The notes below the pieces were generated by a model. That model made no database searches, was not told the origin of the DNA, and saw nothing but the letters and a program-made list of their open reading frames with translations. Both the position numbers and the translations under genes were made by a program. A stretch of 64,000 bases of DNA from Bartonella grahamii ATCC 700132 (GTDB taxonomy: Bacteria; Pseudomonadota; Alphaproteobacteria; Rhizobiales; Rhizobiaceae), in assembly GCF_000518085.1 (NCBI RefSeq), contig NZ_KI912377.1, positions 1-64,000 of the forward strand, given 5' to 3'. Numbering within the stretch: position 1 is the stretch's first letter; every line of letters starts with the position of its first letter. Of this stretch, positions 1 through 64,000 are shown piece after piece.

Positions 1-1344
1 TGAATGCATATATACAAAACGTATCATATTGCAAGCGCTCTATGAGAGATATGAAAACTTATCAAAAGGAACGTAAATAAAGCAAATGTGTATTAAGTGA
101 AAGTTTGTAACAAAGTCCATTTTTACATTTACGAGCATTGGTTTTCAAAACAATCTCTCATAAGAAAAATAAACAACCGCTTTTATAAAATGTAAGGTTT
201 TCAAGATTTTTTTCTGCTGTGAAAGCTATAGCCTAGGTTTACTCAAAAGAGAAAATGTTCTTAAGCAAATGAAAGAATAATAAGCTTATAAAGCATCAGT
301 TTCAAATGTTTAAACGTGCATTTAAAAAGCGTCTCATAAGCGTATTTTCATTAATTTTATGTTTTTATCATGTGATAACAATCCAATCTTTAAAACAAGA
401 TGTGATCTTTAAACGTATGTTATCGATAATTCCAAACGACTAAATTTTAAACAATGCGATTTGAGTGATAAAAACGTATCATAAAATTTATGAACTGTTA
501 TGAATGATAGCTGCTTTTCATTTCATTTGAACGTTTACATGCGTTATAATATTTGCATCATGATTAGCTTTTTATGGTCTATTCATACATGGCAATCTTA
601 TCTAAAAAACAGTCAAATGAATCACGTCTAAAAGGATGGATTCTTAAGTGGATTCATATAAAATAATTTCACACAAACTATTGACTTTATTAGTTTTTTA
701 TGCATAATATGTTATCGAACTCAGATACAGCGTAATTGGAGGAAAATCCAATTGTAAAGACAAAAACAGTGTTTGTCTTTATTATCACTTTTTCATTTGG
801 CTTTGTAGCTTCCAAGCGTTTCAGGATTCACCGTTTTAAGATAAGATAGATTATGCAGCACTTCATGCTTTGCTATGTATTCTTTTACTAAGAAGACTAG
901 TTATTGTGTTGCTCCTATAGATTTTTTTGAAGAAATATCTCTTTTTATGAAAGGGATAATACAAGATTTATTGCATACGATTATCCTTATAAAGTTATAA
1001 GCTGCCATTATTTTATTAGCTTTCAAATAACTAAAATCCCTTTCCTTGAAAAGGCTTATAAAAGAGTTGTTGTATCTTAGAGATATTGTATTGTTTTCAT
1101 TTTGCTTGTTATGTACAAGCAAACAGTTTTTTATTTATCATTAAAAGGTCTTGAAAAGAATATTCTCCTATCTTTATAAATCTTTATTTCAAGTTATAAA
1201 ATAATGAATTATCAATATAAATCAAAGGAATGTTACACAAATCTAAAGATTTAGATTAATGTCTAATTTATTATGATGAGATTGTATTAACTTATTGATT
1301 TATAATGATAATTTATCGTTTCAAATTCTGTGTATGTTAAATTA
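1..1344. other. Gene-poor intergenic DNA
   Basis: No coding region I can support. The stretch is AT-rich with stops in every frame. The longest open frame, on the minus strand near 901-1122, has no recognisable motif. Nothing resembling an RNA gene was seen. Confidence 0.5.
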
Positions 1345-1735
1345 ATCAAAATCACTCATGGATGTCGTTGTGAAATGGGCTTAGGAGCATTGAGAAATGT
1401 TTCTAAAAAAGCCATATGAATGTGCAAAACAATGACATTCTGTTCTTTATGAGAGGACTATAAAGAACGTGATAAACAAAAAGCAATACATAATATTTAT
1501 TATTAAAAAGCTATTGCTTCAGTTCGTTTTGAAATTCGTAAAGCTGAGTTAAAAGAAGACGGTAAAACTGGAAATTGTTTTTACCTTTATATTTTCCCTA
1601 AATGAGAGTGTATACTCGTTAATACGCACAGATATAGGGCAATATTTTTGTCCCAATCTAGTAAAATTGTAATAGCAGAGAAAATACTAAATTGTTTTAA
1701 TATCTGTCTTAAATACCTGAAATGGATTGTGGCAT
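1345..1735 (+). pseudogene. Relic of phage/island tyrosine integrase (N-terminal half)
   Basis: Translating across stops and frameshifts gives scattered blocks of the arm-type DNA-binding and core-binding part of P4-like tyrosine integrases: CEMGLGALRNVS, then KERDKQKA, then RKAELKEDGKTGN, and finally a weak match to the core-binding helix. The same blocks occur in order in the relic near 41.5 kb, so both descend from one integrase family. The catalytic C-terminal domain (R..H-R..Y) is absent. No tRNA or clear attachment site lies beside it. It marks an old integration event. Family assignment is by motif order only. Confidence 0.6.
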
Positions 1736-1824
1736 TTTTAAAAATCTTTTTACTTGTATTATACAAGTGCTCTTGTTGTATTGAGGAGGATTTTTTTGCA
1801 TAAGATTTATGAAGAGTATCATTT

Positions 1825-3606
1825 TTATGATGCTATGGCTTCGTGTAAGGGGATAACATTTTCTCCTTCTCTTTCTGGTGGTTTGATTGTTAAACCACTT
1901 GCCTTTAAAAATTTAGAGAAACGCCCTCCTTTATCGATCAATTCTTGAAAGTTTCCTTTTTCCATTAAGTAACCATGTTCCAGAAAGAGTATCACATCAG
2001 CATTGCGTACTGTTGAGAGGCGATGTGCTATAATAAAAGTAGTGCGGTTATGGCGTATGGAATCGAGAGCATCTTTGACACGTGCTTCTGTTTCAACATC
2101 AAGAGCGCTTGTTGCTTCATCTAGAATGAGAATAGGGGCATTTTTTAAAACAGCGCGTGCAATTGCTAGTCGCTGTTTTTCTCCACCTGATAATTGAGAT
2201 CCTCGTTCGCCCACTATTGTGTTATAACAATCAGCTTTTTTTAGAATAAAATCGTGAGCTTCTGCTATTTTTGCTGCTTCATAAAGTTCTTCATTTGTTG
2301 CGCTCGTTTTTCCTATTGAAATATTGTCATGAATAGTACGGTTGAAAAGACCCGAGTCTTGAAATACTGTTGCTAGAGATTTGCGTAAAGATTCGCGATT
2401 GATCGAGCATATATTTATTCCATCAATGGAGATATGCCCAAAGGCAGGGTCGTATACGCGCTGCAACAGATTGATCAATGTTGTCTTCCCAGCCCCTGTT
2501 GGTCCTACAATCGCAACAGTTTGTCCTGCTTTAACCTCAAAGGAAACATCAAAAACACCTTGAGAAGAATTTGGGAATTTATAGGTCACGTGATGGAATT
2601 GTATGGCGCCTTTAACATTTTGAAGGGAAGGAAGATTTTGCGGTTCGTTGATATGAAAGGTTGAGTCTTCCATTTCAAAAAATTCTTGCAGTTTTGCTTG
2701 TGAGGATATTGCACAATTAATAAAATTACTCATTTGGTCTAGACGGCTAATCATGAGTTGTGCAAATCCAACAAAAGCAACAACTTCACCTACTCGTAAT
2801 TGACCTTTTGCAACAAAAAAAGCTCCAAGGAGAAGAACACAAACGATTGAAATTGTTGAAGCCATTCGATTTAAGCCACTGGCCAGCGCCCACCAATTGA
2901 GAACAGGATTTTGTGCTTTAAGCAGAGCATTTGTATGTTGATGCAGTATAGAAGTTTCTTCTTCTATTCGGTTATAACTTTGTACAATGGAAACATTAGA
3001 GATTGAATCACTGACATGTTTAAAAAGGTTGTGGTGGTAGCATTCTACAGCGGCTTGTCCGTCTTTTGTTTTTCGCATCACTAAACGTGCAATTAATACG
3101 TAGATGATGGCAAGTACAACCAAGACTATTGAAAGACGCCAATTCATATTAAACGCTATGGGGATGAGAACCAATAAGGCGACAAGTGTTGAGAGGTGTT
3201 GGCGCATAAAATCAAGCCATATGGTTGACATGGAATCTATTGCGCGCAAAAGTGTATGGAGTGCGTTGGAAGTCCCACGTTGTTGATGCCAAATTAAAGG
3301 CATGGCAATGATACGTTCGAAAGATTCCGTTAAAACCGTTAAGCGGCGTCTATGGGCTAAGCGGTCAGCACCGCGAGCAACAAGGACATAAGCAATAATA
3401 TGTGAAAGTCCAAAACAAACCCAAAGGGTAAGAGTAGGAATGATAGCTAATTTTTCTGAAATAGAATCAATAACACGTCCGAATAAAATAGGTTCTGCAA
3501 TGGTGATAATAGCTAACATAACATTAGCGGTACAGATTAAAAGGGATGCATTTTTTTCTCTATTTAGGTAAGTGAGAACACGTGCATAGGTTTTGAATAA
3601 GGACAC
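1825..3606 (-). CDS. ndvA: NdvA/ChvA-type beta-(1,2)-glucan exporter, ABC transporter (permease-ATPase fusion)
   Basis: A 593-residue half-transporter. The N-terminal ~330 residues form an ABC type-1 exporter membrane domain with several hydrophobic helices. The ATPase follows: Walker A GPTGAGKTT at about 368-376, signature LSGGE at about 472-476, Walker B ILILDE at about 492-497 and an H-loop in IIAHR. Length and sequence character match NdvA/ChvA, which in rhizobia and Brucella works as a homodimer exporting cyclic beta-1,2-glucan to the periplasm. The start is GTG, preceded by a GGAG about 15 bases upstream. No cyclic glucan synthase gene (ndvB/chvB) is in the window, so the exported substrate is inferred from the family. 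It stands alone and is divergent from rluC. Confidence 0.85.
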   Translation of the reverse strand: MSLFKTYARVLTYLNREKNASLLICTANVMLAIITIAEPILFGRVIDSISEKLAIIPTLTLWVCFGLSHIIAYVLVARGADRLAHRRRLTVLTESFERIIAMPLIWHQQRGTSNALHTLLRAIDSMSTIWLDFMRQHLSTLVALLVLIPIAFNMNWRLSIVLVVLAIIYVLIARLVMRKTKDGQAAVECYHHNLFKHVSDSISNVSIVQSYNRIEEETSILHQHTNALLKAQNPVLNWWALASGLNRMASTISIVCVLLLGAFFVAKGQLRVGEVVAFVGFAQLMISRLDQMSNFINCAISSQAKLQEFFEMEDSTFHINEPQNLPSLQNVKGAIQFHHVTYKFPNSSQGVFDVSFEVKAGQTVAIVGPTGAGKTTLINLLQRVYDPAFGHISIDGINICSINRESLRKSLATVFQDSGLFNRTIHDNISIGKTSATNEELYEAAKIAEAHDFILKKADCYNTIVGERGSQLSGGEKQRLAIARAVLKNAPILILDEATSALDVETEARVKDALDSIRHNRTTFIIAHRLSTVRNADVILFLEHGYLMEKGNFQELIDKGGRFSKFLKASGLTIKPPEREGENVIPLHEAIAS

Positions 3607-3843
3607 GGTTAATTATCTCCATTCGCTATTAAGCGTAAAGGCTGTTGATTTTTATAACGCTTAGTTTTTAGCTAATAGAATTTGACCGTTAAGAAAAGGC
3701 AATTTTGGATACTAACTGTAATATGGTGTGATAAAGCCAACTAAAATATGAATTTTTGTGTTTATAAAGGCGCAAAATAGATCAATAAAATTATTCAGGT
3801 AAAAAATTTTGGGCAGAGAAAATTATCAGGTAAGGGAATTTTC

Positions 3844-4827
3844 ATGGTAGGCGTAGAAATAAAAAAAGTTGAGGTAGATGAAAATGGAATGCGCTTAGAT
3901 CGCTGGTTTAAGGTGCATTATCCAGGACTTGGTTTTGGAGCTTTGCAGAAATTGTTGCGTTCTGGTCAGATACGGCTTGATGGTGGACGTGTTAAAGCCG
4001 ATACGCGTCTTTGTATGGGGCAAGCTGTTCGTATTCCGCCTCTCCCTATTAATGATAAGGCAAATCTTTCAATAACGGATAAAACACTTCGTGGGCAGGA
4101 TGATGAAACCGTTTTGAAAAAAATGCTGCTTTATGAAGATCCAAAGGTATTTGTTTTTAACAAGCCAGCTGGGTTAGCTGTACAAGGAGGCTCTGGTTTA
4201 ACACGTCATATGGATAGTATGCTTGAGGTATGGCGCAATAAAAAAGGTGAAAAGCCGCGTTTGGTTCATCGTCTTGATCGTGAGACGTCGGGTGTCCTTA
4301 TTGTTGCGCGATCAAGGGGAGCTGCTCAGTCCTTAACAGCTGCTTTTAGAGCGCGAGAAACAAAAAAGACTTATTGGGCGTTGGTTCGGGGCGTGCCTAA
4401 AAAAAAGCAGGACAAAATTTCAACGTGGATGGTTAAGGAAATGACTGCACAAGGTGATAAAATGCGTGTTTGTGAACATGGGGAGCCAGATGCCCATCAT
4501 GCGGTTTCCTACTATCGCGTTTTAGATACGCGAGGGCGGGCTCTTTCGTGGCTTGAAATGGAACCCTATACAGGGAGAACACATCAGCTTCGTGTGCATG
4601 CTGCCTATATGGATCATCCGATCATTGGCGATACAAAATATTTTTTTTCTGATAGTAATTGGACATTACCAGGAGGAATTCAAAACCGTCTTCATCTTCA
4701 TGCACGTCGTATTCGTATTCCTCATCCTTCAGGAGGAATATTGGATATTGTAGCACCTTTACCACCTCATATGGTCCAAAGTTTTAATCTTTTGTCTTTT
4801 AATGAGAGTGATGCTGAAACAGAGTAA
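3844..4827 (+). CDS. rluC: RluA/RluC-family 23S rRNA pseudouridine synthase
   Basis: A 327-residue protein. Residues ~1-65 are an S4 RNA-binding domain (GMRLDRWF, then LLRSGQIRLDGGRV). The catalytic RluA-type domain follows, with the signature HRLDRETSG at 142-150, whose Asp145 is the expected catalytic residue. GRTHQLRVH near residue 245 is the second conserved block. The enzyme isomerises specific uridines to pseudouridine in 23S rRNA. RluC (positions 955/2504/2580 in E. coli numbering) is the most likely family member because of the S4 domain and length, but RluD-like specificity cannot be excluded. It is monocistronic by spacing, with a 789-bp gap downstream. Confidence 0.85.
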   Translation: MVGVEIKKVEVDENGMRLDRWFKVHYPGLGFGALQKLLRSGQIRLDGGRVKADTRLCMGQAVRIPPLPINDKANLSITDKTLRGQDDETVLKKMLLYEDPKVFVFNKPAGLAVQGGSGLTRHMDSMLEVWRNKKGEKPRLVHRLDRETSGVLIVARSRGAAQSLTAAFRARETKKTYWALVRGVPKKKQDKISTWMVKEMTAQGDKMRVCEHGEPDAHHAVSYYRVLDTRGRALSWLEMEPYTGRTHQLRVHAAYMDHPIIGDTKYFFSDSNWTLPGGIQNRLHLHARRIRIPHPSGGILDIVAPLPPHMVQSFNLLSFNESDAETE

Positions 4828-5616
4828 AGAAACTTCATTTGTTCTTTTTGATTGATACAAATTTTGTCTATAAATTTTATAAGATGAATAGGGCATCATT
4901 TGGAGAAAGTTTTTGATAAGTAAATTGCTATGAGAAAATTGTGTTTTTGAGTAAATTTTCGAATATCATAAGTTTTCTTTCTACAGCTCTTTATCCATAT
5001 AGATTGTATTGTTATTTTTGGATATGGTATGTTATTAATAATCTGAGTTGATGAAGCTGCTCCTTTGAATTATCTACAGAGGTCATATATTGGGGAGGTG
5101 TGTCTGTTGAGGGAGATGAGTTAGATAAAGTCTGAAGGATATTTACTAAAATAGTGAAGGCAAATTTAATTTTTTCATGGGAGATGATTGAGGCATTTTA
5201 TAGTAATGCTGAGGAAAAGTATCTTCTCAAGGAATTCCTTTTGTCAAGGAAGTTTGGTTTGTTATCAATGTTGTTTGATATGCTTATAGTATAGATTTAT
5301 GCTTTGTATCTTTGTTTATATGAAGGTTTATTAGCAAAGTTCTTCTTTCAATGAGCAATTATTTTTCTACTTACTTAGTTTATCCAAAAGATTGTCTTTC
5401 ATGACAGAAGAAATAATTTTTCAGTATCTTAATGCTTCATTGAAGTGAACTCATCACATTGAAAAAATATCTAGACAAAAAATTGGAGATAAAACGTCAG
5501 GTGCGTTTTATTGCTCTAAGGAGGGCTTGAACACTTTTGTTTTTTCTAGTGAACAAAAACAGATATTTATTATGGGAACATTCAAAGGGGGAATAAATTG
5601 AAATTAGGAGTGACGG
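4828..5616. other. Intergenic gap upstream of ABC exporter operon
   Basis: No supported gene. Short open stretches carry no recognisable motif and the three frames are broken throughout. The last ~30 bases hold a purine-rich stretch (AAAGGGGG) and the probable ribosome binding region of the exporter ATPase gene. Confidence 0.45.
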
Positions 5617-6636
5617 ATGGGATCATTATTGATTGACGTTAATAACGTCTCAAAAATATATCGCAACATTGACAGAGGAATTGGTTTTAAAAACAAGGTG
5701 TTTTCTCTCTTCAAGCCGGTTTATACAAATCATCATGTGTTAAAAGATATGAGTTTCACCCTCTTTTCAGGGCAATCGTTAGCAATTCTTGGCCCTAACG
5801 GAGCGGGTAAATCGACACTGATTAAAATACTTTCTGGTATACAATATGCTGATGAGGGATATGTTAAAGTCCTTGGTGTTGATCCTTATAAAGCGAAGAA
5901 AGATCTATTCAAGTCTTTGGGTGTGGTCTTTGGTCATAAGAATTGTTTATGGTGGGATTTACCCTTACGCTACAGTCTGGATATGGTTCAACCATTATAT
6001 GGTCTTGAACGCGCTTCTTTTACCCGTGATCTTAAAGAGATCACTGAGTTGCTGGGTCTTGAGCATATTATGGATAAGCCAGTGCGGATGCTTAGTCTGG
6101 GTGAGAGAGTGAAAAGTGAATTGGCATTTAATCTCTCCTTTAGACCTAAACTGTTGTTTCTCGATGAGCCAAGTATTGGTCTTGATATTACATCTAAGCA
6201 TGAAATCAGGGAGCTTCTTAAAAAACTGAAAAGGGAGCGCGGCACAGGGTATATCATCACAAGTCATGATATGGGAGATATTGATGGATACGTCGATGAT
6301 ATTATTCTCTTGCATAAGGGAAAGAAACAGTTTCATGGCAATCTTCAGACGCTTAAAAATGTCATTCCTTCTTTGGTGAGAATGACACTTTTTTGTGAAC
6401 ACGTAGCTACACCTTCAACTGTTGTAGAAAAAATTGATGAGATTGCGTTGAAATCATCTACTTCTTTAAAGGATAAGCACTTTAACGCTGAAGAATGCTC
6501 GCTGGAGGTTTCGCTGCCCCGTGAGGATTTTGCGCGTTTTGTACGCGAAATTACAACCGAACTGAACTGTACGTTCTCTGTATCCACTCCCTCGCTTGAA
6601 GAGATGCTCCGTGTTAAATTTAAAGAATTTATCTAA
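5617..6636 (+). CDS. ABC-2 type exporter, ATP-binding subunit (COG4586-like)
   Basis: A 339-residue ATPase: Walker A GPNGAGKST at 59-67, signature LSLGE at 159-163 (G replaced by L in the usual LSGGE, as seen in this subfamily) and Walker B FLDEP at 181-185. The segment LWWDLP at 111-116, at the Q-loop side, is characteristic of the ATPases that partner two DUF990-like ABC-2 permeases. The C-terminal ~100 residues are a family-specific extension. The gene starts a three-gene operon with overlapping downstream permeases. Related systems have been linked to export of toxic compounds such as viologens; the substrate here is unknown. Confidence 0.8.
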   Translation: MGSLLIDVNNVSKIYRNIDRGIGFKNKVFSLFKPVYTNHHVLKDMSFTLFSGQSLAILGPNGAGKSTLIKILSGIQYADEGYVKVLGVDPYKAKKDLFKSLGVVFGHKNCLWWDLPLRYSLDMVQPLYGLERASFTRDLKEITELLGLEHIMDKPVRMLSLGERVKSELAFNLSFRPKLLFLDEPSIGLDITSKHEIRELLKKLKRERGTGYIITSHDMGDIDGYVDDIILLHKGKKQFHGNLQTLKNVIPSLVRMTLFCEHVATPSTVVEKIDEIALKSSTSLKDKHFNAEECSLEVSLPREDFARFVREITTELNCTFSVSTPSLEEMLRVKFKEFI

Positions 6637-7435
6637 CCACTGCTTTGGCATGTTTCTTTTTGCCAAGAATGGATTACTCACTGTTCTAAGTGATAGAGTA
6701 ATGTTTTTTACCGACATTATCATTGGAACACTTTCGCCATTTGTTATTCAACTTCTATTATGGAATGCACTTTTCTCTGATATGGGCAACACCATAAATG
6801 GCTTTAGCTTTCATGATATGATGTATTATTATGCTTTTGCTTTAGTCCTAGGACGCTTAAATAATGGTTATAATGTGATTAAGTTTTTCTCTCATCATGT
6901 TAAAGAAGGTCAATTAGAAGTATATCTTACAAAGCCCTTCAGTTATATGACACAAATGCTTTTTACTTTTTTAGGGGAGAGTGTATTATATAGCATCCCG
7001 TTATTGGCTCTTTTTGTTGTTAAGCTTGTTTCATCCTATGAAAATATTCTGGGATTAGTCATCGCTTTTCTATTCTTTTTTCTCATTGTTATTCTATCAC
7101 AATTGCTTTGTTTTTTACTCTCTTTTGGAATTGCCTTATTAAGCTTTTGGGTGATTGAGTACAATATATTACTCTCTTTCAGTATTCTCAGTTCAGCGCT
7201 TCTTGGGGGTGTTCTTTTACCACCATCTTTTTGGCCGGTGTGGCTTATTCCGCTTATGCAATTTAATCCTTATTGTTTCATGATATCAGCTCCTGCCGAG
7301 TTTTTCGCGACGCAAAATTTAGCGTTGTTTCAGCAGTTTATTTTCGGAAGTTTTACTTATATTTTGTGTCTTTTATTCTTAATTTATATTGCTTGGAATA
7401 AAGGAATGAAAGCATATAATGGAGCGGGTGGTTGA
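6596..7435 (+). CDS. ABC-2 type exporter, permease subunit 1 (COG4587-like)
   Basis: Up to 279 residues with about six hydrophobic segments and no ATPase motifs. The hydrophobic stretch GGVLLPPSFWPVWL about 70 residues from the C-terminus, followed by FNPYCF, is the conserved loop of this permease family. The longest frame opens at TTG inside the 3' end of the ATPase gene, overlapping it by 41 bases. GTG 6611 or ATG 6650 are alternative starts; ATG 6650 leaves 23 residues before the first conserved block. The overlap implies translational coupling. It probably pairs with the next gene as a heterodimeric channel in the inner membrane. Confidence 0.75.
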   Translation: MKRCSVLNLKNLSNHCFGMFLFAKNGLLTVLSDRVMFFTDIIIGTLSPFVIQLLLWNALFSDMGNTINGFSFHDMMYYYAFALVLGRLNNGYNVIKFFSHHVKEGQLEVYLTKPFSYMTQMLFTFLGESVLYSIPLLALFVVKLVSSYENILGLVIAFLFFFLIVILSQLLCFLLSFGIALLSFWVIEYNILLSFSILSSALLGGVLLPPSFWPVWLIPLMQFNPYCFMISAPAEFFATQNLALFQQFIFGSFTYILCLLFLIYIAWNKGMKAYNGAGG

Positions 7436-7436
7436 G

Positions 7437-8207
7437 ATGAAAATAATCCTTCATTTTATCAGTCTGAATATCCGCCGACAGATTGTTTATGGTAAGAATT
7501 TGGCTGGGGAGTTTATTCTTTCTCTATGCTATTATTTTATTCAATTCATATTTATTGATAGAATATCTTCTTTTTCAGGAAAGATCGGTAACTATAGCAC
7601 AGATGAAATTCATTTTATCTTTGTTGTCTTTGTTTTACTTGGAATATTTTTGAATATTTTTACTAATTCTATTGAAACATTTTTTGAAAAAGTAGCGGAT
7701 GGTAAAATTGAGCCATACTTGATAAAGCCTGTTTCAATCTGGTTTTTGATGTTGTTTGGTTGGTGTAAACCACTTAATCTGATCAAGCTCTTTGTTCTTT
7801 ATGTTAGTGCCTATTTATTTGTATCATTACCGAATATATCCGATTTTAAGCTCAGATGGATCTCTTTTATTGTTGCAATATTTTGTGTTTTTATCGTCAA
7901 TATTTGGTTTTTCATGATGTTTAATTTTGTAACATTTATTATTAGCCGTAAGATGCCTGTCGAATATTTTCATGAAATGATTTACGAGCTGTCATTTGTA
8001 CCAATAGGCATTTATCCTTTAAGCATCGTAAAATGGTTTTTGTTTATGCTTCCTATGGCTTTTTCTGCTTCTTTGCCCGTTTCACTGTTATTTGGTAAAA
8101 ATGAATTGAATATTGGATATCTTCTGTTGAGTACTTTTCTTTTTATTGCCATGACTTTCATAAGTTTTAAGAAAACAATTCGTAAATTTAATGGATTAGG
8201 GGGATGA
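7437..8207 (+). CDS. ABC-2 type exporter, permease subunit 2 (COG3694-like)
   Basis: A 256-residue membrane protein with about six hydrophobic segments and the family block KIEPYLIKPVS around residue 90. ATG 7437 was chosen because it lies 1 base past the TGA of the previous permease and has a GGAGCGGGTGG purine block 5-15 bases upstream. An in-frame ATG at 7419 would add six residues and overlap the previous gene. This closes the exporter operon. A decayed divK copy begins a few bases after its stop, so the operon 3' end coincides with a duplication boundary. Confidence 0.75.
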   Translation: MKIILHFISLNIRRQIVYGKNLAGEFILSLCYYFIQFIFIDRISSFSGKIGNYSTDEIHFIFVVFVLLGIFLNIFTNSIETFFEKVADGKIEPYLIKPVSIWFLMLFGWCKPLNLIKLFVLYVSAYLFVSLPNISDFKLRWISFIVAIFCVFIVNIWFFMMFNFVTFIISRKMPVEYFHEMIYELSFVPIGIYPLSIVKWFLFMLPMAFSASLPVSLLFGKNELNIGYLLLSTFLFIAMTFISFKKTIRKFNGLGG

Positions 8208-8210
8208 TAT

Positions 8211-8440
8211 AAAAGTCAGAAAGTTATAATCGTGGAAGACAATGAACTTTATTAAAGAACTTTATTAAAATTATTCCGCGTTCTTGTAGAAACGAGAGGC
8301 TGTGAAATCGTCAAAATGTGTAATGTCCTTATGGCATTAGATTTGGCGCGTTCACCAAAAGTTATCTCTTATTGTATCTGATTTAGCTTTTTCAATCAAA
8401 GAGCTAAGCTGGAGTTTACGCTATTTTTTTTACTGGGACA
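8211..8440 (+). pseudogene. Decayed partial copy of divK
   Basis: The nucleotide sequence runs parallel to the 5' half of the intact divK at 9825. Shared blocks include the start region with ATCGTGGAAGA(C/T)AATGA, the block encoding LVET/ASG, and the near-identical CTTATGGCATTAGATTTG. Internal stops (first after about ten codons) and small indels destroy the frame, and similarity fades after the position equivalent to the phosphoacceptor Asp53. It is therefore a dead duplicate of the response regulator, placed directly behind the exporter operon. Confidence 0.8.
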
Positions 8441-8938
8441 GCTATTTCTTCTCAATTTATAATAATGCAAAATAATTTTATCAGAATATTTCAATAAAGT
8501 ATTTTTTTGTTTTCTGTAAATTTTAAAAATATTTATATTACTGTACTATACAAAAAAATAAAAACAATATGTGTAACTAAAAAAACAACATATTAATATT
8601 TTTATACTGTAATGCCATAATAATATTTATGATAATAAAACTAAAATTATAATAAAAACAATAAAATAATTCTAATTTAATACATTTTATCATTAAATTG
8701 TATAATATAAAAACACAAATAAAATAATCCACAAACTTAAGATAAATATGTAACGGGTATATTATAAATGTAATATAATATAAAAATAGCAATTAAAATA
8801 AAATTATTAATTAAAGTTTTGTATTATATTTTTTATTATAAGTATATAAATATACGTTATCGATAGATGATGTAATGTTTTCTATTTAGAGGGGGTGGTA
8901 AAGAAAATTTATTTTATTAAACATTGTAATAGTTGGTT
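8441..8938. other. Extremely AT-rich intergenic stretch
   Basis: No gene. Almost pure A/T between about 8500 and 8870. A purine-rich block, GAGGGGGTGGTAAAG, lies at about 8889-8903. It resembles a strong ribosome binding site but is not followed by a start codon at usable distance. A similar block occurs at 53.67 kb ahead of a short ORF. Confidence 0.5.
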
Positions 8939-9301
8939 ATGATGAAAATATTTAAGCATTGTATGGTATGTGTGGTTGCAGTCGCTATTTTCTTTTCACA
9001 GGTTTTAGGAGCCAATGCCGATTCTTTAAATGGTAGATTTCAAAATGCTGGTTTCATTTCTGTAATGATACAGGAAAATAGAGTTATTAAAGCTGTTGAT
9101 ATGATTATTAGCCAATTTGGAGGACAAGGGGCTGAGAAAAATGTCCAAAAAGTCGCGGGTTTAGTGGGGATGGAGGCAGCGATTTTTGGTTTAATCGCAT
9201 ATCTTGTATATTTCTTTACTAGAAAGCCACCGAGTCCCGGAAGAACGACAGGTGGAAGAACATTCGATGCTCTTGCTCATAGTGCATGGGCTTTTAATTA
9301 A
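8939..9301 (+). CDS. Small secreted/membrane protein of unknown function
   Basis: About 120 residues. The N-terminal ~25 residues look like a signal peptide ending at ANA-D. A second hydrophobic segment lies near residues 78-95 (GMEAAIFGLIAYLVYFF), followed by a basic Pro/Gly-rich tail. This gives a predicted exported protein anchored near its C-terminus. ATG 8939 or ATG 8942 are the plausible starts; neither has a good ribosome binding site. The gene has its own downstream terminator. It shares its plan, signal plus C-terminal hydrophobic helix, with the gene at 21902-22246. I do not recognise the family. Confidence 0.6.
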   Translation: MMKIFKHCMVCVVAVAIFFSQVLGANADSLNGRFQNAGFISVMIQENRVIKAVDMIISQFGGQGAEKNVQKVAGLVGMEAAIFGLIAYLVYFFTRKPPSPGRTTGGRTFDALAHSAWAFN

Positions 9302-9358
9302 AAGATATTTTATTTGATGAACCTTGAATTATTCTGTTGTTGAATATTTTATATAAAT

Positions 9359-9395
9359 AAACCGTGATATTTAATCACGGTTTATTTATATTTTA
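9359..9395 (+). terminator. Intrinsic terminator after small secreted protein gene
   Basis: Perfect 10-bp stem AAACCGTGAT/ATCACGGTTT with a 5-base loop, followed by a T-rich tail. It lies 57 bases after the stop of the preceding gene and well ahead of divK. Confidence 0.8.
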
Positions 9396-9824
9396 CTCTT
9401 AATAATATTGATAAGTTTATCCTTAAGATATTGGTTGGGGGATAGCAATATATGGCACATTGAATTTAACTAATCAGCTATTTTAAAGACTACTTAAATT
9501 TTTTCCTCTTTAAAATACGTATTTGAGCTAAGTTTTTGGCTGATATTTTTTATGATGAAAATGCGAATGCATTAATTGAGATATCCATAAACTTTGCATA
9601 TCAACTCAAAAAATATACGGTATCACAATCTGACGACTATTTGTGGATTTCATTTTTATGAAATGAAAAAGCATAGTGATGAGTATTATAAATGTTTGCG
9701 TAAAAAGCTTTTATTAGAAGCTTCTAGTCTCTTTGTGGTTTACAATTTTTTTTATCATTTTATTTTAAGCAAAGAGAATGTAGATTCATTTCTATTTTGT
9801 CTAAGAAGGGTGGAAGTTATACTA
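9396..9824. other. Leader region of divK
   Basis: An open frame continues upstream of divK to 9594, but its 77 extra codons lack any motif, are AT-driven and would give DivK an extension not seen in the family. I treat it as non-coding leader. Confidence 0.5.
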
Positions 9825-10190
9825 ATGTCAAAAAAAGTCATGATCGTGGAAGATAATGAGCTTAATATGAAGCTATTCCGTGATCTCGTAGAAGCGAGTG
9901 GCTATGAAACCATTGAAACACGGAATGGTCTTATGGCATTAGATTTGGCGCGTTCATCAATGCCATCTCTTATCCTTGTGGATATCCAGTTGCCAGAGGT
10001 CTCTGGAATAGATGTTATTAAACAATTAAAAGAAGATGAAGAACTAAGATCGATTCCCGTTGTTGCCGTAACAGCCTTTGCTATGAAAGGGGATGAAGAA
10101 CGAATTCGTGCAAGTGGATGTGAAGAATATATGTCAAAACCTATTTCTGTCCCGCATTTTATCACAATGGTAAAGCATTTCTTGGACTGA
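9825..10190 (+). CDS. divK: DivK, single-domain response regulator
   Basis: A 121-residue receiver domain without an output domain. Acidic pocket Glu9/Asp10 (VEDNE), phosphoacceptor Asp53 in [10 protein letters not shown], Thr83 and Lys105 (SKPIS) are all present. DivK is an essential cell-cycle phosphorelay protein in alphaproteobacteria, acting with the DivJ/PleC kinases to control CtrA. ATG 9825 gives the standard family length and follows AGAAGGGTGGAAG. pleD, often directly downstream in relatives, is not here; 300 bp of non-coding DNA and rpsI follow. A decayed second copy lies 1.6 kb upstream. Confidence 0.9.
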
Positions 10191-10444
10191 ATCTTGTTAA
10201 GTAATGATAGAAAAAGACATTGAAAAGCTTATGAGATAACTAAAGTTATGTTACAAATGTTTTTGTATTCTAGCACGTGGATACGTCTATTAGAGAAATA
10301 CAAGTTTTTAAAAATTAAAACTGAGGTTTTGAATTTTTTGATCTATTTTTTAGCTCTTGTCTAAGGAGAATCGGTTGTTTTGCATTCTTGTTTTCTTCTA
10401 ACAGATATAAATTTGTCTCTACGAAACGTCTGTTTTAGCAGTTA

Positions 10445-10473
10445 AAAAAGCCCCGTTTTTGTTCGAGGCTTTA
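10445..10473 (-). terminator. Terminator of rplM-rpsI operon
   Basis: Read on the minus strand, the stem AAAGCC-CG pairs with CG-GGCTTT around an A-rich loop and is followed by a T-run. It lies 22 bases past the rpsI stop codon. Confidence 0.75.
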
Positions 10474-10494
10474 TGCATTGTACAAAAAATGAAA

Positions 10495-10980
10495 TTAACG
10501 CTTTGAGAATTGGAAAGAACGACGTGCTTTTGCTTTACCGTATTTCTTACGTTCAACGACACGGCTATCACGGGTAAGAAAACCACCTTTTTTCAAGATT
10601 GAGCGAAGTTCTGGTTCGTAATAGGTTAAAGCTTTGGAAATGCCATGGCGCACTGCACCGGCTTGTCCGGAAAGCCCCCCACCAGCAACGGTTGCAATAA
10701 TATCAAACTGGGTATCCCTGTTTGTTGCAACAATTGGTTGACGAAGAATCATTCTAAGAACAGGACGAGCAAAATATTTGTCAAATTCCTTATTGTTGAT
10801 CGTGATTTTTCCAGAACCTGGTTTAATCCATACGCGTGCAACAGCGTCTTTACGCTTTCCTGTTGCATAAGCACGTCCTTGTGAATCAAGCTTTTGCACG
10901 TGGACAGGAACAACATTTTCATGTGTTTCTGTAATACTTGTTACTATGCTAAGCTCAGAAAGAGAATTAATTTCAGCCAT
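10495..10980 (-). CDS. rpsI: 30S ribosomal protein S9
   Basis: A 161-residue protein with the S9 core: [17 protein letters not shown], then [19 protein letters not shown], and the basic tail ending SFQFSKR that reaches the P-site tRNA. The N-terminal ~35 residues are the extension common in Hyphomicrobiales. ATG 10980 (MAEIN) is 2 bases after the rplM stop; an in-frame TTG two codons upstream is less likely. Second gene of the rplM-rpsI operon. Confidence 0.95.
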
Positions 10981-10982
10981 AA

Positions 10983-11447
10983 TCAAGCAATCCTTTTGTT
11001 TTTGCGGTTTAAAGCACCAACGTCAAGAGATTCAGGCTGTTGTGCTTCATGTGGATGTTGGCTTCCAGCGTAAACACGTAGATTCTTCAATTGACGCCGA
11101 CCAAGGGGACCACGAGGAATCATGCGCTCTACCGCTTTTTCAATAACGCGTTCGGGAAAACGCCCCTCAAGAAGTTGACGTGCTGTACGTTGTTTGATTC
11201 CACCAATATAGCCGGTATGCCAATAATATTTTTTATCCGTATATTTTTTGCCAGTGAGAGCTATTTTATCTGCATTAATGACAATAACGTTGTCACCATC
11301 ATCAACATGTGGAGTAAATGTAGCTTTATGTTTGCCACGTAAGCGGTTAGCAACAAATGTGGCAAGACGACCTAAAACAAGGTTTTCTGCGTCAATAATA
11401 ACCCATTTTTTCACCACTTCAGTTGGCTTTTGTGAAAAAGTTGCCAT
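10983..11447 (-). CDS. rplM: 50S ribosomal protein L13
   Basis: A 154-residue protein of normal length. Diagnostic blocks are [16 protein letters not shown] near the N-terminus, then [18 protein letters not shown], and [22 protein letters not shown]. An early-assembly protein of the large subunit. It leads the conserved rplM-rpsI operon, with an AAGGAT ribosome binding site upstream of ATG 11447. Confidence 0.96.
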
Positions 11448-11743
11448 AGAAGTATCCTTTATTAGAACCCTTTTAATATAAGGGAATTTTTACTGTTTTG
11501 CGTTGAAAATTGTTACCATAGCGAAATATTTAACGCATACACCTTGCTCTGATATAATGTCTTTTGATTGACGTCAAGAGAAAATAAAAACTTTATAAAA
11601 CAATATGTTATGATAATGGTATTATAATACCTCATTAAAAGAAGTTTGTGTACCATTTAAACTTAAAATGAATGTTGCAAAAAACTATTTTATCTTTAAC
11701 GCATGATTGTATTTTATTTTTCTTCATTATAGAATGAGCAATA

Positions 11744-13528
11744 ATGCAGTGGTCTCGTTATTTTCTCAATGTTGAATCTTCTGCTTGTGGTCAAGCTTGG
11801 TTAGATGCCCTTGATGTTCAAGGGATAAATAATGCGCGCGCTATTTCTCAAAAATTTGGTTTTCCAGATCAGTTAGCTCGAGTGCTTTCAGCAAGAGATG
11901 TGGATGAAGCTGAGGCTGTTGCTTTTATTAATCCAACATTACGTACGCTTATGCCTGATCCAGAAAGTTTTAGGGATATGCAATGCGCTGCAGAGCGCAT
12001 TGTTAAGGCTCTTCTCAATCAAGAACAGGTTGCTGTTTTTGGTGATTATGATGTTGATGGTGCGTGTTCTTCGGCACTCATAGCGCGTTTTTTTCGTTAT
12101 TTTGGTATTGAAGTCAAAATTTATATTCCTGATCGTATTATTGAAGGCTATGGTCCGAATGAACAAGCAATGAGGATGCTTGTGCAAGAAGGTGCACGGT
12201 TAATTATCACTGTTGATTGTGGCGCAAACAGTCCAGATGCGGTAAAAGCAGCGAGGCTTGCTGGTGCTGATGTTGTAATTTTAGATCATCATCAAATGTC
12301 AGAGATTCATCAAGAAGCCATTGCTCTTGTCAATCCTAATCGTCCTGATGATTTTTCTAAACAGGGGCATTTATGTGCAGCGGGCGTTGTTTTTGTTACG
12401 TTAGCTTGGGTTCATCATTTGCTGCGGAAAAAACAATTCCAAGGGCAGCTGCCTGATCTTTTAAGTATGCTTGATCTTGTTGCATTGGCAACCATATGTG
12501 ATGTCGTTCCATTACAGGGGGTTAACCGTGCTTTTGTGATAAAAGGGCTTCAAGTTGCTCGTTCTATGCATAATCCAGGAATAACAGCTTTAACAAAGGT
12601 TGCACGAATAGGGGAGCCGCTTAATAGTTTTCATTTTGGTTTTTTGTTAGGTCCTAGAATTAATGCAGGAGGGCGCATTGGTGATCAAGCTTTGGGAGCA
12701 CGTTTGCTTAGCTGTGAGAATAAAGATGAAGCGGACAGAATAGCAGAACAATTAGATCGGCTTAATCAAGAACGCCAAGAAATGGAGAACATTCAATTAG
12801 CACAAGCGGAATCTTATATTGCTTCTCTTTATCAAGATCAAGAAATACCCTTGTCACTTGTAATTTCTCATAAAGAATGGCATCCGGGAATTATTGGTAT
12901 TCTTGCTTCCCGTCTCAAAGAGCGTTTTTTTTGTCCTGTTTTTGCTATTGCTTTAAAAGAAGATGGAAATGGCGTAGGGTCGGGACGTTCAATTAATGGT
13001 ATAGATTTAGGAGCACTCGTTCGTGAAGCTGTTACATTAAATTTATTAGAAAAGGGAGGGGGACATAGTATGGCAGCAGGAATTACAATTCAATCAACAA
13101 AAATTGAAATCTTTCGAAAATGGCTAGAAGAAAAAGTTTCTTTAAGGGTTTCTGAGTTGCATGCAAAAAAATCTCTTAGTATAGATGGTTCTCTTTCTGC
13201 TTCTGGTGTTAATGAAGCGCTGTTTGAGTTGCTTGAAAAAGCAGGGCCATTTGGGACAGGGAATGCAACACCTGTTTTTGTTCTTCCCTCTCATCGATTG
13301 GTGAATCTATCTGAAGTTGGTAAAGGACATCTTCGCCTCATTGTATCTAATGTTGAAGGAAAAAAACTGCAAGGAATAGCTTTTCGTGCTGTAGGGACAT
13401 CGCTTGGTGATTTTCTTTTTGAAAATATTGGTGAAATGATTCATTTAGCTGGTCATCTTAGTTTGAATTATTGGAATGGAACGACCAATCCGCAACTGCG
13501 CGTGATTGACGCAGCCGCAGTGGTTTGA
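11744..13528 (+). CDS. recJ: Single-stranded-DNA-specific 5'-3' exonuclease RecJ
   Basis: 594 residues. DHH-family phosphoesterase motifs: FGDYDVDGACSS (DYDVDG at 101-106), VDCG near 158, DHH at 181-183, and the DHHA1-type block GGGHSMAAGI near residue 440. A C-terminal OB-like domain follows. RecJ degrades single strands in recombinational and mismatch repair. In rhizobial genomes I recall recJ beside hom-glpX; here those two lie some 47 kb away, so the cluster seems split. It converges on parE with only 17 bp between stops. Confidence 0.93.
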   Translation: MQWSRYFLNVESSACGQAWLDALDVQGINNARAISQKFGFPDQLARVLSARDVDEAEAVAFINPTLRTLMPDPESFRDMQCAAERIVKALLNQEQVAVFGDYDVDGACSSALIARFFRYFGIEVKIYIPDRIIEGYGPNEQAMRMLVQEGARLIITVDCGANSPDAVKAARLAGADVVILDHHQMSEIHQEAIALVNPNRPDDFSKQGHLCAAGVVFVTLAWVHHLLRKKQFQGQLPDLLSMLDLVALATICDVVPLQGVNRAFVIKGLQVARSMHNPGITALTKVARIGEPLNSFHFGFLLGPRINAGGRIGDQALGARLLSCENKDEADRIAEQLDRLNQERQEMENIQLAQAESYIASLYQDQEIPLSLVISHKEWHPGIIGILASRLKERFFCPVFAIALKEDGNGVGSGRSINGIDLGALVREAVTLNLLEKGGGHSMAAGITIQSTKIEIFRKWLEEKVSLRVSELHAKKSLSIDGSLSASGVNEALFELLEKAGPFGTGNATPVFVLPSHRLVNLSEVGKGHLRLIVSNVEGKKLQGIAFRAVGTSLGDFLFENIGEMIHLAGHLSLNYWNGTTNPQLRVIDAAAVV

Positions 13529-13545
13529 AAGGGATGTTTTTTACA

Positions 13546-15612
13546 TTAGATGTCTAGATTAGAAGCAAAAGTAGAATTTTCTTGTATGAAACGAAATCGT
13601 GCTTCTGGTTTTGTTCCCATGAGACTTTCTACAGTTTTTTTCGTTTCTTGCATTTCCACGGCATCAATAGAAACACGAAGCAATGTACGTTTTTGAGGAT
13701 GCATAGTCGTTTCTTTAAGTTGTTCCGCGCGCATTTCACCCAGCCCTTTAAAACGCCCGATTTCGACTTTAGCTTTTCCAGTAAATTCAGTTTTGAGTAA
13801 TTCATCCTTGTGAATGTCGTCACGAGCATAAGCAACTTTTCCTCCTTGCGATATTCTATAAAGGGGAGGGACGGCGAGATATAAATGTCCCTGATGAATA
13901 AGGTCAGGCATTTCTTGAAAGAAGAAGGTAATGAGCAGTGACGCAATATGAGCACCATCAACATCAGCATCTGTCATGATGATAATACGTTCATATCTGA
14001 GATCTTTTTCACGATACTTGGAGCGTGTTCCACATCCAAGAGCAAGGATAAGATCGCTAATTGTTTGGCTTGAGTTCATTTTTTCATGTGCAGCACTGGC
14101 GACATTTAAGATTTTACCACGAAGAGGTAAAATTGCTTGGTTTGCTCTATTTCTTGCTTGTTTAGCAGATCCTCCTGCAGAATCCCCTTCAACAATGAAT
14201 AGTTCAGCACCTACAGCATGGTTCTGGCTACAATCTGCAAGTTTACCGGGCAGACGTAATTTACGGACAGCAGTTTTTCGGCTTATTTCTCTATCTTGGC
14301 GTCGTTTAACACGTTCTTCAGCACGTTCAATAACCCAATCGAGAAGTTTTGTTGCTTCTTGCGGGGAATTTGCTAACCAATGATCAAAAGGATCGCGGAT
14401 TGCATTCTCAACGATACGCTGTGCTTCAATGGTTGCTAATCGATCTTTTGTTTGTCCAACAAATTCAGGGTTACTGATAAAGACTGAAAGTATTGCGGCT
14501 GTTGAAATCATAATATCGTCAGACGTAATAATTGTTGCGCGCTTGTTTCCTATTAACTCAGCGTAGGATTTCAATCCACGCAAAAGAGCTTGACGTAATC
14601 CTATTTCGTGTGTTCCGCCTTCTCCTGTAGGAATCGTATTGCAGTAAGATTGCACACAAGAATCACCACCATGCCACGCGATAGCCCATTCAACGGAGCC
14701 ATGGCCATTATTTTGTTGTGTTTTGCCAGAAAAAATTTCTGATGTTACTCGATATTCATCTTTTAGTGACGAGAGTAAATAGTCTTTAAGGCCATTGGGG
14801 AAATGAAAAACAGCTTTTTCAGGAATATTTTTTGCGCCTTCAAGTATGACGGGATCACAAGTCCAGCGAATTTTTACGCCACCAAAAAGATAAGCTTTGG
14901 AGCATGCCATCTTATAGATTTTTTCTGGCTCAAAAGCTGCTTTTTCACCAAAAATTTCACGATCAGGATGAAAACGAACGCGCGTACCACGACGATTATA
15001 AACATCTCCCAGATCTTCCAATCCAGATTGAGGAATACCACGTGAGAAACGTTGGCGGTAAAGTTTTCGTTCTCGTGCAACTTCAACTTCCATATCATCA
15101 GAAAGAGCATTGACAACAGAAATTCCTACTCCATGAAGTCCACCCGCAGTTTGATAAGCTTTTCCATCAAATTTTCCCCCTGAGTGGAGTTGTGTCATAA
15201 TAACTTCAAGAGTAGATTTCTCAGGCATTTGAGGATGATTTTCGACAGGAATACCACGTCCATTATCTGTAACGGTTATATAACCGTTCCTATCTAATGA
15301 GACCTCAATAAAATCTGCATAACCCGCAACAGCTTCATCCATCGCGTTATCGATAATTTCGGCAAATAAATGATGAAGCGCTTTACTGTCTGTTCCACCA
15401 ATATACATTCCAGGGCGTAAACGTACGGGCTCTAAACCCTCAAGTACTCGAATAGAGAGGGCATTATAGTCATCTTCTTGCGTATCTTTTGCACTTTTTT
15501 TTGAAATCATCGCTTTTGATTTCATTGGAGACTGCAGAGTGTTTTCTTTTGTATTTACCCGAGATTGGGCTTTATTTAAAACACTAAAAAGATCCTTTTT
15601 GTTATCGCTCAT
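13546..15612 (-). CDS. parE: DNA topoisomerase IV subunit B
   Basis: 688 residues. GHKL ATPase motifs EIIDNAMDEA and GRGIPV at the N-terminus, GLHGVGISVVNALS, and in the TOPRIM domain EGDSAGGSAKQ and MTDADVDGAHI. Length (no ~170-residue insertion) and the RxRPGMYIGGTD variant fit ParE rather than GyrB; the matching gyrA lies elsewhere in the window. With ParC it decatenates daughter chromosomes. The first ~45 residues are a basic, low-complexity extension. ATG start at 15612. Confidence 0.9.
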   Translation of the reverse strand: MSDNKKDLFSVLNKAQSRVNTKENTLQSPMKSKAMISKKSAKDTQEDDYNALSIRVLEGLEPVRLRPGMYIGGTDSKALHHLFAEIIDNAMDEAVAGYADFIEVSLDRNGYITVTDNGRGIPVENHPQMPEKSTLEVIMTQLHSGGKFDGKAYQTAGGLHGVGISVVNALSDDMEVEVARERKLYRQRFSRGIPQSGLEDLGDVYNRRGTRVRFHPDREIFGEKAAFEPEKIYKMACSKAYLFGGVKIRWTCDPVILEGAKNIPEKAVFHFPNGLKDYLLSSLKDEYRVTSEIFSGKTQQNNGHGSVEWAIAWHGGDSCVQSYCNTIPTGEGGTHEIGLRQALLRGLKSYAELIGNKRATIITSDDIMISTAAILSVFISNPEFVGQTKDRLATIEAQRIVENAIRDPFDHWLANSPQEATKLLDWVIERAEERVKRRQDREISRKTAVRKLRLPGKLADCSQNHAVGAELFIVEGDSAGGSAKQARNRANQAILPLRGKILNVASAAHEKMNSSQTISDLILALGCGTRSKYREKDLRYERIIIMTDADVDGAHIASLLITFFFQEMPDLIHQGHLYLAVPPLYRISQGGKVAYARDDIHKDELLKTEFTGKAKVEIGRFKGLGEMRAEQLKETTMHPQKRTLLRVSIDAVEMQETKKTVESLMGTKPEARFRFIQENSTFASNLDI

Positions 15613-15693
15613 AGCGTTTAACTATCTACCTCACAAAATAAAATATTTATTAAAGTAATTTTATGCCTGTTTTTTATTTAAAAATCAATGCAC

Positions 15694-16431
15694 TTAGGAA
15701 ACATCAATTGTTGGACCAAAAATTTGTTCAAAGGCGTGTTTGAGAGCAATATCAATATCATGCATTGTTACAGGGTAACCTAGATCCAGAAAGCTTGTTA
15801 CACCGTGGTTTTTAATTCCACAAGGAACAATTCCTGAATAATGGGCTAAATTAGGATTAACATTGATAGAAACTCCATGAAAACTTATCCATTTGCGCAC
15901 TCGAATGCCAATAGCTGCAATTTTATCTTCGGAAGAAAGATCATTTTGTTTTGATGGGCAATGAGACTGTTTAACCCAGACACCAACGCGATCTTCTCTG
16001 CGTTCGCCTTTAATATTAAAGTTTGCAAGCATCTGTATGATCCATTCTTCTAATGCACTAATGAAAGCACGAATGTCTTGTTTTCGGCGTTTAAGATCAA
16101 GCATGATATAAGCAATACGCTGTCCTGGACCGTGATATGTAAATTCACCTCCACGTCCTGCTTCATAAACAGGGAATAAATTAGGCGCCAAAAGATCTTT
16201 TTTATTTGCACTCGTCCCTGCTGTATAAAGGGAAGGGTGTTCAAGAAGCCAAACTTGTTCATGCGCGGTTTTTGCAAGAATTTTTTCTACACGTTCTTGC
16301 ATATAACGCAGAGCTTCAGGATACTCAACTAGATGATTACTTATCTTCCATTCAACGGGTGGATTTCCTAGAATTGCATTAAAATGATGTGATAAGTGAT
16401 TACGATCCGTATGTTTTAATTCAAATGTCAT
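15694..16431 (-). CDS. lipB: Octanoyl-[acyl-carrier-protein]-protein octanoyltransferase
   Basis: 245 residues of the LipB family. The signature [12 protein letters not shown] lies at 93-104. Catalytic Cys204 sits in VPCGI and the partner Lys180 in RVRKWIS. The enzyme moves octanoate from acyl-ACP to lipoyl domains of the E2 subunits and GcvH, the first step of endogenous lipoate synthesis. lipA is not in the window. The gene lies between parE and the TPM/LemA pair on the same strand, but gaps suggest separate transcription. Confidence 0.92.
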
Positions 16432-16553
16432 TGGTAATATTTATCTTGATGTTTGAGTTTGTATTATAATCAGAAAAATAAAAAAAGAACAGGATTAAGA
16501 GATAGTTTATAAGAAGTGCAATGAATTTTATTAAAAAAATCATTATGCTCGTT

Positions 16554-17405
16554 TTACCATCTTCCTGTTGCACCGCCACCACCTGATGACCCACCACCAC
16601 CTCTGAATCCTCCTCCCCCTGAAGGTCCGCCAAAGATTCCACCAGAACCTCTACCGCTCGCATTTAAGTTTAAAAACCAAGGTGTGAAGACAATACCCAG
16701 CCAAAGATACTTTCGTGGACCTATTTTTTTACCAAAAATCATAGCAAGAATGGGCAAACCAACGACTATAAAGAGAATGAGAAACGTGATTGTATTTATA
16801 ATCATTTCTTCTTTTTCAGCTTGTTTGCGTTGTTCTTCAACAGCTTTAGCTTTTTGATTGATTCGAAAAGAAAAATCAGCATCACTTTGTGTGATCACTT
16901 TGATAATTGCGTGAACGGATTCGATAATTCCTTTTTGATAATTTCCTTCACGAAAATTAGGAATCATGAAGCTATTAATAATGACAGAGGAAATGGCATC
17001 TGTTAGTTCTCCTTCCAGACCGTAGCCTACCTCAATACGTGCTTTGCGTTCATTTGGTGCAATGACGATTAATATGCCGTTATTGATTTGTTTTTGACCT
17101 AATCTCCATGTACGAAAAAGAGAATTGCTGTATGTCTCTATATCATTGCCCGAAAGAGTAGGGAGCGTCACAAGAACGATTTGATCTCCTGTTTTCTCTT
17201 CGAGTGTAGCTAGCTTTTCCGTTAAATTTCTTTGTGTTGCATGATCAAGTAAATGAGCCATATCGTTGATATAGCCGCTTAAGGGAGGAAACTTAGTGTG
17301 TGCGTAAGTGACATTCCCCAATGCAATGATCAAATATAGAATACTCAAAGGAACCCATAAACGTAGAAAAATACGACGTTGTATAGAGTGTTGAAATATT
17401 TTCAT
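16554..17405 (-). CDS. TPM-domain membrane protein, YgcG family
   Basis: 283 residues: N-terminal signal/anchor (~10-35), a TPM domain (~40-175, with TGDQIVLVTLPTL and IVIAPNERKARIEVGYGLEG), a hydrophobic segment near 205-225, and a Gly/Ser-rich C-terminal tail ending GGGGATGRW. The architecture is typical of YgcG/BA82-like proteins, whose biochemical role is unsettled; some TPM domains act as phosphatases or help assemble photosystem II. Its ATG overlaps the stop of the lemA-like gene by one base (TAATG), indicating coupled translation. Confidence 0.8.
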   Translation of the reverse strand: MKIFQHSIQRRIFLRLWVPLSILYLIIALGNVTYAHTKFPPLSGYINDMAHLLDHATQRNLTEKLATLEEKTGDQIVLVTLPTLSGNDIETYSNSLFRTWRLGQKQINNGILIVIAPNERKARIEVGYGLEGELTDAISSVIINSFMIPNFREGNYQKGIIESVHAIIKVITQSDADFSFRINQKAKAVEEQRKQAEKEEMIINTITFLILFIVVGLPILAMIFGKKIGPRKYLWLGIVFTPWFLNLNASGRGSGGIFGGPSGGGGFRGGGGSSGGGGATGRW

Positions 17406-18031
17406 TAATTAAAATTAACCTTTGGTGTTTGTTGGCTATCAGTATCGATGGTAAAAGTAGGCATAGGTTTAGCATCACGAAACCATAGCTTTGCCCAAAT
17501 CATCGTCGGCATTGTTTTGAGAGCAGTATTGTAAGCACGTACTGTTTCAATATAATCGCGGCGCGCAACGGAAATTCGGTTTTCTGTTCCTTCTAATTGT
17601 GATTGAAGAGCAAGAAAGTTCTGGTTTGCTTTAAGATCCGGATAGTTTTCGACAACAGCCATAAGCCGCGAAAGGGCACTTGATAAATTTGCTTGATTTT
17701 TGAGATATTGCTGCATAACTTCTGGATTATTCAACATATCCGCATTAATGTTGACTTGCGTTGTTTTGGCACGTGCCTCAATTACATTTGTGAAAACGCT
17801 TTGTTCATGAGCTGCGTAAGCTTTAACTGTTTCTACAAGATTGGGGATGAGATCTGTACGACGTTGATATTGATTGAGCACTTCACTCCATGCTGCATGT
17901 GCTTTTTCTTCATTTGTTGGTATCGTATTAAATCCGCACCCACTTAAAAATGGGACTAACCATGCCAAAAAAATCACGATTGAAAATTGTTTTAATATTT
18001 TAAACATTGAAGAAGTTTGTACATTTAACAT
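17405..18031 (-). CDS. LemA family lipoprotein
   Basis: 208 residues with a lipoprotein-type signal (lipobox LSGC around residues 30-33) and the LemA fold block NQYQRRTDLIPNLVETVKAYA, followed by the YNTALKTMP segment. LemA proteins are helical, exported and of unclear function; they are commonly encoded beside a TPM-domain gene, as here. An alternative start at the second Met (MFKILK) would place the signal closer to the N-terminus. Confidence 0.85.
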   Translation of the reverse strand: MLNVQTSSMFKILKQFSIVIFLAWLVPFLSGCGFNTIPTNEEKAHAAWSEVLNQYQRRTDLIPNLVETVKAYAAHEQSVFTNVIEARAKTTQVNINADMLNNPEVMQQYLKNQANLSSALSRLMAVVENYPDLKANQNFLALQSQLEGTENRISVARRDYIETVRAYNTALKTMPTMIWAKLWFRDAKPMPTFTIDTDSQQTPKVNFN

Positions 18032-18444
18032 AAAGATGTCTCCACAGATATTTTATGTATTATATAGGGTTTATCTTCTTGGTGGAAAGTATTTTGAATT
18101 TTATAAACAGGTACATTTATCAATAAATCGACATCTCTCTGCGTTTTAGGCACGCTTAAGTGATTTGTTGATATTAAAATGATAATGGTAATATAGATGT
18201 CACCTTATAAAAGATCAATAATATTCATATCAATTATTATTACAGAAAATTATAGTATTTTTTGTGGTTCACAACGTGCAGATAATAATTGGAAACGGGA
18301 AAAATTTAAGCATCAATCTTATGGAAAAATAGAAGGTAAGGGCAGTTCTTATTTTCCCTCCTGTAGAAGTTATTCTTGGTACATCGGATAAAAAAGTTTT
18401 TTTTAATTATGTATGGTAGTAATTGTGAAAGAGGGGAAAATCCT
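18032..18444. other. Intergenic DNA with a possible coding remnant
   Basis: No intact gene. Around 18270-18420 two plus-strand frames can be joined by one frameshift to give a protein-like stretch (KREKFKHQSYGKIEGKGSSY, then PPVEVILGTSDKK). It may be the end of a decayed gene; the family is not recognised. Confidence 0.3.
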
Positions 18445-19221
18445 GTGATAGAAAGTGTTCAACGGCAAAGTGAAAAGTTTGATGGATTGGCTAATGATTA
18501 TGATCGTTATCGTCCTCGTTATCCTCTCACTGTATTTAAAACTATGCTCCATTCTTTTAAGAACAAAAAGCATTTGTCCATTGTGGATGTGGGGGCTGGG
18601 ACAGGTATCGCATTAGAGGGAATTGTTAAATTTTTAGGAAATGAGCACCAATATCATGCTATCGATGTATCGGCAGATATGATTAAGAAGGGGCGAAGAA
18701 AATTTCCTACGGTGCAGTGGTATCAGGGCCGTGCAGAAGACCTATTGCCTCAAATTGGTGAGGTCGATCTTGTCATTGCAGCGCAAGCGTTTCAGTGGAT
18801 GGATCGTCCTAAGTTGCTTTGTTCTGTTTCAGATCAACTTCGAGTCAATGGTGTCATGGCTGTTATTCAAAATAATCGTGATTTCAAGCATAGTGAATTT
18901 CTAGAGGCCTATGAGACATTGTTAGAGAAAATGAGTCCGAACTATTCTCGGTATTATCGTAATTTTGATTTTTTACAGGAAATGAGTGATGGCTTTGGGG
19001 TAGATCCAGAAAAGATTTTTTTCCATACGCACAATTGGACGATGATGATCCCATCTGAAGCTTTTATTGGAATGAGCCGCTCTTCAACGCAAGCGCAACG
19101 TGCTATTGCTTGCTATGGGGAAGAATATTTGCGGCAATTGGTTGCATTGATAAAGAAATATGAAGTGCAAGGTAATTTGGAGCTTTTGTATCGAAGTGAG
19201 CTCTATATGTATGCAGGATAA
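18445..19221 (+). CDS. Class I SAM-dependent methyltransferase
   Basis: 258 residues. Motif I VDVGAGTGIALEG binds S-adenosylmethionine. The post-I acidic residue lies in HAIDVSADM, and motif II-like DLVIAAQAFQWMD follows; the W-D pair resembles trans-aconitate/BioC-like small-molecule methyltransferases. I chose GTG 18445 because an AGAGGGG block sits 8 bases upstream and the conserved N-terminal block (SEKFDGLANDYDRYRPRYP) begins shortly after. In-frame starts at 18376 (TTG) and 18409 (ATG) would add a motif-free leader. The substrate is unknown and no pathway genes are adjacent. Confidence 0.75.
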   Translation: MIESVQRQSEKFDGLANDYDRYRPRYPLTVFKTMLHSFKNKKHLSIVDVGAGTGIALEGIVKFLGNEHQYHAIDVSADMIKKGRRKFPTVQWYQGRAEDLLPQIGEVDLVIAAQAFQWMDRPKLLCSVSDQLRVNGVMAVIQNNRDFKHSEFLEAYETLLEKMSPNYSRYYRNFDFLQEMSDGFGVDPEKIFFHTHNWTMMIPSEAFIGMSRSSTQAQRAIACYGEEYLRQLVALIKKYEVQGNLELLYRSELYMYAG

Positions 19222-20131
19222 TCTGATATCGATGATTGCTTTTGCTCTTTTAGCACATCAGAGTAGGCGGTATTCAGGAGATTAACGCATTATTAAGGCA
19301 GATTTTAAGGAGGGAGAGTTTTTTCTTCTTCAGCATTCAAATTGATACCTTATTACATCTTACATCTTATTTTTATTTTAAATAACGGGTTAGCTCGAGC
19401 CTTGTGTGGTTTTATTGAAGATGTGCTTTTCAGGTTTCAATCTGGCGCTTTAAATACAATTTTAGAAGTGGCAAAGAAGTGGTAAATAACCTTAATTTCT
19501 TCTATGTTGTGATGTGCAAATAAGTTTTTTAATTTTCTATAGAGTTTAATTTTTGCAATCATGATAGATTGTGGCAGCTATCTATCTAAGATTTTTATAA
19601 GTTTAGTAGGAATAGCTTAATGATATATCCATATGATAAATTCATTGAGCCCTCCCTTTACGCTTCATACACAAGAACAAGCCTGCATCATCACACACTT
19701 TGTCATTTCCCAATGTTGCGACAGCCCTTGAGACGGTCCATAAGAGGGGTTTTTAGATCTTTTTTGTACAGTTTTATCCATACGCCAATCTCGCTTATGA
19801 CGTGCAAGCGAATGGTTTTGATTGATTCAACATACACAGATTTAGAATGGGAGAATCTTAAGATGTTCGGCTTTCTCATTCAATATGAATAATGCTAGAT
19901 TATGATTATAAATTAATGCGTTATCTATTTTTGAAATCCATGACCTTGGTTGTGCTTGTCAATATTTCATTTTCATTTATCGTCAACTATTCTACTTTTG
20001 GATAATGGCTCCATTGTAAGGAATGCCTTTAAGAAAGCATTCTTGTTTTAAAGAGTCGTTATAGTTTTTTTGTTTTATAGAAGGATCAATAATGCTAAAC
20101 ATTACACTTTGATTAAAAAAGAAAGTAAATT
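19222..20131. other. Intergenic gap before hutH
   Basis: No supported gene. An open frame at 19620-19892 (90 codons) has no motif and no ribosome binding site. The local GC rise near 19650-19800 suggests decayed coding DNA, perhaps on the minus strand, but I could not identify it. No other hut genes are present. Confidence 0.4.
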
Positions 20132-21670
20132 ATGACTATTATACTAAAACCGAGCGAGGTGACGCTTAGTGAACTTGAAGCTATTTATTTTAATGGTGAA
20201 GTGAGTGAACTTCATAATGACACGCATTTAGCTATCGAGAAAGGGGCTCAGCGCATTGCTGAAATTGCTGCTGGAAGTGAGCCTGTGTACGGTATTAATA
20301 CTGGTTTTGGGAAGTTGGCTTCCATTAAAATTGATGCGGACGATGTTGCTGTTTTACAGAGAAATCTTATTTTGTCCCATTGTTGTGGGGTAGGAGAGCC
20401 TTTAGCTGAAAATATTGTGCGTTTGATAATGAGCTTAAAGCTTATCTCTTTAGGAAGAGGAGCTTCAGGAGTTCGTCTAGAATTGGTAAATTTGCTGGAA
20501 AATATGCTTGCAAAGGGCGTCATTCCTGTCATCCCTGAAAAAGGGTCTGTTGGTGCTTCAGGTGATCTAGCTCCACTTGCTCACATGGCGGCTGTTATGA
20601 TGGGAGAAGGAGAAGCATTTTTTCAAAATATTCGTATGAGTGGAGCGGTTGCATTAGAGAAAGCGGGATTGTCCCCTATTATTTTAGAGGCAAAGGAAGG
20701 TCTAGCTCTTATTAATGGGACTCAAACATCAACAGCTCTTGCCCTTGCCGGTCTTTTTCGAGCTTATCGGGCATTGTGTGGTGGATTGCTGGCAGGAGCT
20801 TTGACGACAGATGCCATTATGGGATCAACGGCGCCATTTCATTCTGATATCCATATTTTACGAGGACATTATGGGCAGATTGCTGTATCGAAAACATTAG
20901 AAAAGCTTGTAGAGGATTCAGAAATTCGTGCAGCACATTTACGTGGTGATGAGCGTGTACAAGATCCTTATTGTATACGTTGCCAGCCACAGGTCATGGG
21001 GGCATGTTTTGATATTTTGCTAGCAGCAGCAAAAACACTGATTATTGAAGCAAATGCTGTTACAGATAATCCATTGATTTTAAGGAATGGTGAAGTTGTA
21101 TCAGGTGGGAATTTTCATGCTGAGCCTGTAGCGTTTGCTGCTGATCAGATTGCTCTTGCTTTATGTGAAATAGGGTCTATTTCTCAACGGCGTATTGCTT
21201 TGATGGTTGATCCAGCAGTTTCTTATGGACTTCCAGCTTTTTTAGCGTATAATGCAGGTCTTAATTCAGGTTTTATGATTGCTGAAGTAACAGCAGCAGC
21301 TTTAATGTCTGAAAATAAGCAAATGGCGCATCCTGCTTCCGTTGATTCAACACCAACTTCAGCTAATCAAGAAGATCATGTTTCAATGGCTTGCCATGGA
21401 GCTCGTCGGTTATTGGTAATGAGCGAAAATCTTTTTACACTTATTGGCATTGAAACGCTTGTTGCAGCACAGGGAATTGAATATCGTGCACCTTTAAAAA
21501 CAAGTGCTTTTTTGCAATCTGTTATGGAATGTTTACGCAGAAAAGTTGCTTCTCTTAAGGAAGATCGCTATCTGGCTCCAGATCTTCATCAAGCACATAT
21601 ACTTGTGCGTGAAGGGCACTTATTGTCCATTTTACCAAAAACAATTTTTCCATCACTAGAATCCAAATAA
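20132..21670 (+). CDS. hutH: Histidine ammonia-lyase
   Basis: 512 residues, the normal length. The MIO prosthetic group forms from Ala-Ser-Gly at 142-144 within [14 protein letters not shown]. Other family blocks are [11 protein letters not shown] near residue 53 and TDNPLI near 310. The enzyme deaminates L-histidine to urocanate and ammonia. hutU, hutI, hutG and hutC are not in the window, so either the pathway is dispersed or it stops at urocanate. Its last codons form half of a perfect inverted repeat (see that entry). An APC-family permease 1.4 kb downstream could supply the substrate, which is inference only. Confidence 0.93.
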
Positions 21671-21688
21671 TATTTATTTGGATTCTAG
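21656..21688 (+). terminator. Perfect inverted repeat spanning the hutH stop codon
   Basis: Two 15-base arms, CTAGAATCCAAATAA and its exact reverse complement, flank a 3-base loop. The stop TAA lies in the left arm. The 3' side continues TAGGGAAGGG, not a T-run, so it is not a textbook intrinsic terminator. It may act as a transcript-end stabiliser or a protein-binding palindrome. Confidence 0.5.
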
Positions 21689-21901
21689 TAGGGAAGGGAG
21701 ACACTTAATTTATGAATTTTCTTATATAAAAATTGGGTGAACTGATATATTTGAGTAATAAATGAATATGTACTCATTTATCAGCTAGTATGCAGTGGGG
21801 TATCTATATCCAATTATCTCTTTAGGTGTGCATAACAGCGTATGGACTAGCTTTTTAATATCAACAGAAACGGCCTAAAATCAGTAATATAGTGAATCTC
21901 G

Positions 21902-22246
21902 CTAATCTTGAAAAGCTTTGGAAAGTGTCTCTATGGCCCATTTTTCAAACCAAATTACCCCCTTAAGTGCAAGTTTTCCAAGCAAAAAAGTTATGGTAGC
22001 GATCATAACTCCTTTTTTAACTTTTTCTCTGATTGTAGATCCACCTTTTTCTATAGTGTTTTGATTTGAAATGCGAATGATAACCATATTTTTCGTCTCA
22101 ACAAGGATATCTTTTTCATGTGACGTTGTGGCAATGAAAAGACTTTCTTGAGATCTGCTTCTCCCAAGATTTGCATTAACCTCCACAATTTGCAAAAAAC
22201 AAAAAATAACTGTTATAAAAATACATAATATACTTCTTTTAAACAT
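21902..22246 (-). CDS. Small secreted/membrane protein of unknown function
   Basis: 114 residues. A clear signal peptide covers residues 1-26 (hydrophobic core, cleavage near VNA-N). The middle ~50 residues are polar, then there is a hydrophobic segment near 80-97 flanked by basic and aromatic residues. The plan resembles the small protein at 8939-9301, though sequence similarity is weak. I do not recognise the family. The gene stands alone, converging on hutH. Its AT-rich composition matches the surroundings. Confidence 0.5.
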   Translation of the reverse strand: MFKRSILCIFITVIFCFLQIVEVNANLGRSRSQESLFIATTSHEKDILVETKNMVIIRISNQNTIEKGGSTIREKVKKGVMIATITFLLGKLALKGVIWFEKWAIETLSKAFQD

Positions 22247-23119
22247 TTTTCCACCTTTTGTTATTTAAAATAATTCTAAAAAATTATAAAACATCTTAAA
22301 AAAGAGAAATGCATGATAAAATTTTTAGTTTTACTGTATACAATACATATAATCTATTCTTTATGAATGGTAAAATAACAATAAAATATTTGTATTTTCA
22401 AAATCTATACTTTAATTATGTTATAGAAGATAAGCAAAAAATGAAAGATTAAATCACTCCTAAAAGCAATTTTTTCAATATTGGCTTTTATAAGTTTATA
22501 CTGATAAATCAGATCACCATGAGGCAAAATAGCTCTTTTAGGGAAAACGCGTGTTTTAAAGTAATTAGATTTCCTAAGGAGTGGATTGAGGTGCACTTTA
22601 ATTACTGATTTGAATCCATTCAGTTGGTGTTAAAAGTTGTTTCATGGGATGTTGTACACAATTTGTGTTTGTTGTAAGCTAGAAAAGTAACAGAGAATTT
22701 GCTTAAGGTACCGATAGAAAATTTATTGACTTGCCCAAAATGTAGCTTTACGAATTTTAGGCTTCTATTTCTGTGAAGTGAAAAGAGAGGGTTGCAATTA
22801 GTAGTCTCATCAAATTCAGCATTTTTTCTGCAAAACAAACTCTGCAAAACAAACATAGAGAATACGAAAATAAATTAAAGGACAATTATAAAAAATTGCA
22901 TTACCACTTGATCACAATAACATGATAAAAAATGTGAGCGGTGAAAAAGCTGAATAACTTCTAATAAGAGTGCTTTTTCATTGTTTACGATAGAGCGTCT
23001 GATAGGCATTGTTCAATGCTCTTTAAACATACCTTCGGGAAAAAAATGAGGCTTTATGATGGATAAAGTCAGCATTGTCGTATGGCTTTTCGTCAACAAT
23101 TCAGTGAAGAAGGAAAAAA
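22247..23119. other. Intergenic gap upstream of amino-acid permease
   Basis: No supported gene. Two short minus-strand open frames (22405-22596 and 22620-22856) lack motifs and good ribosome binding sites. A purine-rich GAAGAAGGAAAAAA directly precedes the permease start at the right end. Confidence 0.45.
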
Positions 23120-24496
23120 ATGGAAACAAATGAGCTTAAACGAGGTATGAGCAAGCGCCAAGTTATCTTTTTAGCTCTTGGCTCTGCTATTGGAACGGGC
23201 CTTTTTTATGGGTCTGCACAGGCAATTAAGCTTGCGGGTCCAAGTGTTTTGATTGCCTATTGTATTGCTGGTTTAGCTATTTTTATGGTTATGCGGGCTT
23301 TAGGAGAGATGATTATTCATAATCCATTGCCTGGTTCTTTTGCACGTTATGCGGCAAATTACATATCGCCATTAGCAGGTTTTTTAACGGGATGGACATA
23401 TGTATTTGAAATGATTCTTGTCGGTTTGGCTGATATTACAGCTTTTGCGACTTATATGGGTTTTTGGTATCCTGATGTTGCTCCTTGGGTATGGGCATTT
23501 AGTATTACGTTAATTATCACGGGTATTAATTTAGCTGCCGTAGAAGTATATGGTGAACTAGAGTTTTGGCTGTCTTCTATTAAAGTTATTGCTATCATTG
23601 CAATGATTATTTTAGGAATAGTAATTATTTTTTGTGGTTGGGGTGAAAGTGCAGTTTTTTCTACGGTTACTGTTCATAATTTATGGAAAAATGGTGGTAT
23701 TTTTCCTAATGGTTGGTTTGGTTTTTTAGCTTGCTTTAGTGTTGTTGTCTTCGCTTTTGGTGGTATAGAAATCATTGGGATGGCAGTCATGGAAGTTCAA
23801 AACCCTCATCAAACAATTTCAAAGGCAATTAATTCTACTCCAGTTCGTATTTTGCTTTTTTATATCATGACGTTAGCTATTTTAATGTCACTTTATCCTT
23901 GGAATGAGATTGGTCTTATGGACAGCCCTTTTGTATCCATTTTTGAAAATCTTGGGATTTCATATGCGGCAAATATCTTAAATATTGTTGTTGTTACAGC
24001 GGCTATTTCTGCAATGAATAGTGGAATGTATGGTGCTTGTCGCATGATACATGGTTTATCGCAGGAAGGTTATGCTTTAAAGAAGTTTCAATATTTATCA
24101 AAAAATGGTATACCAATTTTTGTTATTTTGATGATCTTCGGTATTTTTCTTCTTGGTGCTGTCCTTAATTATTTTTACCATGAAAAGCTTTTTTTTCTTA
24201 TTGCTGCAATGGCAACATTCGCGACAGTTTTTGTGTGGATGATGATTCTACTTTCACAAGTTTTTATGCGAATTAAGATGCCTAAAGAAGCACAGAATAG
24301 TTTAAAATTTCCAATTCCATTTTGGCCAATAGGATCGATTTTTTCTATTTTATTTATGGTTTTTATTTTTATTCTCTTATGGTATTTTGATGAGACACGA
24401 CCAGTTTTAATTATAGGTTTTAGTTGGATTGCTTGGCTTGTTATTTGTTTTTATGCACTTAAACTTTATAATTTTAAGCAAAAGAAACTGCAATAA
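23120..24496 (+). CDS. APC-family amino-acid permease (AroP/ProY-like)
   Basis: 458 residues with about twelve hydrophobic segments. The N-terminal block SAIGTGLFYGSAQAIKLAGP is the conserved APC substrate-binding helix 1. ALGEMIIHNPLPGSFARYA follows, which is the amino-acid transporter signature of the AroP/ProY/HutT group. It carries amino acids into the cell by proton symport across the inner membrane. Specificity cannot be read from the sequence; histidine is a candidate because hutH lies upstream on the same strand, but a 1.4-kb gap argues against a shared transcript. Confidence 0.82.
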   Translation: METNELKRGMSKRQVIFLALGSAIGTGLFYGSAQAIKLAGPSVLIAYCIAGLAIFMVMRALGEMIIHNPLPGSFARYAANYISPLAGFLTGWTYVFEMILVGLADITAFATYMGFWYPDVAPWVWAFSITLIITGINLAAVEVYGELEFWLSSIKVIAIIAMIILGIVIIFCGWGESAVFSTVTVHNLWKNGGIFPNGWFGFLACFSVVVFAFGGIEIIGMAVMEVQNPHQTISKAINSTPVRILLFYIMTLAILMSLYPWNEIGLMDSPFVSIFENLGISYAANILNIVVVTAAISAMNSGMYGACRMIHGLSQEGYALKKFQYLSKNGIPIFVILMIFGIFLLGAVLNYFYHEKLFFLIAAMATFATVFVWMMILLSQVFMRIKMPKEAQNSLKFPIPFWPIGSIFSILFMVFIFILLWYFDETRPVLIIGFSWIAWLVICFYALKLYNFKQKKLQ

Positions 24497-25269
24497 AATG
24501 TGAATAGAGATTAAACTCAAAAAAAATAGCTGATGTTATCAGGAGAAGAGTTGTTTGATTGTTATTCTCTAAAGATTAGTATAATCTAGATTGAAGAAAA
24601 TCTGCTCGTTATTATTTTACTTTGGGAGTTTTTGTGAGCCTATGGTAATGACCAAATCATATAAATATTAGGCGTTTTTTGATGGTGAGCTCTGCAATCA
24701 ATATAAGTCTTTCATGTTAAAATGCCTAACAACGCAAATGGATTTTACTAGAGACAAGATTATAGGCAGATATCTTTTTTCAAACGCATTAATGGATTTC
24801 TGTTTTACAAGATAAGTTATTGTAAGAATTATTTTTATTGTTTTATAAGCTCTTTAAAAAATTGGTTGTTTAAATTTTGTTGTTTAAGGAACTACTATTG
24901 CTTTTAGAAGCGAAGATAAAGTTCTTGATGTATTCTCTTGAAAAAAAGGGTTGGAGTTTTCTGTGTCCTTTAAAAGGATATTTTGGTTGTTATGGGGTAA
25001 AGGGGAGAAGTTTTTTATTTCTATTATTTTTTTCTCAAAGAGGATTGGCGTTGGTAGAAAATAGTGGATAATAAAGTCATTGTATCATTGTGTTTGCAAA
25101 AACTTCAATAAAGAGCAGCAAGGTATCACAATAAAATTTCATAGAAGAGTAAATTAAAGAGAACAATGAACGTGTGACAGTTTTACGATTCTTATTGTTA
25201 TTGCGAGCAAAAGAGCAAGGATCAAACTTATTTTTTATAATATTGATACGGAAGTAATTTTTATCACAA
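24497..25269. other. Intergenic gap between permease and haemagglutinin relic
   Basis: No supported gene. A 64-codon open frame at 24877-25071 has no motif. The right-hand part may hold upstream remnants of the haemagglutinin gene, but nothing recognisable was found. Confidence 0.4.
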
Positions 25270-26610
25270 GTGGAGAAGGACAAAATGCACTCCGCAACTG
25301 TATTGTGGTGCAAAATTATTCAATATTATTATAAAAGGTGCTCAAGAACACTACGACCAGCAAAAAAATCATCGGAAAGTGGCTTTTTACACGAGAAATC
25401 TTCTAATAGCTCTGAAACGCATACCACAACGATTTCCTTTATCCTTGAGGCAATGGGCAAAATTGATACGGATGTACACGGAGATGCTATGATTATTGTT
25501 TCTCATCTGATTTCCGGTCAAGATATCAATGTAATGGGAGAAAGTGTGACGATTGTTGGCATGATAGACCATCATAGCAGCCATTTACAGACGCATGCAA
25601 CAGGTTTTGGTGTGGGTTCAGGCAAAAATTTTGTTTCGATATACGGGAGCGAAACAAAGACAAAAAATAAAGAGAGTTTTGAACATCAAGGCTCTTCTCT
25701 CAATGTTAACTGTAATATCAACATTACGCTCAAGAAAAAAGATGTGAGCGTAGTAGACTCTGATCTTGCAGGGGGAGGGTATTAACCTTTCAGCAGCGCA
25801 TGATGTCAATGTGTTTGTGGGTCACAATAATCATAGTTCGAGTACACAGGAAGAGCGCACAGGCTTTGGCTTTTAGTTTGAAAAGAGCAGCGGTGCTTCT
25901 GTTGGTGTTGGGGTTGCGAGTGCGAAAGACACCGGCGATCAATAGGAAGATACCTCCGTTCAATCCTATTTCAAAGTGCGCAGAGATGTGCAGATTACTG
26001 CTGATCATGATGTAAACATGCAAGCCGACAAATGTTTTGGCAGAGTGTGATGTCAACGCCGATGCTGGCAATAATATCACGCTTTCGGAAAACTATGATA
26101 TCTCTAAGACACAAGAGATGCCTGAAAAGTCCTTTGCTGGTGTGACAGGATTTGTTAATGTGGGCATTCTTGGTACCATAAAAGATACAAGAGATGTAGC
26201 AAAACGTTTTGCTCATGGGGATGTGAAACACAAAATCGGCAATGGTTTGATTGGCGGACTAAATGGCAATAGAGCAGCGATTGTTCGTGCACATAGCTCC
26301 AGGTGCCATAACAGTAGGTAAAGGATTGCGTGACTTTAAAAAGCGTGGCATTCACAATATAGCAAAGAAAACAGATATCTATCTTTTTGGAACAGCTGAT
26401 AAGGCTCTATCGATAGCGAATCCATTATATGTCGTAAATGATGGCGAAAAAGATCATGTCTACCTACAAAATCATTTACTTAACCCCATTGGTATAGGAT
26501 TTGGTCACAATCCACCTACTTTTTATAAGGTACCATCGGAGTTCCCTTATGTATTATTTCCACCAGCAATTCCCATGCGAAAGGAGGGGAGAGCGCTAGG
26601 CGGGCTATGA
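25270..26610 (+). pseudogene. Filamentous haemagglutinin (FhaB/two-partner secretion) relic
   Basis: Pieces in all three plus frames read as the repeat region of a large TpsA/FhaB-type exoprotein: GFGVGSGKNFVSIYGSETK, then KKKDVSVVDSDLAGGG, then AHDVNVFVGHNNH in another frame, then ADHDVNMQA and ECDVNADAGNNITLSENYD, and finally FAGVTGFVNVGILGTIKD before a distinct C-terminal piece ending near 26610. Frameshifts near 25785, 25870-26040 and 26265 break the gene. The TPS signal domain, most of the repeats and the TpsB transporter gene are missing from the window. Such proteins are surface adhesins or contact-dependent toxins; the C-terminal part is not recognised. Confidence 0.75.
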
Positions 26611-26729
26611 TCCTAGAATTGTTATAGTCATGCGCCTTATACGTGTGCAAGGTACTATGGAACGCTTCATATTATGCCAATTTATTCGATTTTAGATAAT
26701 TTAGGTTTAGGTTATTTATGGAGAAAAAA

Positions 26730-27132
26730 ATGAAACAAACCTTAAAATTATTAAGTGCGATAACTCTGTTGAGTATAGCTGGGTGCCAGTTTAATAAAAC
26801 TCCTACACCATATCTAGGGATGTGGGAAAAGCCTGGAGCAGACTTTACTGAGGTAGGAAAAGCACTGTTAGAATGTGGCATGCCAACCTCGTATGATGTC
26901 TTTCCAGAAAATAAAAAGTTAAGCCTCAATGCAGAGGCTTCCATTGATGCTTGCATGATCCAAGCAAAATTCCACTACAAATGGGGAGGACTATATTGGT
27001 GTTATACTTAATAAAGATGAAAACCTCCCCATTTGTCGTCCTAGTGCTGTTATCCCGCAACGAAGTGTCAAGAAGCGTTTGAACAGCTCGTTTTGTAAAA
27101 AATATAAAACCGCACCTGAATGTCAGCCTTAA
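26730..27132 (+). pseudogene. Small lipoprotein, copy 1, frameshifted
   Basis: Reads well from ATG 26730 with lipobox SIAGC, then a tryptophan-rich segment WEKPGAD, ALLECG and ACMIQAKF. After WCYT a stop (27009-27011) ends the frame. In the +1 frame the rest of the family sequence continues: ENLPICRPSAVIPQRSV to PECQP and TAA at 27130. Compared with the intact copy at 27495, this is a single frameshift near 27004. A shortened 93-residue lipoprotein may still be made. An extra in-frame ATG at 26718 precedes the probable ribosome binding site. Confidence 0.75.
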
Positions 27133-27494
27133 TTTTTGCTGGTGATGATCAACAATCCCTACCTTCATGTTTCTCATGCCTGTGCGGGGGGGACTTAATT
27201 CACCATTTCAATGCTATTTATTTATGGGTACTACAACTGTAGGCGCAATAATATAAAAATATCTATTTTTGTTGTAATCAAAATATTGATAATAATTATA
27301 GGTATGCTGTTGATAGAATATGATTTTAGTAATAATTTTACCGTATTTTTGATATAACAATAATGGTATAATCTTCGGAAAGGTAAAAATAATAAAGGTT
27401 GATAATATCCATCATTGTTTTGGAAATAAAAAAACAGCATGTAAAATAATTTATAGATTGTTTCGTAATATCAAAATTACTCAAGGATAGGAAA
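27133..27494. other. Spacer between lipoprotein copies, with poly-G tract
   Basis: No gene. The first ~60 bases match the 3' flank of the second copy and include a run of seven G at 27186-27192; the equivalent run after copy 2 has eight. The duplication unit therefore includes this 3' flank. Confidence 0.55.
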
Positions 27495-27896
27495 ATGAAG
27501 CATATTTTAAAATTATTAAGCGGGATAACTTTATTTGTTATGGCTGGATGTTACGAAGAGCAGCCTTCTCGAACAGCCGTAGATGCATGGGAAAAGCCCG
27601 GCGCAGATCAGCTTGAGATCAAAAAAGCTCTGTTGGAATGCGGAGTGCAGCATTTTGATGGTCGTCTTGATACAGAAACAAGTATGGATGAGAAATTCAA
27701 TGCTGAGGAGGCAGAGAATGCATGTATGATCCAAGCAGGTTTCCGAGATAAATTGGGAAGGGTGAAGTGGTGTGAGAAATATGAACATCTTCCAATTTGT
27801 CAGCCTGATGCAGTTATTCCTCAGCGAAGTGTAGAGAGGCGTTTGAATAGTCCTCATTGTAAAGAGCATAAAGAACAACCTGAATGTCAACCTTAG
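27495..27896 (+). CDS. Small lipoprotein, copy 2 (intact)
   Basis: 133 residues. Lipoprotein signal peptide with lipobox VMAGC (Cys at residue 18), so predicted to be lipid-anchored. Conserved family features are WEKPGAD, ALLECG, NACMIQAGF and a C-terminal Cys-rich part (WCEKY, LPICQP, HCKEH, ECQP); at least six cysteines beyond the lipidated one suggest disulfides in the periplasm or outside. ATG follows AAGGATAGGA. It is the only uninterrupted member of three tandem copies between a haemagglutinin relic and an autotransporter. Function unknown. Confidence 0.7.
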   Translation: MKHILKLLSGITLFVMAGCYEEQPSRTAVDAWEKPGADQLEIKKALLECGVQHFDGRLDTETSMDEKFNAEEAENACMIQAGFRDKLGRVKWCEKYEHLPICQPDAVIPQRSVERRLNSPHCKEHKEQPECQP

Positions 27897-28043
27897 GTGT
27901 TGATGTTTCTGTAATCAATAATCCTCGTGCTCTTTTTCTCGCATGGGGGGGGAGGTTGCTTTTTTAATGTATTAGCCATCTTGCATGCGAAAAAATACTA
28001 GCAAGCTTTTCAGCCTTTCTATCGTAAATATTGAAGGAGGGGA

Positions 28044-28295
28044 AATGAAAAATATTGAAATTATTGAGTGTTATAATTTTATTAAGTGCTGTTGGATGTG
28101 TTAGCAAATCTCCCCCAATCGATCTTGGCATTATGAGAAAAGTCCAATGTCAATAAATCTACGATCTCACAAGTACTGTTCAAATGTGGCAGGCAGCCGA
28201 TCTACGCTTTTCCTGAAAATATGGATTCGTGTGCAAGTCAGTTTGTAGCAATTTATGAATGCATGACTAAAGAAGGTTATAGATACAAACCGTAA
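28044..28295 (+). pseudogene. Small lipoprotein, copy 3, degraded
   Basis: After a GGAGGGG-like block and ATG 28044, the second frame reads KILKLLSVIILLSAVGC, the lipoprotein signal of this family. A stop follows, and the similarity resumes in other frames: YEKSPM, then VLFKCGRQPIYAFPEN and IYECMTKEGYRYKP before TAA. The order matches copies 1 and 2 (WEKPGA, ALLECG, FPEN, ACMIQAGF). At least two frameshifts, one just after the start, make it non-functional. Confidence 0.65.
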
Positions 28296-29299
28296 CATTC
28301 AAAGAGAATCTATTTTTTATCAGTATCACGAAGTGATTCATTTTTAGCCAATTTAATGGTAGTAAGGTATCAGCAGGCTATAGATAATGATATTTTTGGT
28401 GTAACCAATTAGACGAAAAAGATGTTACGTCTTGATGAATGATAAAAAACGCTAGTAAATAAAAAAAGCTTTGCACAAGTGATTATCAACAGTAGAATAT
28501 TCATTTTAAAGAAATAATTGAATGAAAATATTAAACGGAAGAAGAGAGAAATACGGCTCTTTTGTCTCCAATATAATTATATTCATCAGCTACGAGATTA
28601 GCAATAGTGTTGTTGTCAGATGATGATAACGGAGGATAGAGAGTTTTTGTTTAGAAAAATTTATTCAATATAAATAATGGCAAATAATAGCTTTGCTAAA
28701 ATATCTGCTTTAACGATAATAAGCAGATAGCTTTCATAAAACTGATTTTGATGAAATTTTATTTTGGTGTTTTTTAATTTTAAGATGGTGAGTGTTTTAC
28801 TGTATTTTAGATTTTATCAAAAGATCTAAAGTATTATGCAATTAATTTTGATATAAAGATCTTTTCATTTTATGATAATTTTTTTGTTAGATACTAGCAT
28901 TTTTAATACAGAAATTGTGTACATTAGGTTATAAATTAGTGTGCGATTTTTTGTTTTTTTGTTGTAGTTAAAGAAATGATGCTGTTATAGCTTTCATATA
29001 TTATATCTCTTCAAAATTCGCATTTTTCGCGTTTTTTGAGATTAGTTTTTTGGCATTTTGTATTGCAGTTTTTAGCGGTTTTTGAGATGCACTCTTTAAA
29101 GAGATTGTCATCATAAATGGTGTTTTTTAACTTTTTGTTCTTTCTTTACATAAAATACAAAACATATTATTAGTATGCTATAATTTATCATAAAAAATAA
29201 AAAACATTAATTTGTTTCATTCTTATTGTGTTTAATTTGTGGTTTGTTTTTTTGCCAGCATTTTTTGTTTTGTTGAAAAAAAGAAAGTTTTGAAAAACA
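28296..29299. other. AT-rich region upstream of autotransporter
   Basis: A thousand bases without a supportable gene. It is very AT-rich with many T-runs. It must contain the autotransporter promoter, but no single -35/-10 pair stands out. The start ATG at 29300 is preceded by AAGAAAG. Confidence 0.5.
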
Positions 29300-32053
29300 A
29301 TGATAACCAAGGTATCTAAAAATCACTTGTATTCGTGTGTTTTTACAGCAGCTATTTTTTCTTTTTTATTAAATATAAATATTGAGGCGCATTCTCATGC
29401 ATTTGTATCACTGTCATGTGACGAAAACAAATTGCCTTATAAATGCAGTGATGGTGTAAAGCATACAATTAGTGATAAAGTATATAAGTTCACGGTACCT
29501 GTTAAAGAAAAGAATGGGGAGGGTAGTTCTCTCATATTGCCTGCTGCTATAGTAGTGCAGGAGCCAAATACAGTTATTCAGGCAATGCGTGTAGAGGTTG
29601 AAGCTACTGCGGGTATAGAAGATATTTATGGTGTTTCTGTATCACAAGGGGGAAGAATTGTTTTGAGTGATTCAGCTTTTAAAAATGTGTCAATAGGTCT
29701 TAAAGCTGATAGTGGAATGATTGAGGTTAATCGTGGAACAATTGAGGCTTCTCAGTTTGCAGCTTATGCAGAGAAGCGAGGAGCATCTGTTACGTTAACG
29801 AATACAAAAATTAGAGTGGAAGGTTTGGGTATCGGTCAAGAGAGTGCTCTTTTCGTTAGGGCTGATGCGGGTATTCAGATGAAAAGTGGTTTTATTGATG
29901 TGAATGATGCTGCTGCGCTTTATGTGGGGAGAGGGGGGAGTGCGACTTTAGATGGTGTTACCATTACTTCAAAATATCAAAAAACAGAAGACGATGAAAA
30001 TACAAATGAAAAGATTGCACATACAGTTTTCAATGTAAAACATCAGGGTTCTGTTTATTTAAAAAATACGAATATTATTTCTACGGATGTTCATGTTTTA
30101 ACAGTTGGACAAGATTCTAACACACTGTCCAATAATGGAAGGGAAGGAAATATTTTAATTTCGCGGGTTAATATTGAAGATTCAACAATTAAAGCAATAG
30201 GTAATAAACATGGTATGTATTTTGAGATGGATGGGGGGAATGATGCGTATGAACAGGGACTTGTCTTTTTGAAAAGGACGATTTTTGAGGTTCCAGATGG
30301 AACAGCTATTCACAGTAATAATAGTCGTAGTTATATTGCAGTAACAGAAGGTACAAAAATTTTTGGTGACTTATTATTAACAGCTGAAAAGGGAGGGACT
30401 GTAGCGATTTTGGCTGATTCTTCTTCATTGATAGGAGGGACTCGTGTTGCCGATAATTCTATTGCTGAGCTTTATTTGACAGGGGGATCAAAATGGTTTT
30501 TGACAAAAAGAAGAGAGATAGATTCGCAAGTTGCAAACCGCACAAATTCATTTATTTCATTTGTAAAAATTTCTAATAGCTTTATTGCTTTTGAAACTCC
30601 AATGTTTCAGGAGTATCAGACACTTTATATTGGGGAGGGAGAGAAAGAAGTTTATAGTGCGCAAGAAAGTGCTGATATTTATCTCAATACACATTTCAGT
30701 AGTGATGGTTTGCTCGATAATAAAAAGACTGATCGGCTTTTGATACAGGGTGATGTTTCTGGAAAAACGACAGTTTATGTGCAATTTGTCACAGGAAACC
30801 AAGGTGAGATAGCAACCGGTGAAAATGTTCATAGTATTTCACTTATTCAGGTTTCTGGAAAAGCGGCAGAAGATTCTTTTCAGTTAGATCGTGCTTATAT
30901 TGCATTAGAAGGGTTGCCTTACCGATATTATCTTCATGCTTATGGTCCAGATTCTACTCTTGGAAATGCACAAATTTCTCAAAGATTGGTTGATGGAAAT
31001 GGAGATTTTTGGGATTTTCGCCTTGAAAGTAAGTATATTCAGCCTTCTTTGGGAGTGTCTGTTATCCCTCATTCTGAGTTAAAGGTCAGAGAGGTTGTTC
31101 CACAAGTTCCAACCTATCTTTTGTTACCGAATGCTTTGTTTCATATTGGACTCATGGATATCAGTAATCAACAAAAGGAATTGCAAGTTACGCAGTCTAT
31201 TCCTCGCAAATTATTAAAAGTTGAAGGGAATTTTGCTTTATCTGTCCACGGTTATGGTGGGAGTTATCGTTATGTCTCGGATCTTTCTACACTTAAATAT
31301 GGGTACGATGGTAATGTTGATTATAACGCTATAAAAACAAACATTTTGCTCAAAACAATAGAGAGCGCATATAGTACAACATCTTTTGGGATTATGGGAA
31401 CCTATGGAAAGCTTTCCTTACAACCTCGTAATGTGGAACAAAGCCAAAAGAGTACGTTTAATAAATGGTCATTTACGACATACGGTAGTGTGAAACACAA
31501 CACTGGTTTTTATGTAGATGGTCTTTTATCTTATGGTTTGTTTAAAGGGGATGTGCTTACCCATACTTGGGGTAGGACGGCGACATTAAAAGCAAATCCT
31601 TTGAACGTTTCGTTTTCTGCTGGTAAAGTGTTTATGACAGGATATGAAGATCTTATTTTTGATCCGCAACTCCAGCTTATTTATCAACATCTTCAATTTG
31701 ATAAGTTTCGTGATATTGATGGATTTGATGTTGAGATGAAAAAAATAGGTCAATGGTTGGTGCGTATTGGGGGGCGTTTAAATAAAACATTTTCAGCATC
31801 TGAAAAGGATCGTATTATTTGTTTTTATGGTAATATTCATCTTTCTAATCGTTTTGGTAAAAAACAATTTGTTCATTTTAAAGATGTTTTCCAGTTGGGT
31901 TCTTTTGGTTCTTCTTTAGAAACAGGTTTGGGTATTAATGCGCAGTTTTCTTCTAAAGTTACACTTCACAGTGATCTTAGCTATCAGCATAGGTTAACCA
32001 AGGCTGGTTTTTCTGGAGTTCATTTTTCTGGTGGTTTGCGCTATCATTTTTAA
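29300..32053 (+). CDS. Autotransporter (type Va) with beta-helix passenger
   Basis: 917 residues. N-terminal signal peptide of ~30 residues, then a passenger of about 570 residues made of short beta-strand repeats typical of a right-handed parallel beta-helix (repeated patterns of the kind GASVTLTNTKI and GGSATLDGVTI). A pertactin-like junction follows near 490-520 (LLIQGDVSGKTTVYVQF). The last ~270 residues form a beta-barrel with alternating aromatic strands and a terminal Phe (GGLRYHF), the outer-membrane insertion signal. Several such autotransporters exist in Bartonella. No protease triad was noticed, so adhesion or shielding is the likely role. The gene is intact although neighbours are broken. 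Confidence 0.85.
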   Translation: MITKVSKNHLYSCVFTAAIFSFLLNINIEAHSHAFVSLSCDENKLPYKCSDGVKHTISDKVYKFTVPVKEKNGEGSSLILPAAIVVQEPNTVIQAMRVEVEATAGIEDIYGVSVSQGGRIVLSDSAFKNVSIGLKADSGMIEVNRGTIEASQFAAYAEKRGASVTLTNTKIRVEGLGIGQESALFVRADAGIQMKSGFIDVNDAAALYVGRGGSATLDGVTITSKYQKTEDDENTNEKIAHTVFNVKHQGSVYLKNTNIISTDVHVLTVGQDSNTLSNNGREGNILISRVNIEDSTIKAIGNKHGMYFEMDGGNDAYEQGLVFLKRTIFEVPDGTAIHSNNSRSYIAVTEGTKIFGDLLLTAEKGGTVAILADSSSLIGGTRVADNSIAELYLTGGSKWFLTKRREIDSQVANRTNSFISFVKISNSFIAFETPMFQEYQTLYIGEGEKEVYSAQESADIYLNTHFSSDGLLDNKKTDRLLIQGDVSGKTTVYVQFVTGNQGEIATGENVHSISLIQVSGKAAEDSFQLDRAYIALEGLPYRYYLHAYGPDSTLGNAQISQRLVDGNGDFWDFRLESKYIQPSLGVSVIPHSELKVREVVPQVPTYLLLPNALFHIGLMDISNQQKELQVTQSIPRKLLKVEGNFALSVHGYGGSYRYVSDLSTLKYGYDGNVDYNAIKTNILLKTIESAYSTTSFGIMGTYGKLSLQPRNVEQSQKSTFNKWSFTTYGSVKHNTGFYVDGLLSYGLFKGDVLTHTWGRTATLKANPLNVSFSAGKVFMTGYEDLIFDPQLQLIYQHLQFDKFRDIDGFDVEMKKIGQWLVRIGGRLNKTFSASEKDRIICFYGNIHLSNRFGKKQFVHFKDVFQLGSFGSSLETGLGINAQFSSKVTLHSDLSYQHRLTKAGFSGVHFSGGLRYHF

Positions 32054-32461
32054 TAAATCGTTTTAAAAATAATAAATGTGATTTTTAAAGTTTTGTTTTA
32101 TTGTCGAGATTAAAACCATTGATGGTGCAGAATTTTAGTCCCTTCTTTTAATAATGGTATCATGTGTTTTAATAAGTATCAAAGGATCACGTTGATGTGT
32201 TTTTTATCTGATTGATAAAGGTGCTTAAATGCTTCAAAAAGATTGACAATGAGACTGTAAATCTATTTGTGTTATTTGGGCTATAAATATTGGGGATGTA
32301 TTCGTCATCAGCTTTTTAAAATAGTAGCATTATTATCCTATCATGCTGTGAAGTGCTGTCATTTGAGGTCGCTGATATCAATCATGAAAGGCAGGGAGAT
32401 ATTGGCCTGCTTATTAAGAGCTTTTGCTGTTAAGGAAAAGAGGGGATTTGTAAAATATAGA
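32054..32461. other. Gap downstream of autotransporter
   Basis: No supported gene. A 74-codon open frame (32267-32491) has no motif. A short minus-strand stretch reads ANISLPFMIDISDL, which faintly resembles a nucleotidyltransferase segment but is too short to call. Confidence 0.35.
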
Positions 32462-32775
32462 GCTCTATCGTTTCGTGTTTTTATGCTTTAAAATTTTGTA
32501 AAAAGCGTTTTTGAAGCTGTTTGTATCAATCGCATTATTGTAGGTGGATAATGAGAAAAATGGTAAAGCGTGAATACTTTTAAAATCAAATGCAACATCT
32601 TTAGTTCTTATAAGGATAAATCCTTAAAAAAATATTCTAATGACTGTATTAAATATATGAACAAGATCATGTCTTATTTGTGAAATAGATATGAAATATA
32701 ACTTTTAAATCAGAGTGGGGGCTGTGAGATCTTTTTTCTTCTTTGAGACGTGGGGAGAAGAGGTTGGTCGTATCG
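32462..32775 (+). repeat. Imperfect direct repeat, copy A
   Basis: About 315 bases that align along their whole length, with small indels, to 37248-37575. Shared blocks include TTTGTAAAAA, TTTTTGAAGCTGT, ATTATTGTAGGTG, AAAATGGTAAAGC, ATGAAATATAACT and TTAAATCAGA. No coding sense was found. It abuts the IS6 transposase relic. Together with copy B it brackets the ATP-grasp/EamA region. Confidence 0.75.
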
Positions 32776-33032
32776 AAAAAGTCGTTTAGAAGTTTTTATT
32801 ATTGTTTCAAATACAGAAACATTGAAGAGCTTTTATTAAAATGGGGTGTAAAAGTAGATCATATTTCCCTCAATTTCTGTTTTTTGAAATATGCATCTTT
32901 AATGGAAAGATATTTGCGAAGTTTTAGGCAGTCGCATTCGCATTGTGACTTCATTTGTATCGATAAGATTTATATCAAAGTTGAGGGTCAGTAGAAATAT
33001 CTTTATCGGACTATTGATAAACATGGTGTTTC
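32776..33032 (+). pseudogene. IS6-family transposase relic
   Basis: Reads across one stop as the N-terminal and first catalytic part of an IS6/IS26-type DDE transposase: RNIEELLLKWGVKVDHIS (HTH region), LKYASLMERYLRSF, then ICIDKIYIKVEGQ (the first catalytic Asp in the usual D-E-T-Y-I-K-V block), a stop, and KYLYRTIDKHG. The remaining half with the second D and E is absent. The last part overlaps the final codons of the ATP-grasp gene on the other strand, so the junction lies inside that gene's 3' end. Confidence 0.7.
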
Positions 33033-34276
33033 CATATGATGCTTAAGGTGTCATCAAGCCATTTATGGTAATTGCGTGCTTCTTCGTTTGAGTTATGAAC
33101 AGAGAAAATAAAACCAGGATATCCACCAAATGCTGGTGGAGGTGGTGAAGTATGATTGGTTTCAAAGAAAATGATAGTTCTGGCGGTTTGAGGATGCTGT
33201 GCAACCTTATCTAGACCTAAAAATCCAGAAAACCGTCCATGACCACGAAGAGGAATAATGTAATTTGCAGCCACTTTTTCAGCTGGGAGTATATCGGGAA
33301 GGTTTGGGTTTGGTTCAGCTAAAGCGGCATTCATACATAGTTTTGCAAATGAAATCCCTGTACCTTGCTCAACAATAAAATGGGAGACACCCGATCCACC
33401 TATACGAGCGCCGATCTCAATTATATAAGGTAAATTATTAGCATCTAGACGTAGCTCTACATGGGCAGCACCCATATTTATGCCAAGAGCTTTAACTCCA
33501 GAGCATGCAGCCTCACATAAAGCAATAATTAAAGGATCATCTATATCACGGCGTTGACGATAAATTGTTTCTTCAAACCATGGTCCCTCAGGCTGTCCCT
33601 TGTCTCCAACGGTCAGAACGTGTACACCTGCTGTATCAACAAAGCATTCTACGACAAACTCTTTTCCTGGCAAATACTGTTCTATAACTAAACCTACAGG
33701 TTTATTTTTATCATTAAAACGTGCCATGTCTTTATGCTGAACATTCCATACGGCTTTAATGAGATCAGGAAGTTCGGCGGAATTTTTAGCTAACATTACG
33801 CCTGCACTTGCCCATCCAGAGACGGGTTTAATAACGAGTGGATAATCCAAGGCTTGTATTTGTGATAGGTCCTCTGGATTATCTATATAAAAGAATCCTG
33901 GTGTTCTTAAGCCTGCTTTAGCAAAAGCTTGACGCATGAGATATTTATTTCTGGTTAATGCTGCTACTTCTGGTTCAATACTTGGAGTATTGATTTTTTT
34001 TGCAGCCAAAGCTGTCCATAGGATGGCTTCTTCGCGAAGGGTCATAACTCCACCAATATTGCGTTCTTTTACTCCCGTTGCAAAAGTGTCTAGAGCTAAC
34101 TCTGGGTTATCAAAAACAGGAAGTTGCCAAGTTGAAGTGACTGCTGCGGGGTGTTGAGTGGGAGCACTTTCAGTGGTATCATAGATCATGACTAATTCGA
34201 TATTAGCTGCTTGTGCTGCTTCAAATATAAATGGTAATTTTGCATTGCGCTGGCAAACTAACGCGAGTTTTTTCAT
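33011..34276 (-). CDS. ATP-grasp ligase (amino-acid or peptide ligase-like)
   Basis: 421 residues. N-terminal pre-ATP-grasp Rossmann-like part (1-110), ATP-binding lysine around 150 (YPLVIKPVSG), adenine-side EQYLPGKEF near 199-207, and the metal-binding block HVELRLDANNLPYIIEIGARIGGSG at 272-296, in which Glu287 and Arg291 are present. This resembles carboxylate-amine ligases such as L-amino-acid ligases rather than purine or biotin enzymes. Its ATG overlaps the stop of the EamA gene (ATGA), so the pair is translationally coupled. The last few codons may derive from an IS6 relic, giving a modified C-terminus. Substrates are unknown; a dipeptide or conjugated metabolite exported by its partner is a reasonable guess. 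Confidence 0.75.
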   Translation of the reverse strand: MKKLALVCQRNAKLPFIFEAAQAANIELVMIYDTTESAPTQHPAAVTSTWQLPVFDNPELALDTFATGVKERNIGGVMTLREEAILWTALAAKKINTPSIEPEVAALTRNKYLMRQAFAKAGLRTPGFFYIDNPEDLSQIQALDYPLVIKPVSGWASAGVMLAKNSAELPDLIKAVWNVQHKDMARFNDKNKPVGLVIEQYLPGKEFVVECFVDTAGVHVLTVGDKGQPEGPWFEETIYRQRRDIDDPLIIALCEAACSGVKALGINMGAAHVELRLDANNLPYIIEIGARIGGSGVSHFIVEQGTGISFAKLCMNAALAEPNPNLPDILPAEKVAANYIIPLRGHGRFSGFLGLDKVAQHPQTARTIIFFETNHTSPPPPAFGGYPGFIFSVHNSNEEARNYHKWLDDTLSIIWKHHVYQ

Positions 34277-35220
34277 TTTGTTTCCTCATTAAATTTGGAA
34301 TTTTGAGAATGACGTTTCTGTTGCCATGTAGATACCTTTGATGCATCTATAAATAAGAGTATCATCCCTATAACAACTACAATCATAGCAATTATTTTGA
34401 TCATATTGAGAGAAGGGCTCGAGCCGATTATCCATTCACATGCAACCACTGCAAAAGGGGATAATACGCCGATAGTATTGGCGTATAATACGCCTCCTTC
34501 GGCTAAAACTTTTTGGTATAATACGTAAACTGGTGCCGAACAAACAGTTCCTAAAATCAATATTTTAAATATATCTTCTAACTTAAGATAGAAGAGTGGG
34601 GCAGGATCAAAAATAAATAATGGTATAAATGATGCTGCAGAAATTGTCGTGATCCAAGCCAATGAGGTGAGCAAAGGTAAATTTTTAAGATAAAGTTTGG
34701 ACAATAAGCCATAAGCAGAATAAGAAAGTGCTGCTGTTAAAGCAAGAGCTGTTCCTATTAGGCTGTAATATCCACCCTCTGCACTGTTTATATTAAATGC
34801 TATAGCCGCTACACTGACAATTATCATACCGATAAGCTTTAACCATGAGAACGTAAGGTTATTCGTCAGTGCACCCAATATGTAGGTAATACCTGGAATA
34901 GTAGCGAGAACCATAGTTAAATCACTGGCTTTGAGTGATTTTAATGCGCCAAAACTGCATACAAAATACAGCGAAAATCCTAACACTGAGAGAATTAAAA
35001 AAGAAGGTATCATGGAAAGTAATGGTAGGGATCTGAAAACAGCTTTCTCACGAAATACTGCAATCAGCCATAAGGTGGCAGCGGTGGCAAACAACCTAAG
35101 TCCAACCGCATGCATGACGGGTATACTGCTAACCAAATTCTTAGATAATAACCAACTTATAGAAAACAACGCCAGAATGGCAAAAGTAAATAATAATAAC
35201 CGTCCTTTTAAAAAACTCAC
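34273..35220 (-). CDS. EamA/DMT-family transporter
   Basis: 315 residues with about ten hydrophobic helices in two similar halves of roughly five each, the duplicated plan of drug/metabolite transporters. The first half holds GLRLFATAATLWLIAVFREK and the second half AYGLLSKLYLKNLPLLTSLAWI. Members typically export amino acids or small metabolites across the inner membrane. It overlaps the ATP-grasp gene by four bases, which suggests export of that enzyme's product. Only 4 bp separate its ATG from the end of the decayed gene upstream, so all belonged to one operon. Confidence 0.8.
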   Translation of the reverse strand: MSFLKGRLLLFTFAILALFSISWLLSKNLVSSIPVMHAVGLRLFATAATLWLIAVFREKAVFRSLPLLSMIPSFLILSVLGFSLYFVCSFGALKSLKASDLTMVLATIPGITYILGALTNNLTFSWLKLIGMIIVSVAAIAFNINSAEGGYYSLIGTALALTAALSYSAYGLLSKLYLKNLPLLTSLAWITTISAASFIPLFIFDPAPLFYLKLEDIFKILILGTVCSAPVYVLYQKVLAEGGVLYANTIGVLSPFAVVACEWIIGSSPSLNMIKIIAMIVVVIGMILLFIDASKVSTWQQKRHSQNSKFNEETK

Positions 35221-35224
35221 TGAT

Positions 35225-36416
35225 TTAATTCTCCAATGACTCGCCGCGCATAATATGAGGTTGAAAAATTAAATCGTGGCTTTGAGGTTTGCGGTCTTCC
35301 AAGATTATTTTGGATGTAATCCTTCCCCCCTTTTTCAAATAGTCATAATCTAATGCTTCAAGTGCTTCTATATCTGCTATCATTAATACTATTACTTGCT
35401 TAATACGCTCCAAATAAAATTGAAGATAACACTGATCCGTTTCAAACAATACTTTGTTACGCACCAATATTTCAAAAAGCAAGACACCTGTACCAGAACC
35501 GAATGTCATATGCTGATCAGAACCTTTTGGATAACGAAATATGCGTTCTAATAGGACAAACTCTGTTATTTCTTTCCAAAATTTGGGATGATTTTGTAGC
35601 ATAATAAGCACTGTAATTAAGTTCACTTTAGTTTCTTCTAGAAGACCTGTAAACTAATTTAATTTTATATACAGATTTTTATCCAATGGCCGCGGTCCAG
35701 TATGATGTGCATAGTCATGATAATAGCCTCATAAACAGCGAACATCATAAATATCCTCTTTAGATAAGTTACAACTATGCAATTGATCGAATGAGAATTT
35801 ACTATCTCTATCAAGCAAACATTCAGCTTCCACAATTGTTTGCTCATTGTAAATATCGAAGAATTTGCTGAAAAAAACAAAGCAAATGCCTGCTTATTAA
35901 TTTTCTTAGCAGTCGCCCCAGATTCTGGGAATAGAACAATGCAATTGCCTTCTAAACAACCCTTTGATGCTATTCGCGTTTTTATACATTGAAAATGTAA
36001 TACATAATTCTTTGTATATTTTACGTTGGCAAGATAGGCTATTTCATGACGGTAGCCTGTAACTAATTTTATCCGGAATTTTTCCGGATCAGTCCCATTC
36101 GTTGCATGCATTGGAGCTAAGGGAAATAGCGGAGCGTCTGGTAATGGTGCTTTGAATGCAGCCAAAGTGTTATCAAACTTTGGGGGAGTATTAAACTGTT
36201 GAGCATCCACCGATAAAGATCATCAGAAGTGGTATTTAAAAGTTCTGGAGATAATCCGTTAATAATATCTGCATGATAGTTCAACAGAGTGATCAATTTA
36301 TTGATCATATTATTATCCGCTGAAGTTGGTTCCTCAATACTCCCATCGAGTTCTTGGTGCACACGAAATTGGTTTATCAGATTAACAATAGAAAGAAGTG
36401 CTTCAGACTGTTTCAT
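35225..36416 (-). pseudogene. Decayed gene upstream of EamA/ATP-grasp pair, family not recognised
   Basis: Three minus-strand pieces form one former gene. ATG 36416 begins the first piece, with LINQFRVHQELDGSIEEPT. It is out of frame after DDLYR, and the next frame picks up VDAQQFNTPPKFD near 36208 and continues with LVTGYRHEIAYLANV and GNCIVLFPESG until it decays near 35800. The last piece, from about 35650, contains KGSDQHMTFGSGTGVLLFEIL and ends at 35225. The pieces total roughly 350-400 residues. Neighbouring positions and tight spacing show it belonged to the ATP-grasp operon. I do not recognise the family. Confidence 0.55.
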
Positions 36417-36419
36417 GAT

Positions 36420-36975
36420 AAGCTGACTTTAGTGAGTGGAGCAAAAAGACCATTGGCACTTGTCCAAAATTTTCGATAATATTTAGCTTATAGCGGTTTG
36501 TCGCAACAGACGTTGTGATACAAGCAACTGCTTTTTCAGCATTACAAAGAACGGTTGTGTCAGCATTTCTGTTGGCAAATATTTTGTCGTATTAATTAGC
36601 TAGCAAAGATTGAGGGGCAGAGTGAGTCGCTACGTTTTAATTTCATCAGACTTATTGCGTTTAGTTAAAACCATAGAGTGAGTAGGCATAATAAAGCTGT
36701 TAAACAATTGCATATCGCCTAAACGCATAAATATGAGAGTGTATACAAATCTGGGTAAGCCGTACACCTTAGAAGATATCCATCTTTTTTCTGGGTGGGT
36801 TTCTCAAAGGCTTTTTCAGGAGTTGTGTATAAGATAATACGTGATTCTAAATCAGCAGAAGAAATATTTTGATTGTGATTGTCAAGCCACTATTGTGCTG
36901 CAGCTGTGCAGTTAGTATCTGCAGGGATAAGTGTATAGATAAAAGTATTATTTTCAGATTGTATGAATTCTATAC
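36420..36975 (-). pseudogene. Second decayed gene of the ATP-grasp operon, family not recognised
   Basis: Protein-like pieces on the minus strand: ADTNCTAAAQ, then WLDNHNQNISSADLES, RIILYTTPEKAFEKPTQKK and GYLLRCTAYPDLYTLSY. Then a shift to GDMQLFNSFIMPTHSMVL, more breaks, and a final AVACITTSVATNRYKL. The 3' end reads FAPLTKVSLS with its TGA overlapping the ATG of the next decayed gene (ATGA), which shows the two were once translationally coupled. The product is unrecognised. Confidence 0.45.
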
Positions 36976-37247
36976 TTTTTAAGTATAATAATATATTTAA
37001 AATAGTGGAATATTTGAAGTATATCAAGCAAAATAAGTTAAATAATTTAGTGTTTTACAAAATATATGTATATGTGAAAGAAAATTGTGATATAATTTGG
37101 TCTTATCATTATCCTATTATGCCATAAAACATCGTTGTTTAGGAGAGTAATTGAGCAGGAAAAATTCTACGCAGGGGATATTTATTGGATATGTTAGACG
37201 AATGATTAGAATGGTTAAGCGAAGGTGAATGATACATAAAGCACACC

Positions 37248-37575
37248 GCTCTATCATTTTTTTGATGATGAGCTTTTTTGTTTTAATATTTTGTAAAAAT
37301 TGTTTTTGAAGCTGTCCGTATCGATAACATTATTGTAGGTGAATAATAAGCAAAATGGTAAAGCATGATAACCTTTACTATCAAATTCAATATACTTAGC
37401 TTTTTAATTAAGATAATATTTTAAAAATTATTCTATAGCCATGATTGTATTGAATATATGAAAGATATTATCATTGCCTTGTTTGTAAAAGAAACATGAA
37501 ATATAACTCTTAAATCAGATTGGGATTGGCAAGATCTTTTTCCTTCTTTGGAATCGTTAAGAAGGTCGGATTAAA
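37248..37575 (+). repeat. Imperfect direct repeat, copy B
   Basis: Partner of 32462-32775, in the same orientation, about 4.8 kb apart. Differences are mostly substitutions plus a few short indels. It ends about 70 bases upstream of the ATP12 gene, so this copy may be the original flank of that gene. The decayed and intact genes of the ATP-grasp operon lie between the two copies. Confidence 0.75.
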
Positions 37576-37642
37576 TCTTATTAAAGTGTATAAAACTTGG
37601 ATAAAACAGTCGCTTTCTTGAAAAGATCAGAGGTAAACAAAT

Positions 37643-38431
37643 ATGCGTGAGATTTTGGATCATTTTGATATGCCATTGAATAAGAATAAAAAGAGTTCTG
37701 TTCAAAAGATTCAAAATCTTTCATGTCAGCCGCTAGCAAAACGATTTTATAAACAAGTGAAGATTGCTTGTGAGGAAGGGCGTTTTACTATCTTATTAGA
37801 TGAACGTCCCGTTAAAACGCCCGCAAGGCGTCATTTTCATGTGCCAACAGAAGTGTTTGCTGAATACGTTGCTCAGGAATTTGAGAGCCAAAAGCACGTT
37901 GTTGATCCTGCAAAAATGCCGATGACGCGTTTGGTTAATACTGTTATTGATGGTATTGCTGATGATATGCAGGTTGTTTTTGAAGATTTATTGCGTTTCG
38001 TTGCGTGTGATATGATCTTTTATCGTGCACAGACATCTAAAGAGCTGGTGCAAAAACAATCTGAACAATGGGATCCTTTATTAGATTGGGCAGAAAAAAA
38101 ACTGGGTTCAAGGTTTTATTTGACAGAAGGGCTGATGCATGTGGAACAATCACCAGAAGCACTTCAAGCTGTGAGTCATTATTTACGTAGCGTTGAGTCT
38201 CCTTATATGCTTGCTGCTCTTCATATGATGACAACCTTAACGGGATCTGCTCTTATTGCTCTTGCTGTTGCTGCGGGAAGCATTGATGCTGATCATGCTT
38301 GGTCTATTGCCCATTTAGATGAAGATTGGATGATGGAACAATGGGGAATAGATAAAGAAACGATGGTGCGTCGTGCTCATAAAAAAGTTGAATTTAAGGC
38401 TGCGGCTACAATTGTTACAACTTGTTTATAA
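37643..38431 (+). CDS. ATP12-family F1-ATPase assembly chaperone
   Basis: 262 residues matching ATP12: KRFYKQVKIACEEGRFTILL, then DERPVKTPARRHFHVPT at the N-terminal domain, FVACDMIFYRA in the middle, and WDPLLDWAEKKLGSRFYLTEG. In mitochondria ATP12 binds the F1 alpha subunit before assembly; the alphaproteobacterial protein is presumed to act alike in the cytoplasm. The start ATG 37643 follows AGAGGTAAAC. The residues before KRFYK are a variable extension. No ATP synthase genes are nearby, which is usual for these bacteria. Confidence 0.88.
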   Translation: MREILDHFDMPLNKNKKSSVQKIQNLSCQPLAKRFYKQVKIACEEGRFTILLDERPVKTPARRHFHVPTEVFAEYVAQEFESQKHVVDPAKMPMTRLVNTVIDGIADDMQVVFEDLLRFVACDMIFYRAQTSKELVQKQSEQWDPLLDWAEKKLGSRFYLTEGLMHVEQSPEALQAVSHYLRSVESPYMLAALHMMTTLTGSALIALAVAAGSIDADHAWSIAHLDEDWMMEQWGIDKETMVRRAHKKVEFKAAATIVTTCL

Positions 38432-38466
38432 GGGGTAAATTTTTTATTTACGTGCATTCTTTTCGC

Positions 38467-39012
38467 TCAGAGTATTTTTGTGACTTTTTGGGGATTGATT
38501 TTTACTTTTTCAAGTCCAGGAAATAGTTCATTGGTTATGTTTAAGAGCGCTTCGTCATTACCACGGATAAAATACCATTGGTTATTGTAAAATAGGGCAA
38601 TAATTTCAGTTTGAATAGAGCATTTTTTTCCAGCATTTGTTGTGGTTACAAGCTCCACGGGTATAACAAAATAAGGGGTGCCATTATCAAGAGTACCTTC
38701 ACGTTTTTGTTTTTGGTCAATGTTGATCGTTTCAATCTTGTAACTTTCTGCCAACCGTTCTATTTGGCTTTTCATGATTTGTCGAAATTGTGATTGACTA
38801 AGATTTTTTTTGGCGGTTAAACGGTTGATGATTTGGGGAGGAATAGCATTTAAGATGGCATTTGAATCGGCATTTTTAAGTGCTTTACTATAAGCGGATG
38901 TTGCTTTTTCAAGGGCTGTGAGTTTTTGATTGGTTATTGTATGTGCTTGAGTTGTTGATGTGATAAAGACAATGCATAAAAGAACGGGAACGAGAAAACA
39001 AATTCGCGGCAT
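38467..39012 (-). CDS. Exported protein of unknown function
   Basis: 181 residues with a signal peptide (1-23, cleavage near TQA-H), then a helical region and a mixed alpha/beta part (ETEIIALFYNNQWYFIRGND-like, near 140-155) that resembles periplasmic NTF2-like or DUF-type proteins. No catalytic motif. ATG 39012. It lies between ATP12 (convergent) and glnA; the glnA terminator lies just upstream, so it has its own transcript. Family not recognised with confidence. Confidence 0.65.
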   Translation of the reverse strand: MPRICFLVPVLLCIVFITSTTQAHTITNQKLTALEKATSAYSKALKNADSNAILNAIPPQIINRLTAKKNLSQSQFRQIMKSQIERLAESYKIETINIDQKQKREGTLDNGTPYFVIPVELVTTTNAGKKCSIQTEIIALFYNNQWYFIRGNDEALLNITNELFPGLEKVKINPQKVTKIL

Positions 39013-39112
39013 TAGAAACCTTGTTAATTCATTTGAAGAGATTCAACACATTATAAAGGAAAAGCAGATGAGCAAAAAGCCTCTTGCGCTTTTGCATGAG
39101 AAGAATATCCAC

Positions 39113-39140
39113 AAAAATGGAGGCTTTTGCCTCCATTTTA
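39113..39140 (-). terminator. Terminator of glnB-glnA operon
   Basis: Read on the minus strand: ATGGAGGC, a four-base loop AAAA, then GCCTCCAT and TTTTTG. Perfect 8-bp stem with a T-run, 28 bases past the glnA stop codon. Confidence 0.85.
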
Positions 39141-39167
39141 AAAATCAAAAGAATGCGTATTGATTGT

Positions 39168-40583
39168 TTAAACAGAATAGTACATATCAAATTCAACAGG
39201 ATGGGGTGTTGTTTCGTAGCGCAAGACTTCTTGCATCTTTACTTGAATGAAGGAATTAATCTGATCATCATCAAAAACGTCGCCAGCTTTAAGAAAGCCA
39301 CGATCTTTGTCAAGTGCTTCAAGTGCTTCACGCAGACTTCCTGAAACAGTAGGGATTTCTTTGAGTTCTTTTAAGGGAAGATCATAAAGATCTTTATCCA
39401 TAGCATGTCCAGGATGAATTTTGTTTTTGATGCCATCAAGACCAGCCATTAAAAGGGCTGCAAATGCCAAATAGGGATTTGCTGTTGGGTCTGGAAAACG
39501 AACTTCTACGCGTTTTGAATTTGGTGAGGAGCTCATTGGGATACGGCAAGATGCAGAACGATTACGTGCTGAATAGGCAAGAAGAACAGGAGCTTCATAA
39601 CCAGGAACCAAACGTTTATAGGAGTTTGTGGATGGGTTTGTGAAAGCATTGATTGCTTTTGCGTGCTTAATAACACCACCGATAAAAAATAAACAGGTTT
39701 CTGATAGTCCGGCATATTCATTTCCTGCAAAAATGGGTTTGCCATCTTTCCAAATGGAGATGTGGACATGCATTCCAGAGCCGTTATCACCAAAAACTGG
39801 TTTTGGCATGAAGGTTGCTGTTTTCCCATAACTGTTTGCTATTTGATGTACAACATATTTAAAAATTTGCATCTTGTCAGCCTCGCGAACGAGTGTATCA
39901 AAACGAATACCCAATTCGTGTTGGCCTGCTGCTACTTCGTGATGGTGTTTTTCGACCTGTACGCCCATATCTTTGAGTGCTGTGAGCATTTCAGAACGCA
40001 TATCTTGGCAGGAATCAATCGGCGGAACAGGAAGGTAGCCTCCCTTTATTCGTGGGCGATGTCCTAGATTGCCTGTTTCATATTCCGTATCATCATTGGA
40101 GGGAAGTTCACTTGAATCGAGTTTAAACCCTGTGTTGTAAGGATCCGTTTTATAGCGCACATCATCAAAGATAAAAAACTCTGCTTCTGGACCTACATTG
40201 ATTGTATCTCCAATGCCTAAAGATTTCATATAAACTTCAGCTCTTTTGGCGATAGAACGAGGATCTCTACGATAAAATTCACCAGAGACAGGATCAAGTA
40301 CATTACAAAATATGACCAAAGTAGATTGAGCAAAAAAAGGATCAATATGTGCTGTTTCTGGATCTGGCATTAAAACCATGTCAGATTCATTAATTGTTTT
40401 CCAACCAGCAATTGAAGAACCATCAAACATGACACCATCACTAAAAGTATCTTCGCTGATCTCTGCAATATCCATTGTAATGTGATGCAATTTTCCTCGT
40501 GGATCAGTAAAACGTAAATCAACAAAACGGATTTCGTTGTCTGTAATCTGTTTGATAATATCTGATGCGGTTGTCATATTCAA
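39168..40583 (-). CDS. glnA: Glutamine synthetase, type I
   Basis: 471 residues, the standard GSI length. Conserved blocks: [17 protein letters not shown] (beta-grasp latch), [10 protein letters not shown] (metal ligands), [10 protein letters not shown]-like block near residue 265 and NRSASCRIP. The adenylylation site is Tyr400 in DKDLYDLP, so activity is probably controlled by GlnE, with PII upstream. The enzyme makes glutamine from glutamate and ammonia. It lies 53 bp downstream of glnB in the classic glnBA operon. Confidence 0.96.
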
Positions 40584-40636
40584 TTTCCTTAATATGGCGT
40601 TGAGATAGATAAAAAAGTGAATTTTCTCGTTATTTA

Positions 40637-41017
<381 letters not shown>

Positions 41018-41021
41018 TCAC

Positions 41022-41049
41022 ATTATATTGACAACTGTAAGATGTCCAA
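41022..41049 (-). promoter_or_regulatory. Candidate sigma-70 promoter for glnBA
   Basis: Minus strand: TTGGAC (41049-41044), 16-base spacer, TATAAT (41027-41022), about 46 bases upstream of the glnB start. The -10 is perfect; the -35 matches four of six. No GG-N10-GC sigma-54 element was seen in the same region. Confidence 0.4.
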
Positions 41050-41459
41050 CAGATACTTTGTGCACAAAAAGTCGAAAATAATGACACTCTATACTCTTTT
41101 AGGAGAGTTTCTTTTGTAGAATAAAGTCAAATACTGTTTTTTTGGAAAAAATCTTACAATTCTTGTACAAGAATTAAAATAATATAATAAAAAAGTTTTG
41201 TTTCTTTTTTGTTAGATAATACGTTGACTTATAATGATAATTAGACGTTTTCTACACTGAATGAGAAACTCTAATAGCGTGAGGTTTTCTCATTTTAGAT
41301 CTTTTTATCGTCAATCAATCAAAACGATACCTTTGTATATCATGAATAGTACGAGTGTGTGAATAAAAACATTTGAAAAAAATAAAATGCTTTTTATGAA
41401 AGCTTTCGATAACTAAAGTTTTTGCAATATTAGGGAGTAGGGGGGAGACACATATTGGA
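41050..41459. other. Intergenic DNA between glnB and integrase relic
   Basis: No gene. A TTGACTTATAATGATAATT segment at about 41223-41243 recurs, with one change, near 1293-1313 ahead of the other integrase relic. A hairpin-like pair, ATGAGAAACT with AGGTTTTCTCAT, lies at about 41260-41295. Confidence 0.4.
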
Positions 41460-42000
41460 AAAGAGTGTGATGATGCCGACTATGCTTCTTCATAAACGTA
41501 AAGATGGTGGTATACAATAATGGATTTATCATTATAGCATTAGGTGCCGTCGTGAAATGGGCTTGAGAGCGTTGAGGAATATTTCTTTAAAACAGATGTG
41601 TGAATCGGCAACGCAAATATATTTTGTTTGGGGCGTTTTGTCTCTTCGTGAGGAATGTGATTCCATTAAGGAACGCGATAAACAAAAGCGTGAAGCAATG
41701 GGCACTCTTCATAAGATACTGTTGCGGATGCCTTTGAAAATCGTAAAGATAAATTAAAAGGAGATGTAAAGATAGGAACTTAATTTATCCCCTTAAAACT
41801 TCGTATTCTTTCCAAATTGGGCTGTTTGGCCGTTTCAGATATAAAAAACAGAGAATAAATACGCAATTATGCGCGCGTTCCTATGGGCAATACGAAAACT
41901 GAAACAGCTTATAGAGCGCTAAATTGTTTCAGCCTTTGCTTTAAACATGTTGCACCACTGGAATTTAGGTGTTGGTGTTTACAGGTAACAATAAAGTACA
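41460..42000 (+). pseudogene. Relic of phage/island tyrosine integrase
   Basis: From about 41480 the frame reads LHKRKDGGIQ, a stop, WIYHYSIRCRREMGLRALRN, then SLKQMCESATQ, IKERDKQKREAMG, and after frameshifts ENRKDKLKGD, LKLRILSKLG and GNTKTETAYRALN. This is the arm-binding and core-binding part of a P4-type tyrosine integrase. The catalytic domain is missing. It is the better preserved of the two integrase relics in the window. It ends about 40 bp from the uvrA stop codon, so the old insertion lies between glnB and uvrA. Confidence 0.75.
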
Positions 42001-42039
42001 GGCTTTGTTCGTATGCTGTATTTACAATGGAAAGCGTTT

Positions 42040-44955
42040 TTAAGAATTAGAATTATAGAGAGAGGGGCGCAGTAAAACATCTTTTAGAAATTTTCCCGTG
42101 TAGGAAGCGGGAACCTTAATGATGTCCTCAGGGCGTCCAATTGCAACAATTTCACCACCACGATCTCCACCTTCTGGTCCTAAATCAATAATCCAGTCGG
42201 CTGTCTTTATAACATCAAGGTTATGTTCAATGACTATAACTGTGTTGCCTAGCTCGACTAGTTCATGCAGCACTTCAAGAAGTTTGGAAATATCGTGAAA
42301 ATGTAAACCTGTTGTTGGTTCATCCAAAATATAGAGTGTACGTCCCGTTGTTTTACGTGAAAGTTCTTTCGCAAGTTTCACACGTTGTGCTTCTCCACCA
42401 GAAAGTGTGGTTGCTTGCTGTCCTACTTTTATGTAACCTAATCCTACTTTAATGAGAGTTTCCATTTTATTATGAATAGCGGGAATAGCTTGGAAAAATT
42501 CCTCTGCCTTTTCAATTGTCATATCCAAAATATCGGCTATAGACTGTCCTTTGAATTTTATTTCTAGTGTTTCTCGATTATAGCGTTTTCCTTTACAGAC
42601 ATCGCAAGTAACATAGACATCGGGTAAAAAGTGCATTTCAATTTTTATGACTCCATCACCTTGACATGCTTCGCAACGTCCTCCTTTAACATTAAATGAA
42701 AAACGCCCAGCTTTATAACCACGGGCTTTTGATTCTGGAAGATCAGCAAACCACTCACGAATCGGTGTAAAAGCGCCTGTATAGGTTGCGGGATTAGAGC
42801 GTGGGGTGCGTCCAATGGGGGACTGGTTGATATCAATGACTTTATCAAGAAATTCTAATCCTTCAATTTTGTCATAGCTGGCAGGGCTGTGATGAGAGCC
42901 CATGATATGATGTGAAGCTGCTTTGAAAAGCGTTTCAATAAGAAATGTTGACTTTCCTCCTCCAGAAACACCGGTTACACATGTGAAGGTTCCAAGAGGG
43001 ATGTTCGCATTGATATTTTTGAGGTTATTTCCCTTGGCGCCGATGATTTTAAGTGTTTTCATTTTTGATATTTTGCGTCGCACGGCGGGTATTTTAACAG
43101 CCATTTTTCCTGAAAGGTATCGCCCTGTGAGAGAGGCTGAATTTTCTATAATTTCCTGTGGTGTCCCTTGCGCTATGATTTCTCCACCATGAACGCCCGC
43201 GGCAGGGCCCATATCGACAACATAATCTGCTGTGAGAATAGCATCTTCATCATGTTCAACAACAATAACTGTATTGCCAAGATTGCGTAAATGACGCAGC
43301 ATTTCCAAAAGGCGTTCATTATCGCGTTGGTGTAAACCGATAGATGGTTCATCTAAAATATAAAGAACGCCTGTAAGACCAGAACCAATTTGGGATGCTA
43401 ACCGAATGCGTTGGCTTTCTCCACCTGAAAGCGTTCCTGAATTTCGAGACAAGGTAAGATATTCCAATCCTACATGATTTAAAAAAGCTAAGCGTTCGCG
43501 AATTTCTTTTAAAATACGTATGGCGATATTACGTTGTTTTTCTGTGAGATATTGATGAATATTGGCAAACCAATCATCTGCCTTTAGAATAGAAAGATCT
43601 GATATTTGCCCAATATGCATTCCGTGGATTTTTACAGCAAGTGCCTCTGGTTTTAAACGATAACCATGACAAGCTGGGCAAGGCGAAGAAGACATATAAC
43701 GTTCGATTTCTTCTCGAGACCAAGCAGAATCGGTTTCTTTCCAGCGTCTCTCCATATTGGGGATGATTCCTTCAAAAGGTTGGGTCGTTTTATGCGAACC
43801 AGAATTATTTTTATAGATAAAAGAAATTTCATCTTTTTTTGTACCGTAGAGAATAGCCTGTTGTGCTTCATTAGAGAGTTCACACCATTGATCTGTGAGT
43901 TTGAAACCGTAAGCTTTTCCTAATGCTTCTAGGGTTTGGCTATAATAAAGTGAATCCGATTTAGCCCAAGGAGCAATGGCGCCATTTTTGAGGGTAAGAT
44001 TTTTATTGGGCACAATTTTCAGTGGATCCATTGCTTTTTTGATGCCCAGTCCATCGCAGAGAGGACAGGCGCCAAAAGGATTATTGAACGAAAAAAGGCG
44101 TGGTTCAATTTCAGGAATAGAAAAACCCGATACAGGGCAGGAAAACTTTTCTGAAAAAATGAGCCGTTTGTGTGTATTATTTTTCGACTTATGAGCAGAT
44201 TCCTTTGTCGTTTCTTTTTGTGCTAAGGGTTGGTCTGCCATTTCAGCAATGGCAAGCCCATTTGCTAGCTGTAAACAGGTTTCTATACTATCAGCCAAGC
44301 GAGAGGTGATATCCTTCTGTACAACAATGCGGTCTACCACGACATCGATGTCGTGTTTATATTTTTTATCAAGAGGTGGAATATCAGCGATTTCATAGAA
44401 TTTTCCATCAACTTTAGCGCGTTGAAATCCTCTTTTTAAAAGTTCTGTTAGCTCTTTTTTATATTCTCCCTTTCGTCCTCGCACCAAAGGGGCCATAATA
44501 AAAATTCGTGTTCCTTCTGGTAAGGACATAATTTGATCCACCATTTGGCTTACTGTCTGGCTTTCAATAGGAAGTCCTGTCACAGGAGAATGAGGAATAC
44601 CAATACGTGCAAAGAGAAGACGCATGTAATCGTGGATTTCAGTAACGGTACCTACCGTTGAACGAGGATTGCGACTGGTTGTTTTTTGTTCAATGGAGAT
44701 AGCTGGAGAGAGACCGTCTATGCGGTCGACATCGGGTTTTTGCATGACTTCCAAAAATTGGCGTGCATAGGCTGAAAGGCTTTCGACATAGCGGCGTTGT
44801 CCTTCAGCGTAAATTGTATCAAAAGCTAAGGATGATTTTCCTGATCCGGAAAGTCCTGTTATAACAATAAGTTTGTCACGAGGCAGATCGAGATCAATAT
44901 TTTTAAGGTTATGCTCACGTGCACCGCGAATGGAGATATATTTTTGATAAGTCAT
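42040..44955 (-). CDS. uvrA: UvrABC excinuclease subunit A
   Basis: 971 residues. Two ABC ATPase modules: Walker [10 protein letters not shown] near the N-terminus and GVSGGGKST near residue 665, with signatures [12 protein letters not shown] and [12 protein letters not shown]. The main zinc module is intact (CEACQGDG and CDVCKGK). The first zinc site reads CPVSGFS with CPLC, so one of its four cysteines is serine. UvrA recognises bulky DNA lesions with UvrB to start nucleotide excision repair. Divergent from ssb, an arrangement conserved in alphaproteobacteria. Confidence 0.96.
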
Positions 44956-45029
44956 ATTTTATCCTTGGCATATGTGACAAAAACTGAGCACCTAAAATGG
45001 AATAAAACTGTTTTTTTAGAATTACAATG

Positions 45030-45262
45030 TGTTTAACTGCTTTAATGCTAAAGGAAGGTATAAGTTTTGTGAAAAGAAAAATACAAATGAGCAGCTTTTT
45101 ATTCTCTCGTGGTGGAATAAACTATGCGTCTTTATCATCTTTTGTTATAATTACACGGATACAATATTGGGAAAGGATAGCAATATCCATATTGAAGGTC
45201 AATTGCAGACATGTAAATTGAAGGTCGAGATGGTTATAACTGTTATAAAACAGAGTATTTTA
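45030..45262 (+). pseudogene. Decayed partial copy of ssb
   Basis: The stretch reads EKKNTNEQ near 45075 and KDSNIHIEGQLQTCK near 45180-45215, matching [11 protein letters not shown] and [15 protein letters not shown] of the intact SSB. The DNA that follows keeps matching the ssb segment for the next ~40 bases, in a shifted frame (ATGGTTATAACTGTTATAAAACAGAG against ATGACCGTTATACAACAGAG). The start, the N-terminal strand and the tail are missing. It lies directly upstream of the real gene, so it is a tandem duplicate in decay. Confidence 0.7.
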
Positions 45263-45288
45263 CGAATTAAAATTTTGGAGTTTATGCG

Positions 45289-45795
45289 ATGGCTGGTAGC
45301 CTTAATAAAGTTATTTTGATTGGTAATCTTGGTGCGGATCCTGAAATCCGCCGTTTGAATTCTGGTGACCAAGTGGCAAATTTACGTATTGCTACTTCAG
45401 AAAGTTGGCGTGATCGGAATACAAATGAGCGAAAAGAACGCACTGAGTGGCATAATATTGTTATTTTTAATGAAAACCTTGTCAAAGTTGCAGAGCAATA
45501 TTTAAAAAAAGGCAGCAAAATTTACATTGAGGGGCAGTTACAGACACGAAAATGGCAAGATCAAAATGGAAATGACCGTTATACAACAGAGGTTGTTTTG
45601 CAAAAGTACCGTGGCGAATTACAAATGCTTGATGGGCGGGGAGCCGCGGGCGGGGAGCAAGGAGCAAGTCAAGGGGGGAGTTATAGTGGTGGCTTTGCCG
45701 ATAGTAACTCAAATCAGAGAAATACGTTTGGTCAAAATAATAATCAATTGGGAGAAAGTTTTTCACACAAATTAGATGATGACGTACCTTTTTAA
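45289..45795 (+). CDS. ssb: Single-stranded DNA-binding protein
   Basis: 168 residues. OB-fold with [16 protein letters not shown] at the N-terminus and [18 protein letters not shown], a Gly/Asn/Gln-rich linker, and the acidic C-terminal tip DDDVPF that binds partner proteins. ATG 45289 follows TTGGAG. It coats single strands in replication, recombination and repair. Divergent from uvrA and upstream of gyrA. Confidence 0.95.
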
Positions 45796-46023
45796 GAGTC
45801 ATTATTTGTCGTATTACGATTACTTTATGATTTGGTTGTTTCAGATTTTTGAAGTTTAGCGAAGTGAAAATTGTTGATTATTATTGGTAATTTTAACATA
45901 AATTAATAACATCTTGAAAAATATTGTTAAATTTCTTTTTTGTCATGGGGGAGAAATTAGCATTTTGGTGTATTTTTCGATATAAATAAAGTGAAATGAT
46001 TCTTTTTTGAAAGTTTTAAAATT

Positions 46024-48807
46024 GTGACCGATCTTACTCCACACCCAGAACGTGATGTGCTAACCGGTATTGAACCAATCAGTATTATTGATGAAATGCA
46101 ACGCTCCTATCTCGATTATGCGATGAGCGTGATAGTTTCACGTGCACTCCCTGATGTTCGTGATGGTCTTAAGCCTGTTCATCGACGTATCCTTCATGCT
46201 ATGAATGAGATGGGGCTTTCTTTCAATAAGTCGTATCGTAAGTCTGCTGGTGTTGTTGGTGAGGTTATGGGGAAATTCCATCCCCATGGTGATGCTTCAA
46301 TTTATGATGCTTTAGTGCGTATGGCGCAGGACTTTTCTTTAAGAAATCCATTGATTGATGGTCAGGGAAATTTTGGTTCCGTTGATGGTGATCCACCCGC
46401 AGCTATGCGCTATACTGAGTGTCGTTTAGAAAAAGTTTCAGAAGAACTTTTAGCTGATATAGATAAAGATACTGTTGATTTTCAGGATAATTACGATGGG
46501 CGTGAGCGTGAACCGGTTGTCTTACCAGCGCGTTTTCCCAATCTTTTGGTTAATGGGTCAGGGGGGATTGCTGTGGGAATGGCAACCAATATTCCTCCCC
46601 ATAATCTTGGTGAAGTCGTTGATGGTTGTATCGCTTTGATTGATAATCCCGATATCACACTCGATAAAATAATTGAAATTATTCCTGGTCCAGATTTTCC
46701 TACAGGGGGCATTATCCTCGGCCTTTCTGGTGTCCGTGCAGCTTATGAAACAGGGCGTGGCTCAATCATTATGCGTGCTAAAGTTGAGATCGAAGAAATT
46801 CGCAGTGGTCGACAAGCAATTATTGTGAGTGAGATTCCTTATCAAGTTAATAAGGCAACGATGATTGAGAAAATGGCCGAATTGGTGCGCGATAAACGCA
46901 TTGAGGGAATCTCTGATTTGCGTGACGAATCTGATCGTGATGGATATCGGGTTGTTATTGAGCTGAAGAAAGATGTTGTTGCGGAAGTTGTTTTAAACCA
47001 ATTATATCGGTATACGCCGCTACAAACTTCCTTTGGTTGTAATATGGTTGCTTTGAATGGGGGAAAACCCGAACAGATGACGTTGCTTGATATGCTTCGT
47101 GCATTTGTTTCTTTTCGGGAAGAAGTTGTCAGTCGGCGAACAAAATATCTTTTGCGTAAAGCGCGTGAGCGAGCACATGTTTTGGTTGGTCTTGCCCTTG
47201 CTGTTGCCAATATTGATGAAATTATAGCACTTATTCGCAAAGCTCCTGATCCGCAGACAGCACGTGCACAGTTAATGGAGCGACGCTGGCCAGCAATGGA
47301 TGTCGCGCCTTTGATTAAACTTATTGATGATCCTCGTCATATTATTCATGAGGATGGTACTTATAATCTCTCTGAAGAACAGGCGCGTGCTATTTTAGAA
47401 TTGCGTTTGCAACGATTGACAGCCCTTGGGCGTGATGAAATCGCTGATGAATTGAATAAAATTGGCGTGGATATCGCTGACTATCTTGATATCTTGGCAT
47501 CACGCGTACGCATTATGTGTATTGTTAAGGATGAGTTGAGTGCTCTTCGTGAGGAATTTGCAACGCCGCGACGTACCGTATTTGGTTTTGGTAGCGCTGA
47601 GATGGAGAGTGAAGATCTGATCGCACCAGAGGATATGGTGGTAACGGTGAGTCATAGTGGCTATATTAAACGTGTGCCTCTTAATACCTATCGTGCACAG
47701 CGACGTGGTGGTAAGGGGCGTTCTGGTATGTCCACGAAGGATGAGGATTTTGTAACGCGATTGTTTGTTGCCAATACGCATACTCCGGTTCTTTTCTTTT
47801 CATCACGTGGGATTGTTTATAAGGAAAAAGTTTGGCGATTGCCGCTGGGTACACCCCAATCGCGTGGGCGGGCTTTGATCAATATGCTTCCCTTACAACA
47901 AGGTGAGCGTATTACAACGATTATGCCTTTGCCTGAAGATGAAGCGAGCTGGAGTGCATTGGATGTTATGTTTGCGACCACACGTGGAACTGTGCGTCGT
48001 AATAAATTATCAGATTTCGTTCAAGTTAATCGTAATGGTAAAATTGCAATGAAACTTGATGAAGAAGATGAAATTCTTTCTGTTGAAACCTGTACAGAAC
48101 ATGATGATGTTGTTCTAACAACAGCCAATGGACAATGTATCCGTTTTCCAGTTGTTGATGTTCGTGTCTTTGCTGGGCGTAATTCTGTGGGAGTTCGTGG
48201 TATCAATTTAGCTAAAGGCGATAAAGTCATTTCGATGACAATTTTAGAGCATGTCGAGGCGACGTCCATTGAGCGTTCTGCTTATATTAAACGTGTAATG
48301 AATGAACGGCGTGCTTTTGGTGCAGATGCTGATGTTGAAGATATTGTAACTCTTGATGAGGAAGATGGGGGTGCTGAAACAGAGTTAACAGATGAACGTT
48401 ATGCAGAACTTCATGCACGTGAACAAATGCTTTTGACGGTGAGCGAGTTTGGTTATGGTAAACGCTCTTCGTCCTATGAGTTTCGGATTTCCGGACGTGG
48501 CGGAAAAGGGATTCGTGCAACGGATCCATCTAAAACAGCTGAAATTGGTAAATTAGTAGCGGCTTTTCCGGTGAAGGCGCAAGATCAAATTATGTTGGTA
48601 TCAGATGGGGGACAGCTTATTCGTGTTCCTGTTGAGGGAATTCGTACTGCTGGGCGCTCAACTAAGGGAGTCACAATTTTTAATACAGCCAAAGGTGAAA
48701 GAGTCGTATCGGTTGAACGTATTTCTGAACCTGAAGATGATACGAGTTCATTAGATGATGAAGGTGAGAAGCATTCTGATACAGTTGATATGAGCGAAGA
48801 AAAATAA
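46024..48807 (+). CDS. gyrA: DNA gyrase subunit A
   Basis: 927 residues. Active-site Tyr130 in AAMRYTE. The quinolone-resistance region reads [11 protein letters not shown], so the position equal to E. coli Ser83 is Ala91 while Asp95 (E. coli Asp87) is kept. The C-terminal beta-pinwheel contains the GyrA box QRRGGKGR. An acidic tail ends the protein. The start is GTG. GyrA with GyrB introduces negative supercoils. An insertion around residues 760-800 is rich in acidic residues, common in alphaproteobacteria. coaD follows 24 bp downstream. Confidence 0.96.
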
Positions 48808-48831
48808 TTTTGAAGAGGATGGAGTAAAATC

Positions 48832-49338
48832 ATGAAAATTGCTCTTTACGCAGGTTCTTTTGATCCTCTTACAAATGGTCATCTTGATGTTTTGAAAGGG
48901 TGTTTTGTGTTAGCTGATAAGGTGGTCGTCGCTATAGGGATACAGGCTGACAAAAAAACACTCTTTAGCTTTGAAGAGCGTGTTGATTTCATTACGCAGG
49001 TAGGGAAAGACTTTTTTGGTGCGGATTCTAATCGATTGCAGGTTCTTTCCTTTAGCAACCTTCTAATTGAGAAGGCGCGTGAAGTTGGTGCTTCATTTCT
49101 CATTCGTGGATTGCGTGATGGTACTGATCTTGATTATGAAATGCAAATGGCAGGGATGAATGGCGTTATGGCTCCTGAATTGCAAACTGTTTTTTTGCCG
49201 GCAAGCGTTTCTGGGCGTGCGATAACTTCTACATTGGTACGCCAAATTGCCTCTATGGGAGGTGATGTGACACCATTTGTGCCGCCCAATATTGCACAAG
49301 CTTTGAGTTCGAAATTCCAATCTTTTAGGGAAGAATAA
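48832..49338 (+). CDS. coaD: Phosphopantetheine adenylyltransferase
   Basis: 168 residues. The nucleotidyltransferase signature [15 protein letters not shown] holds the T/H-x-G-H motif. [23 protein letters not shown] is the family block for phosphopantetheine binding, and [10 protein letters not shown] the C-terminal one. It makes dephospho-CoA, the fourth step of CoA synthesis. ATG follows AAGAGGATGGAG. It lies between gyrA and ppiA, the usual alphaproteobacterial order. Confidence 0.95.
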
Positions 49339-49340
49339 TT

Positions 49341-49934
49341 GTGTCTCGTAGAATTTTTGCTGTTGTGATATGTGTGTTTTGTTTTTTTTCATTATTCGCT
49401 GTCGCCGGTAATTCTAGTCCAGCAAGTGATGCGAGCCTCCTTGTTTTATCTCTCAAAGATGGTGATGTCATTATTCGTCTGCGTCCTGATTTGGCGCCAA
49501 AACATGTTGCGCAAATCAAAAGATTAACAGAAGAGGGGGCCTATAATAATGTTGTGTTTCATCGCGTTATTCCTAATTTCATGGCACAAACTGGTGATGT
49601 AAAGTTTGGAAAAAAAGGCAGTAGAGATTTTGATCTGAAACGCGTTGGTATGGGAGGCTCAAATTATCCCAATATACCGGCAGAGTTTTCAAAGCAGCCG
49701 TTTAAGCGTGGTACTGTTGGGATGGCACGGTCACAAGATCCGGATTCCGCGAATTCTCAATTCTTCATTTGTTTTGATGATGCTGCTTTTTTAAATGGTC
49801 AGTATACGGTTGTTGGAGAGGTTATAAAGGGGATGGATGTTGTTGATAAAATAAAAAAAGGTACGACAAGCAATAATGGATCTGTAAAAAATCCTGATGT
49901 TATTAATGCTGCTACTTTACAAGTTGAGAAATGA
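49341..49934 (+). CDS. ppiA: Peptidyl-prolyl cis-trans isomerase, cyclophilin type, exported
   Basis: 197 residues. Signal peptide of about 23 residues (ends near VAGNSS) followed by a cyclophilin domain: NVVFHRVIPNFMAQTGD, then KRGTVGMARSQDPDSANSQFFI, which hold the catalytic Arg, Phe and Gln. It folds proline-containing proteins in the periplasm. GTG start 2 bp after the coaD stop. The next gene is its cytoplasmic paralogue. Confidence 0.92.
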   Translation: MSRRIFAVVICVFCFFSLFAVAGNSSPASDASLLVLSLKDGDVIIRLRPDLAPKHVAQIKRLTEEGAYNNVVFHRVIPNFMAQTGDVKFGKKGSRDFDLKRVGMGGSNYPNIPAEFSKQPFKRGTVGMARSQDPDSANSQFFICFDDAAFLNGQYTVVGEVIKGMDVVDKIKKGTTSNNGSVKNPDVINAATLQVEK

Positions 49935-49952
49935 ATCAAAGGAGCTTTCCAT

Positions 49953-50465
49953 ATGGCTGAGAATAAAAATCCAGAGAATACTTTAATTCTTGAAACAACA
50001 AAGGGCAGAGTTGTTATTGAGCTTTTGGCTGATTTAGCGCCTTGTCATGTTGCACGTATTAAAGAACTGGTACGTGAAGGTGCTTATGATAATGTTATTT
50101 TCCATCGCGTTATTGATGGTTTTATGGCGCAAACTGGCGATGTGCAATTTGGAAAGAAGGATAGTGAAAAATTCAATTTATCCCGTGCGGGTATGGGGGG
50201 GGCAGAAAAACCAAATTTAACAGCAGAGTTTTCAAATCTTTCTCATAAGCGTGGTACAGTTTCTATGGCACGTAGTCAGAATCCAAATTCTGCTAATTCT
50301 CAGTTTTTTATTTGTTTTGCAGATGCTCCGTGGCTTGATCGTCAATATTCCATATGGGGACAGGTTGTTGAAGGTATGGAAAATGTTGATAAAATTAAAC
50401 GTGGTGAACCTGTTGCAGATCCAGATTCAATTACCAAAGCCGTTATTGCTGCGGATGCAAAATAG
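49953..50465 (+). CDS. ppiB: Peptidyl-prolyl cis-trans isomerase, cyclophilin type, cytoplasmic
   Basis: 170 residues without a signal peptide. Cyclophilin blocks DNVIFHRVIDGFMAQTGDV and KRGTVSMARSQNPNSANSQ are close to those in the preceding gene, so the two arose by tandem duplication, with different cellular locations. ATG follows AAAGGAG. Last gene of the gyrA-coaD-ppiA-ppiB run. Confidence 0.92.
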   Translation: MAENKNPENTLILETTKGRVVIELLADLAPCHVARIKELVREGAYDNVIFHRVIDGFMAQTGDVQFGKKDSEKFNLSRAGMGGAEKPNLTAEFSNLSHKRGTVSMARSQNPNSANSQFFICFADAPWLDRQYSIWGQVVEGMENVDKIKRGEPVADPDSITKAVIAADAK

Positions 50466-51913
50466 TATAAATTATACTGACTTCAATTGTAAGTTTCTAA
50501 GAAAAAATACTCTTTTCTGATCAATAAAAGCACACAAAACTTTTTTGTAGTATCACGCTTACCTTTTATAATTTCGAGCTAAGAATTGTCCATATATTTC
50601 CTTCAATCGGATCTTCCTGAAGAGTATAATGCGAAGGATTTGTACAAACACCTGTCAGAATAAGAAAACGCAAAGTCTGTTGTGTTATGGTTGTTGTTTG
50701 GAAAAGTGTTTTATAAAAAATTCGGCATTTCTCTTCAATTCATTGTCGGTCTATTAATGGTTTTATGATGTTACTTTCCTGAGAGAGCGTGTGCTTTTGT
50801 TGCTGCTTGTAAATCAACATCCAATCCTAATGCAGCAGCACACATATTAATACGGATAAGAGCCTTATGAGCTTCTCCAGTTTTGCCTAGCAAGGTGGAA
50901 AATCAGCGTTTGTGTATATCTCATTGGTGTCATCTTTAAAACAAGAAGACAGTTTAATCTTAGAAGAATGTAAAGGCGCAGAGGTGAAATAAATGGCTAG
51001 TCTTGCCATATTCTTTTTAATTCAGCTTTGCTTTTTTAAAAAGTATCTAAAGCGATATCATTTAAATAATGAAGGTTATGCATAGCCTTACGCTTTTATT
51101 TTTCTCGTTTTTTAATAGAGGAACGCTCCAAACGGAATATACTTAATGTTGCACATTTACGTGTTTTTTTAAGAAGCATTTCTCAGTACATATCAACATT
51201 CACTTCCATAATGAGGTTCGTGGTGTGTATAGTTTTAAAGCTATAAATAGTATAAATCTATTATGCACCACCATCTTTAAAGCTTGTGAAGGAGCAAGAG
51301 GGGACCATCATACGCTTTTTCAGCCTCTAATGTTACGATAGAGCTTTTGATATTTGAGAATCTTTACAAAAAGCATTTTTAGTTTTTTTATTTACACGTT
51401 AATTTCTTTTGTGAATTATCTCAAGTGCCAAGAGCTATCTCAATATTGTGAGGGGATAAATGATTATGCTCATTTGTGCTTTTATTAAGCGTGAGGATCG
51501 CCGTGCCCAGTAGATGAAAAATTTTTATCTGTAAAAGTAAAGAATATTGTAAGCTGTACAATGCGTTCAGATTTTTCTTCTATACGTACAAAGTTACTGC
51601 TTATGGAAGTATGTGAAGATGAGATTATTGTGATAATAATTTTGCAGTTCTATTAAGGATTTAGTGCGTTAAGCGTAGGTATTTTGAGGTATGATATTAT
51701 AAAGATTTTACTATTTTTCTGGAGCTAGATTATCACTTTATTATGGTGATTTCTTAACAAGAAATGTTCTTTTATCTCGTTTAATTTTTTATGCTGGTTA
51801 CAATATTGAGCGAATCAAAAATTAATTCATAAAGCTTATGACAATGCTCGTAAGGGGATATCTTTTTTCTTTCTATAGAGATATGCATTGATGGAATCAA
51901 AAAGACGAGAGTT
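50466..51913. other. Gene-poor gap between ppiB and tgt
   Basis: Nearly 1.45 kb with no intact gene. In several alphaproteobacterial relatives queA sits between ppiB and tgt; I found no queA motif on either strand. The only protein-like piece is the minus-strand remnant near 50.8 kb listed separately. Confidence 0.55.
50775..50985 (-). pseudogene. Short coding remnant, unknown family
   Basis: Minus strand: KDDTNEIYTNADFPP in one frame, then, after a frameshift, LLGKTGEAHKALIRINM and CAAALGLDVDLQAATKAHAL ending with a stop near 50778. Codon use looks protein-coding and richer in GC than the surroundings. The family is not recognised; a phage or plasmid gene is possible. Confidence 0.35.
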
Positions 51914-53032
51914 ATGATAAAGACATTTCATTATAGAAAAATTGCTCAAGATGGGTATGCACGTCGAGGCGAAATTATAACGGGGCGAGGATGTGTTCGT
52001 ACACCCGCATTTATGCCTGTTGGAACGGCGGGAACTGTTAAGGCTATGTATATGGATCAGATACGTGATCTTGGTGCAGATATCATTTTAGGGAATACTT
52101 ATCATTTAATGTTACGTCCAGGAGCTGAACGTGTTGCGCGTTTGGGAGGATTACATGAATTTTCACGCTGGAGTGGACCTATTTTAACCGATTCTGGTGG
52201 CTTTCAGGTTATGTCATTGGCGGGAATCCGTAAAATTACTGAACAAGGTGTTATTTTTCGTTCTTACATTAATGGATCTTACTATGAAATGAGTCCAGAG
52301 CGTTCTATCGAAATTCAAGAACTTCTTGGTGCGGATATTCAGATGCAGTTAGATCAATGTATTGCATTACCTGCAACTGAAAAAGAAATGGAAGAAGCTA
52401 TGGAACTTTCATTGCGGTGGGCGCAGCGTTGTAAAACAGCTTTTGGAGATCAGCCAGATAAAGCATTGTTTGGGATTGTTCAAGGTGGTGATAATATGAA
52501 ACTGCGTGAACGTTCTGCTCAAGCATTAAAAGAAATGGATTTAAAAGGTTACGCTATTGGAGGGCTTGCTGTTGGTGAGCCGCAGAGTGTTATGACAGCA
52601 GTATTGGATACTACTTGTCCGATTTTACCAGAGGATAAACCACGCTATCTTATGGGAGTAGGAACACCTGATGATATTTTACAAAGTGTTGCTCGTGGTG
52701 TTGATATGTTTGATTGTGTTATGCCGACGCGTGCAGGACGTCATGGTTTAGCTTTTACCCGCTTTGGTAGAATTAATTTGCGTAATGCGCGTTATGCAGA
52801 AGATCCACATCCTCTTGATCCGCAGTCACTTTGTCCAGCAGCACATGATTATAGTTGTGCTTATTTGCATCATTTGATCAAATCTGGTGAATCTCTTGGG
52901 GGTATGTTGTTGACTTGGAATAATCTTTTTTATTATCAACAACTGATGCAGGGAATTCGTGATGCCATTGAAGAAGGCTGTTATGCTGATTTTTGCGCTG
53001 AAACGCGTGCTCTATGGGCACAAGGACGCTAA
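51914..53032 (+). CDS. tgt: tRNA-guanine transglycosylase
   Basis: 372 residues, normal for bacterial Tgt. Active-site blocks are present: Asp93 in [10 protein letters not shown] (base recognition), GGLAVGEP at 216-222, and the catalytic Asp267 in [14 protein letters not shown]. The C-terminal zinc site is altered: the C-x-C-x2-C/H ligands appear as Ser305, Cys307, Ala310 and Asn336 by alignment to the Zymomonas enzyme motif, so three of four ligands are missing. Tgt exchanges G34 for preQ1 in tRNAs for Asp, Asn, His and Tyr. The zinc change may be lineage-wide in relatives; I cannot check. Confidence 0.92.
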
Positions 53033-53205
53033 AATATTAATCGTAATATAGCGTTTCATTTTTTTATTGAATTTATTCTTTCACTTACAAATTTAGCTAA
53101 AAATATGAAATTAGAAACACCTTCCAAAATTATAAATTCCACTATCCTAAGATATAGCAGTGCGGTTTTATAGGGCATATATTCTTTTTCTAATTACTAT
53201 ATAAA

Positions 53206-53262
53206 ACAGAAACTGTTACTCCGGTACGCGCTACCTGATCCGGAGAAAAACAGTTTATTTCT
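53206..53262 (+). repeat. Long imperfect hairpin downstream of tgt
   Basis: Left arm AGAAACTGTTACTCCGG pairs with right arm CCGGAGAAAAACAGTTT: CTCCGG with CCGGAG, then AAACTGTT with AACAGTTT with a small bulge between them. It lies about 175 bases past the tgt stop. It lacks a T-run directly after the stem, so it may be a structured RNA element or mobile repeat rather than a terminator. Confidence 0.5.
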
Positions 53263-53660
53263 GTTTCTGATGACTGTTTAAAGCAACAATGTTAATGAGG
53301 CGTTAGCGAACTATTAAAGAAGTATGAAAATTGTATTTTTATGAGCTAATTTGTGTTTTTTATTACTAAAGGTAAAGAATGGGTTATATACAATCGAATA
53401 GATAAATTTTTAGAAAATTAAAAGAAAACTAAAATAAGATTACAACATTTTAAATATTATAATTATATATTTTAAGGCATAAAAAAATTTAAATATTAAT
53501 CACGATAATTAGCACATTTATAAAATATCGATAAATATATTAAAATAAAACTTATTATATTTGTTTTCTGCTCTATTTATAGAATTTATCTGAAAATAAG
53601 CATAATATATTTACGTGAATATTTTAATTTAAAGATAATGAGTTAGATATCTGATGCGAT

Positions 53661-53675
53661 TCCTCTGTTAGAGGA
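53661..53675 (+). promoter_or_regulatory. Hairpin overlapping a strong ribosome binding site
   Basis: TCCTCT, loop GTT, AGAGGA: a perfect 6-bp inverted repeat whose right arm is the first half of the purine block GAGGAGGGAGGGG that precedes ATG 53689. If folded in RNA it would hide part of the ribosome binding site. Confidence 0.4.
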
Positions 53676-53688
53676 GGGAGGGGTAAAG

Positions 53689-53751
53689 ATGCCTAAAAGA
53701 GGATATTTAATAAATCTAGAAACCAAGCACTATTATCATGAGAGTTTTTAA
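53689..53751 (+). CDS. Possible 20-residue peptide with strong ribosome binding site
   Basis: ATG 53689 sits five bases after GAGGAGGGAGGGG. The frame gives twenty codons, starting MPKRGYLINLE and ending HESF, then TAA. Short leader peptide, toxin-like peptide, or the start of a decayed gene are all possible. The ribosome binding site is the strongest seen in the window. Confidence 0.35.
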   Translation: MPKRGYLINLETKHYYHESF

Positions 53752-53807
53752 AAGATTCTATAATAATTTATAAGAATGGCGTAAAGTTGAAATTATAGCT
53801 TATCAAT

Positions 53808-54104
53808 TTGGAGGATCTGCATTTAGATAACAAAAATAATGCAACAATAATTTTGGGAGAAGTTTTATCTTTGTATCAAGATAATGATGAGATGTGGTTC
53901 ACTTGTTTGAAGTGCATTATTCGAAAAATTTTAGAATTATTTATAGGGTATAGTATATCGTTGCAAAATAAAGGTTTCACTGTAAAATTGGAACTGCTGA
54001 AAATAGGAGACAAAGTTTATTGTTTGGCAGATCTGATAAAAATAGGTGAATACGTCTATAACCTTGAGGGTTTCAAAGATTTTCCATTAAAGAATCTTAC
54101 CTAA
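53808..54104 (+). CDS. Hypothetical small protein, uncertain
   Basis: 98 residues from a TTG start. The middle has a hydrophobic amphipathic stretch (IIRKILELFIGYSISL) and the end is acidic/hydrophobic. No family recognised. It is not in frame with the short peptide upstream, but together they could be parts of one decayed gene. Low GC matches the surroundings. Confidence 0.3.
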   Translation: MEDLHLDNKNNATIILGEVLSLYQDNDEMWFTCLKCIIRKILELFIGYSISLQNKGFTVKLELLKIGDKVYCLADLIKIGEYVYNLEGFKDFPLKNLT

Positions 54105-54246
54105 AACTTCATAAAATGCTTTATATATCAAAATATTTCTAAAACTTTATTGGGGACTATTGGGCATGCGTATAACAATATTTTGAATTTTTGTTTGTGT
54201 GTATTACAGATATCTACAGTTAAAACTCCTATCCAGAAGTGATGAT

Positions 54247-55446
54247 ATGACGGATTCTTATAAACAAAAGGTTCTTGCATTGGAAATTGATTCGAGAATA
54301 CGGCGTTTAATAATTTTAGCTCTTGCCGTGGGGAGTTTTGCTATTGGTACTGCAGAGTTTGTTGCAATGGGGCTACTGCCAGAGATGGCACGAAGTTCAT
54401 ATGTTGATATTCCTACCGCTGGTCAATATATTTCTGCTTATGCATTAGGAGTTGTGATTGGAGCACCTCTTTTAGCTGTGGCAACAGCTCAGGTATCACG
54501 CAAAACTGTTTTGATAGGATTGATGCTTTTTTATGCTTTAGCAAATATTGCTAGTGCCTTTGTTTCTGATTTTAGCATATTAGTAGTATTACGCTTTCTC
54601 AGTGGACTTCCCCATGGAATCTATTTTGGACTTGCGGCTATGGTTGCCTCTTCAATGGTAGAAATGAAAGAACGTTCTAAAGCTGTTGGATATGTTATGC
54701 TTGGCTTAACAATTGCAACCGTTTTGGGAGCACCCAGTGCTACTTGGATTGGTCAACTTATTGGTTGGCAGATTGCTTTTGTCCTTGTTGGTATGATTGC
54801 TTTATTATGTTGTTTGCTTATTTGGAATTTTTTGCCTTGTGATTTAAGTTTTCCAAAAACGAATCCTTTGCACGAAATGGGTGCATTAAAGCAAAAGCAG
54901 GTATGGCTTCTTTTGTTTATGGTTTCGGTGGGAGCGTCAGGATTATTTTCTGTTTTCACTTATATCAAGTCAACATTAATGCATATTTCTGGTGTTTCAC
55001 TTGAGTGGGTACCATTTATCATGCCGCTAGTTGGATTGGGAATGGTGGTAGGAAATCTCTTGGGGCCTAAATTAGCTGTTAAAATTGGTATTTCGCCGAT
55101 GATATTTTTTTCTATGCTTTGGAGCGTATTTGTTTTTTTTCTTTTTTTCTTTTTATCCTATGCTCCGTTAACAGCGGCAGTAGGATGCTTTTTTGTTGGG
55201 ACTTCTTTTGCTGCTATGCCTTCTATACAAACAAAAATTATGGATGTTGCACTACAGGGACAGATTTTGGCAGGAGCATTAATGCAGTCTGCTTTTAATA
55301 TTGCCAACGCTCTTGGTGCAGAATCTGGAGCATTAGTTTTAAAATTGGGCTATAGTTATGAATATACAGCTATTTTAGGAAGTGTTCTGACTTTGTGTGG
55401 ATTAATGATTTTTTGCGTCTCATGGTATATGGAGAAGCATGCTTAA
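54247..55446 (+). CDS. MFS transporter, DHA1 family (AraJ-like)
   Basis: About 399 residues with twelve hydrophobic segments. The N-terminal FAIGTAEFVAMGLLPEMA is the marker of the AraJ/YdhP/SotB-type drug/sugar efflux group; RFLSGLPHGIYFGLAAMVA is the motif C-like region. ATG 54247 was preferred; an upstream in-frame start at 54199 adds sixteen polar residues. The substrate is unknown; group members expel sugars, arabinose-like compounds or drugs. Convergent with the next MFS gene, 43 bp between stops. Confidence 0.82.
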   Translation: MTDSYKQKVLALEIDSRIRRLIILALAVGSFAIGTAEFVAMGLLPEMARSSYVDIPTAGQYISAYALGVVIGAPLLAVATAQVSRKTVLIGLMLFYALANIASAFVSDFSILVVLRFLSGLPHGIYFGLAAMVASSMVEMKERSKAVGYVMLGLTIATVLGAPSATWIGQLIGWQIAFVLVGMIALLCCLLIWNFLPCDLSFPKTNPLHEMGALKQKQVWLLLFMVSVGASGLFSVFTYIKSTLMHISGVSLEWVPFIMPLVGLGMVVGNLLGPKLAVKIGISPMIFFSMLWSVFVFFLFFFLSYAPLTAAVGCFFVGTSFAAMPSIQTKIMDVALQGQILAGALMQSAFNIANALGAESGALVLKLGYSYEYTAILGSVLTLCGLMIFCVSWYMEKHA

Positions 55447-55489
55447 CATTTCTTTTAACTATTAAGAGAAAAAATATTTTTTTATTTAT

Positions 55490-56917
55490 TTAGTTATTTG
55501 ATTGTCCTGTTGGGTTTTTTAATATGCGATAGGAAACGCGTAGAGCAAATGGAATACCAAGACAAAATAAAAGACCGATGAGTACGACAAGAAGAGTCTT
55601 GGCGGCTGAAATCATTCCTACTGTTCCTCCAGGATTAAAGAGGCCAGCAAAATTGGTGATTGCTCCTGCAAGTGTTGCACTTAATGCGGCTGAAAATAGT
55701 TGTACAGAAGTAAGGGATTCGCTAGCACGTAGAGTATCTTCATTGTTTGCACATTGTAAGATCCGTGTTAACAAATGCGGCCACGCTATGCCTGCACTAA
55801 TCCCGATAGAAAACAATGCTAAGCAAATGATAAAAATATGTTCAGATGTAGAATCTTTTATTGGAATGAGCCATAAAAGACTGCTTATACCAAAAAGGCT
55901 TAATATGGGGGAATATACAATGATGCTGCGAACTTTTTTTGCGGATATACCAGCACTTAATAGAGAACCGCATGTCCACCCCAAGCTCATGAGTGATGCT
56001 ATATAACCAGCAATAAGTGGGGCTTGTCCATGAAGCTCTTGAAGAAAAAGTGGAAAATAAAGCTCTACGCTATACACTACTGTCGTCATAACGAGTATCA
56101 ATGCATAAATAGAAAAAAACTCAGAAGAGAAGGAAAAGGATTTATGCGGTAACATGGGATGAAGTGTGGATGATTCGATCTTTGCTAGAACAAAGAAAAG
56201 GGTTAATCCAATAACTAATCCGAAAATTTGCGCAATTGTGGTATTTATAGCACCACCAGCAGAAATAATAAAAATTAATAAGATGAGTATGGAGAGTTGT
56301 AGGAGAGGAAAGGGAGATGTTGGAATCTCTCTTTCATTTTCGTTTGGTAAAACTTTAAGAGCTATGAGCAAGAAGATTATCGCTAATATGCCGATAACCC
56401 AAAAGGATGCTCTCCATACGCCATAATGTACAGAAATGCCACCGATAGCTGGTCCTAACAAGGTTGATATTCCCCACATTCCAGAGATGATACTCAATGC
56501 ATGTGACCATACAGATGGACTAAAAACAAGACGCACCATAGAATAGGATAAGGATAGTAAAGAGCCGCTTCCAAATCCTTGAATAAAGCGTCCTATTAGA
56601 AATAATGGCATAGTCGAAGCTGTAGCACATATGAAGGTACCAAAAGTAAAAATGAAACCAGAGATCACATAAGCTTTGCGAGGACCTGTTTTCTCTAATA
56701 TTTTTGTTGCAAGCGAAGTCCCAAGGAGCGACGCTGTAATAAAAACAGTTGCCACCCAAGAATAATATAGTCCATCGCCAATATCACTCATAAGAGAGGG
56801 TAAAATAGTAATAACTACATAAACGTTAGTAGCGTGCAATATAACACCGCCTATAAACGTTAAAAAGCGAATACCATTTCTACCTAATAAAAGTGCAGAC
56901 CAGCTTTTTTTTTCCAC
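55490..56917 (-). CDS. MFS transporter, 14-TMS type (DHA2-like)
   Basis: 475 residues with about fourteen hydrophobic segments. Conserved pieces: NVYVVITILPSLMSDIG in helix 1, RFIQGFGSGSLLSLSYSMV, and LLGPAIGGISVHYGVWRASFW (motif C, typical of antiporters). Likely a proton-driven exporter of a small molecule or drug. ATG 56917. It faces the DHA1-type MFS gene tail to tail and is upstream of nothing on its own strand. Confidence 0.82.
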   Translation of the reverse strand: MEKKSWSALLLGRNGIRFLTFIGGVILHATNVYVVITILPSLMSDIGDGLYYSWVATVFITASLLGTSLATKILEKTGPRKAYVISGFIFTFGTFICATASTMPLFLIGRFIQGFGSGSLLSLSYSMVRLVFSPSVWSHALSIISGMWGISTLLGPAIGGISVHYGVWRASFWVIGILAIIFLLIALKVLPNENEREIPTSPFPLLQLSILILLIFIISAGGAINTTIAQIFGLVIGLTLFFVLAKIESSTLHPMLPHKSFSFSSEFFSIYALILVMTTVVYSVELYFPLFLQELHGQAPLIAGYIASLMSLGWTCGSLLSAGISAKKVRSIIVYSPILSLFGISSLLWLIPIKDSTSEHIFIICLALFSIGISAGIAWPHLLTRILQCANNEDTLRASESLTSVQLFSAALSATLAGAITNFAGLFNPGGTVGMISAAKTLLVVLIGLLFCLGIPFALRVSYRILKNPTGQSNN

Positions 56918-56990
56918 TGTTTTTACTATTCAGTAAAGAGTTGACCTTTTTTATTTATAAGGCAGTTATCTGAATTTGCCAAGAAAAGAT

Positions 56991-57018
56991 TCAAAGCCCT
57001 CCTTTTGCAGAGCTTTGG
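56991..57018 (-). terminator. Candidate terminator of icd
   Basis: On the minus strand CAAAGC and GCTTTG pair, extended by a TCT/AGG near-match, around an A-rich loop. It lies about 20 bases past the icd stop. The T-run is weak (GAATCTTTT). Confidence 0.5.
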
Positions 57019-57038
57019 AATTTAAATGAAGTGATAAC

Positions 57039-58253
57039 TTAATTGTTCACAGCTTTTTTAAGATTTTCATCAATTTTATCAAGAAAACCTGTTGTAGAAA
57101 GCCATTTTTGTTTAGGTCCAATCAAAAGCGCGAGATCTTTGGTCATAAAACCTTCTTCAACGGTCTTAATACAAACTTCTTCTAATGTTTTGGCGAAGTT
57201 TTTTAATTTTTCGTTGTTATCTAGTTTAGCACGGTGTGCCAGTCCACGCGTCCATGCGAAAATAGATGCAATAGAATTTGTTGATGTTTCTTCGCCTCTT
57301 TGATGCTGACGGTAATGGCGTGTTACGGTGCCGTGTGCTGCCTCTGCTTCAACAATTTTACCATCTGGTGTCATAAGAACAGAAGTCATGAGACCGAGAG
57401 AACCAAAGCCTTGGGCAACAATATCAGATTGAACATCACCATCATAGTTTTTACATGCCCATACATAGCCTCCTGACCATTTAATTGCAGAAGCAACCAT
57501 ATCATCAATGAGGCGGTGTTCGTAATATAATTTACGATTTTCAAATTCAGTTTTAAATTCCGTATCAAATATTTCTTGAAAGATATCTTTAAAACGACCA
57601 TCGTAAGTTTTTAGAATGGTATTTTTTGTTGAAAGATAAACTGGGACATTCCTTTGTAGTCCATAATTAAAGGATGCTCGGGCAAAATCACGAATTGACT
57701 CATCAAGGTTGTACATAGCCATAGCAACCCCTGCGCTTGGGGCATCAAAAACATCATGTTCAATAACTTGATTGTCATCACCTACAAATTTAATACTTAA
57801 TTTCCCTTTTCCTGGAAATTTAAAATCTGTTGCCTTGTACTGATCACCAAAAGCGTGACGTCCAATAATAATTGGCTTTGTCCAGTTAGGAACAAGGCGA
57901 GGGACATTTTTACAGATAATGGGTTCGCGAAAAATGACTCCTCCTAAAATATTGCGGATTGTGCCATTAGGTGATTTCCACATTTTTTTTAGGTTAAATT
58001 CTTTAACGCGTGCCTCATCAGGTGTGATGGTTGCACATTTTATACCAACCCCATATTTTTTGATAGCATTGGCAGAATCGATAGTTACCTGATCATTGGT
58101 TGCATCACGATTTTCGACGGAAAGATCATAATATTTGAGATCAATGTCGAGATAGGGATGGATTAATTTATCTTTGATATATTTCCAGATGATACGAGTC
58201 ATCTCATCCCCATCAAGTTCAACAACGGGTTTTTCTACTTTGATCTTTGCCAT
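57039..58253 (-). CDS. icd: Isocitrate dehydrogenase, NADP-dependent
   Basis: 404 residues of the eukaryote-like homodimeric NADP-IDH type usual in alphaproteobacteria: [19 protein letters not shown] at the N-terminus, [15 protein letters not shown] and [19 protein letters not shown] in the substrate loop (the Ser of KSPNGT), and [12 protein letters not shown] near residue 310 for NADP. It converts isocitrate to 2-oxoglutarate in the TCA cycle, feeding the PII/glutamine synthetase system. ATG 58253 with AGGACTT upstream. Confidence 0.96.
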
Positions 58254-59041
58254 TAGAAGTCCTTTTTTTTTAAGCGATACTACTTTATAGCACTTTCAAG
58301 TTTATAATGAAAAGTAAAAACAAGGGAAAAAAGCACTCAAATATGAGCTTTTAGAATCTATGATCAATAGAGTGTAAATTTTGTTGGAGGGTTTAATTTT
58401 TGAAAAGAAGTGATGTGTTTGCAAATCTATAATTATTCTATGATTGATGAAGAATCTGTTTAATAGATAAGGTAGTTAGATCACTGGGGGGCAGGAATTA
58501 TGCATTTTTATTATCAGAGTTTCCATTTAATAAGTTGATCGTATTCTAAATTATAGTTTCTTGATTTATTGTGTTAGGTGAATAAGAATCTATTTTTATA
58601 TCGCATTTCAATTCTAAGATTACGGTCTGTTTGTTTATAGAAAAGTTTAATGTGATACAAAGGCACCGTAATTAAAAATGTTTCATATAAGATGTGTTTT
58701 GGGGTGAATTTTAGTTTTGAAGGTTGGAAGAAACGTATAAATGATGTGGCTGGTTTTAATTTAAAAATTAACGGTATACGCAAAAATATGGCTTATAAAC
58801 TCACCGGATCACGAGTTAGAACCCTCTAATTTTTATATTTTATCGATTTTTATTGTTATTAACTGTGCGCAGTAAAACACTATCCTCGAAATGCAACAAA
58901 GAAATCAATTATCTAATGATTCTTGTGTCTTTTTTACGAAGAGATCCCTTTAAAAATCTTATTCCCTCGTTTTTATTTATGCATTCCTCATTTTTAAAAA
59001 TACAAATAAAATGAATGTATTACACATAGAAAAAAGGATTA
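58254..59041. other. Gap between icd and tRNA-Glu, with a short protein-like piece
   Basis: No intact gene. On the plus strand, 58655-58830 reads without stops as GTVIKNVSYKMCFGVNFSF, then EGWKKRINDVAGFNLKING and RKNMAYKLTGSRVRTL before TAA. The composition looks protein-like, but the family is unknown and no start was found. It is probably a remnant. Confidence 0.35.
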
Positions 59042-59116
59042 TGGTACGCCCAAGGGGAATCGAACCCCTGTTTCCGCCGTGAAAGGGCGATGTCCTAACC
59101 GCTAGACGATGGGCGC
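59042..59116 (-). tRNA. tRNA-Glu (anticodon TTC)
   Basis: 75 bases on the minus strand including encoded CCA. Acceptor stem GCGCCCA pairs with TGGGCGT (one G-T end pair). Anticodon loop CTTTCAC gives TTC; the T arm AGGGG-TTCGATT-CCCCT is perfect. It reads GAA/GAG codons. It stands alone, with no attached integrase. Confidence 0.93.
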
Positions 59117-60369
59117 GAACCATTGATGAGGCTTATAGAGAGGATCTTTTTACTTCGCAAGCCCTCTGTGTCATTTTTTTTGAAAAAAGTGTGTTTTATT
59201 GAATAATTTTTGAGCAATTCCTGTTTGGATTGTTTCTTTTCAGTTTGAGTAGTAGGCAAAAATGACCAAAACATTATTTTAAATGTGTTTATTTTTTGCA
59301 TATTTTATTGTTTGTTATCTTTGCTTGCACATGAGAATATTATTTAACTTTCTTGAAAGAGCCTTTATACAGAAGATTTCTCATTTGAGCTTATCATAAA
59401 GCAAAAAACTGTATAATTTATGAAGTATAAAGCAAATATTTATTACCAAATTAACAAATAATACCAATCATACAAAAGTTTTTTGAGGCATAAATCATAG
59501 ATTAGTTTCAGTTTAAAAAATATAAATAGATTCTGTATGATGAAAATGAAAATATTAAAGCAATTTTTACAGAATGTATTAAAAATATTTTTCTTATCTT
59601 TAATTTTACATGTTTATAAGGAATTTAAAATTAAAACCCCTTCATTTGTTCCCTCAAATGTTGAGAAGGTTATTTATTTGAAAATGAATTAGCATGGGTA
59701 AAGGGTAGATTGAGGTTTTTGTCATTTCAATTCGCTGGTTTTTCAAAGGGGTGGCAGTAAGTCTAGGTAAAATATTTGAGTTTTGAAAATTTATTTTCCA
59801 TATTTATAATATTTCAGAATTATGGTGTGCACATATTAAGTCTTGTTTTTTACTTTAATGTAAGGTTCTATTTTGATATATAAATGCATTAAGATTTTTG
59901 CATTAAAGATTTATATTTCAAACTATGGAATGGTAGGAAAAAATGTGTTATTATTTACTGATCTACTTTGTTTTATCCATTCTCTTAATTTATCATATGA
60001 AAGAATGTTTTTTGTTCCGTATTTGTTAATTTAGAAGAGATGTTTTTATTCTTTCTTACTAAGTCCTTAATATTCTTTAACTTGTTATTGATTATTTTTT
60101 AGAACTTTTCTTTATGGCAACTTGCATTTATCAGTTTTACAGATTTTTATTCTGAATTAGATATTTTATAAAGATTCTGAAATCTTTGAAGACAATAAAT
60201 ATTATATTTTTAGGAATGTTGATTGAACAAGCGGGGATAATTCTATTGGAGAACATGAAGTGAATAGAGCGGAGTATTTCTTTTGTTCTTATGGATGTAA
60301 GTGCTCTTTGTGTTGATTGGCACATCATTTAAACGATTTTTCAGTGAAGATAGGGATCAGTGGTTAATA
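59117..60369. other. AT-rich gap between tRNA-Glu and hom
   Basis: Over 1.2 kb with no supportable gene on either strand. Short open frames are AT-driven. The reading frame of hom extends upstream to 60301 (TTG), but the extra 23 residues are not conserved-looking. Confidence 0.5.
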
Positions 60370-61686
60370 ATGGCAGAAGCTTTAAAAGTTGGTGTTGCGG
60401 GACTTGGTACGGTTGGTACTTCAGTTGTTCGAGCTCTATGTGAAAAAGCGAATAGTTTAGCTTGTCAATGTGGGCGATTTATCAAAGTCGTTGCTGTTAG
60501 TGCGCGCGATAAAAACCGTAATCGTGGAATTGATCTCAGTGATATAAAATGGTTTGATTCACCTGTGGAGTTGGCTGCTTCTGATGAGATTGATGTTTTT
60601 GTAGAGTTAGTTGGTGGTGAATTGGATGTGGTGTACACCGCTGTTAAGAGAGCGCTTGAGGCGGGACATCATGTTGTAACAGCCAATAAAGCCCTTCTTG
60701 CTCGACATGGAGTAGAGCTGGCTATAATTGCAGAAAAAAAGGGTGTTTTTCTTCATTTTGAAGCAGCTGTTGCAGGGGGAATTCCTGTCATCAAAGCGAT
60801 GAGAGAATCACTTGTCAGTAATCACATATCGCGAATTTATGGTATTCTCAATGGAACCTGTAATTATATATTAACACGCATGTTTACGGAAGGTCTTTCA
60901 TTTAAAGATTGTTTAGCAGATGCACAGAGACTTGGGTATGCTGAAGCAGATCCAAGTTTTGATATTGAGGGAAATGATACTGCTCATAAATTAGCTTTGT
61001 TGACAAGCTTGGCATTTGGAACAGCTGTTTCGTTAGATGATGTTTATGTTGAAGGAATTCATAATATTTCGCAAATTGATATTCGAGCAGCTGATGAATT
61101 AGGGTATCGGATTAAGCTTTTAGGGGTTGCATTAAAAACGGATTCTGGAATAGAGCAACGCGTTCATCCGACAATGGTACCAATATCTTCAATGATTGCA
61201 CAGATAAATGGCGTAACCAATGCTCTTTCTATTCAAAGTGATTTATTAGGTGAATTACTGTTTTCTGGTCCTGGCGCCGGAGGAATGGCAACAGCATCAG
61301 CCGTTATTGGTGATTTGGCTGATATAGCAAAAGCGCGTTCTGGTTTTCAGTATGCACCTGTTTTAAGACGTCCAGCATTAGAACTTACTCCTCATAAAAA
61401 AGCACGTATTTCGCATCATGCGGGGGGTTATTTTATTCGTTTAAATGTTCATGATCGTACTGGTGTTTTTGCCGCGGTTGCAAGGCATATGGCTGATAAT
61501 CACATCTCATTGGAGTCGATTGTTCAAAGATCTTTTGTAGAAGATCAAATTGAAAAAACAATTATTTTAATTACGCATGAAACAACAGAGGTGAATGTAC
61601 GACAGGCACTTGCAGAAATTGAAAAAGATGGACATCTTGTTGCAAAATCTCAATTTATTCGTATTGAGCCTATGGCAGAGAATTGA
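60370..61686 (+). CDS. hom: Homoserine dehydrogenase
   Basis: 438 residues. N-terminal NAD(P) fold with GVAGLGTVGTSVVRAL, the catalytic domain with TANKALLARHG and GILNGTCNYILTRM and AEADPSFDIEGNDTAHKL, and a C-terminal ACT domain (HDRTGVFAAVARHMADNHIS) for threonine feedback. It reduces aspartate semialdehyde to homoserine, the branch to threonine and methionine. I chose ATG 60370 (MAEALK) because it gives normal length and directly precedes the nucleotide fold. glpX follows 143 bp downstream. Confidence 0.94.
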   Translation: MAEALKVGVAGLGTVGTSVVRALCEKANSLACQCGRFIKVVAVSARDKNRNRGIDLSDIKWFDSPVELAASDEIDVFVELVGGELDVVYTAVKRALEAGHHVVTANKALLARHGVELAIIAEKKGVFLHFEAAVAGGIPVIKAMRESLVSNHISRIYGILNGTCNYILTRMFTEGLSFKDCLADAQRLGYAEADPSFDIEGNDTAHKLALLTSLAFGTAVSLDDVYVEGIHNISQIDIRAADELGYRIKLLGVALKTDSGIEQRVHPTMVPISSMIAQINGVTNALSIQSDLLGELLFSGPGAGGMATASAVIGDLADIAKARSGFQYAPVLRRPALELTPHKKARISHHAGGYFIRLNVHDRTGVFAAVARHMADNHISLESIVQRSFVEDQIEKTIILITHETTEVNVRQALAEIEKDGHLVAKSQFIRIEPMAEN

Positions 61687-61829
61687 TAACTTTCTTGATA
61701 ATGACAAAAAGGCAAGCTTGAGTTCTTTTGTCTCTTGTGGAAAATTTTCATCTTTGCCAAAAACTTTATTCTTAGTATTTAATAAGGACTCATATTTTTT
61801 CTGGTATTCATTCGGTAGGATTTTTTCAT

Positions 61830-62816
61830 ATGCCCACAACTCAGAAGATTTTAAATGGACTTGATCGTATTTTGACGCTTGAATTGGTACGTGTTACTGA
61901 ACGTGCTGCTGTTGCTGCTGCACGCTGGCGCGGGCGTGGCGATGAAAAAGCTGCGGATCAGGCTGCTGTAGATGCAATGCGGCAGGAACTTAATCGATTG
62001 CCTATTGATGGTACAGTGGTGATTGGTGAAGGTGAGCGGGATGAAGCGCCTATGCTTTATATTGGAGAAAAAGTAGGTCTTCAAAGTGGATTGGCGATCG
62101 ATATTGCACTTGATCCATTAGAGGGAACAACACTTTGTGCTAAAAATATTGCCAATTCTTTGGCAGTAGTTGCAATTGCTGAAAAAGGTAATCTCCTTTA
62201 CGCTCCTGATGTTTATATGAAAAAAATTGCTATTGGTCCTGGTTATCCAAAGGGAGTAGTAGATATAGATGCTTGTCCTACCGATAATATCCATGCTCTT
62301 GCGAAGGCTAAAGGAGTGGCTGTTAATCAGATTGTTGTTTGTATTATGGATAGGCCTCGTCATGAAAAATTAATTAATGAAGTACGAGCGACAGGGGCAT
62401 CGATTCGCTTGATTGGGGATGGAGATGTTGCTGCTGTTATTGATACAACTGATCCAGAAGAAACAGGTATTGATATCTATATGGGGATTGGGGGAGCACC
62501 TGAAGGTGTTTTAGCTTCTGCTGCTTTGCGCTGCATTGGAGGACAGATGCAAGGTCGTTTGCTGCTAGATACAGAAGAGAAAATTGCTCGTGCAGCTAAA
62601 ATGGGGATTAGTGATCCCAATAAAGCTTATACAATGGAAGAAATGGCAAAGGGTGATGTTTTGTTTGCAGCAACAGGGGTGACAGATGGTAATATGCTTT
62701 CTGGTGTTAAATTTACATCTCGTTACATTCAAACGGAAACTCTCGTAATGCGCTCCCATACGGGTACAGTCCGTAATATTAAAGCGCAGCATAGAGATCA
62801 TTCAAAATTTGATTAA
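61830..62816 (+). CDS. glpX: Fructose-1,6-bisphosphatase class II
   Basis: 328 residues of the GlpX type. Metal-binding blocks GEGERDEAPMLYIGE and DPLEGTTLCAKN lie near residues 70-105, GDGDVAAVID near 190, and GIGGAPEGVLASAALRCIGGQ near 220 binds the substrate. It hydrolyses fructose-1,6-bisphosphate in gluconeogenesis; some alphaproteobacterial GlpX also act on sedoheptulose-1,7-bisphosphate. ATG 61830. Next to hom, as in rhizobia. Confidence 0.93.
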   Translation: MPTTQKILNGLDRILTLELVRVTERAAVAAARWRGRGDEKAADQAAVDAMRQELNRLPIDGTVVIGEGERDEAPMLYIGEKVGLQSGLAIDIALDPLEGTTLCAKNIANSLAVVAIAEKGNLLYAPDVYMKKIAIGPGYPKGVVDIDACPTDNIHALAKAKGVAVNQIVVCIMDRPRHEKLINEVRATGASIRLIGDGDVAAVIDTTDPEETGIDIYMGIGGAPEGVLASAALRCIGGQMQGRLLLDTEEKIARAAKMGISDPNKAYTMEEMAKGDVLFAATGVTDGNMLSGVKFTSRYIQTETLVMRSHTGTVRNIKAQHRDHSKFD

Positions 62817-62865
62817 TGTTTTCTTTTTTCGTCATTAAAAATAGAGGGAGTTTTTTAGGAAATAC

Positions 62866-62893
62866 GCTTCCATGAATCTATTTTCATGGAAGC
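62866..62893 (+). terminator. Bidirectional terminator between glpX and ilvE
   Basis: GCTTCCATGAA and its exact complement TTCATGGAAGC flank a 6-base loop, halfway between the two convergent stop codons. T/A runs border it only partly. Confidence 0.7.
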
Positions 62894-62920
62894 ATTTATA
62901 GATATGAGAATATCTTATTA

Positions 62921-64000
62921 TTATGAGAGCTGGACAGAATGAACCCAGCCATTTTTATCTTCTATGTTCCCTTTTTGAAGGCCAACCAATTGTGTACGAA
63001 GCTGCTTTGTAACTTCTCCAACTGTTTCATTTCCAATAATAAATTCTCCCCCTTTATATTTAAAACGACCAATTGATGTGACAACGGCAGCTGTACCACA
63101 AGCAAAGACTTCTTTAAGGTGTCCACTCTTTGCATCTTCTTGAAGCGCTGCAAAAGAATAAGGACGCTCTTCTATTTTTAATCCCATTTGTTGAGCTAAT
63201 CTTAAGATTGAATCACGAGTTATCCCTGGAAGAATAGTGCCGTTAAGCGCAGGGGTTACAAGTGTACTATCTGCCATAATAAAGCAGACATTCATACCAC
63301 CAAGTTCTTCAATCCATTTATGTTCAATCATATCAAGAAAGAGTACTTGGCTACAATTATTTTGCGTTGCACATTTTTGTGCCAGTAAGCTTGCTGCATA
63401 GTTTCCGCCACATTTTGCAGCGCCTGTGCCCCCTGGACCAGCGCGGCTATAATCTGTTTCAATCCATACACTGACAGATTTTTCTTCTCCTTTGAAATAG
63501 GATTCAACTGGAGAGGCTATGATACAAAAAAGATATTCTTGAGAAGGGCGGACTCCCAAAAAGTTTTCATTGCCAAACATAAATGGACGGATATAGAGGC
63601 TAGCGTTGGGATGATCAGAAACCCATTTTTGATCAATTTTTACTAATTGATGAACGGCATCCAGAAAAATATCTTTTGGTAATTCTGGCATAGCTAAACG
63701 CCTCGCTGATTCTATAAAGCGTTGTGCATTGGCATCAGGACGGAAGAGCAAGATGCGCCCATCTTTTGCTCGATATGCTTTTAAACCCTCAAAAATTTCC
63801 TGTCCGTAATGTAAAACGGTACTTGCAGGGTTAATTTCTAAAGCTTTGTATTGAGAAATGATGGCATTATGCCAGCCTTTGTCTTCAGTCCATTGAATAG
63901 TACACATGTGGTCTGTAAAAAATTGACCAAAACCGGGATTTTTTAAAATTTCTTCACATTTTTCTTCTGACAGAGGAGATGGGTGTTTTTCTATTTTAAA
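62921..64000 (-). CDS. ilvE: Branched-chain-amino-acid aminotransferase (5' end beyond window)
   Basis: The frame stays open to the window edge, so the start lies beyond 64000; at least 359 residues are visible. The first visible residues are FKIEKHPSPLSEEKCEEI. PLP-lysine block GAAKCGGNYAASLLAQ, then FLDMIEHKWIEELGGMNVCF and NGTILPGITRDSILRLA are typical of the fold-type IV eukaryote-like BCAT class. It makes valine, leucine and isoleucine from their oxo-acids with glutamate. An internal ATG at 63907 is not the start: residues before it are conserved-looking. Confidence 0.93.
   Translation of the reverse strand, partial: FKIEKHPSPLSEEKCEEILKNPGFGQFFTDHMCTIQWTEDKGWHNAIISQYKALEINPASTVLHYGQEIFEGLKAYRAKDGRILLFRPDANAQRFIESARRLAMPELPKDIFLDAVHQLVKIDQKWVSDHPNASLYIRPFMFGNENFLGVRPSQEYLFCIIASPVESYFKGEEKSVSVWIETDYSRAGPGGTGAAKCGGNYAASLLAQKCATQNNCSQVLFLDMIEHKWIEELGGMNVCFIMADSTLVTPALNGTILPGITRDSILRLAQQMGLKIEERPYSFAALQEDAKSGHLKEVFACGTAAVVTSIGRFKYKGGEFIIGNETVGEVTKQLRTQLVGLQKGNIEDKNGWVHSVQLS

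Follow-up and report, generated by a model that had tools for sequence, protein, structure and literature searches.

A partly decayed gene cluster upstream of an ATP12-like gene

Within the window, the first 64,000 nucleotides of contig NZ_KI912377.1 of Bartonella grahamii ATCC 700132, the minus strand carries two intact genes that overlap by 4 bp. One encodes an ATP-grasp protein of 421 aa (33011..34276), and the other an EamA-family exporter of 315 aa (34273..35220; PF00892, 1.5e-22) whose location is shared with Bartonella and Pseudomonas relatives. Upstream on the same strand lie a broken DUF6421 gene (35220..36416), of the PolE-like Fe/pterin-dependent oxidase family, and a broken TdaC/BacA-like gene of predicted prephenate-dehydratase fold that we call gene A (36406..36964). 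A first-pass annotation of this DNA had described an intact ATP-grasp ligase with a coupled exporter alongside at least two decayed same-strand genes, and its gene coordinates proved correct. Using tblastn, we recovered the DUF6421 gene (36416-35220) as four pieces with 64-82% identity to an intact protein from another Bartonella genome, and gene A (36964-36406) as three pieces with 60-76% identity to other Bartonella proteins; each is spread over three frames and interrupted by two stops. Both could be named through relatives, which disposes of the idea that they are unrecognisable and bears out the annotation's picture of a biosynthesis and export operon that has lost its upstream enzymes. 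In relatives, the first two genes overlap by 14 bp and the others by 4 bp.

The cluster is bracketed by direct repeats on the plus strand. Copy 1 lies past the ligase 3′ end (32479..32745), and copy 2 (37274..37560) is the native region upstream of a gene at 37643..38431 (plus strand), whose product we take to be an ATP12-like chaperone and which, present in all 71 genomes of the genus, serves as a landmark of the insertion site. The 320 bp first given for these repeats was generous: in a search of the genome against itself 32479-32745 and 37274-37550 match, over ~270 bp, at 77% identity (E 7e-54), far above chance and well diverged. A third, weaker copy (70%) is found on another contig. In Bartonella genomes without the operon, a lone copy stands upstream of the ATP12-like gene, and we therefore rejected the repeats as part of the cluster or as transposon ends; each is a copy of that gene's upstream region. 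The operon may have entered Bartonella at this position, with the upstream region of the ATP12-like gene now flanking it on both sides.

The ATP-grasp protein matches PF13535 (ATP-grasp_4, 4e-21) and PF18130 (ATPgrasp_N, 9e-11). It aligns at full length (residues 2-418, E 4.7e-87) with the L-amino acid ligase BL00235 of Bacillus licheniformis (PDB 3VOT), compared with 2e-8 for BacD, and shares 38% identity across 418 aa with the ligase in the related Bacillus glycinifermentans operon (locus L101). From these matches, we assign it as a predicted L-amino-acid ligase of the BL00235 type.

Identity of the two broken genes

We next considered which families the broken genes represent. The PF19985 profile matches the window's DUF6421 fragment ORF at E 2e-4 and 20.6 bits, under the curated cut-off of 25, and intact homologues at 65.6 and 59.3 bits. 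With the window copy of the gene broken, the metal motif H[DE]xxHx(21-23)E was sought in relatives and is present in 33 of 33 aligned rows. A structure model from a relative (pLDDT 91.6) has as its top PDB matches SnPolE and SmPolE, described as 'Fe2+/pterin-dependent', at 17-18% identity. PolE is a DUF6421 Fe/pterin-dependent amino-acid desaturase of the polyoxin (nucleoside-antibiotic) pathway that acts on L-Ile, and the motif HE/DxxHx(21-23)E is given for its family (PMC12614342). The broken gene at 35220..36416 is accordingly placed in DUF6421, the family of PolE, and its intact relatives are predicted oxidases. They share family, fold and metal motif with PolE, and differ from it in their low identity and in PolE's membership of a nucleoside-antibiotic pathway.

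Intact relatives of gene A give weak PF00800 matches, no ACT domain is listed for the intact proteins, and structure modelling of relatives puts the prephenate dehydratases 6vh5, 2qmx and 2qmw among the best PDB matches. Searching PDB sequences with the gene A profile returned solely matches that we took as chance. The catalytic TRF motif of dehydratases is absent from gene A in 32 of 32 rows, one row stopping short of the site; BacA likewise has no TRF at that place, and other residues stand in for the ENS motif in the gene A alignment. Profile comparison paired gene A with BacA at 99.3% probability (E 2e-20) and with PheA at 52% (1.5e-4), BacA and PheA reaching 93.5% (2e-7). In the tree, gene A, TdaC and a Proteus homologue group together (support 97/90), BacA forms its own group (99/93) and PheA stands separate, with the placement of TdaC unsure because of its long branch. 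TdaC, from the tropodithietic acid pathway of Phaeobacter, is 43-44% identical to gene A and is its nearest named relative outside DUF6421 clusters.

Among 44 Bacillus-genus genomes, the gene A profile gave 8 matches at E ~1e-77, in the same 8 genomes that carry an adjoining DUF6421 gene, and 26 at E ~1e-20, of which three were read and proved to be bac-operon BacA. Second matches occurred in no genome, indicating that the profile does not reach PheA at E ≤ 0.001, and gene A and BacA matches occurred together in none of the 44. BacD had no match in B. atrophaeus, and BacA sequences were drawn from other Bacillus genomes. As far as sequence comparison tells, gene A groups with TdaC, then with BacA, and not with PheA. 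A plain prephenate dehydratase was rejected on the absent TRF and the unreached PheA, and the label of simply BacA is weakened by kinship with TdaC, with which gene A forms a separate clade.

We consider it distinctly improbable that gene A acts as a prephenate dehydratase free of feedback control, raising the supply of phenylpyruvate and Phe, with the DUF6421 protein oxidising Phe like pterin-dependent phenylalanine hydroxylase and the ligase producing an oxidised-Phe dipeptide. The unlisted ACT domain would fit such a role, as would the precursor boosting suggested for TdaC, whose part in the phenylacetyl-CoA-derived pathway has been called obscure (PMC7497051), and the aromatic amino-acid hydroxylases are the previously known Fe/pterin enzymes (PMC12614342). 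The missing TRF and replaced ENS motifs argue against it, TRF being absent from BacA too. TdaC goes unnamed in the abstract of PMC8283759.

Gene A and DUF6421 recur together in related operons

The annotation had named a conserved intact operon in relatives as what would support its idea, and four Pseudomonas loci indeed keep the Bartonella gene order, with proteins 66-77% identical. Related operons are also found in Bacillus, Priestia, Marinobacter and Staphylococcus and on one Pantoea plasmid; in Bacillus paralicheniformis the order is EamA-ligase-gene A-DUF6421-AvtA, and the ligase there is a near-identical orthologue of BL00235 along its whole length (E 2.7e-274). All 68 genome-contig loci that carry a DUF6421 ORF, spanning four phyla, have gene A on the same strand within 5 kb, a pairing favoured by a query built mostly from gene-A-linked clusters. 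At one locus (L075), the two genes are apparently fused into one ORF. A ligase is present in 33 of these 68 loci and EamA in 25; 46 carry an aminotransferase within 6 kb. Among the loci seen, which were gathered via a DUF6421 query, it was not usual for the ligase and exporter to occur alone with unrelated upstream DNA.

Each member of the pair is also found without the other. Two distant plasmid records (Tsukamurella and Burkholderia ubonensis), of seven with DUF6421, do not have gene A, and Phaeobacter and Proteus have gene A without DUF6421. We know of no gene A in the polyoxin cluster. TdaC resembles gene A in identity and clade, and differs in serving another pathway and in that DUF6421 is unmatched on Phaeobacter plasmids.

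Aminotransferase genes lie nearby in Bacillus, Paenibacillus, Streptomyces and Micromonospora loci; the ilvE-type gene close to the four Pseudomonas loci could simply be a neighbouring housekeeping gene. A fused DAHP synthase/chorismate mutase is encoded within a Pseudoalteromonas cluster, and blastp with this protein gave no match at any of the 68 genome-contig loci. A class II DAHP synthase, named by eye in a stretch unannotated in the record, lies near the Proteus gene A. A phage-borne operon was rejected, as tblastn of one DUF6421 protein had no matches in 50,697 phage records. E. coli genomes gave no match to the Pantoea operon in a blastn search for distant similarity.

Decay of the operon in Bartonella

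PF19985 is present in 10 of 71 genomes of the genus Bartonella and, across 297 sampled genomes of the order, in the window's own genome only. As part of our best explanation, we propose with moderate confidence that the four-gene operon, now decaying, was horizontally gained; this distribution speaks for gain, as does the 66-77% identity of the Pseudomonas proteins in a matching gene order. All four genes are intact in none of 24 Bartonella genomes: the ligase is intact in 15, the exporter in 14, DUF6421 in 5 and gene A in 4, this last count covering the stretch around the ligase, with one more intact gene A (in G068) on another contig.

The ligase-exporter pair is intact in 11 of the 24 genomes, 6 of them without an intact upstream gene. 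A junction common to nine genomes deletes gene A and most of DUF6421, and three of the nine retain both downstream genes intact. Median pairwise dN/dS in Bartonella is ~0.2 for each of the two. These observations would fit a pair retained in Bartonella for a role of its own, as an ordinary exporter of dipeptides unconnected with the lost pathway, a possible but somewhat doubtful reading that is compatible with any chemistry. Weighing against it, the ligase is broken in 9 of the 24 genomes, and 10 have a broken or missing exporter, such that the pair may be disappearing too. Furthermore, by distance, G054, which carries the deletion, is nearer the undeleted window than other deleted genomes compared; the deletion has therefore moved or recurred, which leaves the dN/dS values undatable to post-deletion time.

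Under the gain and decay of a whole operon, which we prefer, this would be a metabolite pathway caught mid-decay in a host-bound lineage, with tailoring enzymes lost more often than the ligase and exporter. Since both tailoring enzymes are dead in the window genome, at most the ligase and exporter would act there, on ordinary amino acids.

A candidate route from prephenate to an exported dipeptide

Starting from the observed family identities, gene order in relatives and decay, we infer a bacilysin-like chemistry in which prephenate yields an oxidised amino acid that leaves the cell in a dipeptide, and regard its product and reactions as an even call. Gene A, TdaC/BacA-like and without TRF, would process prephenate, most likely by a BacA-like non-aromatising decarboxylation. 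The keto acid would be converted to a non-standard amino acid by an aminotransferase, which in Bartonella would be a host enzyme, and the DUF6421 protein, an oxidase that would depend on Fe(II) and pterin as PolE does, would desaturate or hydroxylate this amino acid. The BL00235-type ligase would then join the oxidised amino acid to a second one, and EamA would export the dipeptide. A prephenate decarboxylase gene is also described in a cyanobacterial cluster in the available part of PMC10157211.

The bac operon, as outlined in the part of PMC9147277 available, combines prephenate-acting BacA, the ATP-grasp L-amino-acid ligase BacD and an exporter to yield the exported dipeptide bacilysin. Like it, the operons described here bring together a protein of prephenate-dehydratase fold, an ATP-grasp L-amino-acid ligase and an exporter, with functions that are predicted in our case. 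In contrast to bac, blastp within 6 kb gave a BacB-like cupin at none of the 68 loci and a BacC-like match at one, a DUF6421 oxidase is present instead, and the ligase is of the BL00235 rather than the BacD type.

The link to prephenate draws support from the DAHP synthases in the Pseudoalteromonas cluster and near the Proteus gene A. Counting against it are the phenylacetyl-CoA origin of the TdaC pathway, the action of PolE on L-Ile, and the Met dipeptides of BL00235 (Met-Gly, Met-Met and Met-Ala), which fit an aliphatic substrate; the source passages available treat this ligase only as a biocatalyst for such products and give no native pathway. On an aliphatic route, the DUF6421 protein would desaturate or hydroxylate Ile, Leu, Val or Met, gene A would act later (e.g. 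by dehydrating the hydroxylated product), and the ligase would add a small amino acid, without prephenate. We think this rather unlikely: the PolE substrate (PMC12614342), the BL00235 products, the branched-chain or AvtA type of the aminotransferases and the AzlC-/LysE-like exporters by some loci (several named by eye) are consistent with it, whereas gene A sits closer to the prephenate decarboxylase BacA than to PheA and its modelled fold matches prephenate dehydratases, and the DAHP synthase/chorismate mutase of Pseudoalteromonas likewise speaks for prephenate.

Returning to the prephenate route, gene A and DUF6421 could form the core of a widespread operon family, found in four or more phyla as well as on plasmids, whose product would be an oxidised amino acid of a new class, derived from prephenate and exported either free or within a dipeptide; we judge the case for this evenly poised. 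As the annotation had suggested, the intact relatives point to a pathway of which we found no description in the literature searched. If true, the proposal would give BL00235-type ligases a native role and open that of TdaC to test, the conserved two-enzyme core linking three loose ends: BL00235-type ligases in nature, the substrates of DUF6421 proteins other than PolE, and the function of TdaC-like proteins. The product could be tested directly in Bacillus paralicheniformis and Pseudomonas, whose operons appear complete. Within the ligase, the stretch with pocket residue P85 reads EPAL in most Bacillus and Priestia rows and EEAI in Bartonella and Pseudomonas rows.

An operon with two broken genes lies between direct repeats

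The EamA exporter gene and the ATP-grasp ligase gene of the window, both intact and overlapping by 4 bp on the minus strand, lie between two direct repeats (32479-32745 and 37274-37550, 77% alike). These repeats are placed between an autotransporter-like gene (29300-32053, plus strand, named by eye) and a landmark on their far side, a plus-strand gene (37643-38431) named here as ATP12-like. Upstream of the EamA/ATP-grasp pair are two broken genes. An ORF fragment at 35225-35626 weakly matches DUF6421 (PF19985, PolE family), and an uninterrupted 401-aa DUF6421 gene adjoins the EamA gene in five other Bartonella genomes. There it is preceded and overlapped by a gene of ~186 aa, hereafter gene A, which is intact in only some of the five and whose intact proteins weakly match the prephenate dehydratase family. 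Compared with intact Bartonella references, the window's DUF6421 (36416-35220, minus strand) is in four pieces, three frames and two stops; its gene A (36964-36406, minus strand) is in three pieces against Bartonella references, again with three frames and two stops. We found no published description of this four-gene operon in the literature searched, most subscription journals being outside its reach; the available part of PMC7858074 concerns a different cluster.

The operon recurs in distant genomes and plasmids

Scanning genome contigs for DUF6421 gave 69 loci spanning, from organism names, Bacillota, Pseudomonadota, Actinomycetota and cyanobacteria. We counted the 68 with a DUF6421 ORF, leaving out a contig-end fragment (L129). 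At least part of gene A lies on the same strand within 5 kb of DUF6421 in 68/68, an upper estimate because the scan patterns came from mostly gene-A-linked proteins; at L075 the two read as a single ORF. An ATP-grasp ligase is present at 33, EamA at 25 and an AvtA-like aminotransferase at 12 of the 68 loci. Aminotransferases within 6 kb, class IV included, occur at 46/68, a count that includes four Pseudomonas loci where the gene may be ilvE. All four genes appear in the Bartonella order, at 66-77% identity, at Pseudomonas loci L066-L069, with one stop counted within the aligned stretch of the L068 EamA.

A tblastn search of a plasmid collection placed DUF6421 in seven records. Pantoea sp. SS70 and X85 share the order EamA, ATP-grasp, gene A, DUF6421. 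DUF6421 is split into two frames in X85 (L055, 8989-10127) and Pantoea endophytica (L127, 8989-10195) and not in SS70, so loss of this putative oxidase is under way in bacteria other than Bartonella too. On a mobilizable plasmid of Staphylococcus xylosus (NZ_CP154368.1; L054, L150) the four genes, with a DMT transporter in the exporter position, span the plasmid origin; their neighbours are a recombinase gene and three genes for GNAT acetyltransferases, which could serve self-protection. Gene A-DUF6421 is accompanied by NTF2-like and LysE genes in Serpentinimonas. The cluster of Pseudoalteromonas xiamenensis is larger and includes transporters, three ATP-grasp genes, and genes for an aminotransferase and a DAHP synthase/chorismate mutase. 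No gene A match was found in Tsukamurella and Burkholderia ubonensis, the most distant two of the seven records.

The ligase resembles BL00235

The window's ATP-grasp protein matches the L-amino acid ligase BL00235 (3VOT) over its full length with E 4.7e-87, and the bacilysin operon protein BacD with only 2e-8. The B. paralicheniformis operon ligase aligns end to end with 3VOT (E 2.7e-274), and the order EamA-ligase-gene A-DUF6421-AvtA is common to five Bacillus loci (L094, L099, L101, L103, L114) taken from their names as B. licheniformis relatives. From this alignment and shared order, BL00235 probably has its natural home in this operon; the available parts of PMC6920838 and PMC4302092 mention the enzyme for dipeptide production only.

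Gene A groups with TdaC and is nearer to BacA than to PheA

For a model of one Pseudomonas gene A protein (pLDDT 90), the best PDB matches are prephenate dehydratases. The catalytic TRF motif of ordinary prephenate dehydratases (PheA) is present in 0/32 aligned gene A rows, a single row stopping short of that position; when BacA and PheA are aligned too, VPM or IPM takes its place in nearly all gene A and BacA rows. Profile comparison with three BacA and three PheA sequences gave gene A 99.3% (E 2e-20) to BacA versus 52% (1.5e-4) to PheA, and BacA 93.5% (2e-7) to PheA.

Run over 44 Bacillus-genus genomes, the gene A profile found at most one match per genome: gene A (E ~1e-77) in 8, side by side with DUF6421 in those same 8 and with DUF6421 in none of the remainder, and BacA-level matches (E ~1e-20) in 26, of which the three that were read have bacA upstream of bacB-bacC-bacD. 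The two kinds of match occur together in 0/44 genomes, a mutual absence whose chance is 2.5e-4 for independent genomes, which these are not. With relatedness uncorrected, BacA-level matches and the gene A operon are mutually exclusive here (26/44 and 8/44), as though occupying one niche.

Among plasmids, tblastn with gene A matched 83 records; Phaeobacter accounts for 58, several with a tdaC annotation. Identity to TdaC is 43-44%, higher than the 31-32% to BacA-annotated plasmid matches. The TdaC matches count against a prephenate-only reading of gene A. The available part of PMC7497051 describes the role of TdaC as obscure and names prephenate as a possible substrate. In our tree, gene A forms a clade with TdaC and a Proteus homologue (97/90) that excludes BacA (99/93) and PheA (100/100); the branches of TdaC and L116 are flagged as long. 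Proteus mirabilis NZ_OL790811.1 (L152, 6262-9451) has gene A amid genes named by eye as RraA/aldolase-like, cupin and class II DAHP synthase, the record holding no DUF6421 match; this locus is possibly a second, unstudied setting of the TdaC-like family. Cysteines C63, C136 and C144 (A2 alignment, first-row numbering) occur without exception in 32 gene A proteins, and the aligned BacA and PheA rows do not show them; Phaeobacter TdaC keeps C136 and C144, not C63.

DUF6421 and a proposed pathway

The PolE-family motif H[DE]xxHx(21-23)E (PMC12614342) is present in 33/33 aligned DUF6421 sequences. A model of one Bartonella protein (pLDDT 91.6) best matches solved PolE structures, followed by dipeptidyl peptidase III.

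In the route we propose, gene A would convert prephenate to a 2-oxo acid, most likely non-aromatic, and an aminotransferase would turn this into an amino acid. DUF6421 would then oxidise the amino acid using Fe, pterin and O2, the ligase would use ATP to build the product into a dipeptide, and EamA would export it. Some loci with LysE- or AzlC-like genes have no ligase match; there the amino acid itself would be exported. Such a route would work much as bacilysin synthesis does, yet this is not a bacilysin operon, as BacB-like proteins occur at 0/68 and BacC-like at 1/68 DUF6421 loci.

Decay of the operon in Bartonella

Of 71 genomes in the Bartonella genus sample, 24 have ligase remnants. Scoring a gene as intact when a single tblastn piece covered >95% of the reference with no stop, and bearing in mind that draft assemblies may create false frame breaks in single genomes, we counted the ligase intact in 15, EamA in 14, DUF6421 in 5 and gene A in 4. 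Three intact gene A copies are near the ligase and the fourth (G068) is on another contig; the G068 EamA was counted intact, though its match lacks the first 12 residues. All four genes are intact in 0/24. Eleven of the 24 keep both ligase and exporter intact, and in six of those 11, window included, neither upstream gene is intact. Outside the 24, gene A, DUF6421 and EamA are fragmented in Bartonella massiliensis (L104), with no ligase match found in its stretch.

A junction common to nine genomes marks the loss of gene A together with most of DUF6421. By distance, G054, which carries this deletion, is closer to the undeleted window than the other deleted genomes compared, so the deletion was either transferred by recombination or arose more than once. 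The median pairwise dN/dS ratios, 0.197 for the ligase (104 pairs with dS >0.02), 0.194 for EamA (90 pairs), 0.191 for DUF6421 (10) and 0.154 for gene A (3), therefore cannot count as post-loss measurements.

Probable lateral gain and insertion site

Of 297 genomes sampled across the order, only the window's own (2.2 Mb) gave a PF19985 match; within the genus the count is 10/71. Together with the similarity to Pseudomonas, this distribution indicates lateral transfer, probably a gain by Bartonella.

The second repeat copy is the ordinary region upstream of the ATP12-like gene: a repeat match lies just upstream of that gene in 13 genomes without a ligase orthologue (G005, G009, G019, G021, G022, G023, G026, G029, G033, G034, G038, G050, G052; <100 bases in G026, G033 and G050). 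Ten genomes have a match on both sides of the operon (G000, the window's own, G020, G024, G030, G031, G039, G051, G053, G054, G066). From repeat positions in operon-less and operon-bearing genomes, we infer that in these ten the operon is at one site with its flank duplicated. In G035, G048, G064, G065 and G069 the ligase and ATP12-like genes share a strand and the repeat separates them; the operon there is inverted relative to the window at the same site. The DUF6421 part in G035 lies ~42 kb away from the ligase. A weaker third repeat copy (70%) is found elsewhere in the window's genome, at G000:C16:6810-6963.
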